Source: Chitinophagales bacterium
Lineage (GTDB): Bacteria > Bacteroidota > Bacteroidia > Chitinophagales > JADIYW01
DNA: 64,000 bases
Reading direction: 5' to 3'
Assembly: GCA_019694955.1 (NCBI GenBank)
Contig: JAIBAX010000015.1
Coordinates: forward strand, 1-64,000
Made by a program: the position numbers and the translations under genes. Shown here one piece after another: positions 1 to 64,000 of this stretch. Each line of letters opens with the position of its first letter. The stretch's first letter is position 1. Below the pieces are notes generated by a model, which was given only the letters and a program-made list of their open reading frames with translations, ran no database searches and had not been told where the DNA came from.

Positions 1-108
1 AGCTTGATACCGCAACTGCCGCATACTTGCAGTGGGTAAGAGAACGGGCAACGGCTAATTTAATGGCTTCACCTACGGCGGCCACGTCTCTAATGGCACT
101 TTCAGCAA

Positions 109-924
109 ATGTCTCAGGAAATAAAGAAAGTAGCCGCCTTGTTTGGTGCTGACTTATGTGGTATTGCAAAAATTGACCCTCGGTGGCATTACACCCATCG
201 ATTTGATGCGGTCAATTGCGAAGAAAAGGAAGTTTCCTTCCCGCAAGGACTTAGCTCTTGTATTGTTTTTGCTGTTGCAATGCCTTATGACGTAATTAAA
301 ACCTATCCATCTGCTTTAGCAGGTTTTGGTCCGGGAATGAGCTATTCTAAGGAAACCTTCATCGTTCAGGGCGTGGCGCAGTTTATTAGAAACTTAGGGT
401 ATACCGCTGTAGCCTCTCTAAATGATACTGCCAATTCTATACCTTATGCAATACAAGCAGGTTTAGGCGAATATGCCCGAAATGGATTGGTTATTACAAA
501 GGAATTTGGACCACGGGTACGATTTGGAATGATATTTACAGATATACCCTTATCCTATGATCAGCCATTACGCTTTGGCGTAAAGGAATTCTGTAATACC
601 TGTAATATATGCGCAGTAAATTGTCCCGCTAAAGCTATTCCTTTTGGAACACCCTCTGATGAAGTACATAATGTCTCAAATATTACAGGTGTAAAAAAAT
701 GGACGGTGGATGGGGAGAAGTGCTTTAAGGTATGGGTCAATCAAGGTACGGAATGCGGCATCTGTGTCCGTGTATGCCCATATAATTTAGATGGTAGATT
801 TATCAAACATCGACTTTTCAAGAGAATTCTTTTACACAACCCTTTCAAAAAAGCAAGCTTGGCCATGTATGCTTTACTGAAAATCAATAAGCGACTTCCG
901 CCAAAACTGTGGTGGAGAGAATAA
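109..924 (+). CDS. Reductive-dehalogenase-like 4Fe-4S protein (RdhA family), possibly N-terminally truncated
   Basis: The protein resembles the non-exported RdhA-like, cobamide-dependent reductase family; its substrate is unknown. Residues 1-26 carry the family's opening segment (ALFGADLCGIAKIDPRW). A central corrinoid-domain-like stretch follows, containing SIPYAIQAGLGEYARNG and GPRVRFGMIFTDIPL. Two [4Fe-4S] sites come next: CxxCxxCxxxCP at C162, C165, C168 and C172, and the second from C205, C216, C219 and C223. There is no Tat or Sec signal, so a cytoplasmic location is likely. At 271 residues it is shorter than family members I know, and the upstream in-frame sequence is closed by stops at 37, 58 and 88, so part of the N-terminus may be missing or frameshifted. 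It ends back to back with the WecD-like gene on the other strand. Family assignment is firm; activity and completeness are uncertain. Confidence 0.75.
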   Translation: MSQEIKKVAALFGADLCGIAKIDPRWHYTHRFDAVNCEEKEVSFPQGLSSCIVFAVAMPYDVIKTYPSALAGFGPGMSYSKETFIVQGVAQFIRNLGYTAVASLNDTANSIPYAIQAGLGEYARNGLVITKEFGPRVRFGMIFTDIPLSYDQPLRFGVKEFCNTCNICAVNCPAKAIPFGTPSDEVHNVSNITGVKKWTVDGEKCFKVWVNQGTECGICVRVCPYNLDGRFIKHRLFKRILLHNPFKKASLAMYALLKINKRLPPKLWWRE

Positions 925-1923
925 TCAATGGTGAATAGGCAAACCCTTTACGTGACCATGACATTGTTTCTCGCTATCATGATAAACAAAAATAATCATT
1001 TTTTCAGTAATAAACGGACAATATATCATCCATTCTTTTTCTTCATGGGTAGTATTATTTGCTTTTAAGACAAAATCACTTATTACCATATTGGGATATT
1101 CCTGAGCAATCAAATGATAAATATGTTGCAACAAATTTTGGAGGGTGGAACGGAATATTTTCTTTGTTTCTTTTCCTTTATCCAAGAATGGAAATACATT
1201 CAAGTTTAAGAGAATGTCTGTAATTTTCATGCCTGATTTTAAGGTGGTATTCAAACTTCTAGGATTCAATATTACAGTACTGACACTATAGGTGCGGCAG
1301 TTGCGCAAGGCAGACTGCATCTGCTCTGTATAGACGAATTCTTTTGCAAAATCGGCACTTCTGTATTCCGGTAATAACCCCATGTAAATGCCTTCACCAT
1401 TTTCACCATCTATTTGTAGTGTGCAAAATCCAACTAATTGCTCATCCTTGTATGCAAGGAAGGTATATTTATCAGGGTCTAAAGCGTTGTCAAAAAAAGA
1501 AAAATAGGATGCGCTGCTTTCTATTACTGCATCTAAGTTAAACAAATGCGAATAAATGTGGTTCTCATAGTAGGTGGCAGTGTCATTTTTTATAATGGTA
1601 CGTGCCATGTCCATTAGCGCCTCCTTTTGCTTATAGGAATAAGGAAGGATAGTGAGCTCCGGAGTAAAATTTTTGTGTTTTTCTGTCAAGTGTATCGTCT
1701 GACGAACTAAGATGCTATATGTTGCTAACGGGAATCCAATCAAAGCAAGCTTATCATAAACATCCTTGTCGGAGAGGGAAATCTTTAGTCTGCAAACATC
1801 TAAACCTGATTCAAATAACTCAGGAATGAAAGTATCCATATCAATATTATGGATGATATCGGTACGGCCAATTCGCAAACGATGTATGGCAGATTCTTGT
1901 TGGGAAAATTTTATATAACGCAT
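925..1923 (-). CDS. WecD-like GNAT N-acyltransferase with C-terminal extension
   Basis: The first 240 residues follow the layout of WecD/RffC, the acetyltransferase that N-acetylates dTDP-4-amino-4,6-dideoxygalactose. A small N-terminal domain ends in a segment like LALIGFPLAT, and a GNAT core runs from about residue 115 to 243, including YTFLAYKDEQLVGFCTLQ and GIYMGLLPEYRS. About 90 further residues at the C-terminus have no counterpart in WecD that I know. The ATG at 1923 is preferred over a TTG six bases upstream. A WecE-like aminotransferase that would supply the amino sugar lies 5 kb away (6938-8068), and an acyl-CoA synthetase is divergently transcribed next door, so the acyl group could be longer than acetyl; this is inference. 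Confidence 0.65.
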   Translation of the reverse strand: MRYIKFSQQESAIHRLRIGRTDIIHNIDMDTFIPELFESGLDVCRLKISLSDKDVYDKLALIGFPLATYSILVRQTIHLTEKHKNFTPELTILPYSYKQKEALMDMARTIIKNDTATYYENHIYSHLFNLDAVIESSASYFSFFDNALDPDKYTFLAYKDEQLVGFCTLQIDGENGEGIYMGLLPEYRSADFAKEFVYTEQMQSALRNCRTYSVSTVILNPRSLNTTLKSGMKITDILLNLNVFPFLDKGKETKKIFRSTLQNLLQHIYHLIAQEYPNMVISDFVLKANNTTHEEKEWMIYCPFITEKMIIFVYHDSEKQCHGHVKGLPIHH

Positions 1924-1983
1924 TGCCAATGAATAAAAATTGAAGTAAAGAAACTATTTCAGTTCAAAAAATGCTAATTTAAG

Positions 1984-1991
1984 TATATTTG
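1984..1991 (+). promoter_or_regulatory. Bacteroidota -7 box (TATATTTG) of the acyl-CoA synthetase gene
   Basis: TATATTTG matches TAnnTTTG exactly and ends five bases before the ATG at 1997, so transcription would start at or next to the start codon. No clear -33 TTTG is seen at the expected distance. Confidence 0.45.
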
Positions 1992-1996
1992 CCTTT

Positions 1997-3523
1997 ATGG
2001 GAACCATTTTTCAGCTTGTTCGAGATAAATGTTTTGCTTTTAAAGATAAGATTTTTTTGAAAGAAGCATTTTCTGATAAAGTGATGACTTATGGCGATTT
2101 TTACAGGGATTTATCTGCGGCAATGCACTTTTTGGAGGTACAATCGATTCCCGTTGGCGTAAACTTTAGTATAATCGCTTCCAATACCATCGATTATTTG
2201 CTGGTTTTGTTTGCCATGCAAACACGCGGTAATACCGCCGTGAATTTGAATCCAAATCTCACTGTAAATGAATTGGTGCAAAGATTGACATTTACACAAG
2301 TAGAAGTATTGGTTACAACTAAGGCTATCTATTCTTCGTTGGAGAACCACATAGAGATAAAAAACGTAATTTTTCTGGATGAATGCCCTGAAAATCCTCC
2401 TTTAGAGACAACTTTTATTCCATTCAGAATTTCCTATCATGAAACCACGCCCTTTGTCGAAGATAAATCCTTGCCGACGGCATTTCTCCAGTTTACAGGA
2501 GGCACTTCCGGCATAACGAAGGCTGCAATTATACGCCATGAAAATGTTTGTGCCAATGTGAACCAAATAACTACACATATTTCTGCTACTGCCTATCCGT
2601 ATCCGCATTGTATTTTGGTAGCATTTCCTTTTTACCACGTGTTTAGTATTGTTTTTAATGTGCTTACATTCATGAACATGGGTGGCACTTGTATATTAAT
2701 TGCCTCGCCACGAGATATTGGCAGTGTCATTGATGTGTTCAAAAACTATCCCATTACTTTCACAGTAGCCGTAAATACATTGTATAAGTTGTTGTTACAG
2801 CATCCAAGAATTGCAGAAGTAGATTTTTCTTCATTGCGATTTAGTATGGGAGGAGGGGAGCATATCCAGTACTCAACGAAGCTTCATTGGCAGCAACGAA
2901 CAGGAATTCCTATTTATGAGGCTTACGGACTTACAGAAACATCTGCTATGGCCATCGTTAACCCTTTAAACGAAAACAATGATTTAAAAACCATCGGTAT
3001 CGCATTACCCGAAACCGAAGTAATACTCTTAGATGAGCATAACCAACAAGTACTGTTGCCCAACCAACCCGGAGAAATAGCATTGAAAGGTCCGCAAGTG
3101 ACAGCGGGATACTATTTAAACCAACAAGAAACGAAACAGACCTTTTTCGAAGGGTGGTTCAAAACCGGAGATATTGCGATACGCAATGAAGCTGGTTATT
3201 ATACTATTGTCGACAGAAAAAAGGACATGATCAGCGTTTCAGGAAACAAAGTGTACCCCAATGAAGTGGAGGAAGTAATTGCGCAAATAATGGGCGTGCT
3301 AGATGTTGCCGTCGTTGCAAGAATTTCTCCCAACAGTGGAGAGGAAGTCGTCGCTTGTGTGGTCACTGAAAAAGTAATTCCAAAGGATGAAATTATACAA
3401 TATTGTAAAGATTTTTTGACTAATTTTAAAATTCCAAAAGATATCATCTTCATGCAACAACTACCAAAATCACCAATTGGTAAAACGCTCAGGGCACAAT
3501 TGAGATTACTCGTAAATAATTGA
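1997..3523 (+). CDS. Acyl-CoA synthetase / AMP-dependent ligase (class I adenylate-forming)
   Basis: This is a full-length (508 aa) ANL-superfamily enzyme that would activate a carboxylic acid, probably a fatty acid, to acyl-AMP and then acyl-CoA. The phosphate-binding A3 motif FTGGTSGITKAAI is at residues 166-178, the A5 motif EAYGLTET at 308-315, the A7 motif GWFKTGD at 386-392, the hinge segment DRKKDMISVSGNKVYP follows, and the adenylation lysine in SPIGKTLR is K496. It has no signal peptide. The TonB receptor gene begins 33 bases downstream on the same strand, suggesting co-transcription. The substrate cannot be read from the sequence; the neighbouring GNAT gene suggests the acyl-CoA might be a donor for amino-sugar acylation, but general fatty acid activation is equally possible. 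Confidence 0.85.
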   Translation: MGTIFQLVRDKCFAFKDKIFLKEAFSDKVMTYGDFYRDLSAAMHFLEVQSIPVGVNFSIIASNTIDYLLVLFAMQTRGNTAVNLNPNLTVNELVQRLTFTQVEVLVTTKAIYSSLENHIEIKNVIFLDECPENPPLETTFIPFRISYHETTPFVEDKSLPTAFLQFTGGTSGITKAAIIRHENVCANVNQITTHISATAYPYPHCILVAFPFYHVFSIVFNVLTFMNMGGTCILIASPRDIGSVIDVFKNYPITFTVAVNTLYKLLLQHPRIAEVDFSSLRFSMGGGEHIQYSTKLHWQQRTGIPIYEAYGLTETSAMAIVNPLNENNDLKTIGIALPETEVILLDEHNQQVLLPNQPGEIALKGPQVTAGYYLNQQETKQTFFEGWFKTGDIAIRNEAGYYTIVDRKKDMISVSGNKVYPNEVEEVIAQIMGVLDVAVVARISPNSGEEVVACVVTEKVIPKDEIIQYCKDFLTNFKIPKDIIFMQQLPKSPIGKTLRAQLRLLVNN

Positions 3524-3556
3524 GAAAGATATTTCTAAGAAGAATAACAAGAATAG

Positions 3557-6211
3557 ATGAGAATTTTTTTACTTATAGTCGGAATAGTATTGTTTTATGC
3601 TACTACATCTGCGCAAGACACTTTGCAAGTGGACAGTACTATTTATTTGGAGGATGTGCTCATTCTTAGTCCAAGGGTAGAACAGAAAATAATGGAGTCG
3701 ACGGTAACAGTGGAGAAAATCGACGCAATAAAGTTGGCATATTCTTCCGGAATAGATGTTTATGATGGCTTGTCGCGGTTATCAGGTGTGCATACCAATA
3801 AAGGCAGCCTCACTTTTACTTCTTATAATACACGCGGTTTTGCTACCATTAGCAATGCTCGTTTTCAACAATTGATCGATGGCGTTGATAATGCGGCTCC
3901 ATTCCTGAATTTCGGCATCGGCAATATGATTGGTATTGCAGATATAGATGTACAAAGCGTAGAACTCTTGCCGGGAGCTTCCTCCGGATTGTATGGTCCG
4001 AATGCCTTTAATGGGTTGCTGTACATTAAATCAAAAGACCCTTATTTATATCAGGGATTTACAATATCATCTAAAGCAGGATGGACGCAATCAGAACCAT
4101 TGGGTGTTAAACCACTGGGAAAATTTGAACTGCGCATTGCAGAAGCTTTCCCCAAAGGGTGGGCAATAAAAGCAAATGTCTCTTATATGCAAGGCACCGA
4201 TTGGCTAGGTGCAAATTACTCTACAGACCGCCTGACGCAGCAAATATCCGCCCAACAGCCGGATTTCGATGGTTTGAATCTCTATGGTGATGAAACTGCC
4301 ATAAATTTAAACCCGATAGCAGCCAAGAACGCCATTATTGGCAATATCTATCAACAATTTTTATCCTATTATGGCAACGATGAAGCGACGACAAAAAATG
4401 CGTTGTCATTGTTTATTGATTCCATTCAACCATTTATTGTTAAAAGAACAGGATTCCGAGAAGAGGATCTTTTGGTAAATAATAAAGCGAAAAGCTGGAA
4501 GGCAGATGCAGGGTTATACAAGAAATTTGGACATAACCAAGAATACCAAGCGTCCTATAATTATAAAATTGGCTATGGTAACACCGTTTTTCACAGCGGG
4601 GAACGCTATGCATTTAGAAATGTTTCACAACAGTTTCATCGCATGGAATTAAGAAGTGATGTCTTCAATGTAATGAGTTATATTACCAAAACGGATTTTG
4701 GCAATTCTAATAACTTAACAGCACTTGCAGCGCTGTCGAATGAAAAATTTAAACCTACAGCACAATGGGCACCGCAGTACCTGACAAGTTATACAGCTCA
4801 GTTGATACAGACGGCTATCTCCCAGTATGGTGGTTCTATAACAAATGTTTCTAAAGAAGATATCATCTTGGCAAATAATGCTGCAAGAGACTTTGCCGAT
4901 ATAGGTATTCCCGCGGTGGGAAGTGTTGCATTTGATACCATCACTCAAAGTATCAGAGACAAATATTTTCAGCGGGGAGGCGCAAAATTAAAAGATAATT
5001 CTGCCAAATACTTTGTTGAGGGGAATATAAGCCTGGCTAAATGGACTGCTAAAATTGTAGATGTACAAATAGGCGGAAATTATACCCAATACAAACTTAA
5101 TACAGAAGGTACCGTTTATAATGAAGACCCCGATGGAGACGGCATTGCAATGCCAATAAATATGCGTGAATTTGGCACATATGTACAATTAACACGCAAG
5201 TTGTGGCAAGATAGGTGCATTATTTCAGGTTCGTTGCGGTATGATAAAAACCAAAATTTCAAAGGTAATATTACCCCACGACTATCCGGGCAGTTATCTT
5301 TGGGTGCAGATAGGAAACATCATCTGCGATTAGCGGCACAAACGGGTTTCAGAAACCCCGAAACGATAGCGCAGTATATTTATTTCCCTGCTTCCAGTGG
5401 AATTATTTTGGGTGGGACAAGAAGCAATGCAGAGAGATATGGCATCTACGAAGGTGGTGCTATCAAGAAAGACGATTGGGATAAATTCCTTGCGACAAAA
5501 GACTCTTCCTACCTGAATCCTTATCACATGAACTATTCAAGTCCCGAACGTTTATTTAGTGTGGATGTTGGCTATAAAACCCTTCTTTTTGGCAAGCTCT
5601 TCATAGATGTGAATGCTTATCTTAACCTTTATAATAACTATCAGGCACAAGTATTGGTTGTCAGTCTAGATTCAACAAGACATAAGGGAAATTTTCTTCC
5701 CGGTATCAATAGCGTCCTTCAAGGACAGGCAACACGCCCAACAACATGGAATGCATACACCAATCTGGATGGATCTATTAAGTCTTGGGGTGTCGGGTTG
5801 ATTTTTGCCTATTTCTTTCATAAGTATTTGGAATTGAATGCCAATTACAGTTATATTGACTATACTGCACCTGACAATATTCCCGCTAAGGATATTGCCT
5901 TTAATACACCACAACATAGATTTTTTATAGGTGTTAGTGGTCGCCAGATAGGCAAAATCTTTTCTTATGATATTCATTACAGGTGGCAGCAAAGTTTCCT
6001 TTGGTCAAGTGCATTTGGCACAGGGCAAGTGGATGCATTTGGCACGCTGGATATGGGTATAGGTATCGAAATACCCAAAAGCCATCTTGAATTTAAAGCA
6101 AGTGTCAATAACATAATTGGTAAAAATTATGTCACCAATTATGGAGGGCCTTATATTGGAAGAATGTTTATTATGGGCATTGTTATGGATGTGAAAAAAA
6201 TAGATAGATAA
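3557..6211 (+). CDS. TonB-dependent outer membrane receptor
   Basis: An 884-residue outer-membrane receptor. Residues 1-19 form a signal peptide ending at TSA-Q. The plug domain starts at about residue 30 (YLEDVLILSPRVEQK), includes the typical SYNTRGFATI and LLPGASSGLYGPNAFNGLL segments, and ends near residue 160. The rest alternates as expected for a 22-strand barrel. No carboxypeptidase-like N-terminal domain precedes the plug, unlike SusC proteins, and no SusD gene follows, so this is not a SusCD pair. Ligands of such receptors include siderophores, cobalamin, fatty acids and glycans; none can be assigned here. Co-orientation with the acyl-CoA synthetase suggests a lipid or lipid-like substrate, while the nearby RdhA-like protein makes a corrinoid conceivable. 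Confidence 0.85.
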   Translation: MRIFLLIVGIVLFYATTSAQDTLQVDSTIYLEDVLILSPRVEQKIMESTVTVEKIDAIKLAYSSGIDVYDGLSRLSGVHTNKGSLTFTSYNTRGFATISNARFQQLIDGVDNAAPFLNFGIGNMIGIADIDVQSVELLPGASSGLYGPNAFNGLLYIKSKDPYLYQGFTISSKAGWTQSEPLGVKPLGKFELRIAEAFPKGWAIKANVSYMQGTDWLGANYSTDRLTQQISAQQPDFDGLNLYGDETAINLNPIAAKNAIIGNIYQQFLSYYGNDEATTKNALSLFIDSIQPFIVKRTGFREEDLLVNNKAKSWKADAGLYKKFGHNQEYQASYNYKIGYGNTVFHSGERYAFRNVSQQFHRMELRSDVFNVMSYITKTDFGNSNNLTALAALSNEKFKPTAQWAPQYLTSYTAQLIQTAISQYGGSITNVSKEDIILANNAARDFADIGIPAVGSVAFDTITQSIRDKYFQRGGAKLKDNSAKYFVEGNISLAKWTAKIVDVQIGGNYTQYKLNTEGTVYNEDPDGDGIAMPINMREFGTYVQLTRKLWQDRCIISGSLRYDKNQNFKGNITPRLSGQLSLGADRKHHLRLAAQTGFRNPETIAQYIYFPASSGIILGGTRSNAERYGIYEGGAIKKDDWDKFLATKDSSYLNPYHMNYSSPERLFSVDVGYKTLLFGKLFIDVNAYLNLYNNYQAQVLVVSLDSTRHKGNFLPGINSVLQGQATRPTTWNAYTNLDGSIKSWGVGLIFAYFFHKYLELNANYSYIDYTAPDNIPAKDIAFNTPQHRFFIGVSGRQIGKIFSYDIHYRWQQSFLWSSAFGTGQVDAFGTLDMGIGIEIPKSHLEFKASVNNIIGKNYVTNYGGPYIGRMFIMGIVMDVKKIDR

Positions 6212-6215
6212 GCGC

Positions 6216-6932
6216 TTATCTGTCAACATTTGCATGGTAATCTTTCGCATTGCTATATATCTCTGATACAAACGGAGATTTGCCAATAAGAAATAGTAAG
6301 CATCTATTTAAACAACTTTGAAAGAAAGGTAATTTGCGTTCAATATCTAAGAATAAAACCACCCGTTCCGAGGCAGCATTATTCCACGCTTCATGTATAT
6401 AGGTGTCGTCAAATAACAATGCTTGTCCATAAGACCAGGAATGTGTTTTGCCATCAATCTTTATTCCACAATTTTCAGGAACGATTAAACCTAAATGGTA
6501 GCGGATGACACCCTTATAAGGGCCACGATGGGGCAGAAGATGCGTTTTTGGTGCAAATACAGAAAAAAATGTTGTTTTTACGCCCGGAATCTCCTTTAGT
6601 AAACCCATGGTCGTTTTAAAATGAACATGCATTTTCGGTATATCCCTGCCATAAATTCTAAGAAAAATAGACCCCCATTTTTTTTGTGTAACAATTTTCT
6701 TTTGCGAAAAAGATAAATCATCCATATAAGGTAATGATGGATTTGTTTCTATAAAATGTTGATATTCAGCAAGAATTTCATCCGCATGATTGGCTAATGT
6801 TTTTAATTCCGGATAGTCCTCAATAGATTGTATAGCGTTTTTTTTTGTTCCCCATACCAGCAATTGCTCTATGGGTATAAAAATTAATTGCCCTAATTTG
6901 TTGATATAGTTTAAAAACTTTTTGGACAGCAT
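6216..6932 (-). CDS. Aspartyl/asparaginyl beta-hydroxylase (Fe(II)/2-oxoglutarate oxygenase)
   Basis: A 238-residue member of the Asp/Asn beta-hydroxylase family, which also contains the lipid A hydroxylase LpxO. Visible active-site residues are H135 in LLPHRGPYKG, R144 and H146 in VIRYHL, H180 in YIHEAWN and R190 in SERVVLF, matching iron and 2-oxoglutarate ligands. A hydrophobic stretch near residues 11-27 may associate it with the membrane. The ATG at 6932 is preferred over a TTG at 6941 because AAGG lies just before it. It follows the WecE-like gene by five bases, so the two form an operon. Its target may be a lipid, peptide or free amino acid derivative; the operon partner favours a cell-surface molecule, but that is inference. 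Confidence 0.8.
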   Translation of the reverse strand: MLSKKFLNYINKLGQLIFIPIEQLLVWGTKKNAIQSIEDYPELKTLANHADEILAEYQHFIETNPSLPYMDDLSFSQKKIVTQKKWGSIFLRIYGRDIPKMHVHFKTTMGLLKEIPGVKTTFFSVFAPKTHLLPHRGPYKGVIRYHLGLIVPENCGIKIDGKTHSWSYGQALLFDDTYIHEAWNNAASERVVLFLDIERKLPFFQSCLNRCLLFLIGKSPFVSEIYSNAKDYHANVDR

Positions 6933-6937
6933 AACCT

Positions 6938-8068
6938 TCAAGACTGTTGATAAAATGCATGAATAGACGCCGACATATATTGTATTTCATCATCACTAAG
7001 GGCATTATAAATTGGCAACCTGAGTAATTTTTGTGCTTCCATCGTTGTATATTGGTCATCTTTCATGACAAATCCTTTTTCTCTTGCGAAGGTAGAATGG
7101 TGGAGGGGCATGTAGTGAAATTGTGTGCTAATTCCTTTAGCAGATAAATAGGCAATCAGTGCATCTCTTTCAATGGTTTGTCGGCATTTTACATAAAATA
7201 AATGGGCGTTATGGATGCCATTTTTAAGGTGATGTGGTAAAAAATCATTTGGAAGCCATCCTTGTTCAAGCGTCTCAAAAAGGGCGTTCCACCGCTCCAT
7301 TCTTTCCTGTAAGATATGTTGTTGCTCGTCTAATAAGGCACTAAGGATAGCAGCATTGTATTCGGACATATTGAACTTCAAACCTTCTGATATCCATTCA
7401 AAATTAGGCGTCAACCCTTGCATAAAAGCGGCTTTGTTGGTGCCATTATTAAATACAGTTATGATGCGTTCTTTGAATTTCTTTTTATAGAGAATCAGAC
7501 CACCTTCACTGCAACTTATGTTTTTTTGGCTATCAAAGCTAATAGTGGAAAAATCGCCAAAACTGCCCAACAGCCTTCCGTTATGTGTTACGCCAATTCC
7601 TTGCGCATTGTCTTCTATCAAAATAAGGTGGTGGATGTCACACAGTTTCCTAATGGCTTCAATTTCGCAGGGAGCGCCACCATAATGCATGACCAATACA
7701 GCTTTTGTATTTTTGGTAATGGCACTTTCTATGCTTGCCGCTTGAATATTCATTGAATGGGGTTCAATATCGGCAAATACAATTTTCGCACCATGTAGCG
7801 CAAACGCATTTGCTACGCCCACAAAATTATAGGAAGGCATAATGATCTCTTCACCCTTGCTAAAATCCAAAGCCAATGCTATTAATTCTAGTGCCGCCGT
7901 ACATGAAGTTGTCATAAGTGCTTCATATTCAGGATATAGGGATTCAAAGTGTGCTATACATTTTTTTGTGTAAAAACCACTGTAAATGCGCTCCGGATAA
8001 TCTATCAAGTCCTTTATGTTGGAAGCACTTCTGGAAGCCGTATACAGTTTATTGAATGGAACAAGCAT
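6938..8068 (-). CDS. DegT/DnrJ/EryC1 sugar aminotransferase, WecE (RffA)-like
   Basis: A PLP-dependent aminotransferase of 376 residues, the type that converts dTDP-4-keto-6-deoxyglucose to dTDP-4-amino-4,6-dideoxygalactose. The start at 8068 (MLVPFNKLY) aligns with the usual N-terminus of the family; an open frame continues to 8155 but its 29 extra residues look like non-coding DNA. Motifs: SCTAALELIALAL in the cofactor-binding N-terminal part, IMPSYNFVGVANAF, MHYGG, EDNAQ with the PLP-binding aspartate at D153, and the Schiff-base lysine K182 in FDSQKNISCSEGG. It is first in an operon with the beta-hydroxylase gene. The WecD-like acyltransferase at 925-1923 would be the next step of the same pathway. 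Confidence 0.85.
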   Translation of the reverse strand: MLVPFNKLYTASRSASNIKDLIDYPERIYSGFYTKKCIAHFESLYPEYEALMTTSCTAALELIALALDFSKGEEIIMPSYNFVGVANAFALHGAKIVFADIEPHSMNIQAASIESAITKNTKAVLVMHYGGAPCEIEAIRKLCDIHHLILIEDNAQGIGVTHNGRLLGSFGDFSTISFDSQKNISCSEGGLILYKKKFKERIITVFNNGTNKAAFMQGLTPNFEWISEGLKFNMSEYNAAILSALLDEQQHILQERMERWNALFETLEQGWLPNDFLPHHLKNGIHNAHLFYVKCRQTIERDALIAYLSAKGISTQFHYMPLHHSTFAREKGFVMKDDQYTTMEAQKLLRLPIYNALSDDEIQYMSASIHAFYQQS

Positions 8069-8154
8069 AGATATTATCAAACAGGATGATGATAAAAATG
8101 CTAAAGTACAAATAAGCCGCAATGAATTCAAATGTTGTGATATTTTAAACCACA

Positions 8155-8316
8155 ATCAGCGTTAGACTTTATAGCCAAAAGAAATTATACAAAATAGCCA
8201 AGAAAAGGAACGGAACTTTTCTCCCGCAAACTTAGTAATATCTATGTTGAGGGCAGAAAACAAGTACAGAAATAAATATGAAGTTGAATTTTCTTGCAGT
8301 AAATTTATCATGCTGT
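8155..8316. repeat. MITE-like dispersed repeat, copy A (162 bp)
   Basis: This non-coding block shares long stretches with 26051-26168: the left end ATCAGCGTTAGACTTT, then GAAATTATACAAAATAGC, and a right half with AAATAAATA, GAATTTTCTT and AGTAAATTT. Its right end (ATCATGCTG) is a decayed inverted copy of the left end. It fills most of the 322 bases between the two divergent genes at 8068 and 8391. Confidence 0.6.
8227..8234 (-). promoter_or_regulatory. Candidate -7 box (TAAGTTTG on the minus strand) for the aminotransferase operon
   Basis: A TAnnTTTG match on the minus strand about 160 bases before the start at 8068. It lies inside repeat copy A, so the element may carry the promoter. No -33 element was recognised, so this is weak. 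Confidence 0.25.
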
Positions 8317-8338
8317 TTCCGGGTTTAAAGATTATATC

Positions 8339-8346
8339 TATATTTG
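8339..8346 (+). promoter_or_regulatory. Candidate promoter -7 box (TATATTTG) for the TMTC-like gene
   Basis: Exact TAnnTTTG match 44 bases before the ATG at 8391, with a TGTTT segment at 8314-8318 about 20 bases upstream as a possible -33 element. It lies just outside the right end of repeat copy A. Confidence 0.45.
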
Positions 8347-8390
8347 GAAGACAATAATAAGAACCAGCTCTATTAAAGTTTCAACCAGGC

Positions 8391-10334
8391 ATGAAGAAAA
8401 AGCGTTCAGGAAATATCGTCAAAAGTGAACCCATATCCGTTGACAGCCCCGTAAAAAATGGGGACTTGTTATTAGATAAGCCTTGGATAATTACATTGAT
8501 AGTGTTTTTACTCCCATTATTGCTGTACATAAATACCACGCAAAATGGTTTCACCTTTGATGACCACTTCGCAGTTAGTAAAATAGGTATCAAAGATATT
8601 CCGCGCATTTTATCGAACCCTTGGATAGTTGATGATGGAGTAGATATCGACTATCGACCGCTGGCACAGATTACTTATGCGGTAGAATATAGTTTATTTG
8701 GCGAAAATCCGGGTTTGAGTCACTTTTTTAATGCCTTCTTGTACGCTATTTTAGTAGTATTGGTTTTTCGACAGCTGAAAGTTTGGCTAAAGACCGAAAG
8801 TTCTGTGATTTTATGGTTGTCAGTAGCCATTTTTGCTGCGCACCCAATTCATACAGAGGTAGTTGCCAGTTTGAAAAATAGAGACGACCTCTTATCATTT
8901 GTATTTTCAATGGTGTATCTTTGGCATTGCGGACAATATTTTGAAAACGGAAAATTAAAGCACATACTTTTCGGTGCATTGGGCTTAACACTGTCTATTT
9001 TTTCCAAGCTTACCATGATTCCTACTATTGCCTTTGTTCCGCTGATGGGTTATTTCTTCCATAAAGCAAATGTGAAGAAATACACCGCCTTACTGGGAAT
9101 GTCTATAGTGGTGGTGATTTCCTTTTATATCTTCCGAAAAATGTTTATTCACTTAAATGATAATGGTACTTATCGCGAAATATTTTTCTTCGAAAACCCG
9201 TTGGTGGATGCGAAATATGCCTCTTTTAAGATTGTAACAGGCTTTAAAATATTCTTTTGGTATATCGCGAAGATGATAGCCCCGTTGAATCTCGGCTTTT
9301 ACTATGGCTATAATACCATTCCCGTTTCGCAACAATTGGAAGTCGGCGTTTTATTAGGTTTAGCAAGCGTTGGCGCTTTAGGATATAGTGCTATTTATTA
9401 CTTTAAACGAAACCCAAAACTTACTTTTTTTATCTGTCTTTTGTTAATATCCATGTTCTTATATACCAATATGATTGTTTTAAATGCCGGTATCGTTTCC
9501 GAAAGAGCGATGTTACTAGCCTCCTTGCCATTTTCGGTATTATTGGTATTATTTGTTCGCAACATTTTTGATAAATGGATGCCCAATACTTATCACTACG
9601 TTGCGTTACTTTCGATAATGATTGCCCTTTTTACCATTAAAACAGTGATAAGAAATACGCAATGGAAAAGCAACCTGACTTTGATGAAGCACGATATTGC
9701 TTATCTAGATAAATCAGCTTTTGCACATTATATGTATGGAGAAGAACTTGAAAAGTTGTGTAGGCAGCAATATTCTGATAGTTGCTATACTGCGGTAGTT
9801 CAACAATATGAGCAAAGCTTAGCCATCCTTCCTGAAAATACCAATACGCTCACAAAACTTGGGGCTTTCTACACAGAAATGAGCAACCAGCCGGCTTTAG
9901 GTTTGCCATATTTAGAGAAAGCGGCAAAAATTAGCCCTGACTATCCGAGAAATACTTTTCTGTTGGCAAGATGTTACCAAGTTATGCTTCGTTTTAATGA
10001 CGCTATCGCCAACTATGAGGTGACCCTCAAGAACCAACCTAGCCATGATTTAGCCATGTATTATTTATCCCAACTATATTATGAAAGCAACCAAAAGGAA
10101 AAAGCATTTGGTATGGTTGATAAGTTGAAAGAAGCCTACCCCAATTCAGATTTGGCATATTTGAATATGGGTGTGTTCTATAGAAAAGAAGGCAATATAG
10201 ATGCTGCCATCCAAGCATTGGAGCTAGCTGTAAAAAATGGAAACAGGCAAGAACGCCTATTGAAAGACATCGCTCAATATTATCATGATAAGGGAAATAC
10301 AGAAAAGGAGCAGTATTATCTCAGCCTTTTATAA
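8391..10334 (+). CDS. TMTC-like polytopic membrane glycosyltransferase (GT-C type) with TPR domain
   Basis: A 647-residue inner-membrane protein. Transmembrane helices run from about residue 32 to 425. The first external loop holds the acidic pair D57-D58 in GFTFDDHF, as in GT-C enzymes that use lipid-phosphate sugar donors. The segment AHPIHTEVVASLKNRDDLLS matches the signature of TMTC-type (DUF1736) proteins. From about residue 444 there are at least four tetratricopeptide repeats, which would face the periplasm and bind acceptor proteins. A paralogue lies at 39446-41254 with the same architecture. A plausible role is protein O-glycosylation of secreted proteins, a known feature of Bacteroidota, and the large adhesins in this window are candidate acceptors; that link is inference. 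Confidence 0.7.
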   Translation: MKKKRSGNIVKSEPISVDSPVKNGDLLLDKPWIITLIVFLLPLLLYINTTQNGFTFDDHFAVSKIGIKDIPRILSNPWIVDDGVDIDYRPLAQITYAVEYSLFGENPGLSHFFNAFLYAILVVLVFRQLKVWLKTESSVILWLSVAIFAAHPIHTEVVASLKNRDDLLSFVFSMVYLWHCGQYFENGKLKHILFGALGLTLSIFSKLTMIPTIAFVPLMGYFFHKANVKKYTALLGMSIVVVISFYIFRKMFIHLNDNGTYREIFFFENPLVDAKYASFKIVTGFKIFFWYIAKMIAPLNLGFYYGYNTIPVSQQLEVGVLLGLASVGALGYSAIYYFKRNPKLTFFICLLLISMFLYTNMIVLNAGIVSERAMLLASLPFSVLLVLFVRNIFDKWMPNTYHYVALLSIMIALFTIKTVIRNTQWKSNLTLMKHDIAYLDKSAFAHYMYGEELEKLCRQQYSDSCYTAVVQQYEQSLAILPENTNTLTKLGAFYTEMSNQPALGLPYLEKAAKISPDYPRNTFLLARCYQVMLRFNDAIANYEVTLKNQPSHDLAMYYLSQLYYESNQKEKAFGMVDKLKEAYPNSDLAYLNMGVFYRKEGNIDAAIQALELAVKNGNRQERLLKDIAQYYHDKGNTEKEQYYLSLL

Positions 10335-10384
10335 TCTGCTTGAAATCTTATATGTTATATCTGAAAAAAAATGTGGTAAACTAT

Positions 10385-11167
10385 CTATTTACTATTAACC
10401 ATTTCTCTCTTCAAGACTTCCTTCTTCCATTCACCAAGAACCCAAATCGACAAAAATGTTGTGTGAAGTTCGTATGGCTTATAGGATTTGGAATGTTCTC
10501 CTACCCATCCACCATCTACATTTTGCTGCTGGAGTAATTTCTCTAAATAATCTTTGTCGACAAGATCATATTGCCCTGAATATAAAAGAAAAGCAGTGAA
10601 CTCCGTATTTAAATCGGTAACACTAGGATCTTCCTTGAGGTATTTTACAGTTCTTGTAATCATCTTACTTTGTAGACTGTCTAATTGTAATGACTCCCCA
10701 CAACCTTTATTGATACACAATGAAGTTATAAACAGTGCATGTGCTAAATCATATTCAGTACTCATCGATAAATTATATAACTCAGGGTAGAAACTGGCGC
10801 TTAATCCAAATTGGTCGCAAAAATATGCCCTCACCATCAGTTCGTCAATGGGGATTTGCGGGTGCTCCTTTAAGTATGCATTGAAATCTTGAGTATTGGT
10901 AAATTTTTTGCGAATGATTTCAATGTTTTTTAATTGGTACTCATTATAATTCTTGAATAATTTACCCGTATCAATTTTAATACCCAAGTTCAATCTTTCG
11001 TTGTTCCACAGCAATAACCCGATCAGATTTGGGTCAAACTCCTTCATCTTAGATTCTAAAAAATTAACACCTCTCTTCAAAGAATAATCTATCCTTGCAA
11101 CCTCCTCACTACTATGACAGCTACTTAAAAGAAAAATAATCAATAGAATTGTAAACTTATTACCCAT
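10385..11167 (-). CDS. Lipoprotein with prenyltransferase/squalene-cyclase-like alpha-barrel repeat
   Basis: A 260-residue lipoprotein: the N-terminus MGNKFTILLIIFLLSSCHS has a lipobox with the modified cysteine at C17. The frame stays open to 11200, but the ATG at 11167 gives the signal sequence its proper length. The body is helical, and its end (LLQQQNVDGGWV, then LHTTFLSIWVLGEW) resembles the QxxDGGW repeat of terpene cyclase / protein prenyltransferase alpha-alpha barrels. Such repeats occur in secreted helical proteins without cyclase activity, so a catalytic role is not claimed. The gene converges on the TMTC-like gene and diverges from the small secreted protein gene and the adhesin. 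Confidence 0.5.
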   Translation of the reverse strand: MGNKFTILLIIFLLSSCHSSEEVARIDYSLKRGVNFLESKMKEFDPNLIGLLLWNNERLNLGIKIDTGKLFKNYNEYQLKNIEIIRKKFTNTQDFNAYLKEHPQIPIDELMVRAYFCDQFGLSASFYPELYNLSMSTEYDLAHALFITSLCINKGCGESLQLDSLQSKMITRTVKYLKEDPSVTDLNTEFTAFLLYSGQYDLVDKDYLEKLLQQQNVDGGWVGEHSKSYKPYELHTTFLSIWVLGEWKKEVLKREMVNSK

Positions 11168-11217
11168 AGTGTGTAAAAAAATAATTAATAATTTGTGCAA
11201 TATATAGAAAAAAGTTT

Positions 11218-11225
11218 TATTTTTG
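11218..11225 (+). promoter_or_regulatory. Candidate promoter -7 box (TATTTTTG) for the 11.2-17.6 kb adhesin operon
   Basis: A TAnnTTTG match 18 bases before the ATG at 11244, with TTTG at 11192-11195 about 22 bases upstream as a -33 candidate. Its position argues against the TTG start at 11223, which would lie upstream of the transcript. Confidence 0.45.
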
Positions 11226-11243
11226 AGTAATGTTATTTTGCCT

Positions 11244-11744
11244 ATGAATAAAATTTACAAATTTTCACTTTTCTCATTTCTCATCCTTTTATATAGTAAT
11301 TCATTGATTTCTCAAGAGTTAGAAAAGCAAATTACAGATGAAGGTTTGATAAATTTAGAGAAAATTGTCTTTCAGGACTTATCTGGAAGTAATGTAGATT
11401 TGAATCTTCAAAGCTATTTATTATCAGATGAAGAGCGTTTCAGTATGGTGGAAAAATTAAATAAATTTGTAGATTCTGCAAGTTTAAATGTCTTCGGAAA
11501 AATTGAAGACGTGTTAAAATCTCAAGCCATTAATTACGTTAAGGGTAATAAAATTATGTTTAAAAATGTCGAATTCTTGGGATTAGAAAAGTCAGACTAT
11601 TATGGTTATGACTTGTTCGGGTTTCACTACAAAGTAAAATTCAAAGATGAAGAGATACCGGAATCCAAGATAAATGTTATTTTCTCAAGAATGAGCGGTA
11701 ATTATAAACTTTTATTCATATATTGTAATAATCTAAATTTTTAA
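11244..11744 (+). CDS. Small secreted protein of unknown function preceding the giant adhesin
   Basis: I do not recognise this 166-residue protein. Residues 1-23 form a signal peptide (ending SNSLIS-QELEK), there is no lipobox, and the mature part is lysine-, glutamate- and asparagine-rich with mixed helix and strand character. The ATG at 11244 is chosen over the TTG at 11223 because it starts the signal peptide properly and lies downstream of the candidate promoter. The adhesin gene begins 11 bases after its stop, so the two are almost certainly co-transcribed, and a helper role for the adhesin (chaperone, partner or anchor) is possible but unsupported by sequence. Confidence 0.55.
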   Translation: MNKIYKFSLFSFLILLYSNSLISQELEKQITDEGLINLEKIVFQDLSGSNVDLNLQSYLLSDEERFSMVEKLNKFVDSASLNVFGKIEDVLKSQAINYVKGNKIMFKNVEFLGLEKSDYYGYDLFGFHYKVKFKDEEIPESKINVIFSRMSGNYKLLFIYCNNLNF

Positions 11745-11755
11745 AATCGGGACTA

Positions 11756-14700
11756 ATGGGAAATATATTCTACAAATTATTCAAACAACACGCAAAGCAA
11801 GTGATTCTACTCACTTTTTGGTGTTTGTTGGCAACTTCTGCATTTTCGCAGACCTATAATGATGGTCGGATACGACTTAGGGTATGGGTTAATAAGGTTT
11901 GGACAGATGCGAACTGCTCAGAAGTGGGCAATCAAAATTATGCGTGGACAGGTATTAGGGTAAGAGCACCATTGAATACAATTGGCGTTTATGACTATTC
12001 TAATTATTTTGACTGCCGTGCAGACGGTCAGGAAGCACGCTATTTTGATAAGACAATGTACGCAGAGGTGCGGGCAAACGGTGCAGCAAATGAAGCCAAT
12101 GGTTATAAATTGTTCGACGTCACTTATTCAGGAACAAACGTACCTTACTTTTTTGAATGGATTTGTACAGGTGCTTTTGAAAATGACTGCCCCAATGTAT
12201 TGGGTTGCGGCGGTGGTGTTTGGGACTTTAGTTCTTGTTGCCTTTTCAATGCTGAAAGTGATGATGATTTTGCAGCAAAGAATAGCTGGAGTTCCAATCC
12301 TTGTTATTTTAGAGGAGGCGAGGCTGGAACCACTCAATACTTCCATACCAACAAGTTTTATTCTAATGAAGGCGATAGTGATGGTTTTGCGGTCGTTTTT
12401 GCTTATCAATGGGATTGGGTAGACGCATTACCTGCGACCTGCTCTTCTCCAAAATATTCAGATGGTCCAATTACCTTGACCGTAGATGTTAACGGCGTTT
12501 GGTCTGATAGCGATTATGACTGGGGGGCAGATTGTGTAGCAGGTTCTGCCGATGATGAAGACCTTAGAATGGACTACAAAGTTTGGGACAATCTAACTTC
12601 AGAGCCTGGTTCTTATTCTAATGGTCCACAAGGGAATATTTCTAATCCTACATGGGATTATTCTTTCCCTTTTACGAACCTCTTAAATAAGACATATCCA
12701 GACGGTACCAATAACATGGAAACATTTACCACTAAAATACAAGTATGGGAAGAAGATGCTTGCGGTGGTGATGAAGACTATAACACAGGATGTCTATTTG
12801 GAGTGGGGGATGATGACGCTTTTGCCGGACCTGTGACAACAACCGTTAACTGGCGCAATAGCCCCCCAAATACAGATAATTATGTAGATGTTCCCATTAG
12901 ACAAGGAACAGGTTCGCACAATAACTGGACGGTTAGACTAAAGTATCGTTGGACAATCAGTGCGCCAAGCATATCAGCAGTGAGTGGAACTAGAGATCAG
13001 GTGCTTTGTACCAATCAAACGCCACCTACTTTGACAGCTACTTCTACTAATTGTACTTACTATCAATGGCAGGTTTCTGATGTTACTAGCCCTCCAACAG
13101 GTACGGCTGATGGGTCTTGCCCAGCAAGTGGTTGGACAGATATTTCAGGAGCAAACTGCGAATCTTATACCGTACCAGTAACGGCGGGTACACGGGTATA
13201 TCGCTTAAAAGGTATGAACAGAAATGGAAGTGGTAGTACGGGAAGTTCCGGATCTAGATATTCGGAAACCTACTCACCTTGTACCAGGGTGTCATTTTGG
13301 CCATATTTACCTCCGGTTTCAGCTTCAATAACATGTGGTAGTAGTATTCAACCAGGATCGGTAGTGACTTTATCCGTTCCAACACCTCCAACAGTAGGTG
13401 CTGGTGCAAACTATACAAGTATCACTTGGTCTGTAAGCCCAGGGGGACCAACAATTTCTGCTCCTTCAAGCCCAAGTACAAATATAACCTTCCCGATGAC
13501 ACCCATTGGAACAACCTATACCGTAACACTAACAATTAATCGATCAGGATGTACCAATACTACCATGACTTGTACTTATAAGATAGTAGAGCCTGCTTGT
13601 AATTATGTGTATGTATCAACAACGGGTAATGACTTAAATTCAGGTGGACCGGCAGAACCAGTGGCAACACTTGGACAAGCAATGTCACTGTGTGGAGGGT
13701 CTCGTTTACATATTAGAATGGAAAAAGGACTCTACACACAAGCGTCTATTGTAACGATGAAAGCGGGCGTTACTGTTGAAGGTGGATTTACAAAGTCCGG
13801 CTCCACTTGGACGAAAAATGTCGGTGGGGGTATTTCTGGAAATGCTAATGAAACTAGGGTGACTTTTAATGGTACTGGTGGTACAGCAGGTTCAGGGGTA
13901 GAGTACGTAATGGGTATTTCTGCCAATGCAGTAAATAACTGGCGTTTGCAAGATTTGGTTATAAGAACAGCAAATGCATCTGGAACTACGGCCAATCGTG
14001 GTAAATCAGTTATGGCAGTTTGGGCAAAGAACTGTACGGGATTTGAAATAATAGGATGTAATATCTTAGCCGGAAATGCTACTGGCGGTGTCGGAGGTAC
14101 AGCAGGGGCGAATGGCTATAGTGGCAATAATGGAAATGGCGGCGGTGCAGGATCATGTGATGGAGGAAATGGTGGCGGTGGTGCCGGTGGTGCATCAATA
14201 GGTTCAGGTACTCGTATGGGTGGTGCCGGTGGCGGTGGAAATCAAGGTGGGCCAGAACACTGGAACTGTTGGGGATGTACGCTGAATGGCACAAACGGTA
14301 GCAATGGTGGTGGCGGCGCAGCTGGTGCTACTTCTGGTGGCGGTGGCGGAGCAGGCAGGACTGACTGTGGTAATAACTGGGGCGGCGGCGGCGGAACTGG
14401 TGGAAACGGATCTGCTGGTGGTGCTGGTGCAAATGGTGCTAACCCATTAAATCCCAATGCGGACTATTATACACCCGGTGGACAACAACCATCCGGTGGT
14501 GACGGCGGCGGCGGCGGCGGTGGCAAAGGCGGCGGCGGTAGCTCCGGACAGTACGGATGTTGTATTTGTTGTGACGATGGTGGTGGTAACGGCGGCGGCG
14601 GCGGCGGTAGCGGTGCCTATGGTGGTACTGGTGGTACTGGCGGATACGGCGGCGGCGGTAGCTTTGGTCTATATTTAGTATCTAATGGTGGTAATTCCAC

Positions 14701-17635
14701 AGGTTCTTATTCGCAATGTACCTTTGCAGGAGGAACAGCAGGAGCTGGCGGAACTGGCGGTAATGGAGGTCTCGGTCGATCTGGTGGATCAGGTGGCTTT
14801 GGAAATACAAACTGTAGCGGTGAAGTGGGAGGCGCCGGTGGTGGTGGTAACGGAGGCTCCAGTGGCGCCGGTGGTAAAGGAGGTAATGGAACCTTTGGCG
14901 TATCTACCGGAATCGGGCAATATAATAATGGCGCAACGAATACCTTTACTAATAACGGAGGAACACAACCAACAGTAAATGTGCAGTCAACTTATATTTA
15001 TGGGTGTACAAACTCAGAGATTAATTTAGTAAAAACAACAGGACCTACTTGGTCAAATCTTGGCTCGGGAGGTAGCTACATGGATAATATGTCCAGCGGA
15101 GTAACCAGTTACACCTCCTCCACGGATAATATTTATACCTATTATACAACAACGGGAACAAAAGACATTGTCACCTCAAGTTCACCAGGAACATACGCCC
15201 GATGGGTTTATATTGATGGTACTCGGTCTTTGCCTACAATATACTACTCACCAACAGACTTAAACATTTGTACAGGTGAGACAATAAGCTTTAATTGTAA
15301 AACGAATAACTTAAATGACTCCACAGGTTATGATTGGTGTATTCAGAGAATTAGTTCTCCAAATTCTACCAGTTCTCCTGGGGCATGTGTGTTCACCAGT
15401 TCAGTTCATACACCTGGCTCATATACTTTCGTAAATGGTCAAACGGTGACTGAAACCTATCAAGTGAAGCTACGTGTAAGAGATGAGTGTTGCGGTTGGT
15501 CAAGACCACAGTATTTATTGGTGACAGTATATCCTAATATTGCGAATAATACCATCACAGCACCTGCAACAACAACAGCTTGTGGCTCATTAGATCCCGC
15601 AAATATTGTAGGTTCAACTCCAACTGGAGGAAATGGTTCTTATGGTTATGTGTGGCAAATTAGTACAGATGGTGGAACCAACTGGTCTAATGTAGGTGTA
15701 ACAACACAAAGTTATGACCCTGCAAACATCACTACTTATGGAACATATATGTATCGCAGAATAGTAAACTCTGATGCGTGTACAAGTACTAGCAACACTG
15801 TAACGATTACAATTTATCCTGCATTAGATGGTAATTCTGTTGAGCCTACCACCTATGTATATTGTGCGGCAAATGGAGCGAGCGTTGACTTTAGTGTTGT
15901 CAATGGCAGTACGCCATCTGGCGGAAATGGTACTTATACCTATCTATGGGAAACCAATGCCAATGGTGCAGGTTGGGTAAATGGTGCAGGAACGAATAAT
16001 GCAATAAATTACGATCCTCCTTCCCAGACAATCGTATCTCCTGGTACTTATTACTTTAGAAGGACGGTGAGTTCAGCAGTTTGTGGCTCTTCTCTCGTAA
16101 GTAATGTAGATAGTATAAAAGTATATCCGGCTCCTGTGAATCCTACTTCTGCAGCAGTAGATACCATTAATTTCTGTGACGGAGATCCAGGGTTGATTAC
16201 CTTAACACTTTCAGGCGGTTCTGGTACACAATCTTACTGGTACACAGGTAGTTGCGGTGGTACATTAATAGGTTATGGTACAGGTGCAAATGGATTGTTC
16301 CAATTGCCATCACCTACAACAACTACAACCTACTATGGTAGGTGGGCAGATTTGTGCGGAAACCTTTCAGCTTCATGTGCCAGTGTGAATGTACCTGTTG
16401 TAAACTGTGTATGCGGTGACACTGGTATGGTAACATACTTAGGAAATAATAAATCGTTGCCACTCGTAGAATTGTGTACAGAAAGTGGATGGACATATTT
16501 TTACAACACCACGGAAGGTAAGAAAATTGTTTACTTCGCTATAAACAAAACACCAGGCGGTGCTGGGTATAATACCAACGCAGTGACACTAACCGCAACA
16601 ATGGCAACCTCTACGAATCCAAGTACTACGGGTTGGGATGCTTCTGTTATTGTTCCGGGAAATGCTGTACAAACAGATGGCAATTTCTCATCAGGAAGGT
16701 ATTGGAATGCCGTAGTAACCTCAGGGACACTCAATGGAAAAGTAAAAGTACGTTTCTACTTCCCAGGTACAGATTTGACAAGGGTTACGAATGCTGCAAA
16801 TGCTTTCGCTGCGAATGTAATAAGCGCAGGTTTTGCCATAGCAAATGTGAGTGATTATATATGGTATAAAACAAATGATGGCAGTGCCTATGCTCCTGCT
16901 TCAGACGTAGAAGCAGACAGAATTAACGGTGGTAATTTCACCTTATTAACGCCAGCGGTTTCAACATCTTCAAGCGGGACAGAAAATGGCATTAACTATG
17001 TTGAGTTTGATGTGAGTTCGTTCTCTGGTGGTTCCGTGTCCAAGCGTGTGAGCCCAGAAGATCCTGTACTCCCTATAGAATTACTTTCTTTCTTAGGATG
17101 GAATGATGGACCAATAAATAGATTAGAGTGGGTAACAGCTTCTGAGTTCAATAACGACTATTTTATAGTTGAACGCTCAGTAAATGCCAGAGATTTTGAT
17201 GCTATCGGTACAGTCGATGCGGTGGGCAATAGTCAGGTAAATACAAAGTATCCTTTTGTTGACTCAACACCAAATTTCGGCATTAACTACTATAGGTTAA
17301 AACAAGTAGACAATGATGGTAAATACACTTATTCTAAAATTATTGCCATCGAACGCAATTCTGGTTCTACCTTTAATTCTGGTATTGTAGGTTATAGACC
17401 GAACCCAACGGTAGATAAGTTCTTTGTGGACTTACAAATCAACAAACCTAGTAAGTTCAATGTAAGAATCACCAATGCGTTAGGACAGGTAGTGGAAGAG
17501 AAAACAGTCACTTATGACAAAGGCTTCCATACATTTACCTTAAACTCAAATGAGTATGCTTCCGGAGCATATATTGTAGAGTTCAACGAAACTACAACCG
17601 GAGAGAAGTATGAAGTGAAATTTGTGAAACAATAA
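11756..17635 (+). CDS. Giant glycine-rich T9SS-secreted adhesin (1959 aa)
   Basis: Residues 1-31 form a signal peptide (ATSAFS-QTYND). Two related modules follow at about 32-225 and 232-405, both opening with YxDGxIxL and rich in W, D and C. An Ig-like section spans about 405-620. A segment starting YVYVSTTGNDLNSGG (about 620-760) resembles the start of secreted parallel beta-helix proteins. Residues about 770-1055 are a glycine/asparagine-rich run of GGxGG repeats. Two SprB/PKD-like repeats share GSTPxGGNGxYxYxW at about 1262-1360 and 1361-1460. The end is a typical type A T9SS tail: a PIELLSFLGW module at about 1771, then YRPNPTVDKFFV at about 1878 and a final beta domain. It should be exported through the outer membrane and surface-attached or released. 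A strong terminator follows. The function is probably adhesion or matrix formation. Confidence 0.85.
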   Translation: MGNIFYKLFKQHAKQVILLTFWCLLATSAFSQTYNDGRIRLRVWVNKVWTDANCSEVGNQNYAWTGIRVRAPLNTIGVYDYSNYFDCRADGQEARYFDKTMYAEVRANGAANEANGYKLFDVTYSGTNVPYFFEWICTGAFENDCPNVLGCGGGVWDFSSCCLFNAESDDDFAAKNSWSSNPCYFRGGEAGTTQYFHTNKFYSNEGDSDGFAVVFAYQWDWVDALPATCSSPKYSDGPITLTVDVNGVWSDSDYDWGADCVAGSADDEDLRMDYKVWDNLTSEPGSYSNGPQGNISNPTWDYSFPFTNLLNKTYPDGTNNMETFTTKIQVWEEDACGGDEDYNTGCLFGVGDDDAFAGPVTTTVNWRNSPPNTDNYVDVPIRQGTGSHNNWTVRLKYRWTISAPSISAVSGTRDQVLCTNQTPPTLTATSTNCTYYQWQVSDVTSPPTGTADGSCPASGWTDISGANCESYTVPVTAGTRVYRLKGMNRNGSGSTGSSGSRYSETYSPCTRVSFWPYLPPVSASITCGSSIQPGSVVTLSVPTPPTVGAGANYTSITWSVSPGGPTISAPSSPSTNITFPMTPIGTTYTVTLTINRSGCTNTTMTCTYKIVEPACNYVYVSTTGNDLNSGGPAEPVATLGQAMSLCGGSRLHIRMEKGLYTQASIVTMKAGVTVEGGFTKSGSTWTKNVGGGISGNANETRVTFNGTGGTAGSGVEYVMGISANAVNNWRLQDLVIRTANASGTTANRGKSVMAVWAKNCTGFEIIGCNILAGNATGGVGGTAGANGYSGNNGNGGGAGSCDGGNGGGGAGGASIGSGTRMGGAGGGGNQGGPEHWNCWGCTLNGTNGSNGGGGAAGATSGGGGGAGRTDCGNNWGGGGGTGGNGSAGGAGANGANPLNPNADYYTPGGQQPSGGDGGGGGGGKGGGGSSGQYGCCICCDDGGGNGGGGGGSGAYGGTGGTGGYGGGGSFGLYLVSNGGNSTGSYSQCTFAGGTAGAGGTGGNGGLGRSGGSGGFGNTNCSGEVGGAGGGGNGGSSGAGGKGGNGTFGVSTGIGQYNNGATNTFTNNGGTQPTVNVQSTYIYGCTNSEINLVKTTGPTWSNLGSGGSYMDNMSSGVTSYTSSTDNIYTYYTTTGTKDIVTSSSPGTYARWVYIDGTRSLPTIYYSPTDLNICTGETISFNCKTNNLNDSTGYDWCIQRISSPNSTSSPGACVFTSSVHTPGSYTFVNGQTVTETYQVKLRVRDECCGWSRPQYLLVTVYPNIANNTITAPATTTACGSLDPANIVGSTPTGGNGSYGYVWQISTDGGTNWSNVGVTTQSYDPANITTYGTYMYRRIVNSDACTSTSNTVTITIYPALDGNSVEPTTYVYCAANGASVDFSVVNGSTPSGGNGTYTYLWETNANGAGWVNGAGTNNAINYDPPSQTIVSPGTYYFRRTVSSAVCGSSLVSNVDSIKVYPAPVNPTSAAVDTINFCDGDPGLITLTLSGGSGTQSYWYTGSCGGTLIGYGTGANGLFQLPSPTTTTTYYGRWADLCGNLSASCASVNVPVVNCVCGDTGMVTYLGNNKSLPLVELCTESGWTYFYNTTEGKKIVYFAINKTPGGAGYNTNAVTLTATMATSTNPSTTGWDASVIVPGNAVQTDGNFSSGRYWNAVVTSGTLNGKVKVRFYFPGTDLTRVTNAANAFAANVISAGFAIANVSDYIWYKTNDGSAYAPASDVEADRINGGNFTLLTPAVSTSSSGTENGINYVEFDVSSFSGGSVSKRVSPEDPVLPIELLSFLGWNDGPINRLEWVTASEFNNDYFIVERSVNARDFDAIGTVDAVGNSQVNTKYPFVDSTPNFGINYYRLKQVDNDGKYTYSKIIAIERNSGSTFNSGIVGYRPNPTVDKFFVDLQINKPSKFNVRITNALGQVVEEKTVTYDKGFHTFTLNSNEYASGAYIVEFNETTTGEKYEVKFVKQ
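14080..14920 (+). repeat. Glycine-rich repeat tract with GGC/GGT microsatellites inside the adhesin gene
   Basis: About 280 codons encode mostly glycine with asparagine, serine, alanine and threonine. Runs such as six GGC units near 14503-14520 and further GGC runs near 14530 and 14590 make this a GC-rich island in an AT-rich gene. Repeats of three bases can expand or contract without breaking the frame, so the tract length is likely variable between strains. Confidence 0.75.
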
Positions 17636-17654
17636 GCAATTTTTGCAGATAAAG

Positions 17655-17687
17655 AAGCGGCAACCTGAAAAGATTGCCGCTTTTTTT
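17655..17687 (+). terminator. Intrinsic terminator after the adhesin gene
   Basis: A perfect 9-bp stem AAGCGGCAA (17655-17663) / TTGCCGCTT (17674-17682) with a 10-base loop is followed by a continuing T run to 17687. It lies 20 bases after the adhesin stop and before clpB. Confidence 0.9.
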
Positions 17688-17771
17688 ATTTAAATATGCC
17701 AAAATTACAGGTTTACTTGCAATATTTGTTAGGGAATAGTTTTTGAGCATCTTACAGAAAATGGTTAAAAG

Positions 17772-20384
17772 ATGAACCCAAATAATTTTACAACAAAAGC
17801 ACAGGAAGTATTAGGGCAGGCACAACAAATAGCCTTTGATGCACACCATCCATCACTGGATACCTTTCACTTATTAAAAGCAATTATAGAAGTAGATCAG
17901 GATGTTACGCCTTTTATTTTTAATAAATTAGGCATTTCTTTAGATACAATTTCTCAAGGGCTACAGGATATCTTTAAAAAGCAGCCTACTATACAAGGTG
18001 ACCAATTAAAATATCCTTCACAAGCAATGGCACAATCTCTATTAAAGGCGGGAAACCTCCTAAAAGAGTTTGGTGATGAGTATGTTTCAGTAGAACATCT
18101 ATTGGTTAGCCTTACCGGAAATCAAGATATTACAGCTAATTTTCTCAAAAACCTCGGTGTTACAGATGCCAAGTTAAAGACAATAATTATGGAACTCAGA
18201 AAAGGAGCAAAAGTTGACTCACAAAGTGCCGAATCTACCTTTAATTCTTTGGAACGCTATGCTAAGAACTTAAATCAATTAGCTACCTTAGGGAAATTGG
18301 ATCCTGTAATAGGCAGAGATGAGGAGATAAGACGTGTGCTGCATATCCTTACCAGAAGAACGAAGAACAATCCAATATTGGTAGGTGAACCCGGTGTGGG
18401 AAAAACGGCTATCGCAGAGGGGTTGGCACATCGTATTATTAGCGGTGATGTACCGGAAAACCTTCGCTCAAAGATTATATATTCGCTGGACATGGGCGCA
18501 CTGATTGCGGGTGCAAAGTATAAAGGTGAGTTCGAAGAAAGACTTAAAGCTGTTATAAAAGAAGTAATTTCGTCGGATGGTAAGATCATTCTCTTTATAG
18601 ACGAGATACATACTTTGGTAGGTGCAGGAGGTGGAGGCGAAGGCGCTATGGATGCCGCCAATATTTTAAAACCTGCATTAGCCAGAGGAGAACTGAGGGC
18701 AATCGGTGCAACTACGCTGAATGAATATCAAAAGTATTTTGAAAAGGACAAAGCATTAGAAAGAAGATTCCAGAAGATTATTGTCGATGAGCCTTCCATT
18801 GAAGATACTGTATCCATCCTGCGAGGATTGAAGGAAAGGTACGAGGCACACCACAAAGTGAAAATCAAAGATGAAGCCATCCTTTCTGCTGTTGAATTAT
18901 CCTCCAGATATATCGTCGATAGATTTTTACCGGATAAGGCCATCGATTTAATTGATGAAGCCGCTGCTAAATTGCGCCTAGAAATGGACTCCGTTCCTGA
19001 AGAGTTGGATGAAATTGAACGCAGACTTCGTCAATTGGAAATAGAACGCGAAGCTATCAAACGGGAGAATGATGAAGCGAAACTCAAAGATTTAGGTATT
19101 CAAATTGCAGAACTCGCAGAAAAAAGAGATGCCTTTCGTGCAAAATGGCAGGGAGAAAAAGGTGTGTTGGATAAGATACAAACCGTCAAACGTGATATTG
19201 AACAATATAAATTTCAGGCAGAAACCGCAGAAAGAGAAGGTGAGTATGGCAAAGTAGCAGAACTGCGATATGGTAAAATCCGCGAAGCAGAAGAACAACT
19301 TGCTAAGCTAGAAGCAGAACTCTTATCGCTGAAGGGCAAACAACGCCTGATGAAGGAAGAAGTTGAAGCCAATGATATTGCGGAAATTGTTGCTAAGTGG
19401 ACGGGCATCCCGGTATCTAAGATGTTACAGTCGGAGCGACAAAAATTATTGCACTTAGAAGATGAAATAGGTAAGCGTGTTATTGGGCAAGCTACTGCCA
19501 TCGAAGCTGTTTCGGACGCCATCCGCAGAAGCCGTGCCGGACTTTCTGATGAAAACAAACCCATTGGCTCTTTTCTTTTCCTTGGTACTACCGGTGTTGG
19601 TAAAACTGAGTTGGCAAAAGCCTTAGCCGAAATACTTTTCAACGATGAAAAGGCCATGATACGTATAGATATGTCTGAATACATGGAAAAACATGCCGTA
19701 TCTAAACTGATAGGTGCACCTCCGGGATATGTAGGATATGATGAAGGTGGACAGCTGACGGAAGCCGTTCGAAGACGACCTTATTCGGTTATCTTATTCG
19801 ACGAAATAGAAAAAGCACATCCCGACGTATACAATGTATTGCTACAAATGTTGGACGATGGACACCTCACAGATAGCAAAGGAAGGTTTGTGAACTTCAA
19901 AAATACCATCATCATCATGACGAGCAATATGGGCTCGAATATCATGCAAGAGGCTCTGGAAAACCTAAAAGATCAAAGCGAAATTTTTGCAGCACTCGAA
20001 ACGGCGAAAGTACAAGTCCTTGAAGCGCTTAAGAAAATGTTGAGACCTGAATTCTTCAACAGAATTGATGAGGTAATTACATTCGAACCGCTTCAAGAGA
20101 AGGAAATCAGACAGATTGTTTCGCTACAACTCAATAAGCTTAAGGCACAGATGAAGCAAAAGGACTTAGAACTTTTGTTTACCGAGGAAGCAATAGATTT
20201 ATTGGCAAGAGAGGGTTACGACCCGCAATTTGGAGCAAGACCCTTGAAAAGACTTATTACCAAAGAAGTTGTCAACGAACTCTCAAAAATGTTGCTGGCA
20301 GAAAAAGTGGAGAAAGATAGACCTATTGTCGCAGATAATATTGAAGGGAAGATTATCTTTAGGAATAAGATAGAAGGGGAGTAG
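17772..20384 (+). CDS. clpB: ClpB disaggregase (Hsp100)
   Basis: An 870-residue cytoplasmic AAA+ chaperone that extracts proteins from aggregates together with DnaK. The N-terminal substrate domain covers about 1-145. The first nucleotide-binding domain has Walker A GEPGVGKT at 205-212 and Walker B ILFIDEIHT with D277 and E278. A coiled-coil middle domain, rich in E, K and R and diagnostic of ClpB over ClpA/C, spans about 405-530. The second domain has Walker A GTTGVGKT at 605-612 and ILFDEIEKAHPDV. The C-terminal domain contains GYDPQFGARPLKR. Length and order match the family. It is preceded by the adhesin terminator and appears monocistronic. No CIRCE or HspR-type operator was recognised upstream. 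Confidence 0.97.
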   Translation: MNPNNFTTKAQEVLGQAQQIAFDAHHPSLDTFHLLKAIIEVDQDVTPFIFNKLGISLDTISQGLQDIFKKQPTIQGDQLKYPSQAMAQSLLKAGNLLKEFGDEYVSVEHLLVSLTGNQDITANFLKNLGVTDAKLKTIIMELRKGAKVDSQSAESTFNSLERYAKNLNQLATLGKLDPVIGRDEEIRRVLHILTRRTKNNPILVGEPGVGKTAIAEGLAHRIISGDVPENLRSKIIYSLDMGALIAGAKYKGEFEERLKAVIKEVISSDGKIILFIDEIHTLVGAGGGGEGAMDAANILKPALARGELRAIGATTLNEYQKYFEKDKALERRFQKIIVDEPSIEDTVSILRGLKERYEAHHKVKIKDEAILSAVELSSRYIVDRFLPDKAIDLIDEAAAKLRLEMDSVPEELDEIERRLRQLEIEREAIKRENDEAKLKDLGIQIAELAEKRDAFRAKWQGEKGVLDKIQTVKRDIEQYKFQAETAEREGEYGKVAELRYGKIREAEEQLAKLEAELLSLKGKQRLMKEEVEANDIAEIVAKWTGIPVSKMLQSERQKLLHLEDEIGKRVIGQATAIEAVSDAIRRSRAGLSDENKPIGSFLFLGTTGVGKTELAKALAEILFNDEKAMIRIDMSEYMEKHAVSKLIGAPPGYVGYDEGGQLTEAVRRRPYSVILFDEIEKAHPDVYNVLLQMLDDGHLTDSKGRFVNFKNTIIIMTSNMGSNIMQEALENLKDQSEIFAALETAKVQVLEALKKMLRPEFFNRIDEVITFEPLQEKEIRQIVSLQLNKLKAQMKQKDLELLFTEEAIDLLAREGYDPQFGARPLKRLITKEVVNELSKMLLAEKVEKDRPIVADNIEGKIIFRNKIEGE

Positions 20385-20437
20385 GCATCAACCATAAATA
20401 TTAGGTGTTTTGGTTCATAATAGGATGCTTCCAACGC

Positions 20438-20457
20438 CGTTCGTGGAGACACGAACG
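20438..20457. terminator. Short perfect hairpin between the convergent clpB and arcA genes
   Basis: CGTTCGTG (20438-20445) and CACGAACG (20450-20457) form an 8-bp stem with a GAGA loop. It sits between two convergent stop codons, but no T run follows on either strand, so termination is possible rather than shown. Confidence 0.4.
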
Positions 20458-20485
20458 ATCTGGATTGTTCTCGAATTCGCCTTAC

Positions 20486-21724
20486 TTACATCCGTGATAC
20501 CGGCATTGTCATACAATGTGGGCCGCCTCTGGCTCTAGAGAGTTCGGCAGAAGGTATGGTGATGAATGTGCATTCCATTTTTTCCATGGCAGCGGCATCA
20601 TCTTTAAATTCTTTGGTCAACCCACTGGCCGCCCATACTTCAAATCCTGCCTTTTCCAATGCCTCTGCCGTGTATTCATTGCGTTCATAGCCATATACTA
20701 CACCAGCTTTCAAGGCAACTAAATTGCTGCCGTCAGTCCATTGCTCGCGTTCTGCAAAAGGAAAAATACCGCCACCACAAGGAATCGTTTGAATATCCGG
20801 TATCAAGTGTTGCAAACATGTTTTGAGTGAATCAAAACGCTGATTGGCACCATTGCGTACATACTGTTCCACCACTACATCGAAATTAGGTTTAAAAACC
20901 AATGGTTCAAAACCGATGCATACATTCCTATCTACCATCGTAAAGATGGTGTCGAGGTGCATGCAATACCGCTTTGCAGGAATTTTTACAATAGTAAGGG
21001 TGTCGATAACATTTTTAGAAAATAATATTTCCCTTAATCGGTCGATGGCTTTATGGCTGGTTCTTTCGCTCAAGCCGACAAAGAGATGCCCTTTTTGCAA
21101 CATCATCACGTCTCCTCCTTCAATAGAAATGTCATTTTTAGGATCGAAATTTTCCCATTCAACAAAGTCAATAACCTTGCCAGTATGTGCCGTGGGTTCA
21201 AAGATGGGATGGTGGTTGAAAACAGCTTTTGCCAAAATATTCTCTCTGAAGCGTGCCTTTTTATTGGCTTTACATATTAAAAAGTGATCGTGGATAGCTA
21301 CGCCGATATCTCTGGTGAAAACCAGATTGGGAATGGGATGCATCAACGTCTCTTCAGTTTCTGGGTGCATGCCTGAAATCAGTGTGTCGGCCAAATCAAT
21401 ATGGTTCAATCCTTCCAATATCCGCATCACCTCCGGTTTGGCATTCTCCAATTTTTCAATATTGAAGAGCAATTGATCTTTAACACCATCTATGGTAATG
21501 ACATGTTCCAGCAAGTCGTTGAATTCCAATACCCCTTCATCTCCTAAAAAAGTACGCAAATTATTCGTAAATACTTTGTGCTCTTTGACCATTTTTGGTA
21601 AATATACGATGTCATCATACAGCAATTCTTCTGCAATATCAGGTGTTACCTGTTCAATTCCATAATCAGGTTGATGAATAACAACCTGTCGGAGCGTATC
21701 TGTTTCGCTATATACCTGTACCAT
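20486..21724 (-). CDS. arcA: Arginine deiminase
   Basis: Hydrolyses arginine to citrulline and ammonia. The 412-residue protein has the guanidine-modifying pentein fold: FTRD at 136-139, IEGGD at 201-205, the catalytic histidine H256 and D258 in CMHLDT, and the nucleophilic cysteine C404 in RGGPHCMTMP near the C-terminus. Length and motifs are those of bacterial ArcA. It is the second gene of an operon with the CtlX-like hydrolase, nine bases after that gene. No ornithine carbamoyltransferase, carbamate kinase or arginine/ornithine antiporter gene lies nearby, so a complete ATP-generating arginine deiminase pathway is not encoded here; nitrogen acquisition or citrulline supply is an alternative role. 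Confidence 0.92.
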   Translation of the reverse strand: MVQVYSETDTLRQVVIHQPDYGIEQVTPDIAEELLYDDIVYLPKMVKEHKVFTNNLRTFLGDEGVLEFNDLLEHVITIDGVKDQLLFNIEKLENAKPEVMRILEGLNHIDLADTLISGMHPETEETLMHPIPNLVFTRDIGVAIHDHFLICKANKKARFRENILAKAVFNHHPIFEPTAHTGKVIDFVEWENFDPKNDISIEGGDVMMLQKGHLFVGLSERTSHKAIDRLREILFSKNVIDTLTIVKIPAKRYCMHLDTIFTMVDRNVCIGFEPLVFKPNFDVVVEQYVRNGANQRFDSLKTCLQHLIPDIQTIPCGGGIFPFAEREQWTDGSNLVALKAGVVYGYERNEYTAEALEKAGFEVWAASGLTKEFKDDAAAMEKMECTFITIPSAELSRARGGPHCMTMPVSRM

Positions 21725-21733
21725 AATAATTTT

Positions 21734-22651
21734 TTAGAAATGCATCATCTTCATACAAAAGACAGAGCCGCCGGATTTCATAAATTCTCCTGTTTCAACT
21801 TCATATACTTCATAACCGTTATCGCGAAGGATTTTATTGGTGCTTTCACTACCACGCTGGATGATGGCAACTTTTTTGCCGGATTTAAGTCGCAACCCTG
21901 TAGCATTCAAGCAAAATGTGTTTACAGCTTCTGTTCTATCAATAGGAATGACATTTTTGAATATTTTTTTAATTGCGGAGAGGCTTTCTTCGTCGAAGGC
22001 TTCTTCGCACAGCATTACCGTATCTTCAGATAATGGTACAAAACATGTATCAAGGTGATAGAAATACTCACTCACCAGTTTTAGCGGAATAACCGTTGCA
22101 CCTAAATAACCGGCAGCTTCTTTTATTCCTTCTAAGCCCGTTCTATGTCCATAACCCGCCCAAAAAAGATTTTTTCCCGGGTGAATGATGAAATCGCCGT
22201 TCCCTTCTAGTAAATCTGTTGTATTAAGCTTGTATATTTTATAACCTAAATAGGTATAGAATTCTTCAAAGGCAGGTACTTCTTTTTGTCGGCTTGGATA
22301 ACGCATGTTGCTAAGCACTACCACCTTCTCGCCATCTTTAGTCCATGGTAGTGACTGGTTAGCACAAAATACCATGTCTTCACAACCTGTAACACCTTCT
22401 AATTCGGAGAGGCTTTCTAATTCGTCCTCATCTACCCATTTTAGATATAAGTCGTACAGTGCTTGCCATTGCTCCATTACCTTCTGATGGTTGACATGAC
22501 CTTCTTTTCCTTCCATGTATGGGTTTTTTACATCAATAATGGCAAAAAAAGCGGGATTTACCACCAAAACTCCTAAAGGTTCAGGATGGTGGGGAATGTC
22601 TTCGAGTTTGAAATGGATGTCTTTAGGCAGATAAACACCGGGTGTATGCAT
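21734..22651 (-). CDS. Amidinotransferase-fold hydrolase (CtlX/DDAH-like)
   Basis: A 305-residue guanidine-modifying enzyme related to dimethylarginine dimethylaminohydrolases and the CtlX group. Visible features are VVNPAFFAI near the N-terminus, NMRYPSRQKE, the glycine-rich FWAGYGHRTGLEG substrate segment, YFYHLDTCFVPL with the catalytic histidine and acidic residue, and the nucleophilic cysteine C299 in GGSVFCMKM. It is homologous in fold to ArcA but not a duplicate. It starts an operon with arcA, with a candidate promoter about 19 bases upstream. Likely substrates are arginine, N-methylarginines, citrulline or ornithine derivatives; which one cannot be decided. Confidence 0.8.
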   Translation of the reverse strand: MHTPGVYLPKDIHFKLEDIPHHPEPLGVLVVNPAFFAIIDVKNPYMEGKEGHVNHQKVMEQWQALYDLYLKWVDEDELESLSELEGVTGCEDMVFCANQSLPWTKDGEKVVVLSNMRYPSRQKEVPAFEEFYTYLGYKIYKLNTTDLLEGNGDFIIHPGKNLFWAGYGHRTGLEGIKEAAGYLGATVIPLKLVSEYFYHLDTCFVPLSEDTVMLCEEAFDEESLSAIKKIFKNVIPIDRTEAVNTFCLNATGLRLKSGKKVAIIQRGSESTNKILRDNGYEVYEVETGEFMKSGGSVFCMKMMHF

Positions 22652-22669
22652 ATGCTGTTAATTTTGATA

Positions 22670-22677
22670 CAAAGGTA
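22670..22677 (-). promoter_or_regulatory. Candidate -7 box (TACCTTTG on minus) of the CtlX-like/arcA operon
   Basis: Exact TAnnTTTG on the minus strand, 18 bases before the ATG at 22651. A TTG at 22700-22702 overlaps the first CAACCTCGAGGGTTG palindrome and could act as the -33 element, although the spacing of about 22 bases is slightly long. Confidence 0.45.
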
Positions 22678-22699
22678 TAATTCTTTTGTGAATAAGCAG

Positions 22700-22864
22700 T
22701 CAACCTCGAGGGTTGATTTTGCTTCTTTCATAAACTTCAACCTCGAGGGTTGATTTTTTTTATAAAAAATGTCTTAAAATCCTACTTATTAGCGTATATT
22801 TTGCATTTCGGAATGTATTCATTTTTTTTATGATGGTTTTTAAGCAGTCAACCTCGAGGGTTGA
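22700..22864. repeat. Three direct copies of the CTCGAG palindrome repeat
   Basis: TCAACCTCGAGGGTTGA occurs three times in the same orientation, at 22700-22716, 22737-22753 and 22848-22864, each followed by TTTT. The stem is CAACC/GGTTG around TCGAG. These fill the 250 bases between the CtlX-like gene and the xylanase start. Further copies are at 27.8 and 52.7-52.8 kb. Confidence 0.9.
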
Positions 22865-22944
22865 TTTTGCATTTACAAAAAAAGACCTTAAAATTGTATT
22901 TATGAGCGCATTTTTTACATTTCGGAATCTATTCATTTTCTTTT
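22737..22944. repeat. Imperfect tandem duplication of the xylanase 5' end
   Basis: 22737-22829 aligns with 22848-22944 over about 93 bases with small indels. Both contain the palindrome, an AAAAAA stretch, CTTAAAAT, a position equivalent to the xylanase ATG (ATT in the upstream copy, ATG at 22902 in the functional one), CATTTCGGAAT and TATTCATTTT. The upstream copy is therefore a decayed duplicate of the leader and first codons. Confidence 0.75.
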
Positions 22945-24083
22945 GCACCGTGGTAGTGGCACTTTCCTGTAAGAAAGAAACGGTCGTTCCATCAGAAACC
23001 TTGCAGTCGGTAGCAACCTTTCCCATCGGCAATAACTATAGAAATAATGGAAGGGATTTTTATAACTGGACTTTCCCAAACGGCATGACCTTATTTGGAA
23101 AATCAGGATATCCGGATAGGAATCAATATTTACCAGAAATACGTCGACAAATACTGACGGTGGAATTTTCCAGCATTACGCCGGAAACATGTTTGAAAAT
23201 GCATGTGGTCTCCAAAGGATCGGATCAGTATGATTTTTCGGAAGCAGATAAGATGGTTGATTATGCAAAACAAACAGGCAAACGCATTCACGGACATGTG
23301 TTGATTTGGCCTTCGTCTGTGCCTGACTGGATAAGACATGTTAACTGGACGGAACAGCAGTATGAAGACTGGCTAAAAACGTATATCCATACAGTTGTGG
23401 GAAGGTATAAGGACGATATTGCGAGTTGGGATGTTATAAATGAGCCATTTACGTCATTTTTCGGCAGTGGGTTTAAGCAAAAAGAAGATAATTTTTGGTT
23501 ATACCATATTGGTGATGATTATATAGAAAAGGCATTTAGATGGGCAGAAGAAGCAGATCCGGATGCACTTTTATTTATAAATGAAGTCGGTATGGAATCT
23601 GATGATGCAAGGCAACGGAGGAAGAATTTTTTGGTTCTGGCGGATTCTTTGAGCGGAAAAGGCGTAAAAGTGGATGGAATAGGCTATCAGTTTCATCTTA
23701 TAAATCCAAATATAGATGAGGCATTGATGAAGACATTGATTGATGAAGTAGTGGAGAAGAACTATCTTTTTCATATTTCAGAATTTGATGTTCAGATGAA
23801 TTTTCCTGTCGGCGATAAAAAGGAGATGACTTACTTCGACTATCAGCAACAAAGGAAAGCGTATAATGTAATTGCTTACAGTTATCAGAAGTATGTTCCA
23901 GAAAACCTCCGTCATGGTATTACGATGTGGGGAATCAGTGATGTGAACGCTTTTTGTAATATATACTTGAATTTGCGTGTTGTTCAGCCAAGCGAGGACT
24001 TTCCGCATTTATGGGATAAGAATTTTGAAAAGAAGGATGCGTATTATGGTTTTTTAAATGGGTTGAAAGGGGTTTTGGAATAA
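22902..24083 (+). CDS. GH10 endo-1,4-beta-xylanase, lipoprotein
   Basis: A secreted glycoside hydrolase family 10 enzyme of 393 residues. The lipobox cysteine is C23 in VVVALSCKKE, placing it on a membrane, probably the cell surface. GH10 landmarks: ITPETCLKMH, GKRIHGHVLIW, the acid/base glutamate E181 in WDVINEP, and the nucleophile E294 in HISEFDVQ. The W of TMWGISD also fits. The frame is open from 22830, but those extra residues would translate the palindromic repeat, so ATG 22902 is chosen. No other polysaccharide-utilisation genes (SusCD, other GHs) adjoin it, which is unusual for a xylanase. Action on another beta-glycan is possible. Confidence 0.88.
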   Translation: MSAFFTFRNLFIFFCTVVVALSCKKETVVPSETLQSVATFPIGNNYRNNGRDFYNWTFPNGMTLFGKSGYPDRNQYLPEIRRQILTVEFSSITPETCLKMHVVSKGSDQYDFSEADKMVDYAKQTGKRIHGHVLIWPSSVPDWIRHVNWTEQQYEDWLKTYIHTVVGRYKDDIASWDVINEPFTSFFGSGFKQKEDNFWLYHIGDDYIEKAFRWAEEADPDALLFINEVGMESDDARQRRKNFLVLADSLSGKGVKVDGIGYQFHLINPNIDEALMKTLIDEVVEKNYLFHISEFDVQMNFPVGDKKEMTYFDYQQQRKAYNVIAYSYQKYVPENLRHGITMWGISDVNAFCNIYLNLRVVQPSEDFPHLWDKNFEKKDAYYGFLNGLKGVLE

Positions 24084-24211
24084 GTTAGTCTAAAAAAAAA
24101 TCTCTAAAATTACTCTTCTTCTACACAAATTAATGGTTTTATATTAATTTTCTTCAAAAGAAAACCTTTATTCGTTAGAAATGCCCTAACATCACTTTCC
24201 ACTATCCAATG

Positions 24212-24219
24212 TAATTTTG
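24212..24219 (+). promoter_or_regulatory. -7 box (TAATTTTG) of the LpxH-like/glycosyltransferase operon
   Basis: Exact TAnnTTTG ending five bases before the ATG at 24225, implying a leaderless or near-leaderless transcript. The preceding 128 bases after the xylanase stop hold only AT-rich DNA, with a weak 7-bp hairpin at 24148-24164. Confidence 0.45.
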
Positions 24220-24224
24220 TTGAC

Positions 24225-25016
24225 ATGAATAAACGTAATGTAGAAATTGTTGTAATTTCAGATGTCCATCTTGGAACTTATGGCTGTCATGCAAAAGAAC
24301 TTGTGAATTACTTGAAATCCGTTCATCCTAAGAAACTAATTTTAAATGGCGATATAGTGGATGCCTGGGCTTTCAATAAGAATTATTTCCCTCAAGAGCA
24401 TATGGAAGTTATTGGACAGATAATTAATATGACTACCAAAGGAGTGGAGGTGTATTACCTTACGGGGAATCATGATGATATTTTAAGGAAATTTTCAGAT
24501 TTTAAATTGGCTAATTTTTATCTTTCAGATAAGATTGTATTGAAGCTAGATAAGAAAAAGGCGTGGTTTTTTCACGGAGATATTTTTGATTTTTCTATGA
24601 AACATACTACCAAATTAGCGAAAATAGGTGGTATAGCTTATGATTATTTAATATTAGGGAATCGTTTAATAAATAGATTTCTTAAAAAAATAGGCAAAGA
24701 GCCCTATTCTTTTGCTCATAGAATTAAGAAAAGTGTAAAAACTGCCATTAAATATATAGAGGATTTTGAAATGACGGCTGCCAAGCTAGCCATAGCAAAT
24801 AAATATGATTATGTAGTTTGTGGACATATACATCAACCGGAAAAACGTAGAATCGAAACCGAGGATGGTACAGTTATGTATTTAAATTCCGGGGATTGGG
24901 TAGAGAATTTATCGGCATTAGAATATTATGATAATGATTGGCATATTTTTTATTATGACCACTTGAAAAATGTAGATATGCTTTCAGTAATTAAGATAAA
25001 AGAAATGGTCGTTTGA
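24225..25016 (+). CDS. LpxH-like metallophosphoesterase (UDP-2,3-diacylglucosamine hydrolase family)
   Basis: A 263-residue calcineurin-type phosphoesterase. Metal ligands are visible as D13 and H15 in SDVHLG, D43 in LNGDIVD, N82-H83-D84 in GNHDD, H117 in FFHGD and H201/H203 in GHIHQP. This arrangement is that of LpxH and related enzymes, which cleave the pyrophosphate of UDP-2,3-diacylglucosamine in lipid A synthesis. Paralogues without lipid A function are common in Bacteroidota. Its pairing with a glycosyltransferase 31 bases downstream, rather than with lpx genes, suggests a role in some other glycolipid, so I do not name it lpxH. Confidence 0.75.
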   Translation: MNKRNVEIVVISDVHLGTYGCHAKELVNYLKSVHPKKLILNGDIVDAWAFNKNYFPQEHMEVIGQIINMTTKGVEVYYLTGNHDDILRKFSDFKLANFYLSDKIVLKLDKKKAWFFHGDIFDFSMKHTTKLAKIGGIAYDYLILGNRLINRFLKKIGKEPYSFAHRIKKSVKTAIKYIEDFEMTAAKLAIANKYDYVVCGHIHQPEKRRIETEDGTVMYLNSGDWVENLSALEYYDNDWHIFYYDHLKNVDMLSVIKIKEMVV

Positions 25017-25047
25017 TAGAGTTATAATTAATGCTAAAGTATTTATT

Positions 25048-26043
25048 TTGAGGATATTATATGCATTTCAAGGAACAGGAAATGGGCATTTGATGCGGGC
25101 TACCGAGATTATTCCTAAGCTTAAAAAATTATCCCATGTTGATGTGCTGATAAGTGGCACACAATCTCAAATAAAATTACCCTTCGACGTCAAATATTGT
25201 TATAAGGGAATGAGTTTTGTGTCTGGAAAAAATGGCGATATTGATTATTTGAAAACCTTTTCTTTATTAGATTCTAAAAGCTTTATTAAGTCTATCATCC
25301 AGTTGCCAGTAGAGAATTATAATCTAGTAATTAATGATTTTGAACCAGTAAGTGCGTGGTCTGCAAAGCAGAAAGGCATTCCGTCGCTCTCATTAAGTCA
25401 TCAATGTGCTATCTTAAAACCCAATGTTCCTCGACCGTCTTTAACGGATCCAATAGCCTATACCTTTTTAAAGCTATATGCACCAACAAATGAAGATTAT
25501 GGTTTTCACTTTAAAGCATATAACAATAAAATATTTTCACCAATTATCCGAAAAGAAATTAGAAATACGGATATAAGCAATAAAGGACATATTACAGTTT
25601 ATTTACCAGCTTATGATGACGATAAATTGGAAAAGAAATTTAGTAAACTTGGAGATGTTGAGTGGCATGTTTTTTCAAAGTTTTGTAAGAAAAAAGAGAA
25701 AAGGAAAAACATTACTTTTTTTCCCGTTGAGAATCATAAGTTTGTTGAAAGTATGGCTTCGTCCAACGGTATTATAAGTGGTGCCGGATTTGAAACACCC
25801 TCAGAAGCACTGTATCTGGGTAAAAAATTGTTGGTAATACCCATGAAGGGTCAATTTGAACAGGTTTGTAATGCTTATGCATTAGAAAAAATGGGAGTGG
25901 TTGTAGTAAAAAACCTTAAAGAAAAGCGTCTGCCGATAGTAAAGTCATGGTTAGAAGAAAGTACGGCAATAAAAATCCCTTACCAAGACGATACGACAGA
26001 GATATTACAAAATATTTTAGATGAAAACACTCCAGTTGCTTAA
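25048..26043 (+). CDS. Glycosyltransferase, MurG/UDP-glycosyltransferase-like (GT-B fold), TTG start
   Basis: A 331-residue cytoplasmic GT-B enzyme. The N-terminal donor loop GTGNGH is at residues 9-14, and the C-terminal nucleotide-sugar site includes ISGAGFETPSEALYLGKKL and PMKGQFEQVCNAYALE. The start is TTG at 25048: an ATG at 25031 is out of frame with an early stop, and the next in-frame ATG (residue 16) would remove the GTGNGH loop. It forms an operon with the LpxH-like gene, and the pair may build a membrane glycolipid. The 3' end runs directly into MITE-like copy B. Confidence 0.75.
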   Translation: MRILYAFQGTGNGHLMRATEIIPKLKKLSHVDVLISGTQSQIKLPFDVKYCYKGMSFVSGKNGDIDYLKTFSLLDSKSFIKSIIQLPVENYNLVINDFEPVSAWSAKQKGIPSLSLSHQCAILKPNVPRPSLTDPIAYTFLKLYAPTNEDYGFHFKAYNNKIFSPIIRKEIRNTDISNKGHITVYLPAYDDDKLEKKFSKLGDVEWHVFSKFCKKKEKRKNITFFPVENHKFVESMASSNGIISGAGFETPSEALYLGKKLLVIPMKGQFEQVCNAYALEKMGVVVVKNLKEKRLPIVKSWLEESTAIKIPYQDDTTEILQNILDENTPVA

Positions 26044-26050
26044 ACCCAGC

Positions 26051-26168
26051 ATCAGCATTAGACTTTGTAGCAAAAGGAAATTATACAAAATAGCTATGAG
26101 GTTTGGAAGAGTACATAAATAAATAGATATAAAGTAGGATTTTCTTAAAGTAAAATTTTAATGCTGAT
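26051..26168. repeat. MITE-like dispersed repeat, copy B (118 bp) with perfect 10-bp terminal inverted repeats
   Basis: The ends are ATCAGCATTA (26051-26060) and TAATGCTGAT (26159-26168), exact inverted copies. The interior (GACTTTGTAGCAAAAGG, AATTATACAAAATAGC, TAAATAAATAGATAT, GATTTTCTTAAAGTAAAATTT) aligns with 8155-8316. It occupies almost the whole gap between two convergent genes and has no ORF. Confidence 0.65.
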
Positions 26169-26176
26169 TCTCGGCG

Positions 26177-26698
26177 TTAAAATCGGAACATGGGTACTGG
26201 CTTCAAAGGATGACTTATCAGGTTGCTAAAAAATAACTTTGTCAATAGCCAATGAAATCCTTTTGCCGGGAACAATTGGTAGGTTTCCCGAATAAATGAA
26301 TGTTCCAACCCAAAGGAAATAATACCCAAACTCAAATCTATGTTATCTGCTTTTTTATAGGCTTCAACTAATGGATGTCCGTTTTTTGACACCTGATGAT
26401 GGTTTAGGATGATTTCTGCCAATAATACTGTATCTATTTTAATATGATTTTTTTTCACAAACGCTTGCGCCAAATCATTAGAAGGTGCCAAATAATCCAA
26501 TGTTTTATGCGTCCAAATGCCGATATCATGAAACGCTAAGGCAACTTGTAACAACACAGGGTCATAAGGATCTGTATATATTTTTCTAAAAAAAGTATAT
26601 ACCCTGTTGATGTGATTCTTATAGGCATCATAGTCCTTGCCTAATTCCTTCTGATGGACTTCAAGAATACTTTTTGTAAGTGCTAATTCTTCTATCAT
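26177..26698 (-). CDS. HD-domain phosphohydrolase
   Basis: A 173-residue single-domain HD protein. The metal-binding signature is visible as H29, H57-D58 in ALAFHDIGIW, a histidine pair in ILNHHQVS and the aspartate in KKADNIDLS. HD enzymes of this size hydrolyse nucleotides or other phosphate esters; no specific substrate is suggested. It overlaps the EEP gene upstream by four bases (stop and start interlocked), so translation is coupled and the two products probably act in one process. Confidence 0.75.
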   Translation of the reverse strand: MIEELALTKSILEVHQKELGKDYDAYKNHINRVYTFFRKIYTDPYDPVLLQVALAFHDIGIWTHKTLDYLAPSNDLAQAFVKKNHIKIDTVLLAEIILNHHQVSKNGHPLVEAYKKADNIDLSLGIISFGLEHSFIRETYQLFPAKGFHWLLTKLFFSNLISHPLKPVPMFRF

Positions 26699-27768
26699 CT
26701 GAGTTTGAATTGTAACATAACAGGTTGGTGGTCGGAATTTTTGAATTGTAAATCAATGCCTTTAATGGTTTCGACTTTAATATTTGGCGAAACCAAAAAG
26801 AAATCGATAACGGTCGTATATGTTTTTCCCGGTTCATAAGCCGTTTTTACCTTCCGGTTGGTTGTAACAGTAGAATCATATGCAAATGTCCACGTTTCCG
26901 GCATCCAATCTTTTGGAATATTGGATTGCTCATATGCTGCTTCGGCTTTGGTCATCTTAGTATAAGGGTCGTAATCGGGCGGACATTGATTCCAGTCGCC
27001 ACCAACAACTATATAATTGCCTTTTTTGTATTCTTCCAAAAGCACCGTTTTCATATAATTCATTTCAGCAGCTTTCAATTCTCCCGTATTGTCATAAGCA
27101 GATAAATGGTGGTTGATAACGACTAATTCCTTGCCATTTTGTAATGGATAGCGTTGCAAAAGCATGCATCTGTCCAGCATAAATAACCTTACCGGCCACG
27201 GGAATTTCGAAGAAAACTGATGCCTTGTGTTCTCTGTTGGGTCAAATTTTGAAAAAGTAATAATGCCCGAATTAACCCTTCCCATTGGTTCGGTATATGG
27301 TTTAGGAACATATTTTACCTTGTAATTATAGGCTAAAGAAGCATTAAACCCGACTTGATTCATTTGCTCGGAAAACTGTTCCGCTTGCTTTAAGCCATAA
27401 GAGCGTTTTGAGTCAACATCTACTTCTTGCAGAAAAATAAAATCGGCATCCTTCCAAGTGCTGACTGTCTCGCTAGCACCTTTGAAGTATTTGTCGACAA
27501 AATCTTTCTTAGGACGTACCATATCGCCACCATCATAGAAAAAGTTACATTCAGCCCCTAAACCGCAATAGCCAATATTCCAATTATAAATGGTGAAAAC
27601 TGAATCCGTAATATTGTTTTTATTTCCCTTCCCTGTTGTTTCAATAGTGATTTTTTCTTCAGGCTTCCAGTCGGTTAGGGTGGCAAAAATAATTACACCA
27701 ATCACATATAATGCTGCCAAAGCAACCAGTATTAAAGGAATTTTTAGTAATAAACTCATTTTTTTCAT
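26695..27768 (-). CDS. Membrane-anchored endonuclease/exonuclease/phosphatase (EEP) family protein
   Basis: A 357-residue protein with an N-terminal membrane anchor at about residues 7-30 and an EEP (DNase I/inositol-phosphatase-like) catalytic domain facing outward. Catalytic landmarks are YNWNIGY at about 61-67, E115 in FLQEVDVD, VNSGI, NHHLSAYDN, GGDWNQCP and the final SDHQPVML with D346 and H347. Family members cut nucleic acids, phosphoinositides or sphingolipids, and the export signal makes extracellular phosphate or lipid cleavage most likely. It is first in an operon with the HD gene. Confidence 0.8.
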   Translation of the reverse strand: MKKMSLLLKIPLILVALAALYVIGVIIFATLTDWKPEEKITIETTGKGNKNNITDSVFTIYNWNIGYCGLGAECNFFYDGGDMVRPKKDFVDKYFKGASETVSTWKDADFIFLQEVDVDSKRSYGLKQAEQFSEQMNQVGFNASLAYNYKVKYVPKPYTEPMGRVNSGIITFSKFDPTENTRHQFSSKFPWPVRLFMLDRCMLLQRYPLQNGKELVVINHHLSAYDNTGELKAAEMNYMKTVLLEEYKKGNYIVVGGDWNQCPPDYDPYTKMTKAEAAYEQSNIPKDWMPETWTFAYDSTVTTNRKVKTAYEPGKTYTTVIDFFLVSPNIKVETIKGIDLQFKNSDHQPVMLQFKLR

Positions 27769-27812
27769 GTTGTTGTTTTTAAGACGCCTATAGCATTGTT
27801 GCCCTTAAAATA

Positions 27813-27820
27813 CAAATATA
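27813..27820 (-). promoter_or_regulatory. Candidate -7 box (TATATTTG on minus) of the EEP/HD operon
   Basis: Exact TAnnTTTG on the minus strand 44 bases before the ATG at 27768. A TTG at 27838-27840, inside the large palindrome, lies 17 bases upstream as a possible -33 element. Confidence 0.4.
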
Positions 27821-27832
27821 AAGTATAATATT

Positions 27833-27879
27833 CAAAACAACCCTCGAGGTTGAATTTTTCAACCTCGAGGGTTGTTTTG
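27833..27879. repeat. Large perfect palindrome: two CTCGAG repeats head to head (21-bp arms, 5-base loop)
   Basis: Left arm 27833-27853 and right arm 27859-27879 are perfect inverted copies; the loop is ATTTT. Each arm contains one CAACCTCGAGGGTTG unit. It sits centrally between two divergent genes and could form a cruciform in DNA. Confidence 0.95.
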
Positions 27880-27907
27880 GATATGGACATTTTCATCTGT
27901 ATATTTA
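27876..27907 (+). promoter_or_regulatory. Candidate promoter for the alpha/beta hydrolase gene
   Basis: TTTG at 27876-27879 and TATATTTA at 27900-27907 are separated by 20 bases, the normal Bacteroidota -33/-7 spacing; the -7 box differs from consensus only at its last base. The -33 box is the end of the right arm of the palindrome. The ATG follows 20 bases later at 27928. Confidence 0.45.
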
Positions 27908-27927
27908 CAGGCAAAAGTAATTTAATT

Positions 27928-28761
27928 ATGAAGCACCACGAGTTGACATGGAATACCTTTGATGGAATAAAGATTTTTGGACAGTATTGGACGCCAGATG
28001 CGCAAGATGCAAAAGCCGTCGTTTGTCTGGTTCATGGCATGGGCGAACATAGCAGCAGATACGAACATGTCGCTCAATACCTTACCGATAATGGATTTGT
28101 ATTATTGGCAATGGATTTGCGCGGGCATGGACATTCCAAGGGAAACCGCGGACATACGCCCAGTTATGAAGCATTGCTGAATGATGTTGAAAAGCTTCTG
28201 GACGAAGCCGATGAACTGTTTCCGGGCAAGAAAAAGTTTCTTTATGGACACAGCATGGGCGGTGGGTTAGTAGGCAATTTTATCCTTAAACGGAAAAGAA
28301 CGATTGCCGGCGCCATTTTGAGTTCTCCATACTTTAAACTTTCCTTTGAACCGCCAAAGGTAAAAATTATGGCGGGAAAACTATTTGAAAACCTTTTACC
28401 AACGTTAAGCCTACCAACAGGGCTGGATGCCAACCATATTTCACATGATGCAGAAGTGGTCAATAAATATAAAAATGATCCTTTGGTGCATGATAAAATA
28501 TCAGCAAAAATGGGCATGGCCATCATAGATAATGGACAATGGGCAATAGATCATGCTGCTTCACTTTCTGTTCCAACACTCATTTATCACGGAAGTGGAG
28601 ATCAACTTACGTCTCATGATGGAAGTAAGGAATTTGCACAGAATGCCGGAAAGAATGCACGTTTTGTGAGCCTCAAAGATTTATATCACGAAACCCATAA
28701 CGAGGTCGAAAAAGAGCAAGTATTTAAAATGATTGTTGACTTTTGCAATGGATTGCTGTAG
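27928..28761 (+). CDS. Alpha/beta hydrolase, monoacylglycerol-lipase-like
   Basis: A 277-residue cytoplasmic serine hydrolase of the Hydrolase_4 / lysophospholipase type. The oxyanion-hole motif VHGMGEHSSRY is at about 35-45, the nucleophile is S109 in YGHSMGGG, the aspartate is in YHGSGDQLTSHDGS, and the histidine is in YHETHNEVEK. The ATG at 27928 is chosen because the 26 residues upstream in the open frame would translate the palindromic repeat and promoter. Likely substrates are monoacylglycerols or lysophospholipids. The helicase-nuclease gene starts 41 bases downstream but is probably unrelated in function. Confidence 0.8.
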   Translation: MKHHELTWNTFDGIKIFGQYWTPDAQDAKAVVCLVHGMGEHSSRYEHVAQYLTDNGFVLLAMDLRGHGHSKGNRGHTPSYEALLNDVEKLLDEADELFPGKKKFLYGHSMGGGLVGNFILKRKRTIAGAILSSPYFKLSFEPPKVKIMAGKLFENLLPTLSLPTGLDANHISHDAEVVNKYKNDPLVHDKISAKMGMAIIDNGQWAIDHAASLSVPTLIYHGSGDQLTSHDGSKEFAQNAGKNARFVSLKDLYHETHNEVEKEQVFKMIVDFCNGLL

Positions 28762-28802
28762 CCTTTACTTTTTTAACTCATTGAAAATAAAGGATAACTT
28801 TC

Positions 28803-31800
28803 ATGACCATTACACAAGCTTTCTTAGATAAGCTCCTCAAAAAATTAAAAACAGGCGACGCCCGTGGTATCCATCTAAATGCCTTGCCGGGAAACTATGC
28901 GCGATTGGATTTGTATGATTTGGTGAATGTTGAACAAAGCATGCATCTGAAATTTTTGCAAGAATTACTAACAAAACATAGCTTTTCCTTTCAAATTACC
29001 ATAGATCCTAAGCTCACTAAAAATAAAACGAAAGAAGAAGCCGATTTAATCAATAAAATTGTCAAACGCCTCAATTTTATGTACTACCAGGAACGTGATA
29101 TGTTTCAGGAAGAAGGTACTAAAACTTTCGCTTTCGGTTATCCGCTTTTGGTAAAGAGAGATCCTGTTAACCCTAAAAAAGTGTTGAAAGCACCCATTCT
29201 AATTTGGTATTTGGAATTAGAGAAAGATAGTCAACGGAATAATACATGGAAAATATCCAGAAATGAAGATCATCCGGTTATCCTCAATGAGTCCTTACAA
29301 ACACATCTTGAAACAACAGAAAAGTTGAAGATAGACGATTTAGAAACATTTCTTGAAGATGGCATTATTGACGAACAAGAATTGGTAAAACTCACACATG
29401 GATTGCTGGAGAAATTCTCAGTCACCATAGATGAAAGTGAAGTACTGAAAGTATTGCCAAGTTCTAATAAAGAAGGGTTAGATAAACTTACTGGTGACGC
29501 ACCGTGGATTCGTTGGTCAGGGGTGTTTGGTTTGTATAAAGCCCAAAAGCAAAGCATTATTCGGGATATTGAACAGTTTGCTGAACAGGGTATTGTAGAC
29601 GAAGCAGCAACCTTTAGCAGCTATCAAAAGGATACGGTAACGCCCGTCGCTTTGGATCCGAGTCAGGAGAAGGTGCTACTCACCTTACAGGAAAAGCAGA
29701 AAATCATCATTCAAGGCCCTCCCGGAACCGGAAAAAGTCAGACTTTAACGGGTATTATTACCAACGCACTGCTCAATGGTGCTACGTGTTTAGTAGTGGG
29801 AGAGAAGCGTACTGCTATGGAAGTGATATACAATCACCTCCGCAATATGGGACTAGGAGATTTGTCGATACTCATTGAAGACATCAATGCCAACAGAAAG
29901 CCTATCGTTGAACGTATTCGCAACTTAGTAGAAGGAGAACCGCCCGCTAAGGCTGTGTTTAAGAAACTAGAATATGATGAACTAAAGCAGAAGTATGAGA
30001 AGCTGCGAAAGGATGCCAATAATAGACTTTTGCTGGTAGAACAGCCTTTTTTTGGCGATTATAACTACCTCGAAATGGTGGCTGCCTTAAACATGGATTT
30101 GCATGCCTATGCCGATGAAGCATTTTCTCAAGAACACAAAAGCCTTCCCTTTTCTTATGATTATGAAGAGTATGCACATACTAAGGAAAAAATAGACGAC
30201 CTGCAACTGTTGTATAAGCGCTCTCCACAGCATACCCAAATTTTTAGGAAAATTCCGGATCATAAATATTCGTTGGAAGCAGTACCGGAAAAAGTATTCG
30301 AAGGTATTGAAGATACACAGCTTGCCGTTGAAAAGCTAAAAGAAAACATACAAAATAATATCCAAACGTACGGCCAGGACTTTAATGCTTTGGGTGGTTT
30401 TACACAAGCCAAAGGTGCCATACTTGGTTTGTTTGGCGGTAAGCATAAGCAGATTAAGCAGCAAAAAGAACAATGCCAGAACGATTACGCCAAATTGAAA
30501 CTGATATTGGAAAGTGAGGGATATGCACAGAACTTACCGGATATTCATACAACGGCAAGTTTTGCTCAAATCATACCACATTTGGAGCAGGTACTGTATC
30601 ATCTAACACCTGTGCTACAATTGCGTGCAGCATTTCTCGACTTCTATCCATATGCAGCTTATTTGGAAAGCCAAACATCTGCCATCAAAATTATTTGTAA
30701 GCAATCATTTGAGCAACAAAACTATCCTGCGTGGGCAGAGACGTTTCAGGCATTTTATTGGCGCAAAGTCATTGAAACATTCAGTCAACGCTTTCAATTC
30801 GATGGCTTTACGCAGAATGTTTTAGATGAATTGTCGGATATTGAGCAGAAATTTAAAGCCTTGATTCCCAAGAAAATTCTCTTTGACTGGGAGCAGAAAA
30901 GAAATACACTATTGGCAAGTCGTGACATTTCTAAGATAAAACAACTCTATAACTATAGGAAAAACAAGCAGTTTGAAACACGTAATTCATTGCGGAAAAT
31001 AATTTTTTCAGACTTCGATTTATTTGTTCACACATTTCCGGTAGTGATGGTCAGTCCGGTTGTAGGTGCTTCTATTTTACCGCTAAAGGCAGGGTTATTT
31101 GATATTGTATTGATGGATGAGGCCAGTCAATTGCGTGTAGAAGATACTTTTACAGCACTTTTACGGGGAAAGACGAAGATTATTTCCGGTGATAAGCACC
31201 AAATGCCACCATCTAGTTATTTTGCTGCAACACCTGTATTTTTGGCAGCAAGTGAAGAAGCTGAAGAAGAAACTGAACAGGCAGATTTTTTGGCAGATAG
31301 CGAATCGTTATTAGAGTTTGCCAGCGATAGTGATTATAATTTCACCTACTTGGATTTCCATTATCGCTCCCAACATCCAGATTTGATTAATTTCTCCAAT
31401 GCTGCATTCTATAATTCAAGATTAGTACCCATGCCGGAAAAGGAGGATTATATTCCTATTCAATTGTTTCAAGTGAACGGTATGTATAATAAAGATGGTA
31501 TAAATACCACTGAAGCGGAAGCCATCGTTAAGTACCTGTTTAGCGAAATGGAGGCTGAAGAGGGTGTTTTTCCTTCTGTGGGTGTTGCCACTCTTAATCT
31601 TCACCAGCGCAATTATATTTGGGAGCTGATTATGGAGAAATCATATGAAAGCAAGGAAACGGCGCAACAGTTGGAAGCATTGATAGATGCAGGGCTATTT
31701 GTCAAAAACCTTGAAAATATTCAAGGAGATGAGCGAGATTATATTCTGATGAGCACTACTTTTGGTCCGGATAAAGAAGGTAAATTCAGGCAGCAAATTG

Positions 31801-32396
31801 GCCCATTGGCACAGACTAAAGGATATCAATTGCTCAATGTTATCATTACAAGAGCAAAAAAAGCCATTCAAATATATACATCCATTCCTGAACAAGTGTA
31901 TATGAACTTTCACGATGAAGTGAAGGAGAAGGGCAATACTGGGAAAGGGATTTTTTATGCTTATTTGGCGTATGCAAAAACTATTTCCGAGACCAATATT
32001 ACATTGAGAGATAACCTTATCAATACGATTAAATTGCAGGATAGTGAACGCAATGTCATGAATAGTTCCACCTCCGAGCGCTTTAAAGATATGTTGTGGG
32101 TGCTATTGAAAAATAGTTTAGAGCCTACCTATGCCGTTGAAAAGGATGCACATTTTGGTGGTATTGTTTTAGATATAGCCATTTATGATGCCGCACATAA
32201 TTTGGTGCTTGTTCTGGAAACAGAAGGTAAGCATGGTTATTTTGGTCATGCAGCTTATAGAAGTGCGTTGTATAAGTCGGGATTATTATCGAAGTATGAA
32301 GTTCCGCTTTTGTATATGTGGAGTTGGTACTGGTTGCACGAACCGCAGAAGCAAATTGAGAAAATACAGGTGTTTCTTCGGCAGTTGGCGTCATAA
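28803..32396 (+). CDS. SF1 helicase fused to a C-terminal PD-(D/E)XK (Vsr-like) nuclease; probable defence protein
   Basis: A 1197-residue protein. Walker A GPPGTGKS is at 305-312 and the DEAD-like Walker B MDEASQ has D772-E773, separated by a long helical insertion of over 400 residues. Later SF1 motifs are visible: SGDKHQMPP, YLDFHYRSQHPDLI, and NVIITRAKKAIQIYTS near residue 1020. The last 110 residues look like a Vsr/DUF559-type nuclease: SERFKDMLWVLL, D1124 in LDIAIYD, E1139-x-E1141-x-K1143 in LETEGK, and a closing MWSWYWL. The plan recalls single-protein DUF4011-helicase-Vsr (Hhe) phage-defence proteins, but this one is shorter and I cannot confirm an N-terminal DUF4011. A toxin-antitoxin pair follows, supporting a small defence cluster. 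DNA repair is the alternative. Confidence 0.75.
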   Translation: MTITQAFLDKLLKKLKTGDARGIHLNALPGNYARLDLYDLVNVEQSMHLKFLQELLTKHSFSFQITIDPKLTKNKTKEEADLINKIVKRLNFMYYQERDMFQEEGTKTFAFGYPLLVKRDPVNPKKVLKAPILIWYLELEKDSQRNNTWKISRNEDHPVILNESLQTHLETTEKLKIDDLETFLEDGIIDEQELVKLTHGLLEKFSVTIDESEVLKVLPSSNKEGLDKLTGDAPWIRWSGVFGLYKAQKQSIIRDIEQFAEQGIVDEAATFSSYQKDTVTPVALDPSQEKVLLTLQEKQKIIIQGPPGTGKSQTLTGIITNALLNGATCLVVGEKRTAMEVIYNHLRNMGLGDLSILIEDINANRKPIVERIRNLVEGEPPAKAVFKKLEYDELKQKYEKLRKDANNRLLLVEQPFFGDYNYLEMVAALNMDLHAYADEAFSQEHKSLPFSYDYEEYAHTKEKIDDLQLLYKRSPQHTQIFRKIPDHKYSLEAVPEKVFEGIEDTQLAVEKLKENIQNNIQTYGQDFNALGGFTQAKGAILGLFGGKHKQIKQQKEQCQNDYAKLKLILESEGYAQNLPDIHTTASFAQIIPHLEQVLYHLTPVLQLRAAFLDFYPYAAYLESQTSAIKIICKQSFEQQNYPAWAETFQAFYWRKVIETFSQRFQFDGFTQNVLDELSDIEQKFKALIPKKILFDWEQKRNTLLASRDISKIKQLYNYRKNKQFETRNSLRKIIFSDFDLFVHTFPVVMVSPVVGASILPLKAGLFDIVLMDEASQLRVEDTFTALLRGKTKIISGDKHQMPPSSYFAATPVFLAASEEAEEETEQADFLADSESLLEFASDSDYNFTYLDFHYRSQHPDLINFSNAAFYNSRLVPMPEKEDYIPIQLFQVNGMYNKDGINTTEAEAIVKYLFSEMEAEEGVFPSVGVATLNLHQRNYIWELIMEKSYESKETAQQLEALIDAGLFVKNLENIQGDERDYILMSTTFGPDKEGKFRQQIGPLAQTKGYQLLNVIITRAKKAIQIYTSIPEQVYMNFHDEVKEKGNTGKGIFYAYLAYAKTISETNITLRDNLINTIKLQDSERNVMNSSTSERFKDMLWVLLKNSLEPTYAVEKDAHFGGIVLDIAIYDAAHNLVLVLETEGKHGYFGHAAYRSALYKSGLLSKYEVPLLYMWSWYWLHEPQKQIEKIQVFLRQLAS

Positions 32397-32484
32397 TAGG
32401 TGTAGTCTGTCTATTTGTCTATTCTATTCACCTACCGTTAGGGAATTTTTTAAAGCGAAGACCAGTTTTTTCAAAGTTTTTCTT

Positions 32485-32492
32485 TAGATTTG
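32485..32492 (+). promoter_or_regulatory. -7 box (TAGATTTG) of the toxin-antitoxin operon
   Basis: Exact TAnnTTTG match 13 bases before the antitoxin ATG at 32506, with a T-rich stretch (TTTTTTC at 32465-32471) at the position of a -33 element. Confidence 0.45.
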
Positions 32493-32505
32493 GTAAAAAA
32501 ATGTC

Positions 32506-32742
32506 ATGTCAACGGTAGAATTACAAAATCAATTGATTAGTAAAATTCAAATTACTATGGATGAAGATATTCTAGAGAATGTTCTTAGATTTCTTGAGTT
32601 TGAGACAAGTAAAGATGAAGTATATGCGTTTAATGAAGCGGAAGAACAGGCCATTGAAAAGGCTAGACAACAAGTTAAAAATGGACAATTTTATTCTGAC
32701 GAAGAACTAGTTAAACTAACGGAAAAATGGCTAAAAGGATAG
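32506..32742 (+). CDS. Antitoxin of a RelE/ParE-type toxin-antitoxin system
   Basis: A 78-residue acidic, helical protein directly upstream of and overlapping a RelE/ParE toxin gene by 16 bases, the classic antitoxin position. Its C-terminal part (AIEKARQQVKNGQFYSDEELVKLTEKWLKG) matches the toxin-wrapping tail common in Bacteroidota antitoxins of this kind. The N-terminal half would be the dimerisation or DNA-binding part, but no classic ribbon-helix-helix or HTH is obvious. It probably autoregulates the operon together with the toxin. Confidence 0.75.
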   Translation: MSTVELQNQLISKIQITMDEDILENVLRFLEFETSKDEVYAFNEAEEQAIEKARQQVKNGQFYSDEELVKLTEKWLKG

Positions 32743-33038
32743 TTTGGTCTGAAGACGCCTATCAAGATATGGTACAAATTTTTTCCTATTGGAACAATCG
32801 AAATAAATCTAATCTTTATAGTCGGAAATTAAATAAGTTGTTCAGAGACACATTAAAGTCAATTTTAAAAAACCCTGCAATTGGTAGGAATACCAATGTT
32901 GAAAATGTCAAAAGAATAATAGCGAGAGATTATTTTATTATATATGAAGAAAGTGAATCAAGTCTTACTGTGCTTAGAATTTGGGATACCCGACAAAATC
33001 CCAATAAACTTAAATACGGTGTTGCCAATGACTATTGA
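32727..33038 (+). CDS. RelE/ParE family toxin
   Basis: A 103-residue basic protein with the RelE/ParE fold pattern: AKRIVWSEDAYQDMVQIFSYW at the start (helix pair), KNPAIGRNT in the middle, and RDYFIIYEE and LTVLRIWDTRQNP at the end, where strands carry the active-site basic residues. ParE members poison gyrase and RelE members cleave mRNA on ribosomes; the sequence does not separate these with certainty. It overlaps the antitoxin gene by 16 bases and ends two bases before the convergent START gene. Confidence 0.85.
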   Translation: MAKRIVWSEDAYQDMVQIFSYWNNRNKSNLYSRKLNKLFRDTLKSILKNPAIGRNTNVENVKRIIARDYFIIYEESESSLTVLRIWDTRQNPNKLKYGVANDY

Positions 33039-33039
33039 T

Positions 33040-33642
33040 CTACTTTACCAAAGCCATCAGTTTCTCCAACATAGTAAAAGGAGCATCGACAGCAGAAGTA
33101 TTTGCCATAGAATCTGATACATTTCCGCCTGGAGAGCTATATGCTTGATGGGTAACTTTTACCTTGCCACCTTCCATAGGTTCAAACTTCCAATAGCCCT
33201 TCATTTTTGGAACACGTACTAGTCCATCTACTTTTGGTACCAAATCGGCAGCACCTTCTAATTCGATGGTAACGGCACCTTTAGCATCCGGCGCACCAAT
33301 TTTATAATGTGTAACTACATCTCTATCACTCACCAATGGCACCGAAATAATCATATAGGTATAAAAATCATTATCGCTGATTTTTTTGGTCATTTTTACA
33401 GAACCTGCTTTTGCCTTATAGATGAATTTGTCGTGTTTAGTAATATCTTTAAAAAGAGCCACAAGTTTAGGGATAGTAGTGGTCATTACAACAGTACCTT
33501 TGTATTCCTTTAATTTGGAATCTGTCATTTTTCGGGTGTAAATGGTAATGCCCTTTTCGCTTTTTTCTTGCTTCCATTCTGTTTGAGACCAAGATTGTGC
33601 GATAAACATCACAGAAAATAATAAAGTCGTTAAAAATTTCAT
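33040..33642 (-). CDS. Secreted START-domain lipid-binding protein
   Basis: A 200-residue protein with a signal peptide (MKFLTTLLFSVMFIAQSWS-QT). The mature part is a START/SRPBCC domain: EKGITIYTRK near the start, VALFKDITKHDKFIYKAK, YTYMIISVPLVSDRDVV and KGYWKFEPMEGGKVKVTHQAY. START domains hold a hydrophobic ligand such as a sterol or lipid; in Bacteroidota they are exported and of unknown function. ATG 33642 is preferred over TTG 33648. The gene is monocistronic and ends at the toxin gene. Confidence 0.8.
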   Translation of the reverse strand: MKFLTTLLFSVMFIAQSWSQTEWKQEKSEKGITIYTRKMTDSKLKEYKGTVVMTTTIPKLVALFKDITKHDKFIYKAKAGSVKMTKKISDNDFYTYMIISVPLVSDRDVVTHYKIGAPDAKGAVTIELEGAADLVPKVDGLVRVPKMKGYWKFEPMEGGKVKVTHQAYSSPGGNVSDSMANTSAVDAPFTMLEKLMALVK

Positions 33643-33738
33643 ATTCAAGTTTAATGTTGTAAAACCAAAAAGTGTGCCTCTTTTAACTACAAAATTCTAA
33701 AGTTTTCTTAAATTATTGCAATTATGTTCAGATAAAAT

Positions 33739-33746
33739 TATCTTTG
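33739..33746 (+). promoter_or_regulatory. -7 box (TATCTTTG) of the PDZ-T9SS gene
   Basis: Exact TAnnTTTG ending 19 bases before the ATG at 33766. It argues for that ATG over the in-frame TTG at 33757. Confidence 0.45.
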
Positions 33747-33765
33747 ACATTATAAATTGTGGAAA

Positions 33766-34719
33766 ATGAGGGTTTTAAATTGTTTTAAATTTTTACTAGC
33801 GGTAACTATTTTCTTAGTTTTTTCTTCAGTTTATGCTGGAGAGCCGGGTTATTTGGGCATTTCAATTAAGGATTTTTCCTTGGATAATAATGGAAATCCT
33901 GTTGCCGGTGTTCAAGTGGTCAATATTTTCGATGATGGCGCAGCTAAAAACACAGCTTTGAAGGAAAACGATATCATCACACATATTAATGGATTAACAG
34001 TACACAAAAGAGAAACAGTTTTAGCCGAATTGGCTAAACTACAGTGGGGGGATGAAGTAGAACTTGTCTATTTCAGAGAAGGGGGTTATTATACGATAAA
34101 GTTTAACCTTGGCTACAAGAAAATTACCAAGACATATAACATGTCAAAAATGAAAGACAACGGTAAGGAAATATGGCAATTCAAAGATGATAATACCTTG
34201 CTAACATTAGATGAAGCGGGGAATGCGGTTGAGATCTCCAGAAAAACGGCTGATAATACCACTGAATCTATTGATTTAACGCAAGTTGGCACAGCAGAGT
34301 TACCTCAGTATTTCCTCGATTATTCCGATAAAAAGCAAGCTGTAGATATTGTCAAAATCAAACAGACCGAAAGTGGTTCAAAAGCGAATGAAGTAGTGTT
34401 TATCAAGACGGTAAAAGAATCCGGAACGCCTACACAAACACAACAAGAAACCGAACTGAACCTTAATAATTTTTCTATATCACCTAACCCAACGATAGAT
34501 GGGAGTTTTAACTTGGGCTTGCAAAGTACCCAAAAGGCAACTGCTACCATTCAGATTTTTGATATTACTGGAAAAATCGTGTGGTCAAAGCAAAATGTGT
34601 CTATAGAAGATGCTTACAGCGAAAAAGTAGATCTCGGAAAGAATATCGCCAAAGGCACATATCTGATTCAAGTAGTGCAAGGAGGAAAAAAAGCTACTAA
34701 GAAGTTGTTGGTGCAGTGA
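33766..34719 (+). CDS. PDZ-domain protein with type A T9SS sorting domain
   Basis: A 317-residue secreted protein: signal peptide 1-24 (FSSVYA-GEPG), a PDZ domain at about 25-105 (GYLGISIKDF as carboxylate-binding loop, NDIITHINGLTVHKRE, GDEVELVYFREG), a linker rich in charged residues, and a T9SS type A tail from about residue 240 (FSISPNPTIDGSFNL, TIQIFDITGKIVW, KGTYLIQVVQGG). A PDZ domain without a protease domain suggests binding of C-termini of other exported proteins. Its stop directly abuts the fic stop on the other strand. Confidence 0.82.
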   Translation: MRVLNCFKFLLAVTIFLVFSSVYAGEPGYLGISIKDFSLDNNGNPVAGVQVVNIFDDGAAKNTALKENDIITHINGLTVHKRETVLAELAKLQWGDEVELVYFREGGYYTIKFNLGYKKITKTYNMSKMKDNGKEIWQFKDDNTLLTLDEAGNAVEISRKTADNTTESIDLTQVGTAELPQYFLDYSDKKQAVDIVKIKQTESGSKANEVVFIKTVKESGTPTQTQQETELNLNNFSISPNPTIDGSFNLGLQSTQKATATIQIFDITGKIVWSKQNVSIEDAYSEKVDLGKNIAKGTYLIQVVQGGKKATKKLLVQ

Positions 34720-35901
34720 TTAGCCATTTGTAAGTGGTCTGCGTTTGGCTATCATGCTTCTCAACGTATCAGTATTAGAGATATAGCCGTTTTTTGATTT
34801 GCGTACCAATTCTAATTCAAGGAGTTTTTCTATGTCTCTTTGAATTGTTTTTTCACTTACCTTACCTGAATATTGTTTCGCCAAAGGAATTGTTAAGTCA
34901 GACACCTGTGATGCGGTAAATTCCTTGTTAAATGGGATTTCTAATGCTAGTGTTCTTTGTCTTTTAAATACATCCTCACGACTGAATGCACGTATAGCAT
35001 CAAATTTGTCGTAAATAAGTTTCTGCCATGTATTCAGAAATTGACTTTTTTGAATGATTTCCAGCGTTTGCACCAATCCATCCCTAAATCCAAGTAAAGC
35101 ATACTCAATAAAGGCGGACAAATCCCTGCTTTCTGTAGCTTTTTCAATTTCTAGATAATATGCATTTCGTGTCAAATTGTAATAGTTGGATAATATATGA
35201 GAAGAAATATCAGGATTGCCGCCTCTTAACAAAATATAAAATTCCACTAACCTTCCCGTACGACCGTTCCCATCACCAAACGGATGTATCCATTCGATAT
35301 ATATATGCGTAACAATTGCTTGTACAACGACTTCGGCGAAGGATTGCTCTTTTTGACCATATTTGAACTCATTTCTTAGCCATTCACAAAGCTTTTCTAA
35401 GAGAATAGGGACATCCCTATAGTCAGGACAGCGATAACGACCAACAATAACATCCGAATTGCGTAGATGACCAGGAATGGCAGCGAAATGTTCACCTAAA
35501 TTTTGACCAACCATTTTGTGAAATCGTTTAAGCAATTCAATAGAAATAAAGTGGTCAATATTATCATCGACAACTTCAGATAACAATTGGTTAAAAGCTG
35601 CCAAAATATTTTCCACTTCTATCGCCTGATATTCCTTGCTGGGCGGCAGTTTTTGATGGTTCATTATCTGTATAATCTCGTCATCAGATAATGTATTTCC
35701 TTCAATTGCTGTAGTTGCCTGTGCACCTTTCATCATTGCTACTTGCATCAATTGTTTGTAGTGATGTGGAAGAATTGGCGTGTTGTTTATAGCTTTTACA
35801 TAAGCCTCGCATTGACCCAGTAGTAGTAAGGATTTTACAGATAAATTCCAATGCCTGCGAAATATTAGATGTGGATATTCTCTATGTAATTTTGTAGACA
35901 T
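34720..35901 (-). CDS. Fic-family AMPylator with N-terminal inhibitory helix and C-terminal winged helix
   Basis: A 393-residue Fic protein that would transfer AMP or another nucleotide to a hydroxyl group on a target protein. The catalytic motif HPFGDGNGRTGR spans 206-217 with H206. The inhibitory motif [S/T]xxxE[G/N] is present as T63...E67-G68 in ATTAIEGN, so this is a self-inhibited class II Fic. The last 100 residues (IPFNKEFTASQVSDLTIPLAKQ and following) look like a winged helix. Such proteins are chromosomal or plasmid-borne and of mixed roles, including defence and self-regulation. The leader contains a 12-bp tandem repeat that includes the start codon. Confidence 0.88.
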   Translation of the reverse strand: MSTKLHREYPHLIFRRHWNLSVKSLLLLGQCEAYVKAINNTPILPHHYKQLMQVAMMKGAQATTAIEGNTLSDDEIIQIMNHQKLPPSKEYQAIEVENILAAFNQLLSEVVDDNIDHFISIELLKRFHKMVGQNLGEHFAAIPGHLRNSDVIVGRYRCPDYRDVPILLEKLCEWLRNEFKYGQKEQSFAEVVVQAIVTHIYIEWIHPFGDGNGRTGRLVEFYILLRGGNPDISSHILSNYYNLTRNAYYLEIEKATESRDLSAFIEYALLGFRDGLVQTLEIIQKSQFLNTWQKLIYDKFDAIRAFSREDVFKRQRTLALEIPFNKEFTASQVSDLTIPLAKQYSGKVSEKTIQRDIEKLLELELVRKSKNGYISNTDTLRSMIAKRRPLTNG

Positions 35902-35956
35902 ATTCTAAGACATTTTTATAGACATATTGAAGGACATAATAGAAGACAAATATATG
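35897..35956 (-). repeat. Five 12-bp tandem units in the fic leader, including the start codon
   Basis: GACA occurs at 35897, 35909, 35921, 35933 and 35945, exactly 12 bases apart, mostly as GACATATT or close variants. On the coding strand this gives ATGTC at 12-base intervals; the last is the fic start codon. The frame through the units reads M-S-F-N-M-S-I-K-M-S-stop, with TAG three bases before the start ATG. Confidence 0.85.
35947..35954 (-). promoter_or_regulatory. Candidate -7 box (TATATTTG on minus) of fic
   Basis: Exact TAnnTTTG match overlapping the outermost 12-bp repeat unit, placing the transcript start near 35940 and the whole repeat inside the leader. From here to 36046 nothing else is recognised. 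Confidence 0.4.
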
Positions 35957-36046
35957 ATTTTTTTAAACAATTTTAATATATTGTCATGAATCCTGGAACG
36001 AATAATGTAACAAGGAGAATAACATGTAGATTAAAAATCAAAGGGC

Positions 36047-37429
36047 TTACTTCTCTGCGACCTTTTTCTTCTTCTGCTTCCCAGCTTTTGTATATTTGAT
36101 TAAGGTGAACTGATCGCCGAAAGTGCCGTCTCCTTTTAGGTATTTTCCGGATAGTTTATTTTGTTCAAAGGATAAAATCAATGAACCTTCAGTGCCTTCT
36201 CCTGCCGCTTGCACAGCCATCACCGGATGTCCAAAGTCAGGGAGCGGTTCGGGTCTTCCTCCTACACCACAGGTAGCATAAATTGTACCCAGATTCGCAT
36301 TCTTGCCATTGGTAAACTTCACATATGGCATATCTCCTTTGGAAACATCACCAAATGACTTGCTGACCAACATCTTTTTTGGATTAAAGCTGGTCGATTT
36401 GCCATAATGCCCTTTTATCAGAAAACTGCGTTCATACACATGACTATGCCCACAAACTACGAGATCAACGCCATATTCTTCTAAAACAGGCGCGATTCGC
36501 TTTCTCATTGCTTTCATAAATAATTCCCAAAAGGTATCTGAGTCATGCGAGCCTTTGCTGTAAGGCGGTTGATGAAAATATACTACGGTAAACAATTGCT
36601 GATTGGCAGCGAGGTCTTTTTTGAGCCAGTTTTTCATGCGCATGTTCCCCCAAACGCTATATGACCAACATTCTGAATTGAGCGAAATGAAATGTACTTG
36701 TCCATAATTATAGGAGTAATATTTTTCTGTTTTACTCGCCACGCCGCCGGCTTCTCCCTGTTGATACACGTTTACTAAGCTGTAATATGCACCCAATGAT
36801 TCCTTATTGCCACCATAGTGTAAAAGGCTGAGATAGTCGTGATTTCCGGGAGTAGGCAGGAAGGGGAGGAAACGCATGATGCTATCATAACCATAGTATC
36901 TGTCAAATACTTTATTGCGAAATTCTTCAACTGTACCGGAATGATAAGCGTTGTCGCCCAGCCAAAGCCAAAACGCAGTGGTGTGTGTGCTGTTATAGCG
37001 CTCAAAGGCAATCTTTGCACGCCTTTGTTCTTCTGTACCTTTACCAAAGTCACCCAATGCCCACACACTAAAGTTGGTCAACTGTCCGGTTTTTACAAAA
37101 GTGTTGAAATAATGTAAGCTGTCACCACCGGCAACCAATTGATTATTGATGTAGATGCCATAATAATATGTAGTATTCTCCAATAGGTTGTTGATTTTGA
37201 TATTGAAAACAAAACTATTGGTGATGGTAACATACTGCTTTTCCCATTTCTGCGGTTGTCTTCCAATTTTTATAATAGGCTTAGATATGGTATCTGTCCA
37301 AAAGAGTATGTTGATACTGCTTGTGGTGGGTGATTGTAAATAGGGCCCAAGTGAAATAGCACCTTTTACATTCATATGAAAGTAGCAAATTAGCAGGACG
37401 ATTATAGTTCTTTTGCATTTAATTAGCAT
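36047..37429 (-). CDS. Purple acid phosphatase-like secreted metallophosphoesterase
   Basis: A 460-residue exported enzyme. A signal peptide covers about 1-23. A fibronectin-III-like domain (GPYLQSPTTSSINILFWTD, NLLENTTYYYGIYI) spans about 25-115, as in purple acid phosphatases. The metallophosphatase domain carries WALGDFGKG, LWLGDNAYHSG, PTPGNHDY, VYFHQPPYS and CGHSHVYERS, the ligands of a binuclear metal site. It would release phosphate from organic esters outside the cell. The C-terminus ends in an unusual lysine-rich run (KAGKQKKKKVAEK). No T9SS tail is present, so a periplasmic location is likely. Confidence 0.88.
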   Translation of the reverse strand: MLIKCKRTIIVLLICYFHMNVKGAISLGPYLQSPTTSSINILFWTDTISKPIIKIGRQPQKWEKQYVTITNSFVFNIKINNLLENTTYYYGIYINNQLVAGGDSLHYFNTFVKTGQLTNFSVWALGDFGKGTEEQRRAKIAFERYNSTHTTAFWLWLGDNAYHSGTVEEFRNKVFDRYYGYDSIMRFLPFLPTPGNHDYLSLLHYGGNKESLGAYYSLVNVYQQGEAGGVASKTEKYYSYNYGQVHFISLNSECWSYSVWGNMRMKNWLKKDLAANQQLFTVVYFHQPPYSKGSHDSDTFWELFMKAMRKRIAPVLEEYGVDLVVCGHSHVYERSFLIKGHYGKSTSFNPKKMLVSKSFGDVSKGDMPYVKFTNGKNANLGTIYATCGVGGRPEPLPDFGHPVMAVQAAGEGTEGSLILSFEQNKLSGKYLKGDGTFGDQFTLIKYTKAGKQKKKKVAEK

Positions 37430-37433
37430 GCTG

Positions 37434-37441
37434 CAAATATA
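37434..37441 (-). promoter_or_regulatory. -7 box (TATATTTG on minus) of the acid phosphatase gene
   Basis: Exact TAnnTTTG ending four bases before the ATG at 37429, another candidate leaderless start. Confidence 0.4.
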
Positions 37442-37550
37442 CCTTCAAATTAGCATAGATGTATTGGTATTGATTAAATTTAGCAAATGATTGGTTATTT
37501 AGAATGTTTGTATTTTTTGTTTATTTTTACAGCACATAAAATGTGTGTGC

Positions 37551-38810
37551 ATGAATGAGTCTTCACAAAAAGGGGTTTCCTTATTAATCATAGTTGCCGC
37601 ATTAGGATATTTCGTAGATATATACGATTTGGTTTTATTTAATGTGGTAAAAAAAGAAAGTTTGGAAGCACTAGGTTTTGCTGGAAAGCAGCTTGAATTG
37701 GTGGGGAAGGACTTGTTTAATTGGCAAATGGGAGGGATGCTGTTGGGTGGTATCTTATGGGGTATTCTTGGCGATAAAAAAGGACGCATTACCATCCTAT
37801 TTGGTTCAATTCTGTTGTATTCATTAGCAAATCTAGCAAATGCTTTTGTAACAGATATTGGCATGTATAAAGTTTTACGGTTTTTGGCAGGCTTAGGACT
37901 TGCCGGAGAATTGGGTGCCGGAATAACATTGGTTTCTGAAAGTATGCATAAGGATAAAAGAGGTATTGGAACCATGATTATCGTTACCTTTGGTGCATTA
38001 GGAGCAGTCGTTGCACAACAGGTAGCTACTAAAGGTCAATTTTTAAACAGTTGGTTGCATACAGATTTTGATAAGTGGCAGATTGCCTATATCATCGGAG
38101 GAATATTAGGTTTGCTGTTGTTGGTGCTACGAGTAGGAGCCTTTGAGTCAGGGATGTTTAAGAAAATGCAAGAATCTTCAGTTGCTAAAGGAGATTTAAG
38201 TCTCATCTTTAAAAATGGAAAGACTTTTTTAAAGTACTTGAATTGCATATTAATTGGTTTGCCCATTTGGTGTGTAATTGGCGTTTTAATAAATATGTCG
38301 AATGTTTTTGGCAAGGAAATAGGTACAGATAAAGAAATTCTTGTTGGTACCAGCGTTATGTATGCCTATATAGGTTTGTCCGCAGGAGATTTGTTAAGCG
38401 GATTGATGAGCCAGTTGTTTAAAAGTAGAAAAAAGATTATGTTGGTGTATCAATTGGCATTGATGGTTTTTGTTTTATTGTTTTTGCTTAGAACAAATGT
38501 AACGGCAACTTATTTTTATATGATGTGTTTCCTTTTAGGATTAGGCGCAGGATATTGGGCATTGTTCGTTACCAATGCGGCAGAACAATTTGGCACTAAT
38601 ATTCGGTCAACAGTTGCGAATACGGTGCCTAATTTTGTGCGTGGAGCGGTCATTCCAGTTACAAACTTCTTTATGTATCTTACGGTAAGTAAAGGTATTA
38701 GTTCCATCAGTGCAGCGTTAATTGTTTCGGCCATTTCCTTTACGTTGTCCATTTTTGCCACCTTCTTTACAGAAGAAACATTCGGTAAAGATTTAAATTA
38801 TGTCGAGTAA
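37551..38810 (+). CDS. Major facilitator superfamily transporter
   Basis: A 419-residue inner-membrane protein with about 12 transmembrane helices. The MFS loop signature is visible as GILGDKKGRI between helices 2 and 3, and RFLAGLGLAGELGAGITLVSE resembles the helix 4-5 region of metabolite:H+ symporters. The ATG at 37551 is preferred over a GTG at 37545. Its stop overlaps the PaiB-like start by one base (TAATG), so translation is coupled. The substrate is unknown: organic acids, sugars or polyamines are all possible, and pairing with a PaiB-like protein does not decide it. Confidence 0.85.
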   Translation: MNESSQKGVSLLIIVAALGYFVDIYDLVLFNVVKKESLEALGFAGKQLELVGKDLFNWQMGGMLLGGILWGILGDKKGRITILFGSILLYSLANLANAFVTDIGMYKVLRFLAGLGLAGELGAGITLVSESMHKDKRGIGTMIIVTFGALGAVVAQQVATKGQFLNSWLHTDFDKWQIAYIIGGILGLLLLVLRVGAFESGMFKKMQESSVAKGDLSLIFKNGKTFLKYLNCILIGLPIWCVIGVLINMSNVFGKEIGTDKEILVGTSVMYAYIGLSAGDLLSGLMSQLFKSRKKIMLVYQLALMVFVLLFLLRTNVTATYFYMMCFLLGLGAGYWALFVTNAAEQFGTNIRSTVANTVPNFVRGAVIPVTNFFMYLTVSKGISSISAALIVSAISFTLSIFATFFTEETFGKDLNYVE

Positions 38811-39424
38811 TGTATATTCCAAAGCATTTTAAAATGCAGGATGCTGAAAAAGTTTTTCAGTTTATTGAAAAATATAATTTCGCAATTCTTGTAGGCGTTC
38901 AAGATGGAATTCCAATTGCAACCCACTTACCTTTTGTTATTGAGAGACGTGGTGACGATTGGTATTTAATTGCTCATTTGGCACAACAAAACAACCATGT
39001 CAATTTATTGGATAATCAAATGACAATGGTGGTTTTTAGTGAACCACATGCTTATATTTCACCGCAGTTATATGCTTCGCCTGTCAATGTGCCAACATGG
39101 AATTATATTGCAGTACATGCATATGGTATAGCGCAAGTTTTAACTAGGGATAGCGAAAAACGGAGTGTTTTGGAGAAAACGATTCTTTCCTTTGACGAAA
39201 AATATATGGAACAGTGGCGGACACTCCCCGAGAAATATATGGAAGGTTTGTTAAAAGGAATGCTGGCTTTCGAAATCAAGATAGAACGTATCGATGCCAA
39301 AGAAAAAATCAGCCAGAACAAATCTGATGCTGATAGACAAGCGGTTATGAATAGCCTTCTCCACTCTAATGAAAGCATCCATCGCAATTTGGGTGAATAT
39401 ATGAAGGAGAAATATCAGAAGTAG
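38810..39424 (+). CDS. PaiB-like FMN-binding protein
   Basis: A 204-residue protein of the PaiB family, which has a split-barrel flavin-binding fold and was named as a negative regulator in Bacillus. Family segments visible are MYIPKHFKM at the start, GIPIATHLPFVIE, LIAHLAQQNNH, VVFSEPHAYISPQLY and VPTWNYIAVHAYG. The C-terminal helices (LLKGMLAFEIKIERIDAKEKISQNKS) are typical. It is translationally coupled to the MFS gene. A flavin-dependent enzyme role is at least as likely as transcriptional regulation. Confidence 0.88.
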   Translation: MYIPKHFKMQDAEKVFQFIEKYNFAILVGVQDGIPIATHLPFVIERRGDDWYLIAHLAQQNNHVNLLDNQMTMVVFSEPHAYISPQLYASPVNVPTWNYIAVHAYGIAQVLTRDSEKRSVLEKTILSFDEKYMEQWRTLPEKYMEGLLKGMLAFEIKIERIDAKEKISQNKSDADRQAVMNSLLHSNESIHRNLGEYMKEKYQK

Positions 39425-39445
39425 TAAGTTCTGGTGGAATGCTGT

Positions 39446-41254
39446 TTATTTGCCCGATAAATAACCATTTTGTTTAAGCTCTTCAATGCGCTTTTTTAAC
39501 CACATATCATCAGGAAATCTGGTATTATAGTATTGAATCAAACTATCTAATTTTTCGGGTTGCTTCATATCAATATACCAGTTGATTAAATTATCTGCTG
39601 AGTAATTATAGAAATTCTCTTTTAACATCACTTTATGGAAATAATAATAAGCAGAATCCATCATGCCCATATTTCTATATGCTAGTCCAATATAATTTAT
39701 TGAAGATAAAAAAGTGGAATCTACCGACTCACTTTTTTTGAAATATTCTAGTGCCTTTCTATTGTCCTGCCAATGGAGTTGAGTAATACCCTTTATCGCC
39801 CATGTAGCACCGGCATTTTGATAAACGTTATGAGCCCTGTCGGCGTACTCATCCGCTTTCTTAAAATGTTCTTCCGCAACGGCAGGTTGCGTGTATTCCA
39901 ATTCCAGACCCATATTAACATAGGCAGCGCTGAGGATTCTGTTTGCATTATAAGAATTTTCTAAGTGAGGGATATCACTCAGATAAAGCGTAAATGTATC
40001 TTTCCAATCACCTGTTCTTGAAATAGTAAACCCACAGTAAATAATGATGATGACCAGTAAATATTTGTTGAAAATGCCTTTAATATCTGTTAGCTTGAGC
40101 AAATCCATCAATAATGCCGCTAATGCAATGCAAAATGCCAACGAAGGAATGAAATTATATCTGTCAGCAACGATGCCGGCAACGACATTAAAAAGATTTA
40201 AGGCATAGGCTATTGCGAGACCGAAATACAAGTATGCAAAAAGATACAGTCGATTTTTCTTAAACATGTAAATACAAGCGGCTAAAATTGCCAAAGCAGC
40301 TACAATAATTCCAATGTTTATTGGATGAAAGAGTGGTCGCAATGGCACCATATTATAACCGAAGAAAAAATAATACCCAACAGGCAGGATACAAAATTTT
40401 ACATAGTAAAATAGAGAAATACACGCCATAGAAAGGCGGTTCATCAGTGTATCATGCGCTGCCAATGGATTTTCTCCGGGATCGGTGAGCACAGTCAAGT
40501 ATTCGTTTTGTTCCGGTAGTTTCATTATTTGCACGCGAAGATGGGTGATAATGCCAAATAAACTTAAGTATATAATGGCAAGCAGTATCATTTTTTTTTG
40601 CTCAAACTCGCGGAAAAAAAGTATGGATAGTATCGGAAGAAATAAAAACGAGTATGCATCCAATTTACTCCATAGACCCATTAACATAAAAAGTACAAAC
40701 AACGCAAACCGATAGTATTGTTTTTTATCCCAAGCCAGCATAAATTGTATAGTAGCTATCACCCCAAAGAGCATGCTCAACAAACTGTCTCTACTCTTAA
40801 TATTAGCGACAACACTTACATGATTTGTATGGACAAGAAAGAAAATACATACCATTGTGCTAAACAATAATCCCTTTTTGGTGTCGCTGAAGGGTCGTAG
40901 TATTTGAAGATATTTGAAAATTCTCGTTAATAATAAGCCAAAAATTAATACATTTATCAAGTGCGAAGTACCGGGTTTGATTTCTCCAAAAATCTGTCTT
41001 TCTATCCAAAATGACATCATAGTGATAGGTCGGTAATCTGAACCATCATACCACTTATATAATAGGGAAAGAAAGCCTTTAAAAGTATTGTCTACTTTCG
41101 ATAATGGTACAGTAATATAAGAATCATCTAATCCAAAATTAAACTTGGCCGTCCATCCATAAAGTAATATCGATGCAACCATTAATAGCCATGGGATATA
41201 AATGGTAATATCCTTATTAACAGTTGTTGCACGAGCCTGATGCTTATTTTTCAT
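39446..41254 (-). CDS. TMTC-like membrane glycosyltransferase with TPR domain (second paralogue)
   Basis: A 602-residue polytopic protein with the same plan as the one at 8391-10334. The acidic pair D43-D44 lies in NFGLDDSYI, DYRPI follows about 40 residues later, and NHVSVVANIKSRDSLLS matches the TMTC signature of the paralogue (HTEVVASLKNRDDLLS). About ten transmembrane helices run to residue 420, and TPR-like helices start at about 431. The two paralogues are diverged outside these motifs and lie 29 kb apart, so they probably act on different acceptors or sugars. The gene appears monocistronic. Confidence 0.68.
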   Translation of the reverse strand: MKNKHQARATTVNKDITIYIPWLLMVASILLYGWTAKFNFGLDDSYITVPLSKVDNTFKGFLSLLYKWYDGSDYRPITMMSFWIERQIFGEIKPGTSHLINVLIFGLLLTRIFKYLQILRPFSDTKKGLLFSTMVCIFFLVHTNHVSVVANIKSRDSLLSMLFGVIATIQFMLAWDKKQYYRFALFVLFMLMGLWSKLDAYSFLFLPILSILFFREFEQKKMILLAIIYLSLFGIITHLRVQIMKLPEQNEYLTVLTDPGENPLAAHDTLMNRLSMACISLFYYVKFCILPVGYYFFFGYNMVPLRPLFHPINIGIIVAALAILAACIYMFKKNRLYLFAYLYFGLAIAYALNLFNVVAGIVADRYNFIPSLAFCIALAALLMDLLKLTDIKGIFNKYLLVIIIIYCGFTISRTGDWKDTFTLYLSDIPHLENSYNANRILSAAYVNMGLELEYTQPAVAEEHFKKADEYADRAHNVYQNAGATWAIKGITQLHWQDNRKALEYFKKSESVDSTFLSSINYIGLAYRNMGMMDSAYYYFHKVMLKENFYNYSADNLINWYIDMKQPEKLDSLIQYYNTRFPDDMWLKKRIEELKQNGYLSGK

Positions 41255-41311
41255 TGCAGAAATTCGGAAATAAAAGTATCAATTTATTTTTTAAAATAAA
41301 GAAATATTTCC

Positions 41312-42325
41312 CTAACGCGAAGGTATGATGGCCATCTTTATAATTTCTAGGTAGTTGTGTTTTAGCAATCCCTTTTCATAAAAACCACGCTCTTTAAGCA
41401 TTTTATGCATTTTAATATGATTGTACGAAGGAGCCGCAATCAGGAAATGGTGCTCTAAATGATAGTTTACATGTAATGGAGCAAATAAGATTCGTTCAAA
41501 AAAATTGGCATATGTCGTTCTGGTGTTTCTATAAGGATCAGATTTATCTTCAACAACACTGTGCTCTGCTATTGAACGAACACGAAGAGAAAAATTATAG
41601 GTGGTCAGCAATGCGCCTATCCAAAGTAAATATAACCAGGGTTCTCCAAAGAGATATAAGCTGCCAAATATGATAAGATTAGCTGCAAAGGGTCCTTTTA
41701 AGTAGTGAAATGCATTTTTAACCAATAGCGATAACGGTCGCTCTTCCTTTTTTATTTTAATGATAAGTCCTCCGAGATTATACTTTAAAATGCCAAGATG
41801 CATAGATATTAATCCGATATGCGCCTTTATTCCAGTTGCACCAGATAAATCACGCAAAAATTTTCTTGCCATCGACCAAACTTTAGTAGGGTAACCTTTG
41901 GTCAAAGATAAATCGGGATCATCTTCTGTGCCGGTTGCAATATGGTGTTGTAGGTGATATGGGCGATATTGCTCGACATTGTGAATGATAGGATATGCAC
42001 CTAGCCAATTACCCACAAAATCATTCAATTTTTTGGACTTAAACAAAGCGTAGTGTGAGGTGTCGTGCATGATAATGGCACATCCTAATTGCTTGCCGCC
42101 AATAATAAACAAGGCGACAAGGATAGTAAATATATTCGTCCAAATTCCCGCTAAAGCGAAAGCAAAAATTATCCAAAGCCAATTAGAAATGACTTCCCAC
42201 CAACCTTTTAAATCATTTTTTTCATGTAATTGCCTGATTTCTTCTTTTGTCAGATATTCATGAATAATTTGTTTGTATTTGTTGATTTGAAAATTTTCCG
42301 GTTTGATATGAATTGTTTCGCTCAT
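41312..42325 (-). CDS. Membrane fatty acid desaturase
   Basis: A 337-residue integral membrane di-iron enzyme. The three histidine boxes are HDTSH at 87-91, HLQHH at 124-128 and HLEHH at 289-293, with hydrophobic segments between them. The HxxHH-type boxes are those of acyl-lipid desaturases and related hydroxylases or ketolases. It would introduce a double bond into a membrane acyl chain, for example for cold adaptation, but hydroxylation cannot be excluded. The promoter box lies four bases before the ATG, and the beta-oxidation operon upstream is separated by a terminator, so it is an independent unit. Confidence 0.85.
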   Translation of the reverse strand: MSETIHIKPENFQINKYKQIIHEYLTKEEIRQLHEKNDLKGWWEVISNWLWIIFAFALAGIWTNIFTILVALFIIGGKQLGCAIIMHDTSHYALFKSKKLNDFVGNWLGAYPIIHNVEQYRPYHLQHHIATGTEDDPDLSLTKGYPTKVWSMARKFLRDLSGATGIKAHIGLISMHLGILKYNLGGLIIKIKKEERPLSLLVKNAFHYLKGPFAANLIIFGSLYLFGEPWLYLLWIGALLTTYNFSLRVRSIAEHSVVEDKSDPYRNTRTTYANFFERILFAPLHVNYHLEHHFLIAAPSYNHIKMHKMLKERGFYEKGLLKHNYLEIIKMAIIPSR

Positions 42326-42329
42326 AGAA

Positions 42330-42337
42330 CAAATTTA
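42330..42337 (-). promoter_or_regulatory. -7 box (TAAATTTG on minus) of the desaturase gene
   Basis: Exact TAnnTTTG ending four bases before the ATG at 42325; it lies just after the terminator of the fadI-fadJ operon. Confidence 0.45.
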
Positions 42338-42345
42338 AAATAAAA

Positions 42346-42373
42346 AACGGCTAGATGATAAAGTCTAGCCGTT
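42346..42373 (-). terminator. Intrinsic terminator of the fadI-fadJ operon
   Basis: AACGGCTAGA (42346-42355) and TCTAGCCGTT (42364-42373) form a perfect 10-bp stem with an 8-base loop. On the minus strand it is followed by TTTTTTATTTT, and it lies 20 bases after the fadJ stop. Confidence 0.9.
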
Positions 42374-42393
42374 AAGAATTAAAAATTCTTGGT

Positions 42394-44577
42394 TTAGGAG
42401 TAGAATTTTTTGTTGGATTGGGAGTATTCTAATAAAATAGGCGCTGGTTCAAAGCGCTCACCAAATCTTTGTTGCAAATCTTTCAATATCTCAACAGCTT
42501 TCTGTGCGCCAATGCTATCGATATACCTAAATGGGCCACCACGGAAAGGAGGAAATCCTAGACCGAAAACTGCTCCGATATCACCATCTAAAGGATTGGC
42601 AATGATGCCTTCCTGCAAACATAAAGCAGCTTCATTTACCATGGCCATAGCACATCTCATGTGAATGTCATCAGCTTTGAATTTCTTTCTTGAATTACCG
42701 CCATAGAAAGAATATATCTTAGTATCTACTTCGCCGTATACTTTTTTTCCTTTCTCATCGTATTTGTAAAATCCTTTTTTGTTTTTTCTTCCTTTGTATC
42801 CGGCTTTTGAGATGTCTAAAAGCGTCCTACTTACTTTAAATGCAGGTCTTGTTTTCAATAAATCTTGCATCAACTCACCACTCATAATATGTGCGCCTAC
42901 ATCAATGCCTACTTCGTCTGCAAGTGTAATGGGTCCTACAGGAAAGCCGAAGAGATTCATCTCCTTATCGATTTGTAGAATATCACCCCCTTCGTCTAAT
43001 AAAAGCTGTGCTTCATTCATTAATGGAGCAAGGATTCTTGTAGTATAAAATCCGGGGCCATCATCTACAACAATAACGGTTTTCCCTTGACGAACGCCTA
43101 CTTCATAGCATGTTGCAATCACCCAATCAGCAGTTTGATCCGTTTTTACAATCTCTAGTAAAGGCATTTTGGGCACTGGAGAAAAGTAGTGCATACCTAT
43201 TACCAATTCGGGATGTTTAGCCTTTGCTGCGATATGTTTAATAGGTAAAGCAGAAGTGTTTGATGCAAAAATGGTGTTAGCTTTCGTATTCGCTTCGCAA
43301 TCTGCCAGAACCCTGTGTTTTAAATTTAAATCTTCAAACACAGCCTCAATGATCATGTCTTGATTGTCAAGGTCGCTATAATTAAGTGAACCGGAAAGCA
43401 GTGCCATTTTTTCTTCCAACTCCACTTTTGTCATAGCCTTTTTCCTAACACGCTTATTATAACTGTCATAGATGCCTTTAAAGGCAGTTGATATCATATC
43501 CTGATTGATGTCTTTCAATAGGACGTGTATGTCATCACCCATAGAAACTTCTGCTATACCGGCACCCATGAACCCGGCACCTACCATGCCAATGCGTTGA
43601 ATAGGTTTGATGAGTTTTTCGTCATAAGGATTTTTCTTCTTGTCCGTCATGGCGAAGAAAATATTGATTAATTGGGGCGAAACATCTCCTAATAATAATT
43701 CTTCAAATTTAATGGCTTCGGCGTCCAGTCCCTTTTCCATGCCTTGATTCCAACCTATTTCGACACATTCCAAAATCTTATACGGAGCAGGATAACAACC
43801 GTGCGCTTGTTTATCGACCATCTTTCTTGCTTGGTCGAACACTATTTTGTTAACGAGTGGTGCTTCAAGAATCAAATTGGTGAGTTTGCCTTGCAAAGCA
43901 GGAAATCCTGCTTTCAGTGTATCTATATTAATATTGTTTCTTTCCCTTTTAATAGGCTTTTCTATTAACTCTAGTGCCAATTTTTCTGCTGCTTTTTGAA
44001 GTGCGTTCACGTGAACCACTTTGTCTGCTAATCCCATTTTGAGTGCGGGATAAGGAAAGATGTTTTTTCCGGTTAGCATCATGTCAAGTGCAGCTTGTAA
44101 CCCAACCAAACGAGGGAGGCGTTGTGTTCCACCACCGCCCGGAAGCAGACCCAATTTCACTTCGGGAAGTGCAAGTTTTGTAGACTTGTCATTGGAAACT
44201 ACTCTGGCATGACAGGCGAGCGCAATTTCAAGTCCTGCTCCCAAACAATTTCCATGAATAGCTGCAACAATAGGTTTTTTAGAACTGGCTACCTGATTGA
44301 GTATTTTATGTCCTTTTCTGGTGATTGGTTCGAAATCGCCTTTCTTTTTTACTTTTTGGAACATTTCAATATCAGCACCTGCAATGAAATCCTTTTTCTT
44401 ACTGGCTAATACAAAAGCTTTTACGCTAGAATCCTTATCCAATTCAGCAAAAATTTCTTCGAAAAGACCAATTAAATCGGGACCTACTTTATTGATTTTT
44501 TCGTTTTTCTGATCCATCCAAATGGTACAGATGCCATTGGATTTTTTTTCTATACTTATATAATCTTCTCTCTTCAT
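42394..44577 (-). CDS. fadJ: Multifunctional enoyl-CoA hydratase / 3-hydroxyacyl-CoA dehydrogenase (FadJ-like)
   Basis: A 727-residue beta-oxidation enzyme catalysing hydration of trans-2-enoyl-CoA and oxidation of 3-hydroxyacyl-CoA. The N-terminal crotonase domain (about 1-200) has FIAGADIEMF, HGNCLGAGLE with E117, and ALPEVKLGLLPGGGG with E139. The NAD-binding domain begins with RIGMVGAGFMGAGIAEV at about 328, followed by FASNTSALPI and the catalytic histidine in GMHYFSPVP. The C-terminal repeat ends the protein. ATG 44577 is preferred over TTG 44583. It follows the thiolase gene by 20 bases, forming a two-gene FadI-FadJ operon. Confidence 0.92.
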   Translation of the reverse strand: MKREDYISIEKKSNGICTIWMDQKNEKINKVGPDLIGLFEEIFAELDKDSSVKAFVLASKKKDFIAGADIEMFQKVKKKGDFEPITRKGHKILNQVASSKKPIVAAIHGNCLGAGLEIALACHARVVSNDKSTKLALPEVKLGLLPGGGGTQRLPRLVGLQAALDMMLTGKNIFPYPALKMGLADKVVHVNALQKAAEKLALELIEKPIKRERNNINIDTLKAGFPALQGKLTNLILEAPLVNKIVFDQARKMVDKQAHGCYPAPYKILECVEIGWNQGMEKGLDAEAIKFEELLLGDVSPQLINIFFAMTDKKKNPYDEKLIKPIQRIGMVGAGFMGAGIAEVSMGDDIHVLLKDINQDMISTAFKGIYDSYNKRVRKKAMTKVELEEKMALLSGSLNYSDLDNQDMIIEAVFEDLNLKHRVLADCEANTKANTIFASNTSALPIKHIAAKAKHPELVIGMHYFSPVPKMPLLEIVKTDQTADWVIATCYEVGVRQGKTVIVVDDGPGFYTTRILAPLMNEAQLLLDEGGDILQIDKEMNLFGFPVGPITLADEVGIDVGAHIMSGELMQDLLKTRPAFKVSRTLLDISKAGYKGRKNKKGFYKYDEKGKKVYGEVDTKIYSFYGGNSRKKFKADDIHMRCAMAMVNEAALCLQEGIIANPLDGDIGAVFGLGFPPFRGGPFRYIDSIGAQKAVEILKDLQQRFGERFEPAPILLEYSQSNKKFYS

Positions 44578-44597
44578 TGTCAAACTTTGGAATGATA

Positions 44598-45875
44598 TTA
44601 ATACTTTTTAATTAGCATAGCTGTACCATGCGCACCGGCAGCACATGCGGCGAGAATGGCATACTGTCCACCTTCTTTTTGAAGGCGATTTGCCGCCATT
44701 GTTAGCAAACGTCCGCCCGTAGCACCAAATGGATGACCAATTGAAAGGGAACCTCCCCATGCGTTAATTTTTTCTTTTGGGATGCTGCCCACAGCCTTGT
44801 CTAACCCCAACTTTTCTTTACACCAGTCAGCACTTTCCAAAGCTTTTAGGTTTGCTAGGACTTGACCTGCAAAGGCTTCATGGATTTCCCAAACATCGAT
44901 ATCAGCGATGGTAAGTTTATTTTTCTTAAGCAACTCTCCTATGGAATAAGCAGGTCCCAATAATAATTCATCATATAAATCGCCTCCTGTGAAAATATAA
45001 TCAATCAACTCGGCTTTGGGTTGTAAGCCCAATTCTTTTGCCTTATCTTCAGAAGTTAGTAAAACTGCCGAAGCACCATCTGTAAGGAACGAAGCATTTG
45101 CAGCAGTAATAGTGCCGACATATTTATCAAAGGCAGGTTTTAACTTGGATATTTTGTCAACGGTTGTGTCTCCCCTCACTCCATTATCTTTATTAATTGG
45201 CGCAAATTTAGGCGGCAATTGAACCGTGATGATGTCGTCATGGAGACCTTTCTCAAAAGCTTTTCCGGCGTTTTGATGAGAAGCTGCTGCTAGTTCATCT
45301 TGTTCTTCACGTGTTACACCAAATTTTTGTGCTAATATTTCACAATCCTGCCCCATGGTTCTGCCTGTAATAAACTCAGCTACTGCAGGTCGGTCAGGTA
45401 AGAAGTCGCTAGGACGCAAAGTAGTAGCGAACTTAATATAGTCCATTGTGGAACTCAGTTTTTGCGCCTGAAATAATTTCTTACGCATTTCTTTTGTATA
45501 TCCGATAGGTGTATCAGAAGTGCATTCCACTCCACCGGAAATGATAACATCCGCTCTTCCTAATTGAATGGTATCCATGGCGTTAGAAATTGCCTGATTG
45601 GCAGAAATACAGGCTTGCTTAACCGTGTTGCAAGGTGCTTTCACTGGAATTCCTGCGGTTACTGCGGCTTCACGCGCTACATTTTCTGTTTTTACATTAG
45701 AAATTACGTTGCCGTATATCACACGGTCGATTTCATTTGGATCTACTCCCGTTTTATCTAAGAGACTTTTAATCGCATATTGACCCAATTGATAGGACAT
45801 TAAATCCATATAATCAGTACCTGATTTTAGGAAAGGTGTGCGTACACCATCTATGAAAACAACTTTCTTGAGCAT
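44598..45875 (-). CDS. fadI: Acetyl-CoA acyltransferase (3-ketoacyl-CoA thiolase, FadI-like)
   Basis: A 425-residue thiolase that releases acetyl-CoA from 3-ketoacyl-CoA, the last step of beta-oxidation. The acylated cysteine is C89 in NTVKQACISANQAI. The active-site histidine lies in SIGHPFGATG, and the second cysteine in AACAAGAHGTAML near the C-terminus. Length (longer than the 390-residue acetoacetyl-CoA type) and pairing with FadJ favour FadI. It is first in the operon, with a promoter box 16 bases before the start. Confidence 0.92.
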   Translation of the reverse strand: MLKKVVFIDGVRTPFLKSGTDYMDLMSYQLGQYAIKSLLDKTGVDPNEIDRVIYGNVISNVKTENVAREAAVTAGIPVKAPCNTVKQACISANQAISNAMDTIQLGRADVIISGGVECTSDTPIGYTKEMRKKLFQAQKLSSTMDYIKFATTLRPSDFLPDRPAVAEFITGRTMGQDCEILAQKFGVTREEQDELAAASHQNAGKAFEKGLHDDIITVQLPPKFAPINKDNGVRGDTTVDKISKLKPAFDKYVGTITAANASFLTDGASAVLLTSEDKAKELGLQPKAELIDYIFTGGDLYDELLLGPAYSIGELLKKNKLTIADIDVWEIHEAFAGQVLANLKALESADWCKEKLGLDKAVGSIPKEKINAWGGSLSIGHPFGATGGRLLTMAANRLQKEGGQYAILAACAAGAHGTAMLIKKY

Positions 45876-45891
45876 AGAATAAATTTTATTT

Positions 45892-45899
45892 CAAAAATA
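45892..45899 (-). promoter_or_regulatory. -7 box (TATTTTTG on minus) of the fadI-fadJ operon
   Basis: Exact TAnnTTTG on the minus strand 16 bases before the ATG at 45875. The 160 bases beyond it, up to the first ORF6N hairpin, hold only AT-rich DNA with an ATGCATGCAT palindrome at about 45911-45920. Confidence 0.4.
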
Positions 45900-46058
45900 A
45901 ATAAAATAAATGCATGCATTGTAATTTTTATGTTATGATAAGGCTAATTTTTGAGGATAGAAAAAATAAAATCCTTCATTTCGTGGAAATCCGCTGTTTT
46001 AGGTATCTATATATAGTATGACGTTGGAAGTGCGTCAAAAGTATATAATTATTCACCA

Positions 46059-46085
46059 GAGGTGGTCGCATTTTGCGACCACCTC
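46059..46085. repeat. GGTGGTCGCA hairpin, copy 1 (upstream of ORF6N gene)
   Basis: GAGGTGGTCGCA (46059-46070) and TGCGACCACCTC (46074-46085) form a perfect 12-bp stem with a TTT loop, ending 14 bases before the ORF6N start codon. Confidence 0.95.
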
Positions 46086-46099
46086 ATAAAAACTAGCGT

Positions 46100-46630
46100 A
46101 TGAACAATAACAAAGTAATGGCACCTGATGAAGTGATTATGAACAAAATTTTGGTCATTAGAGGGAAAAAAGTTATGATTGACATGGATCTTGCCGAGTT
46201 GTATGGGGTTGAAACAAAACGACTCAATGAGCAAGTGAAAAGGAATTTGAAGCGATTTCCAGAGGATTTTATGTTTCAAGTCAATCAGGAGGAAAAAGAA
46301 CAGCTAATCATCGGATTTCCTCATTTGAGAAATTTGAAATTTTCTTCAAAACTACCGTATGTTTTTACAGAATACGGTGCAGTAATGATGGCAAGCGTAC
46401 TCAATAGTGATCGTGCTATTGAAGTGAATATCCAAATTGTGAGAATATTTACCAGATTAAGGGAAATGGTTCTTACCAACAAGGACGTTCTTCATAAACT
46501 GGAAGAATTGGAAAGGAGAGTAGAGGGTCAAGATGAGAAGATTATAACAGTGTTTAGCTATTTAACACAGTATATAGCCGAACAAGAAACACCCAGAACA
46601 CCTATTGGGTTTAGAATTGGAGAGAAGTGA
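46100..46630 (+). CDS. ORF6N-domain DNA-binding protein, bracketed by hairpins
   Basis: A 176-residue protein whose N-terminal half is an ORF6N domain, a KilA-N-related DNA-binding module best known from phages: ILVIRGKKVMIDMDLAELYG at about 16-35, TKRLNEQVKRNLKRFPEDFMFQ, and LPYVFTEYGAVMMASVL at about 83-100. A helical, coiled-coil-prone segment follows at about 125-160 (DVLHKLEELERRVEGQDEKI), with a short proline-containing tail. Proteins of this kind are scattered through Bacteroidota genomes, usually alone. Here perfect hairpins lie 14 bases before the start and four bases after the stop, with a third 40 bases further on, so gene and hairpins look like one unit. No phage genes surround it. 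Whether it binds the hairpins is untested. Confidence 0.88.
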   Translation: MNNNKVMAPDEVIMNKILVIRGKKVMIDMDLAELYGVETKRLNEQVKRNLKRFPEDFMFQVNQEEKEQLIIGFPHLRNLKFSSKLPYVFTEYGAVMMASVLNSDRAIEVNIQIVRIFTRLREMVLTNKDVLHKLEELERRVEGQDEKIITVFSYLTQYIAEQETPRTPIGFRIGEK

Positions 46631-46634
46631 AAAA

Positions 46635-46667
46635 CTAGAGGTGGTCGCATTTTGCGACCACCTCTAG
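46635..46667. repeat. GGTGGTCGCA hairpin, copy 2 (downstream of ORF6N gene)
   Basis: A perfect 15-bp stem (46635-46649 with 46653-46667) and TTT loop, identical to copy 1 in its 12-bp core and starting four bases after the ORF6N stop codon. Confidence 0.95.
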
Positions 46668-46706
46668 GCTTGGCTAAATTCTTCAATCATAGACAGAGAG
46701 ATAATA

Positions 46707-46731
46707 AGGTGGTCGCATTTTGCGACTACCT
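46707..46731. repeat. GGTGGTCGCA hairpin, copy 3
   Basis: AGGTGGTCGCA (46707-46717) and TGCGACTACCT (46721-46731) with a TTT loop; one base of the right arm has changed (C to T), leaving a G-T pair in one strand. The next 90 bases to 46822 show no other feature. Confidence 0.9.
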
Positions 46732-46822
46732 CATTGGAGAAACACGGCATAAAAAGATAAATATTTATATTTAATCATAATTTCGTTTAAAAAATCACTA
46801 TTTTGCTCGAAAATAGGTCGAT

Positions 46823-47557
46823 ATGGAAGATGGAAAGAAAATAGGTCTTATTGCGATTGGTGTTGCAATGATTATTGCTTCATTTCTACTTGGTAATGCA
46901 TATAAATACAAATATAAAAAGCAACAAACGATTGCAGTAACGGGACTTGCTGAATACGACTTTGTTAGTGATATGGTTGTTTGGGATGGTTATTATAGCA
47001 GGCAATCTTTTGAGATGAAGGACGCTTATGCGCTCATAAAAGAGGATGAGAAAAAAATTAGAACTTTCCTTGAAGCAAAAGGAGTTAAGACTGATGAGAT
47101 TTCTTTCTCTTCCGTAAATATAAATAAAGACTTTGCCAGTGTCAGGGACGATTATGGCAATTATTCACAACGCTTTAATGGCTACAGTCTTTCTCAAACA
47201 GTCAGTATTGAGTCGAAGGATATTAATAAGATTGAAGGCGTTTCTAAAGATATCGCCCAACTTATCGATCAGGGAATTGAACTAAACTCTAATTCTCCAC
47301 GTTACTATTACTCCAAATTAAAGGATTTGAAGATAAACCTACTCGCAAAGGCGGCCGATGATGCCAGAAATAGGGCTAAAACAATGGCAGAGAATTCAAA
47401 ATCTTCTTTAGGAGGTTTGGTGAAGTCAAGCATGGGCGTATTTCAAATTACCGGACAAAACTCCGATGAAGATTATAGCTATGGTGGTGTTTTTAATACC
47501 AGTAGTAAGAATAAAACAGCGTCAATAACCGTTAAATCAGAATATCAAATAAAGTAG
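46823..47557 (+). CDS. SIMPL-domain (DUF541) membrane-anchored protein
   Basis: A 244-residue protein with one N-terminal transmembrane anchor (about 6-27, GLIAIGVAMIIASFLLG) and an external SIMPL domain. Typical segments are TIAVTGLAEYDFVSDMVVW, LIKEDEKKIRTFLEAKGVK, SSVNINKDF, GYSLSQTVSIESKDINKIE and AADDARNRAKTMAENSKSSLGGL. SIMPL proteins form oligomeric assemblies in periplasmic or outer-membrane settings; their molecular role is poorly known. It is four bases upstream of the SDR gene, probably as an operon, although the functions do not obviously connect. Confidence 0.85.
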   Translation: MEDGKKIGLIAIGVAMIIASFLLGNAYKYKYKKQQTIAVTGLAEYDFVSDMVVWDGYYSRQSFEMKDAYALIKEDEKKIRTFLEAKGVKTDEISFSSVNINKDFASVRDDYGNYSQRFNGYSLSQTVSIESKDINKIEGVSKDIAQLIDQGIELNSNSPRYYYSKLKDLKINLLAKAADDARNRAKTMAENSKSSLGGLVKSSMGVFQITGQNSDEDYSYGGVFNTSSKNKTASITVKSEYQIK

Positions 47558-47561
47558 TACT

Positions 47562-48380
47562 ATGACAGCATTCAAAAACAAAACAGTCATTATAACCGGC
47601 GGAACCAGAGGAATTGGTCATGCTATTGGCTTGAGATTAGCAAAAGAAGGAGCAAATATCGTTATTATGGCGAAAACTACCGAGCCACATCCGAAGTTGG
47701 TAGGCACCATTTATACTGCTGCCGAGGACATGGAAAAAGCCGGCGGTAAAGGGTTAGCCATTAAATGTGATATCCGCAACGAAGAAGAGGTAATTGCTGC
47801 TGTTCAACAAACGGTTGACACCTTCGGAGGAATCGATATCCTTATAAATAATGCAAGTGCCATAAACTTGTCTCCAACATTGCAGCTTGAAATGAAAAGA
47901 TATGACTTAATGCACCAAATCAATGGTCGCGGTACATTTATGACCTCGCAAAAATGCCTCCCGCACCTGTTGAAGTCAGAAAATGGTCATATCCTCAATT
48001 TGTCGCCACCGTTAAATTTTGAACCTAGATGGTTCGGGCCACATGTCGCTTACTCAATGGCAAAGTATAATATGAGCCTTTGTGTGTTGGGCATGGCAGA
48101 AGAGTTTAAAGGTAAAGTAGGTGTAAATGCGCTTTGGCCTAGGACTACCATTGCAACAGCCGCCGTGCAAAACTTGTTAGGCGGGGATGAAATGGTGAGA
48201 CGCTCCAGAAAACCAGAGATAATGGCGGATGCCGCTTTTTATATTTTGCAAAGAGATAAGAAAACTTGTAATGGCAACTTCTTTATCGACGATGAAGTGC
48301 TGCAAGCAGAAGGTATAGTTGACTTGAGTGGATATGCAATAGATCCTTCACTTGAGTTAATGCCGGATTTCTTTGTGTAA
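47562..48380 (+). CDS. Short-chain dehydrogenase/reductase (HSDL2-like)
   Basis: A 272-residue cytoplasmic NAD(P)-dependent oxidoreductase. The cofactor loop TGGTRGIG is at 12-19, NNASA at 96-100, and the catalytic set is S148, Y164 and K168 in YSMAK. The segments MAKTTEPHPKLVGTIYTAAEDME and FEPRWFGPHVAYSMAKYNMS are characteristic of the HSDL2-like/SDR subgroup found with fatty-acid metabolism. The substrate is unknown; a fatty-acyl or steroid-like ketone or alcohol is the family-based guess. Confidence 0.85.
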   Translation: MTAFKNKTVIITGGTRGIGHAIGLRLAKEGANIVIMAKTTEPHPKLVGTIYTAAEDMEKAGGKGLAIKCDIRNEEEVIAAVQQTVDTFGGIDILINNASAINLSPTLQLEMKRYDLMHQINGRGTFMTSQKCLPHLLKSENGHILNLSPPLNFEPRWFGPHVAYSMAKYNMSLCVLGMAEEFKGKVGVNALWPRTTIATAAVQNLLGGDEMVRRSRKPEIMADAAFYILQRDKKTCNGNFFIDDEVLQAEGIVDLSGYAIDPSLELMPDFFV

Positions 48381-48394
48381 ATTATTCTAAGCGT

Positions 48395-49501
48395 TTAATA
48401 CCTAAAGCGCTTCCCAAATTGTAGGAAACGCATTTCAATATGGTTATAGGATAGGTTAGCCACAATAATTGTTACAGCTAATGATACCAATGGGAAGAAT
48501 AGTGTGGTGTAATTATATATTTCGGGCTCTGCTTGCTTGAATATATAATATTGCACTAGGTAAAAAATGGGAATATGGTACAAATAGGTTCCATATGAAA
48601 TAACGCCCAGTCTTTTTAACCACGACCAACGACAGATGCGATGCAACAAACTTTTTTGTCTGAACAGAACAATCATTAATAAAAACATGTAGACGATTGC
48701 TATCCAAATAAAAATCAATGCAGTAGCTTCTTTACTTTTTGCCATGATGGCAATTCCACCTATAAAGCATACCATAAAAATCCAATATAAATATGACGAT
48801 TTTTTGTCAATAAAATCTTTGAGTTTTGGCGTTTTCCAGATATATGCTGTTAAAACTCCTAATAAGAGACCAATATACCTGTCTGGTGAACAAAATTCCG
48901 GAATTTTACTAGAACTGTATCGTATGGTAACCAGCAAAATGATTAGAGCCATTAGTATGATGGGAATACGTTTCTTAGCAACAACCCATAATAATGTAGG
49001 TATAAATAAATAAAACTGTTCTTCTACGGCCAGCGACCAAGTGGGTACCAGCCAGGTCGGTTGTAAGAGATCAGGATTAAGAAAAAAATTTTGTATGAAA
49101 AAGGCAAATGGCCAAGCCGGAATGGGGCTTTGTAGTAAACTGGGAATAAGGTTATATATTGTTGTATGGCTCAAAATTAAATATATGAAGAACATCATAT
49201 AGTAAATGGGAAATATTCGGGTGAAACGCCTCATATAAAATGTGCGGAAATAGTTTTGTGAAGATTGATGGCTGATTAAAATACCGCCAATTAAAAACCC
49301 AGAAAGAACGAAGAATAAATCAACACCACTCCAAAAAAGTGCTGTACTTCCCAAGATGATTTTTGAGATTGTGCCAAAAGGATGTGGTATCGACATTGTC
49401 CAATAGTGAAAAATCAATACCATACCAATGGCAATACCACGCAATCCATCTAATTCAGGAATGATAGCAGTATCACTATATCTTAAGGGCGTTTTTGTCA
49501 T
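48395..49501 (-). CDS. Acyltransferase 3 family membrane protein (OafA/YrhL-like)
   Basis: A 368-residue inner-membrane O-acyltransferase with about ten helices. The family opening IPELDGLRGIAIGMVLIFHY is at about 15-34, VDLFFVLSGFLIGG follows at about 60-73, and RRFTRIFPIYY lies on the cytoplasmic side. It would transfer an acetyl or other acyl group to a surface sugar. The ATG at 49501 is chosen because AAGGAG lies nine bases upstream; the open frame extends to 49522 with a TTG. It lies 13 bases after the lipase gene, so they are probably co-transcribed. Confidence 0.85.
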   Translation of the reverse strand: MTKTPLRYSDTAIIPELDGLRGIAIGMVLIFHYWTMSIPHPFGTISKIILGSTALFWSGVDLFFVLSGFLIGGILISHQSSQNYFRTFYMRRFTRIFPIYYMMFFIYLILSHTTIYNLIPSLLQSPIPAWPFAFFIQNFFLNPDLLQPTWLVPTWSLAVEEQFYLFIPTLLWVVAKKRIPIILMALIILLVTIRYSSSKIPEFCSPDRYIGLLLGVLTAYIWKTPKLKDFIDKKSSYLYWIFMVCFIGGIAIMAKSKEATALIFIWIAIVYMFLLMIVLFRQKSLLHRICRWSWLKRLGVISYGTYLYHIPIFYLVQYYIFKQAEPEIYNYTTLFFPLVSLAVTIIVANLSYNHIEMRFLQFGKRFRY

Positions 49502-49514
49502 TTCATTCTCCTTG

Positions 49515-50816
49515 CTAATCAAAGACCATTACACTTACACCTTCTGTCCCCGATTTCCAGTTGGGGCATTTTAATTGCCTTCCATTGAAGGTATATGTAA
49601 CGGTTTGAGGTGTTAGAGCAGGGAAATAAATGTCTGCAAATTTTAAGAAAGCACTATTTGCAAAAAGTCCTACGGATTTTAAATCTGTTGCCTGATTATT
49701 ATTCGTATCATAAAAAAACATCGCTATGGTTGTATAAGTATCTTGTGCAAATTTAGTCGTGCTGAGCGTGTCTTCATTAACTAATAAAACATCCCTGCCA
49801 CTCACAACAGCTTGATTAGCACCAAAGAATGCATTGACAGATTGATTGTCATCTTCAGGGAGATCCGACAGAAAATTATAGGCGAGGCTGCCTTTAGGTG
49901 GAAATATCCGTAGGTAAACAGTCTTATCCGACCGCTTGAAGGGCTCTCTGTAATAGTGTACTTTCCGTTCATCGGGATTGGAGGGTGTGACTTCAAACTC
50001 GTAATAGGTATCGGGCTTCGCCGAAAAGCTACCCCAATACCCTTTATTATCTGCTACTATTGTAGCATCGGGGCTGCTATTTTTTCTGTAACCATCACTT
50101 TTTAACTCGAAAATTTTTACAGTCGCCGCTGAGCCGGGTTGATTCTCGCCAAAGGTTATTACCCTTCCTGAGAGCTTTATGTCACTTTCCGGTGTTATGG
50201 ATGTGGTGGCTGGCGGTACACCATGTATGAATTCATACATGGCTGCAAACGCTTCTACGCCGGTTGCCACCTGATAATGGTCTTTATCAATAAGTTCAAT
50301 ATTGGTGCATCCTTCCACATTGCTGCCACCTGCCACTTTATCGCCTTCCGACCAAATATTTAAGGTTGGGATGCTCCCTTCAGAGCCCGGTCCGGCTGGT
50401 TTGGTGATGCCACCACTGCCAATATGTATGTATTTGGCTACCTTGTTTGCCCTTTTTTGAGTGCTACAATATCCATAACCTAGGCCACCACCTGCAGAAT
50501 GACCTACCAAAATAACTTGCGAAGCCCCTGTTTTTTCTAATACCTCATCAATATACTTATCTAACAAAACATCACTACTGGTGCCAAATCCGATGGTATT
50601 CCAATCAAAAACATATAGAACGCGAGGGTCGTAGCCGTTCGATATAAAGCGCAAAATTTGTTGCTCATAAGTATCTCCAGAGGCAAGAACACCGTGTGCC
50701 ATCACTATTGGTAGTTTGTCCGTTGGAATAGGTGGTTCGGTACTGCCGTTGTCTGTTTCTTTTTTACAAGAAAGCATTAATATGGCAATAAACATTGCTA
50801 AAATTGTTCTTTTCAT
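49515..50816 (-). CDS. Secreted lipase-like alpha/beta hydrolase lipoprotein with C-terminal beta domains
   Basis: A 433-residue lipoprotein; the lipobox is MLSCKKE with the modified cysteine at C17. The hydrolase domain (about 35-205) has the oxyanion motif PIVMAHGVLASGDTYEQQ and the nucleophile elbow GHSAGGGLGYGY, like class 2 or group I lipases; the aspartate is probably in NIWSEGDKVAGG and the histidine in DKDHYQVATG. Residues 215-433 form beta-sandwich-like domains (KLSGRVITFGENQPGSAATVKIFEL looks like a carboxypeptidase-regulatory-like fold) of unknown role. It is first in an operon with the acyltransferase. Confidence 0.78.
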   Translation of the reverse strand: MKRTILAMFIAILMLSCKKETDNGSTEPPIPTDKLPIVMAHGVLASGDTYEQQILRFISNGYDPRVLYVFDWNTIGFGTSSDVLLDKYIDEVLEKTGASQVILVGHSAGGGLGYGYCSTQKRANKVAKYIHIGSGGITKPAGPGSEGSIPTLNIWSEGDKVAGGSNVEGCTNIELIDKDHYQVATGVEAFAAMYEFIHGVPPATTSITPESDIKLSGRVITFGENQPGSAATVKIFELKSDGYRKNSSPDATIVADNKGYWGSFSAKPDTYYEFEVTPSNPDERKVHYYREPFKRSDKTVYLRIFPPKGSLAYNFLSDLPEDDNQSVNAFFGANQAVVSGRDVLLVNEDTLSTTKFAQDTYTTIAMFFYDTNNNQATDLKSVGLFANSAFLKFADIYFPALTPQTVTYTFNGRQLKCPNWKSGTEGVSVMVFD

Positions 50817-50891
50817 AACGATTATATTCTGTTAAACAAATTACTAGTCTTTTGGTTCAGTAAGTATTTATTGCTTAATATGACTCGGAAA

Positions 50892-51776
50892 TTACTCTTT
50901 TTTCTTCTTAGGTTCAATTTTTATTTGACTAGGATCGATGGTTAATTCTTCCATAGATACTTTTAGTGGTTCTGAAAATCCAGCCTGCGCCTGTAGTTCA
51001 GACATAGATACTTTTACTGGGGTGTTGCTTTTTACTGTTGCGTTGAACTTATTCAATACTGGCGTTGAAATGACTTTTTTTAATGGTATTTGTACCATTT
51101 GGTCAACAGGTACATCCAATGTTCCTTCAATATGTATCTTTTGATTTACAGGAACTTTTGCTTTTACAGGGATGGTGGTTCTCAATGGAACATCATAATC
51201 CTGTGCATTTAAAACTATCGTGTCTGAAACGGTCAATTCTTGTTGAATGGGCACCATTAGCTTTACAGGGATATTTCCTTTTACTGGGATTTTCATGCCC
51301 ATAATGGTTTTCATTTTTTGATCCATGGGTATTACCACATCTAGGGGAATGCTGTCATTAATCATCAATTTTTGATTGAAGGGAATCACCAATCCATTTA
51401 AGGGCATTTCTGTCTGGTCTAATGAAATATCAACGGGTAAATCAAATTCTAAATCTAAGATGTCGTTCATGAGCAATTCCGTATTCAATGGAACCCGCAA
51501 GTTCATCCTCAACGGAACGTCTATGACATCATTTAAATCTATCGTTAGCCTGTCTGTAACGTCGATAGTAGTGTTTAAATCGTCCAAAATCGAAATGGTC
51601 GGATTTTCTGTCACCTCCGCTTTTAAAGGAATTTTATTGTTGACATATATGCCTAAATTATCCTCCAGTTTCATTTTAACGGCATATTTCTCCAAAGGCT
51701 TGGCGATAATGATGCCTAATGCAATGGCTGCAGCAATGCCAAAAAATATTCCGGCTCCTATTAAGACTTTTTTCAT
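50892..51776 (-). CDS. Membrane-anchored repetitive beta protein of unknown family
   Basis: I do not recognise this 294-residue protein. Residues 5-25 form one transmembrane anchor (GAGIFFGIAAAIALGIII); the rest would be periplasmic. From about residue 70 to 245 it is built of loose repeats of roughly 20-28 residues in which hydrophobic-proline pairs recur: VPLRMNLRVPL, LPVDIS, IPFNQKLMINDS, IPLDVVIPMDQ, IPVKGNIPVKLMVPIQQ, VPLRTTIPVKAKVPVNQ, VPVDQMVQIPL. The alternation suggests a stacked or elongated beta structure. A lysine-rich end (EPKKKKE) closes it. Hydrophobic-groove lipid carriers or a periplasm-spanning strut are conceivable; nothing in the neighbourhood decides. Confidence 0.6.
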   Translation of the reverse strand: MKKVLIGAGIFFGIAAAIALGIIIAKPLEKYAVKMKLEDNLGIYVNNKIPLKAEVTENPTISILDDLNTTIDVTDRLTIDLNDVIDVPLRMNLRVPLNTELLMNDILDLEFDLPVDISLDQTEMPLNGLVIPFNQKLMINDSIPLDVVIPMDQKMKTIMGMKIPVKGNIPVKLMVPIQQELTVSDTIVLNAQDYDVPLRTTIPVKAKVPVNQKIHIEGTLDVPVDQMVQIPLKKVISTPVLNKFNATVKSNTPVKVSMSELQAQAGFSEPLKVSMEELTIDPSQIKIEPKKKKE

Positions 51777-51869
51777 GATGGCGTGTGTTTAGATAAAAAT
51801 AATGTTGACTTTAAAAATAAGGTCATTAATTTGCATTTCCAAAGAATCAATGCATGAATTGAAAAAATT

Positions 51870-52697
51870 ATGGTGAGAATCACTCCATTCGGGTATGAGG
51901 ATGTGCAATACTGGCGTCTTTCGGTGTATCGTTTAGGAAAAAACGTGCAGACAGTTTACGCATATTGGCTAGATGGCATATTGATAGATACGGGACAGCG
52001 CCATAATGGTGGCAATATCTTGCATGCATTGGAGGGCAAACCTTTGGATAGAATTTTACTTACGCATCACCATGAAGACCATTCCGGTAACGTGGGTTAC
52101 CTGATGAAAAAGCGGCAAGTTCCTGCATACATACATCGTTTAGGTTATGAAAAGCTGAAGAAAGGCTTAAATTTAAGCCCCTTGGCACTCATGTTAAGTG
52201 GCGAAGTAAAAAAAGTAGAATTGGAAATCTTGGAGGAAACGCCGTTTTACAGTAAAAACCTGCAAATATTTCCCGTGTATTCACCCGGACATGCTGAAGA
52301 TCATTACTGTTATCACATTCCAGAAAAGGGATATCTCTTTTCCGGAGATTTATATGTGGCTGATAAAATCAAGTACTTTGCAGATTTTGAGGACTTAGGC
52401 TTGCAGATAAAGTCTTTGGAAAAATTGGTGCAATTGGATTTTGATACTTTGTTTTGTGCGCACAACCCGAAAGTAAAGCAAGGTAAAGAGCGGCTGACAG
52501 CTAAGTTAAATAATTTCAAGCATTTTTATGGCGCTGTAGAGCGGCTATACCACAAAGGATATACGACTGCTGAAATTATGAAAGAGTTGCAAATCGTGGA
52601 AAGCAGTTTTTATAAGTATATCACCTTTGGCAATTTTTGCGCAGAGAATATGGTGAAATCGGTTGTCAAGGATTTGAAAATCAACCCTCGAGGTTGA
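51870..52697 (+). CDS. Metallo-beta-lactamase-fold hydrolase
   Basis: A 275-residue cytoplasmic MBL-fold enzyme. The zinc motif HxHxDH is THHHEDH at 65-71; further ligands are the histidine of YSPGHAEDH, the aspartate of FSGDLY and the histidine of FCAHNPK. A C-terminal helical part (about 205-270) resembles LACTB2-like or related winged-helix extensions. Substrates of this group include thioesters, RNA and lactones, and none is indicated. The last codons (INPRG and the stop) are formed by a CTCGAG palindrome repeat, so the C-terminus has been reshaped by the element. Confidence 0.8.
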   Translation: MVRITPFGYEDVQYWRLSVYRLGKNVQTVYAYWLDGILIDTGQRHNGGNILHALEGKPLDRILLTHHHEDHSGNVGYLMKKRQVPAYIHRLGYEKLKKGLNLSPLALMLSGEVKKVELEILEETPFYSKNLQIFPVYSPGHAEDHYCYHIPEKGYLFSGDLYVADKIKYFADFEDLGLQIKSLEKLVQLDFDTLFCAHNPKVKQGKERLTAKLNNFKHFYGAVERLYHKGYTTAEIMKELQIVESSFYKYITFGNFCAENMVKSVVKDLKINPRG

Positions 52698-52700
52698 TTT
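52678..52700. repeat. CTCGAG palindrome repeat covering the end of the MBL gene
   Basis: AAATCAACC and GGTTGATTT form a 9-bp stem around CTCGA. The TGA stop of the MBL gene lies in the right arm, and T-rich DNA follows, so it may also serve as a terminator. Confidence 0.9.
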
Positions 52701-52778
52701 GTTTTGCCTTTTAGATGTAATTCGTTGATTTTTATAATATTATTTAAAATATTTAATTAATAAAGCCAATAAAGTTTA

Positions 52779-52829
52779 TCAACCCTCGAGGTTGGTTTAA
52801 TCAACCTCCGAGGTTAACCCTCGAGGTTA
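52779..52829. repeat. Three clustered CTCGAG palindrome repeats at the end of the helical-repeat gene
   Basis: TCAACCCTCGAGGTTG (52779-52794), TCAACCTCCGAGGTT (52801-52815, one base inserted) and TTAACCCTCGAGGTTAA (about 52814-52830) follow each other almost directly. The last two encode the final residues (LTSRVNLGG) and stop of the minus-strand gene 52801-54222. The 80 bases between 52700 and 52778 are AT-rich and featureless. Confidence 0.9.
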
Positions 52830-54222
52830 ATTGTGCTATTAACCAATTTTTCTCTGTCAGTGGTTGTGTTTCTTCAATTTGTGCTATCAAAGCTTGTGCG
52901 GTTTTCTTGTTGGAGATATTCGTTTTGGTGATCTTTTTTAGTATAAAAATGAAATTTCTATAATTATCGGCATGATAACCTATCTTCTTTTGCCTGTTTA
53001 GGTAAACAGTGAAATTGTCTAAAGAATTGTTTAATAATTCGATTTCCTTGGTTTCATAATATATTTTTGCCAACATTGTTTTCGCAGCAAGGTTGATGAG
53101 TGTATCGCCATAGTTATCCAAAAATAAAAGTGGCAAAGTTTTGTTATATTGCTTTTGCTCGAAGTATAAACGAGCCATGTTGAATTTTAACTGCCCTTCC
53201 CTAAAATCAGGATTTACTTTATTGATATTATTTTGAATAAATTGTTCCGTCCATGCATAATCTTTTTGTTGGAGAGAAAGAGAAATGATGTTACGGAAAG
53301 TAAAGCGACTCAGTTCTCCGTATTCGGAGAGTATGTCTATTGAGATGGCATGTTGATAGATGGCAAATAGTTTGGTTCTAAAATCTACATCGCCCCGATT
53401 AATTCTTTTGATACAAAAATTAATACCTAGTAGAAATAAATCGCGTCCCTCATTTGAAGAAAATTCGGTGATAGTTTCCGGTAGTAGCGTCATGAATTCA
53501 TTATAGGCATCCATTGCATCATTGTCTTGTACAAAATGATATGCCAACCAATAGAGGCGAATGGCCGGAATTTCGCAAAACGGTGCGGTATTGCATTTTT
53601 CAAGAATTTCTGGAAGGAATGTGAACGTGTATTCTTTTTTGGCAACCACCTGATGGGTAGCCATGATACAGGCGTATTTGATTATTTCTGCCATGTAGAA
53701 ATAGGTGAGTTTGATCTCTAACGCTTGCAGGTTGTTGTCGTTGTCTCTATTGTCTTTTTCTTTTAGTCGAAACAACATGGTTTGTATTTCTGCATGTTGT
53801 TTGAATTGATCGCTATTGTTTAATGGGGAAGATCGCAATTGCTTCTCCGTCTCATGTAAATAGGAGAGGGCATGACGGTGAAGTCGGCGTTGTTCATATA
53901 CGCTGGCGAGGTCTTTTTTGTATCGTACTTTCTCTGCTTCCCACTGTCGGAAAACTAACATCTTTTCAAGTGTTTTTAATGCAAATGTGCATAGGATACG
54001 GAAATTATCTGCATGAAACGGCAGTTTCGGATATATCGCTTCCCAAGCCCTGTATCTGTTGACGGTAATAGCAGAAATGTTCTTTCGAGATAACAGGTAG
54101 TCGAATAAATCGATTAAATCCTTCCGTTGGTTGTGGTAGGGAGAAGATATCCATTTTTTTATTCCTCTTTTCTCAGAATCATTTAACGAATTAAATAATA
54201 GTATTAAATCACTGTTTATCAT
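52801..54222 (-). CDS. Conserved-looking helical-repeat (TPR/SEL-like) protein of unknown function
   Basis: A 473-residue cytoplasmic, almost entirely helical protein with no signal peptide or transmembrane segment. The N-terminal part (LNDSEKRGIKKWISSPYHNQRKD) and later pairs such as EGQLKFNMARLYFEQKQYNKTLPLLF and LAAKTMLAKIYYETKEIELLNNSL have TPR-like spacing. I recall similar long helical proteins in Bacteroidota beside secreted adhesin genes, but I cannot name a family. It is divergent from the LRR-T9SS gene. Its final nine residues come from the palindrome cluster, showing that its C-terminus tolerates replacement. Confidence 0.6.
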   Translation of the reverse strand: MINSDLILLFNSLNDSEKRGIKKWISSPYHNQRKDLIDLFDYLLSRKNISAITVNRYRAWEAIYPKLPFHADNFRILCTFALKTLEKMLVFRQWEAEKVRYKKDLASVYEQRRLHRHALSYLHETEKQLRSSPLNNSDQFKQHAEIQTMLFRLKEKDNRDNDNNLQALEIKLTYFYMAEIIKYACIMATHQVVAKKEYTFTFLPEILEKCNTAPFCEIPAIRLYWLAYHFVQDNDAMDAYNEFMTLLPETITEFSSNEGRDLFLLGINFCIKRINRGDVDFRTKLFAIYQHAISIDILSEYGELSRFTFRNIISLSLQQKDYAWTEQFIQNNINKVNPDFREGQLKFNMARLYFEQKQYNKTLPLLFLDNYGDTLINLAAKTMLAKIYYETKEIELLNNSLDNFTVYLNRQKKIGYHADNYRNFIFILKKITKTNISNKKTAQALIAQIEETQPLTEKNWLIAQLTSRVNLGG

Positions 54223-54305
54223 TAATTTATAATATAAAATGGTATTTTAATTATTAACAAATATATAAAAATGTATTTGTTTATGCATGGTTTTATATCG
54301 ACATT

Positions 54306-54313
54306 TACTTTTG
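54306..54313 (+). promoter_or_regulatory. Candidate -7 box (TACTTTTG) of the LRR-T9SS gene
   Basis: Exact TAnnTTTG ending nine bases before the ATG at 54323. If used, the ATG at 54287 is upstream of the transcript and cannot be the start. Confidence 0.4.
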
Positions 54314-54322
54314 ATATGTAAT

Positions 54323-57208
54323 ATGGACGCTGTTGCAGGTATTACAGGCAGTAGTTTAAGAAGTAAAATAAAAAATATGACACCAGTTGAATTTAAAATG
54401 CGTAAGGTCGTTCGCCAAGTAGTGAATAATGGCAAATATTCCGATAGGGCTTATAAAAGTTTAGCCAAGTCAAGGGTGTTTAGTGTGGTTGTGCTTGTGT
54501 TGATGCTGCTAGTAAGTAGTAGTGCAAAGGGGCAGTTTGTGGAGATTCCGGATCCTGCATTTAGAAATTATCTTCAAAGTAAATTTTTTACATGTTTTAA
54601 TGCTCAAAATCAATTGGATACAGTTTGTGCTAAGAATGAAGTAATACCTACAATTGATATATCAGATAGAAGTGATATTTTTAGTATTGAAGGTGTTAAA
54701 TATTTTAAATGCAAATATTTAGTCTGTCCTAATACAAGTATTAAAATTATTCCTGAACTTCCAAGTACCCTGACACACTTAATTGCTTATTCTACTACTG
54801 AGCGGAAGATTGATTCAGTTTCTCCACTACCATCAAGTTTACGAGAGCTGGATGTAATGGGCAATAACATAAAATCTTTAAACAATCTTCCAAATCAGCT
54901 AGAACTTCTTGCTTGTAGCGGAAATCAAATTTCTGTTTTGGAACTTCCTGATTCACTAGCTATGTTGTTTTGCGGCATTAATAAATTGACCCATTTACCC
55001 CCTTTGCCTATTAATGTTCTTAGTATTTATTGTCATAACAATTTTCTAACAGAATTGCCAGCATTAAATCAAAAAGTAAAATACATAAACTGTAGTAATA
55101 ATCAAATTACAATAGTCCCTGAATTACCTCAGTCTACGGAGCATTTGTTTTGTGAAAACAACACGATAACTAGGATTGGTAAACTGCCGAGCAATTTTTC
55201 AACACTAAGGTGTACAGGAAATCTATTAACTGAATTACCCATTTTACCTAATAATAAGCTATCTAGTTTAGAGTGTGGTGATAATAATATTGAATGTTTA
55301 CCTCCTTTGCCCTCATCTTTAGTAGTCTTACAACTACTCCCAAATTCATTTACATGCTTGCCTAATTATTTATCGATTATGGATGCCGAGTTACTATCGT
55401 ATCCTTTATGTATTGATGGAGATGTTGTAAATAACTTTTATTCATGTGCGCAAACAAACTCTAACGAGCGGTTCTTATTTGGGAAAGTATTTTTTGATCT
55501 TCTAAGGCAATGTTCTTTAAGTTTCAACTATGGAAATGCTAAAAACGCAGTTGTTCATATAAGTTCATCTCACGGAAAAAGTTTTAGCGTATTAACCGAT
55601 TATAAAGGAGAATTCAGAGCGTTGGTCGATTCTAGCGTTTATAATATAAATAAAATTACATTGAATAATTATTTTGAGAATACCATTCCAAACTGTAATT
55701 CTCAAATTGAAATTAAGCCTTCCGAAAACAGAAATTACGAACTTAATATAGGAATTTCTACCGACACCAATATTTGTGGGCCTTACTTTACTGTGAGTTC
55801 CAATATTAATCGGCTTAGATGGTGCGATGCGTTGACTAATTTTGAAGTATGGTACACTAATTACGGACCCGTAAATTCAACGAATACATATGTGGAAGTA
55901 GTTTTTGACACGCATTTGCAATTAAATACTGGCTCATGTAATATTCCACCTATTGCTCTTGGCAATAATACTTATCGCTTTAATGTTGGTCGTGTAGAGC
56001 CTTTTCAAACTGGAAATATAACAGGGTTGGTTTCTGTAAATTGTGACTCTACAATAGTTGGTATGACGCATTGCATGGAAGCCCATATTTACCCCGATAC
56101 TTTATGTATAACCCAACTTTCTCGTGGAGCTGTTTTAGGCATAGACGCTTCCTGCCTCGGTGATTCTGTACAATTTATCCTGCGCAACAATGGCAAAGCC
56201 ATGCAGCAGCAAGGTGTTTATTTAGTGTATGAAGACGATTTAATGATAAAGAGGATGAACTTTCAACTGGCGCAGGGAGAATTTTTAACCGAAAGATTTA
56301 TCGCCAACGGAAAAACCTATCGCATGGATGCCTCGTTAAGTATTGATATCCCACCTATTTTTGGCGATTCAGTGGTGAGCGCTGTTGTAGAAGGTTGCGA
56401 ACCGAATTTTACGGGCAATATTTCTACGGGATTCGTCAACCAATTTCCGACTTATCGGAATCCTTATGCTACCAGTAAGTTCTGCGTACAATCAGTAGGT
56501 AGTTATGATCCTAATGAGAAGCTTGCATATCCAACCGGCTATGATGAACAACACTATATTCTTCCAACGCAAAACCTCCAATATGTACTCAATTTTCAAA
56601 ATACTGGCACCGACACTGCCTACCGTGTAGCTTTAGTAGATACGCTATCGGGAGACTTGGATGTTAGCACCTTTGAATTTGTAAGTTCATCTCACCCCTG
56701 TAGAATAGATATCCGCAACAATGTATTGGTCGTGAAATTTGACACGATTGACTTGCTTTGGCAAAGCATGGACGAGTTAGCGAGTCAAGGATATTTCAGT
56801 TTTCGTATCAGTCCCCGAAGTAATTTGGCTCCTCAAACCAAAATCGAGAATGATGTGGATATCTATTTTGACAGGAATGCTCCAGTGAGAACGAATGCCG
56901 TTTACCATACCATCGGAGAAAATTTTATCAGAGTATTATCGGGCTATCATCACACCGCATTTTCTAAGGCGAAAGTTGTGGTAGCCCCTAATCCTGCAAG
57001 AACATTTGCGATGGTGCAAGTAGAAGGTGTTGAAGCAGCAAACCTTACACTTCATCTCTACGATTTGAATGGCAGGTTATTGCGTACGCAAGAAACAAAT
57101 GGAAATAGCTTTTCTATCGTTGCCAACGAATGGCCGAAAGGGATGTATGTCATTCAAGTGCTTATCGGTGCAGTACCGATATATAGCGGAAAATTGGCGA
57201 TTGAGTAA
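54323..57208 (+). CDS. Leucine-rich-repeat surface protein with type A T9SS sorting domain
   Basis: A protein of 961 residues if ATG 54323 is used; later ATGs at 54377 and 54398 are also possible and give a more normal signal peptide (hydrophobic core VFSVVVLVLMLLVSSSA at about 52-68). LRRs run from about residue 110 to 360 in a short, bacterial form (for example LRELDVMGNNIKSL and LLACSGNQISVLELP), repeating every 20-21 residues. A middle region includes an SDR-type beta fold and the SYDPNEKLAYP / LQYVLNFQNTGTDTAYRVALVDTL module common in Bacteroidota surface proteins (about 720-880). The T9SS tail is VVVAPNPARTFAMVQV through KGMYVIQVLIG. Binding to surfaces or host or prey cells is the likely role. 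Confidence 0.82.
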   Translation: MDAVAGITGSSLRSKIKNMTPVEFKMRKVVRQVVNNGKYSDRAYKSLAKSRVFSVVVLVLMLLVSSSAKGQFVEIPDPAFRNYLQSKFFTCFNAQNQLDTVCAKNEVIPTIDISDRSDIFSIEGVKYFKCKYLVCPNTSIKIIPELPSTLTHLIAYSTTERKIDSVSPLPSSLRELDVMGNNIKSLNNLPNQLELLACSGNQISVLELPDSLAMLFCGINKLTHLPPLPINVLSIYCHNNFLTELPALNQKVKYINCSNNQITIVPELPQSTEHLFCENNTITRIGKLPSNFSTLRCTGNLLTELPILPNNKLSSLECGDNNIECLPPLPSSLVVLQLLPNSFTCLPNYLSIMDAELLSYPLCIDGDVVNNFYSCAQTNSNERFLFGKVFFDLLRQCSLSFNYGNAKNAVVHISSSHGKSFSVLTDYKGEFRALVDSSVYNINKITLNNYFENTIPNCNSQIEIKPSENRNYELNIGISTDTNICGPYFTVSSNINRLRWCDALTNFEVWYTNYGPVNSTNTYVEVVFDTHLQLNTGSCNIPPIALGNNTYRFNVGRVEPFQTGNITGLVSVNCDSTIVGMTHCMEAHIYPDTLCITQLSRGAVLGIDASCLGDSVQFILRNNGKAMQQQGVYLVYEDDLMIKRMNFQLAQGEFLTERFIANGKTYRMDASLSIDIPPIFGDSVVSAVVEGCEPNFTGNISTGFVNQFPTYRNPYATSKFCVQSVGSYDPNEKLAYPTGYDEQHYILPTQNLQYVLNFQNTGTDTAYRVALVDTLSGDLDVSTFEFVSSSHPCRIDIRNNVLVVKFDTIDLLWQSMDELASQGYFSFRISPRSNLAPQTKIENDVDIYFDRNAPVRTNAVYHTIGENFIRVLSGYHHTAFSKAKVVVAPNPARTFAMVQVEGVEAANLTLHLYDLNGRLLRTQETNGNSFSIVANEWPKGMYVIQVLIGAVPIYSGKLAIE

Positions 57209-57268
57209 GCAATGCAATTTTTTTATGGATATTTTTGAAATAAAAAATATTTTTAGTATCTTAGTTAA

Positions 57269-60200
57269 ATGAAAAAGCTCTTATTATTATTCTCACTCTT
57301 CCTGACAAAGGTTTGTTTTGGAACGATTGCCGTAGATTCTGTCAAAGTATTACCCAGTTCTTGTCAGAAAAATGGCAGTATTACGCTATATGTTAGCACC
57401 GACCGACCGCCATTGATTTATACAATTATTGATGGGCCGGAAACAAGACCTGCCCAAAGTGGCAATACTTTTGCAGCCTTGGCAAAGGGGACTTATAAGG
57501 TGTTGGTCACTAATTTTTCTAGTGATAGCGTGATACGGTCAGTAATCATAGAAAGCGATTATATAGTTCCTGATTTTACGCTTTCCTTTACTCATGCCAC
57601 ATGCAATAAGGATGCAAATGCTACCATAACTGCTATTGCCATACCAACAACTAAAGATCCATATATTTGGGAATTAAAGAATCTCACTCGCGGAACTACA
57701 ATTACCCAAAATAATGGAAATTTTATAAACTTAACCAATGATTCTTATTCAATAAGATTATATGATTCTTGTCAGAATTTTGTCACCCAATTTGTGGATT
57801 TTACCCAAAACAACACTAAAATTGATGATGTAATTTGTAATAATTTAGTCAAAAGAACTTGTTCCAAATCATTTGTATCGTTTATCGTTGACATGAAAGA
57901 AAACCCTTTAGCAAGTTTTACAGGAAAATTTGAATACAATGGTAATATCTATTTTGAAAATTTCACCACTACATATATTGGAATAAATAAATATGGAATT
58001 GAAACGGAGATTGAAGGGTATGATTTCGATATGGATGCCAAAGTCACTGTTTATAATCAATGTTTGGATAGCATAAGTTATCAGTTTAGAAGTGATTTTT
58101 TCTTTAATCCAGTTTTTAATATAAATCCTGTAGAATGTAATGTCGTGTATGACTTATTTTATGCCGTTCCTAGTTTTCCTTGTAGAATGTATCCGCTATA
58201 CCCTTTAACTATTGAATTGACTGATGTAGAAACAAACGCGGTTGTTTTTACAAATATTATAAATGCTGGGAATTTAGGGGTGCCTCCACAATTATCGAAT
58301 AAATTATATAGAACTAAAATAAGCGACATTTGTGGAAATGAGTATATACACACGTTCGCGTGGCCTGATTCTGTTGTTTTAGGTGAACCTTATGTCGAGT
58401 TAACGCCTAATGGAAATGTGGGTTTGGATTCAACAATGGGCTTCATAATAAGAACATATAATTTCATTAACCCAAAACTTGAAATTTTATCTGTTCCTGA
58501 CCTTGTTACAAGTACTAGACCTGGTTATAGTTTCATTGGGAAATACAATCTTTTTGGGTATTATTATGATAATGGAGAATTTGATTTTGACTTCGGTGTT
58601 GGAGATTATAGTTTTAGGTTTTATGATGACTGTAACCGTGAACTAATATTTAATTTTACCATAACTCCAGATATGCTCTGTAGTTTCGATAATATTTTTT
58701 CACCCAAACCAGGTTGTTTAAATCAGAACAAACTTTTTATTAATGCAAATCCAGTTGAACCATTTACAGACATAAATAATTCTGCTTATTTTTATTCCGA
58801 TGTAGAAATATTAAGAAATGATACCCTTTTAGACACAGATTTTTTCTATACAGATAATTACTATCCTCCAGATACTGCTAAATTTCTTAATTTATTGCCT
58901 GTTAAACACGAAGTTAAAACATATTTTTACCAGAATACCGAATTTATTGAGGTCGTTTCTAGTGAAGATGTTGTTGCTTTTTTTGATGATGAATCTGGAC
59001 TTACTTACTATTATTACCTTGATACTATTGAAATCCCTCCATATCAGCGCCCAAAAATAAGCAATTCAACCGATTTTGAATGTGGCGGAGATATTTATAT
59101 TAATTTGATTCCAGATGTAAATACTGGTGTAGAACCTTACGAGTATGAGGTAATTTCTGGTCCAGATTTATATCCATTGCAATCTTCTAATCTTTTTAAT
59201 TTTAAGAAAAACGGTATTTATACTGTCCGCATCTCTGACGCATGTGGCAATTCCAATACGTATGATTTCTCTGTTGATACCCTAAAGTATCCGTCCATTT
59301 CCCGAATAGGCAATACCTGCGATGGAGGAAGTGTGCAACTATTCTATCAGTCTTCCGTTTATTTTACCTATAAATGGACGAAACCGAATGGTCAGGTATA
59401 TATCGGCGATACCTTGCAGGTAAACAATATCACCTCTGCCGATACCGGACAATACATTATTTGGAGAATTGTAAATATCAATGGATGTAAAGATTCTGTA
59501 CAATTAACATATCGCTTAGAACAAAACATTCTTATCAAGCAGCAAGCCTCCATCTGTTCCGGTGATTCATATAATTTCTATGGTCAGAATTTAACGTCTA
59601 GTGGTACGTACTCCCATAATATACAAACAGCCGGTTGTGATAGCATCATTGAACTCACATTAAATGTACTAAATGAAGTTCCTACAAAAATAGAAAGGCT
59701 TATTTGTAGAGGTACAAGTTTTACCTATAATAATCAAACGTATAGCGAAGAAGGTACGTATGATATTACACTTACCAGTTCCTTTGGTTGTGATAGCACT
59801 ATACAGTTAGTTGTTGAATTTTTGAATGAACAGCTAGAGATTGAAGCCAGTGCCACGGAAGTAAACCAAGGAGATAGCATACAACTTACCGTTAATTTGC
59901 AAGGGCAGTATGACTATGTGGAATGGGAACCGGCATATTTGATTTCAAGTCCAAATGAATTTACAACGAACGCTTACGTTGATAGCAGCAGGTGGTATTA
60001 TGCAACACATATTAGCGAAGAAACAGGTTGTACAAGTGTAGATTCTATTTTTATCCGACTCAATAAAGATTGTAAGGAAGACAATGTATTTATTCCGAGT
60101 GCATTTTCTCCTAATGGCGATGGTATGAACGATGTTTTAAGGATCAAAACAAGGTTTACCTTAGATGAAATGACCCTGATCATCGTTGACAGATATGGCA

Positions 60201-60361
60201 ATAAGGTATTTGAAACCAACGATCAGGACATCGGTTGGGATGGTACATACAAGGGGAATAAAGTACCACAAGATGCCTATGCCTATTTCTTGAAAGCGAA
60301 ATGCGATGGTAGTATTATTGAACGAAAGGGAAATATTACTATTGTAGGGACGGAAAAATAA
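57269..60361 (+). CDS. Type B T9SS (gliding-motility-associated C-terminal) surface protein, tandem copy 1
   Basis: A 1030-residue secreted protein with a signal peptide at 1-19 (LTKVCFG-TIAV). Residues 20-150 are nearly identical to copy 2; 155-590 are clearly diverged; 590-1030 are again nearly identical. The middle contains beta-rich SprB/PKD-like modules with CGGDIYINLIPDVNTGVEPYEYEV. Two short modules, ASICSGDSYNFYGQNLTSSGTY and LICRGTSFTYNNQTYSEEGTY, precede the sorting domain. The type B sorting domain starts at NVFIPSAFSPNGDGMNDV. It should be exported by T9SS and attached to the surface, with roles such as adhesion or gliding. Confidence 0.85.
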   Translation: MKKLLLLFSLFLTKVCFGTIAVDSVKVLPSSCQKNGSITLYVSTDRPPLIYTIIDGPETRPAQSGNTFAALAKGTYKVLVTNFSSDSVIRSVIIESDYIVPDFTLSFTHATCNKDANATITAIAIPTTKDPYIWELKNLTRGTTITQNNGNFINLTNDSYSIRLYDSCQNFVTQFVDFTQNNTKIDDVICNNLVKRTCSKSFVSFIVDMKENPLASFTGKFEYNGNIYFENFTTTYIGINKYGIETEIEGYDFDMDAKVTVYNQCLDSISYQFRSDFFFNPVFNINPVECNVVYDLFYAVPSFPCRMYPLYPLTIELTDVETNAVVFTNIINAGNLGVPPQLSNKLYRTKISDICGNEYIHTFAWPDSVVLGEPYVELTPNGNVGLDSTMGFIIRTYNFINPKLEILSVPDLVTSTRPGYSFIGKYNLFGYYYDNGEFDFDFGVGDYSFRFYDDCNRELIFNFTITPDMLCSFDNIFSPKPGCLNQNKLFINANPVEPFTDINNSAYFYSDVEILRNDTLLDTDFFYTDNYYPPDTAKFLNLLPVKHEVKTYFYQNTEFIEVVSSEDVVAFFDDESGLTYYYYLDTIEIPPYQRPKISNSTDFECGGDIYINLIPDVNTGVEPYEYEVISGPDLYPLQSSNLFNFKKNGIYTVRISDACGNSNTYDFSVDTLKYPSISRIGNTCDGGSVQLFYQSSVYFTYKWTKPNGQVYIGDTLQVNNITSADTGQYIIWRIVNINGCKDSVQLTYRLEQNILIKQQASICSGDSYNFYGQNLTSSGTYSHNIQTAGCDSIIELTLNVLNEVPTKIERLICRGTSFTYNNQTYSEEGTYDITLTSSFGCDSTIQLVVEFLNEQLEIEASATEVNQGDSIQLTVNLQGQYDYVEWEPAYLISSPNEFTTNAYVDSSRWYYATHISEETGCTSVDSIFIRLNKDCKEDNVFIPSAFSPNGDGMNDVLRIKTRFTLDEMTLIIVDRYGNKVFETNDQDIGWDGTYKGNKVPQDAYAYFLKAKCDGSIIERKGNITIVGTEK
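59603..59856. repeat. 254-bp identical tract shared with 62778-63031
   Basis: This stretch is identical, synonymous positions included, to 62778-63031 in the second tandem gene, while DNA on both sides differs every few codons. It codes for the end of one module and all of the LICRGTSFTYNNQTYSEEGTY module. Confidence 0.9.
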
Positions 60362-60440
60362 TTTAACAAATACCTGACACTTGAAGCATTCAAAGCCCTT
60401 TAAGTGTTGAAAGGCAATACTTATTCTGAATGTGAGCCAT

Positions 60441-63400
60441 ATGAAAAAGTTCGTATTAATACTCTCTCTATTCCTGACAAAGGTTTGTTTTGGAACGATT
60501 ACCGTAGATTCTGTCAAGGTATTGCCGAGTTCTTGTCAGAAAAACGGCAGTATTACGCTATATGTTAGCACCGACCGACCACCATTGATTTATACCATTA
60601 TTGATGGACCGGAAACAAGACCTGCTCAAAGTGGCAATACTTTTGCAGCTTTGGCAAAAGGGACGTATAAGGTGTTGGCCACTAATTTTGCGAATGATAG
60701 CGTTATTAAATCTATAACAATTGAAAGTGACTATATTACGCCTGATTTTACCTTTACCTTCACGCATGCTACTTGTAATAAAGATGCGAATGCTACTATT
60801 ACTGCGGTAGCAACAGTCAGCACCAAAGATCCTTTTGTATGGGAATTAAAGAATCTCACTCGTGGCACCACGATTACCCAAAACAATGGCAATTTTTTCA
60901 ATTTAACCAATGACGAATATTCTTTACGGCTGTACGACTCTTGTCAAAATTTTGTAACAAGGTTTGTTGATTTGTCTGTTTATGATACGGATATGAAAGA
61001 TATTAGCTGTTCTAGTTTTGTTGTAAATAGCTGTACAAAAAGTACACTTAAATTTCTCTTAAAAACAAAAGAGAATCAATTCTCAAATTTTACAGGCAAA
61101 TTTAGTTACAACGGCAATACTTACCTAAAGAATTTCACACATATATATTATAATAATTTATCCAAATATCAAATCACAACGGAATTAGATGGATTGGAAT
61201 ATGGCATGGAAGTTAACTTAGTTGTTTATAATCAATGTATGGATAGCATTGAATTGACATTTACCATTGGCGATTATATTTTCTACAGATATTTTACTTT
61301 AGAGCCTTTTGAATGTAGCTTTGTTTATGATTTAATTTATGGATTCGACAATTCTACGCAATGTTATATGGATTTTCTATATCCTTTAAAATTAGAATTA
61401 AAAAATTTAACCACGAATACTATCGTACATACTGACACAATTGAAGAAGGAGCTATTCTTTTTCCGCACCAACAACCTTTTATTTCCTATCAAGCTAAAA
61501 TTACTGACCCTTGTGGCAATCAATTTGTTGATCAATTTGTTTGGATTGATGCAGTTGTATTAGACCCAGTTAGTGTTGAATTAATAACAGATGGATTAAA
61601 TACAGGAGATGTTTGTTTAGACTCAACCAAGAGATTTGGAATAAGAACTATTAATTTCTTAAATCCACATCTTGAAGTTTTATCAACTCCAGACTTTGTT
61701 AGAAGTACTAGACCTGGACATAGTTATTTAGGACGCTATAATAAAAATGGCTATTATCAATATGACAATGATTTTTATTTTGAACTAGGTGTTGGCAACT
61801 ACCGTTTTAGAATTTTTGATGATTGCAATAATGAGTTCATCTATGATTTAACCGTAACGCCTCAAATGTTATGTAGTTTTGAAAATGTTTATACGCCTAA
61901 AGCAGGTTGCTTAAATAGGAATAAACTCAATATTTCCAACAAACCTTTATTACCATCAAGTGGATTAAATGAAGATGCCTTTTATAATTCAAACGTTATT
62001 ATTTTTAAAAATGGAAATTTCATTGAAGATGGACATATTTTTTCATCTTACTATACTGACGATACAACTAAATTTGTGAATTTAACAGAAGGCGAATACA
62101 GTATAATGTTAGAAGTACAAGCATCTACCAAATTTGTTGAATTAATATCAAGTAACGACATACAAGAACCTTACCCTTATTTTTACAATTATTATGACAC
62201 TATCATTATTCCACCTTATCAACGCCCAAAAATAAGCTACAATACAGTTTTTGAATGTGGTGGCGATATTTATGTTAATTTGATTCCAGATGTAAATACG
62301 GGTGTAGAACCTTACGAGTATGAGGTAATTTCTGGTCCAGATTTGTATCCATTACAATCTTCTAATCTTTTTAATTTTAAGAAAACCGGTATTTATACTG
62401 CCCGCATCTCAGACGCATGTGGCAATTCCAATACTTATGATTTTTCTGTTGATACCCTAAAGTATCCGCCCATTTCCCGAATAGGCAATACCTGCGATGG
62501 GGGAAGTGTGCAACTGTTCTATCCTTCATCCGTTTATTTTACTTATAAATGGACGAAACCAAACGGTCAAGTATATATTGGTGATACCTTGCAGGTAAAC
62601 AATATCACCTCGGCAGATACGGGGCAGTATGTTATTTGGAGAATTGTAAACATCAATGGATGTAGAGATTCTGTGCGGTTGACCTACCGCTTAGAGCAAA
62701 ACATCCTTGTCAAAGAGCAAGCCTCCATCTGTTCCGGTGATGCATATAGTTTCTATGGTCAAAATTTAACGGCTAGCGGTACGTACTCCCATAATATACA
62801 AACAGCCGGTTGTGATAGCATCATTGAACTCACATTAAATGTACTAAATGAAGTTCCTACAAAAATAGAAAGGCTTATTTGTAGAGGTACAAGTTTTACC
62901 TATAATAATCAAACGTATAGCGAAGAAGGTACGTATGATATTACACTTACCAGTTCCTTTGGTTGTGATAGCACTATACAGTTAGTTGTTGAATTTTTGA
63001 ATGAACAGCTAGAGATTGAAGCCAGTGCCACCGAAGTAAATCAAGGGGATAGCATTCAACTTACAGTTAATTTGCAAGGGCAGTATGATTATGTGGAATG
63101 GGAACCGGCACATCTGATTGCAAGCCCGAATGAATTTACGACTACCGCTTATGTGGATAGTAGCAGGTGGTATTATGTCACGCACATTAGTAAGGAATCG
63201 GCATGTACAAGTGTAGATTCTATTTATATCCGCCTCAATAATGATTGTAAGGAAGATAATGTCTTCATTCCGAGTGCCTTTTCTCCCAATGGCGATGGTA
63301 TGAATGATGTTTTAAGGATTAAAACAAGGTTTACCTTAGATGAAATGACCCTAATCATCTTTGATAGATATGGTAATAAGGTATTTGAAACAACCGATCA

Positions 63401-63536
63401 GAACATCGGTTGGGATGGTATATACAAGGGGAATAAAGTACCACAAGATTCCTATGCATATTTCTTGAAAGCGAAATGTGATGGTAATATGATTGAACGA
63501 AAAGGAAACATTACAATAATAGGGACGGAAAAATAA
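60441..63536 (+). CDS. Type B T9SS surface protein, tandem copy 2
   Basis: A 1031-residue paralogue of the preceding gene, with the same order: signal peptide (MKKFVLILSLFLTKVCFG), conserved N-terminal segment, diverged middle (about 155-595, roughly half identical by eye), conserved modules and a type B sorting domain (SAFSPNGDGMNDV). ATG 60441 is used instead of GTG 60432. The 79 bases between the genes carry no promoter box that I recognise, and the 3' flanks of both copies share GTGTTGAAAG, so the duplicated unit included the downstream DNA. The conserved ends with a variable middle suggest diversification of the exposed part. Confidence 0.85.
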   Translation: MKKFVLILSLFLTKVCFGTITVDSVKVLPSSCQKNGSITLYVSTDRPPLIYTIIDGPETRPAQSGNTFAALAKGTYKVLATNFANDSVIKSITIESDYITPDFTFTFTHATCNKDANATITAVATVSTKDPFVWELKNLTRGTTITQNNGNFFNLTNDEYSLRLYDSCQNFVTRFVDLSVYDTDMKDISCSSFVVNSCTKSTLKFLLKTKENQFSNFTGKFSYNGNTYLKNFTHIYYNNLSKYQITTELDGLEYGMEVNLVVYNQCMDSIELTFTIGDYIFYRYFTLEPFECSFVYDLIYGFDNSTQCYMDFLYPLKLELKNLTTNTIVHTDTIEEGAILFPHQQPFISYQAKITDPCGNQFVDQFVWIDAVVLDPVSVELITDGLNTGDVCLDSTKRFGIRTINFLNPHLEVLSTPDFVRSTRPGHSYLGRYNKNGYYQYDNDFYFELGVGNYRFRIFDDCNNEFIYDLTVTPQMLCSFENVYTPKAGCLNRNKLNISNKPLLPSSGLNEDAFYNSNVIIFKNGNFIEDGHIFSSYYTDDTTKFVNLTEGEYSIMLEVQASTKFVELISSNDIQEPYPYFYNYYDTIIIPPYQRPKISYNTVFECGGDIYVNLIPDVNTGVEPYEYEVISGPDLYPLQSSNLFNFKKTGIYTARISDACGNSNTYDFSVDTLKYPPISRIGNTCDGGSVQLFYPSSVYFTYKWTKPNGQVYIGDTLQVNNITSADTGQYVIWRIVNINGCRDSVRLTYRLEQNILVKEQASICSGDAYSFYGQNLTASGTYSHNIQTAGCDSIIELTLNVLNEVPTKIERLICRGTSFTYNNQTYSEEGTYDITLTSSFGCDSTIQLVVEFLNEQLEIEASATEVNQGDSIQLTVNLQGQYDYVEWEPAHLIASPNEFTTTAYVDSSRWYYVTHISKESACTSVDSIYIRLNNDCKEDNVFIPSAFSPNGDGMNDVLRIKTRFTLDEMTLIIFDRYGNKVFETTDQNIGWDGIYKGNKVPQDSYAYFLKAKCDGNMIERKGNITIIGTEK

Positions 63537-63596
63537 TTCAAAAATCCGAATATCTGAAGGGTTTAGATTCCTTTTTGTGTTGAAAGATATTTTCCA

Positions 63597-64000
63597 TCAA
63601 AAATCAGCACTCAACAATAACTCCAAATTGGTGTGTTTGAGGTCGAATTTCTTTGCTAGGAATTCTTTTGTTAAAGCACCTTTATACAAATAGGCACCAT
63701 GCCTGAATCCGGCATTGCTCCGGATATAACTATCTATTCCTCCGGCCTCTGCCATATTCTTAAGAATGGGTGTTACGATATTGCTCAAAGCATATGATGC
63801 CGTTCGCGATACATTGGACGTCATATTCGGTACGCAGTAATGCATGACACCATGTTTTTTATAGATAGGATCTTTATGGTCGGTAACCCTCGAAGTGGCA
63901 AAACAACCGCCGTGGTCAATGCTCACATCTATGATTACGGAGCCTTCTTTCATTCCGGCAACCATTTCTTCCGTTACTATACAGGGTGTTTTTCCATTTA
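63597..64000 (-). CDS. ald: Alanine dehydrogenase, C-terminal part (gene runs off the window)
   Basis: The last 134 residues of an NAD-dependent alanine dehydrogenase, which interconverts alanine with pyruvate and ammonia. The frame is open to the window edge, so the real start lies beyond 64000. Recognisable family segments are KTPCIVTEEMVAGMKEGSVI, VDVSIDHGG and CVPNMTSNVSRTASYALSN, followed by the C-terminal substrate-domain helix. Transhydrogenase alpha subunits share the fold, but the DHGG and VPNMTS wording fits alanine dehydrogenase. A stop at 63597 lies 60 bases after the adhesin stop on the other strand. Confidence 0.85.
   Translation of the reverse strand, partial: NGKTPCIVTEEMVAGMKEGSVIIDVSIDHGGCFATSRVTDHKDPIYKKHGVMHYCVPNMTSNVSRTASYALSNIVTPILKNMAEAGGIDSYIRSNAGFRHGAYLYKGALTKEFLAKKFDLKHTNLELLLSADF

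Follow-up and report, generated by a model that had tools for sequence, protein, structure and literature searches.

At this locus three near-identical 27-bp palindromes flank a single ORF6N gene. The window, meaning the whole stretch of 64,000 nucleotides that was analysed, contains the gene at positions 46100–46630 on the plus strand. The encoded protein of 176 amino acids was assigned through a complete match to PF10543 (profile positions 1–86 of 86, E = 3e-31, 108 bits against a curated cut-off of 27.8). The Pfam search of this protein gave nothing beyond ORF6N and a sub-threshold pRha match; neither a nuclease or recombinase domain nor an HUH (Y1) transposase was found in it.

The ORF6N gene and its flanking hairpins

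The hairpin core, GAGGTGGTCGCA-TTT-TGCGACCACCTC, is found at 46059–46085 and 46638–46664, with a third version carrying two changes at 46706–46732. None of the palindromes is assigned to a strand. Palindrome 1 (GAGGTGGTCGCATTTTGCGACCACCTC, 46059–46085) is an external site upstream of the gene, its end 14 bases short of the start codon. The stem of palindrome 2 (CTAGAGGTGGTCGCATTTTGCGACCACCTCTAG), an external site on the downstream side, reaches 46635–46667 and begins four bases past the stop codon (46628–46630). Palindrome 3 is also external, spans 46703–46735 with its stem extension and has one arm–arm mismatch in the core. A hairpin set of this kind was obtained in 0 of 100 shuffles. On the minus strand a T run comes after palindrome 2, so that it looks terminator-like in that direction. 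This arrangement is as described in the initial annotation, which had also placed the nonamer AAAAACTAG on both sides of the gene; it lies at 46088–46096 and 46630–46638 and is a short two-copy match. The neighbours are genes for a thiolase, a SIMPL/DUF541 protein, an SDR and a 3-hydroxyacyl-CoA dehydrogenase, and no transposase or phage gene was seen adjoining the ORF6N gene, again as first described. Another strong palindrome of the window, at 27837–27875 (ACAACCCTCGAGGTTGAATTTTTCAACCTCGAGGGTTGT), is not of the CAnnnTG kind.

A palindrome at a fixed position within ORF6N genes

Most of the ORF6N genes examined contain a palindrome within the coding sequence, just 5' of a conserved ..LPYAFTE block. 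Its centre lies at HMM column 65 or 66 in 223 of 233 genes, a set whose class proportions are biased because it includes loci picked by the hairpin scan. The same holds for ORF6N genes from viral contigs, phages and plasmids, where 65 of 81 have a palindrome score of at least 9, nearly all of them at the same place. The palindrome is read in two codon phases that give unrelated peptides. One phase, TTG AGG TCG CAA ATT GCG ACC TCA, yields LRSQIATS (SQIAT), and the other, GAG GTG GTC GCA AAT TGC GAC CAC CTC, yields EVVANCDHL (ANCDH). The EVVANCDHL palindrome, present in genes such as L084, is the window hairpin except for the central triplet (AAT vs TTT). The window gene belongs to the EVVANCDHL subfamily and has no palindrome at that place, where it reads QLIIGFPHL; comparison with relatives, in which GAGGTGGTCGCAAATTGCGACCACCTC reads EVVANCDHL, marks 46301–46327 (plus strand) as a degenerate in-gene site.

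The in-gene palindrome is under selection at the level of DNA. Upon synonymous-codon resampling 82 of 90 genes were significant at 0.05, 69 of them at the limit of p = 1/201. A palindrome score of 10 or more was reached in 65 genes, compared with 0/90 when a control region of equal length was taken from these genes. Together with the two reading phases, the synonymous-codon null rules out that the palindrome is a by-product of the protein sequence. Stem positions change in pairs. Among the stem mismatches, GT/TG was counted 7 times and AC/CA 11 times, so that sense wobble pairs are not in excess, and the centre triplets are strand-symmetric (ATT 37, AAT 32). These two features indicate a double-stranded DNA site and not an RNA hairpin; a search of Rfam gave no match for the hairpin.

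Two in-gene palindromes lie adjacent in the same loop in L049, L063 and L081. A 4.1-kb plasmid of Segatella copri (L351) has just two annotated genes, one for a replication protein and one of the ORF6N family; the in-gene palindrome of the latter has an altered core (GAGGTTATCAAAAAATTTGATAACCTC) that keeps its symmetry.

Distribution of the palindromes

The palindromes are restricted in cis to ORF6N genes and their edges. When the window's own genome (4.1 Mb, 103 contigs) was searched with the pattern GGTGGTCGCANNNTGCGACCACC and up to 3 mismatches, four matches were obtained, three of them in the window; the fourth, at C17:42133, follows directly upon a second ORF6N gene, which lies on contig 17. 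Apart from the window gene, the genome has two intact ORF6N copies and a truncated one. At the level of the order, a PF10543 search of 199 genomes was used, from which nearly all copies were taken with their flanks. Palindromes with a CAnnnTG centre have a density of 1.39 per kb in the ORF6N genes of this set and of 0.75 per kb within 150 bp of them, falling to 2 in 72.5 kb at a distance of 151–500 bp; the 169 kb farther than 500 bp away contain none. An in-gene concentration of this sort is not seen for palindromes with other centres.

The initial annotation had proposed measuring the distance between hairpins and ORF6N genes, and had held that hairpins equally frequent away from these genes would mean chance association. 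They are instead confined to the genes and some 150 bp around. It had also reckoned with chance if ORF6N homologues regularly lacked flanking hairpins. Such homologues are indeed regular, but this is misleading because most ORF6N genes carry the hairpin within the coding sequence.

A scan of 84,980 GTDB genomes with a 27-mer query (R/Y at one position, free centre) gave at least 115 stretches with the window hairpin, in many phyla. Among the matches listed, 101 of 115 lie inside an ORF6N gene and 5 beside one, and 9 are without a detected ORF6N gene; by record title their sources include Proteobacteria, Bacteroidota, Acidobacteria, Nitrospirae, Omnitrophota, Verrucomicrobia, Spirochaetota and Elusimicrobia. 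The palindrome is thus not inserted in many unrelated genes, a few gene-less copies apart. Of the GTDB matches closely inspected, L164 is a relic of an ORF6N domain, and L166, L196, L219 and L221 (1331–1357) have a palindrome with no gene. The L221 palindrome lies between ligA and galU, where an ORF6N gene is present in the relatives L182, L201, L213, L216 and L230. The gene-less palindromes of L221, L196, L219 and L166 are located at the 3' end of another gene or directly past it; judged from the reading frames, these genes are ligA and those of a helicase, a protease and a cytochrome. Candidate readings for them are excision scars, decayed genes or landing sites.

Predicted structure and the base–residue code

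The AlphaFold2 model, built with 89 family members (mean pLDDT 86), folds into a compact domain in which one helix covers residues 39–48 and a long one residues 104–141. Structural comparison with VIA-align gave modest matches, the best of them with winged-helix and related DNA-binding domains: Ski-like 3eq5 (Z 7.9), Dachshund (Z 6.9), RacA with DNA (Z 5.4), HiNmlR (Z 5.2) and pSK1 Par (Z 5.2). For a MerR-like winged-helix fold, the matches to RacA, HiNmlR, CueR and Ski/Dachshund span Z 3.4–7.9. Foldseek against winged-helix proteins was also modest (E > 0.1), and a sequence search of the PDB with the ORF6N protein gave no match.

Covariation between the bases of the half-site and protein columns outside the palindrome-coded stretch was measured as mutual information with average-product correction. 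Half-site position 2 covaries with column 37 (z 17.2) and column 34 (z 14.0), and position 3 with the same two columns (z 8.0 and 5.0). Position 5 covaries with column 33 (z 7.8) and position 1 with column 41 (z 4.8). These strongest columns (33, 34, 37 and 41) all fall in one helix; the remaining notable pairs involve columns 77–78, which adjoin the palindrome-coded stretch. In the window protein the four columns are K40, R41, E44 and R48, covarying with half-site positions 5, 2, 2/3 and 1, respectively. Model and covariation together thus point to residues 39–48, encoded at 46214–46243 on the plus strand, as the predicted recognition helix. Residue–base correlation of this kind has been validated for MerR proteins, where it clusters in the recognition helix and overlaps known contacts (PMC5045206). 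The MerR family may further resemble ORF6N in its winged-helix-like fold; it differs in sequence family, and the ORF6N site lies in or beside its own gene and not in target promoters.

When cells with unpaired positions are set aside, the residue–base tables read as a nearly deterministic code. Column 37 pairs Q with A (92/94), E with G (82/83), R and K with C (18/18 and 7/7) and L with T (5/5). Column 33 pairs K with G (149/149), and column 41 pairs R with C (204/204) and N, S or H with A (9/9). When a tree was built with the helix and palindrome columns left out, position 2 changed its base 58 times, and in 56 of these a change in column 37 lay on the same branch, against 8.9 expected; the best other column has 5 same-branch changes against 1.2 expected. 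The same-branch changes and the control columns rule out shared ancestry as the cause of the covariation.

The code also predicts. After being fixed on 215 genes, the rule was applied to 89 held-out ORF6N genes from other sampled phylum genomes, of which 87 have an in-gene palindrome. Position 2 was predicted correctly in 83 of 85 (majority baseline 39%), position 3 in 81 of 81 (baseline 82%), position 5 in 65 of 69 (baseline 83%) and position 1 in 85 of 86 (baseline 98%). For the window protein, the bases expected from K40, R41, E44 and R48 are C at half-site position 1, G at position 2, C at position 3 and G at position 5. The window half-site reads A-C-G-C-T-G-G-T outward from the centre, and all three hairpins fit the code.

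External sites

Genes that have lost the in-gene site tend to have one outside. An external site is present in 6 of 9 genes without an in-gene site and in 25 of 165 with one (Fisher p 0.0012), and 3 of 174 genes have neither. For genes without an in-gene site, 10 of 11 external sites agree with the code, the three window hairpins included. Where the in-gene site is kept only 14 of 29 fit the gene's own code, and the proposal that external sites are always cognate to their own gene was rejected on this count. Some external sites may serve other paralogues or be relics. External palindromes (within 150 bp) at L378, L461, L482, L513 and L084 fit a code other than that of their own protein, suggesting cross-regulation among ORF6N paralogues. 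External sites are located upstream of the gene in 30 cases and downstream in 12. Those past the stop codon (in the window, L007, L074 and L152) are odd, as they ill fit simple repression.

A promoter-like element and the origin of the unit

A promoter-like element, TTTCGTGGAAAT..GTATCTATATATA, is found at 45979–46015 on the plus strand, and palindrome 1 lies between it and the start codon of the window gene. The element is common to the other intact ORF6N genes of the genome, standing before three intact copies; otherwise it precedes ssb, radC, comM, a DUF2851 gene and a 23S_rRNA_IVP gene, the last of which codes for a four-helix-bundle protein. ORF6N genes in other genomes of the same bacterial family have a variant of the element with equal spacing. 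In composite form it reads TTTCGTGGAATTT-N10-TGTATCTATATA at 45979–46015 of the window and near position 1501 of L514, L517, L519, L525 and L528. It may mark a putative competence-type regulon of this bacterial family; radC, comM and ssb belong to the uptake and transformation gene set of H. influenzae (PMC2689351).

In three relatives of the same family (L137–L139) the thiolase and SIMPL genes are directly adjacent, without an ORF6N gene or hairpin. The window holds about 820 bp extra, the ends of which are hidden by divergence, and this unit was either gained in the window lineage or lost in the relatives. Likewise, in an all-against-all comparison, homology between unrelated loci ends at about the gene, with divergence hiding the exact ends. 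The initial annotation had allowed that the unit might spread by some route; of this, acquisition at the window site is plausible because the unit is absent there in the three relatives.

Interpretation of the palindromes

The covariation, the held-out prediction and the external sites that fit the code strongly support the palindrome as the predicted binding site of the ORF6N protein itself, which the initial annotation had offered as one guess. There is a high probability that the palindromes are the protein's own cognate sites, probably bound by a dimer, with autoregulation their most likely use. The contact would most likely be made by a dimer of the ORF6N protein, using a winged-helix recognition helix (residues 39–48). 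In nearly all family members the site lies within the gene at a fixed codon; in the window gene it has decayed, with three external copies, one in the 5' leader and two past the stop codon, in its place. A dimer on palindrome 1 could then block transcription from the upstream promoter, by roadblock or repression. A roaming solo gene with the operator inside it would retain such a circuit at whatever site it reached.

Among the alternatives, self-recognition for transfer is tentative yet the most credible: the protein would bind its own gene for uptake, integration, copying or the silencing of incoming copies of the same specificity, as in an immunity group, and the site would then be a mark of the element instead of a promoter. 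As this shares the binding step with autoregulation, the likelihoods of the two overlap. Solo genes stand in unrelated housekeeping contexts, and the window unit is absent at the same site in three relatives; the promoter element is in common with ssb, radC and comM, genes of H. influenzae transformation (PMC2689351); paralogues within one genome differ in specificity; sites are tolerated in, before or after the gene; and phage and plasmid copies exist. However, no nuclease or recombinase domain was found with Pfam, element ends and a target duplication were not seen, the gene is retained vertically at ligA–galU in several Rhodocyclales, and the upstream bias of the external sites better fits regulation. 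Slightly more doubtful is the proposal that the genes are self-labelled, the gene itself being the target by which incoming copies are told apart as self or non-self when DNA is taken up or phages compete (immunity groups), and promoter autoregulation a by-product.

The remaining explanations are improbable. A hairpin acting in the mRNA, as attenuator, RNase site or target of RNA-bound autoregulation, would agree with a strong stem in the transcript and with a location in coding sequence or leader, but there is little chance of it given the wobble counts, the symmetric centres, the missing Rfam match and bases that covary with a helix of DNA-recognition type. An equally slight chance attaches to a role in partition or anchoring, with the protein's own gene holding a centromere-like site. 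The VIA-align matches to RacA and the DNA-binding domain of pSK1 Par and the predicted long helix recall such proteins, although the Z values are within the range of common folds and most copies examined are chromosomal and solo. Least probable is a REP-like mobile palindrome family with the ORF6N protein in place of the RAYT transposase. Near-identical palindromes do flank one gene and a few are gene-less, but the four sites in 4.1 Mb are each beside an ORF6N gene, the 169 kb beyond 500 bp hold none and no HUH nuclease was found. This distribution largely refutes a dispersed repeat, and with it the REP/RAYT analogy of the initial annotation.

Relation to known systems

Short palindromes flanking one gene are also a feature of REP/RAYT systems, from which the ORF6N case differs in that its palindromes are not dispersed, an HUH nuclease is lacking and the coding sequence usually contains the site. 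Rickettsia palindromic elements are protein-coding palindromes that form an in-frame part of the protein in more than one reading frame. The ORF6N palindrome is similarly translated in frame and in more than one phase; it differs in occupying one codon of one gene family, which self-binding would explain and scattered insertion would not. A further likeness is to repressors of the PurR type. E. coli PurR is reportedly an autoregulated repressor with an operator inside its own coding region, and both are DNA-binding proteins with a cognate palindrome inside their own gene. In ORF6N, unlike the PurR type, the site is family-wide, stays at one fixed codon across phyla, co-evolves with the recognition helix and has no other target evident.

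The window protein is an ORF6N member of what the available part of one account describes as a domain-swapping network of ORF6N, Bro-N and KilA-N phage regulators (PMC10111431), and that part does not describe an in-gene cognate site. A literature search on ORF6N with palindromes, on intragenic operators and on Bro-N with palindromes, outside which most subscription papers lay, returned no description, and no DNA target of the ORF6N family was found described. Autoregulation is a known kind of system; we could not find a description of a cognate site that is shared by a whole family, stays at one fixed codon, is read in two phases and extends across phyla and phages.

ORF6N is a large multi-phylum family of phages, plasmids and chromosomes. 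Nearly every one of its genes would reveal the target of its own protein, making specificity readable from sequence alone and switches of specificity predictable, and the hundreds of natural protein–site pairs form a data set for protein–DNA recognition. The question is raised why the only detectable target of a regulator should be its own gene. KilA-N genes were rejected as further palindrome carriers, with an in-gene palindrome in only 1 of 29, and the one pRha gene had none. Bro-N genes (PF02498) have an in-gene palindrome in 12 of 28 cases at p < 0.02, mostly near residues 60–90 (e.g. GTTTCAGTTGTCGACAAATTGTCGACAACTGAAAC); the carriers are L425, L428–L430, L433–L435, L437, L439, L444, L447 and L450.
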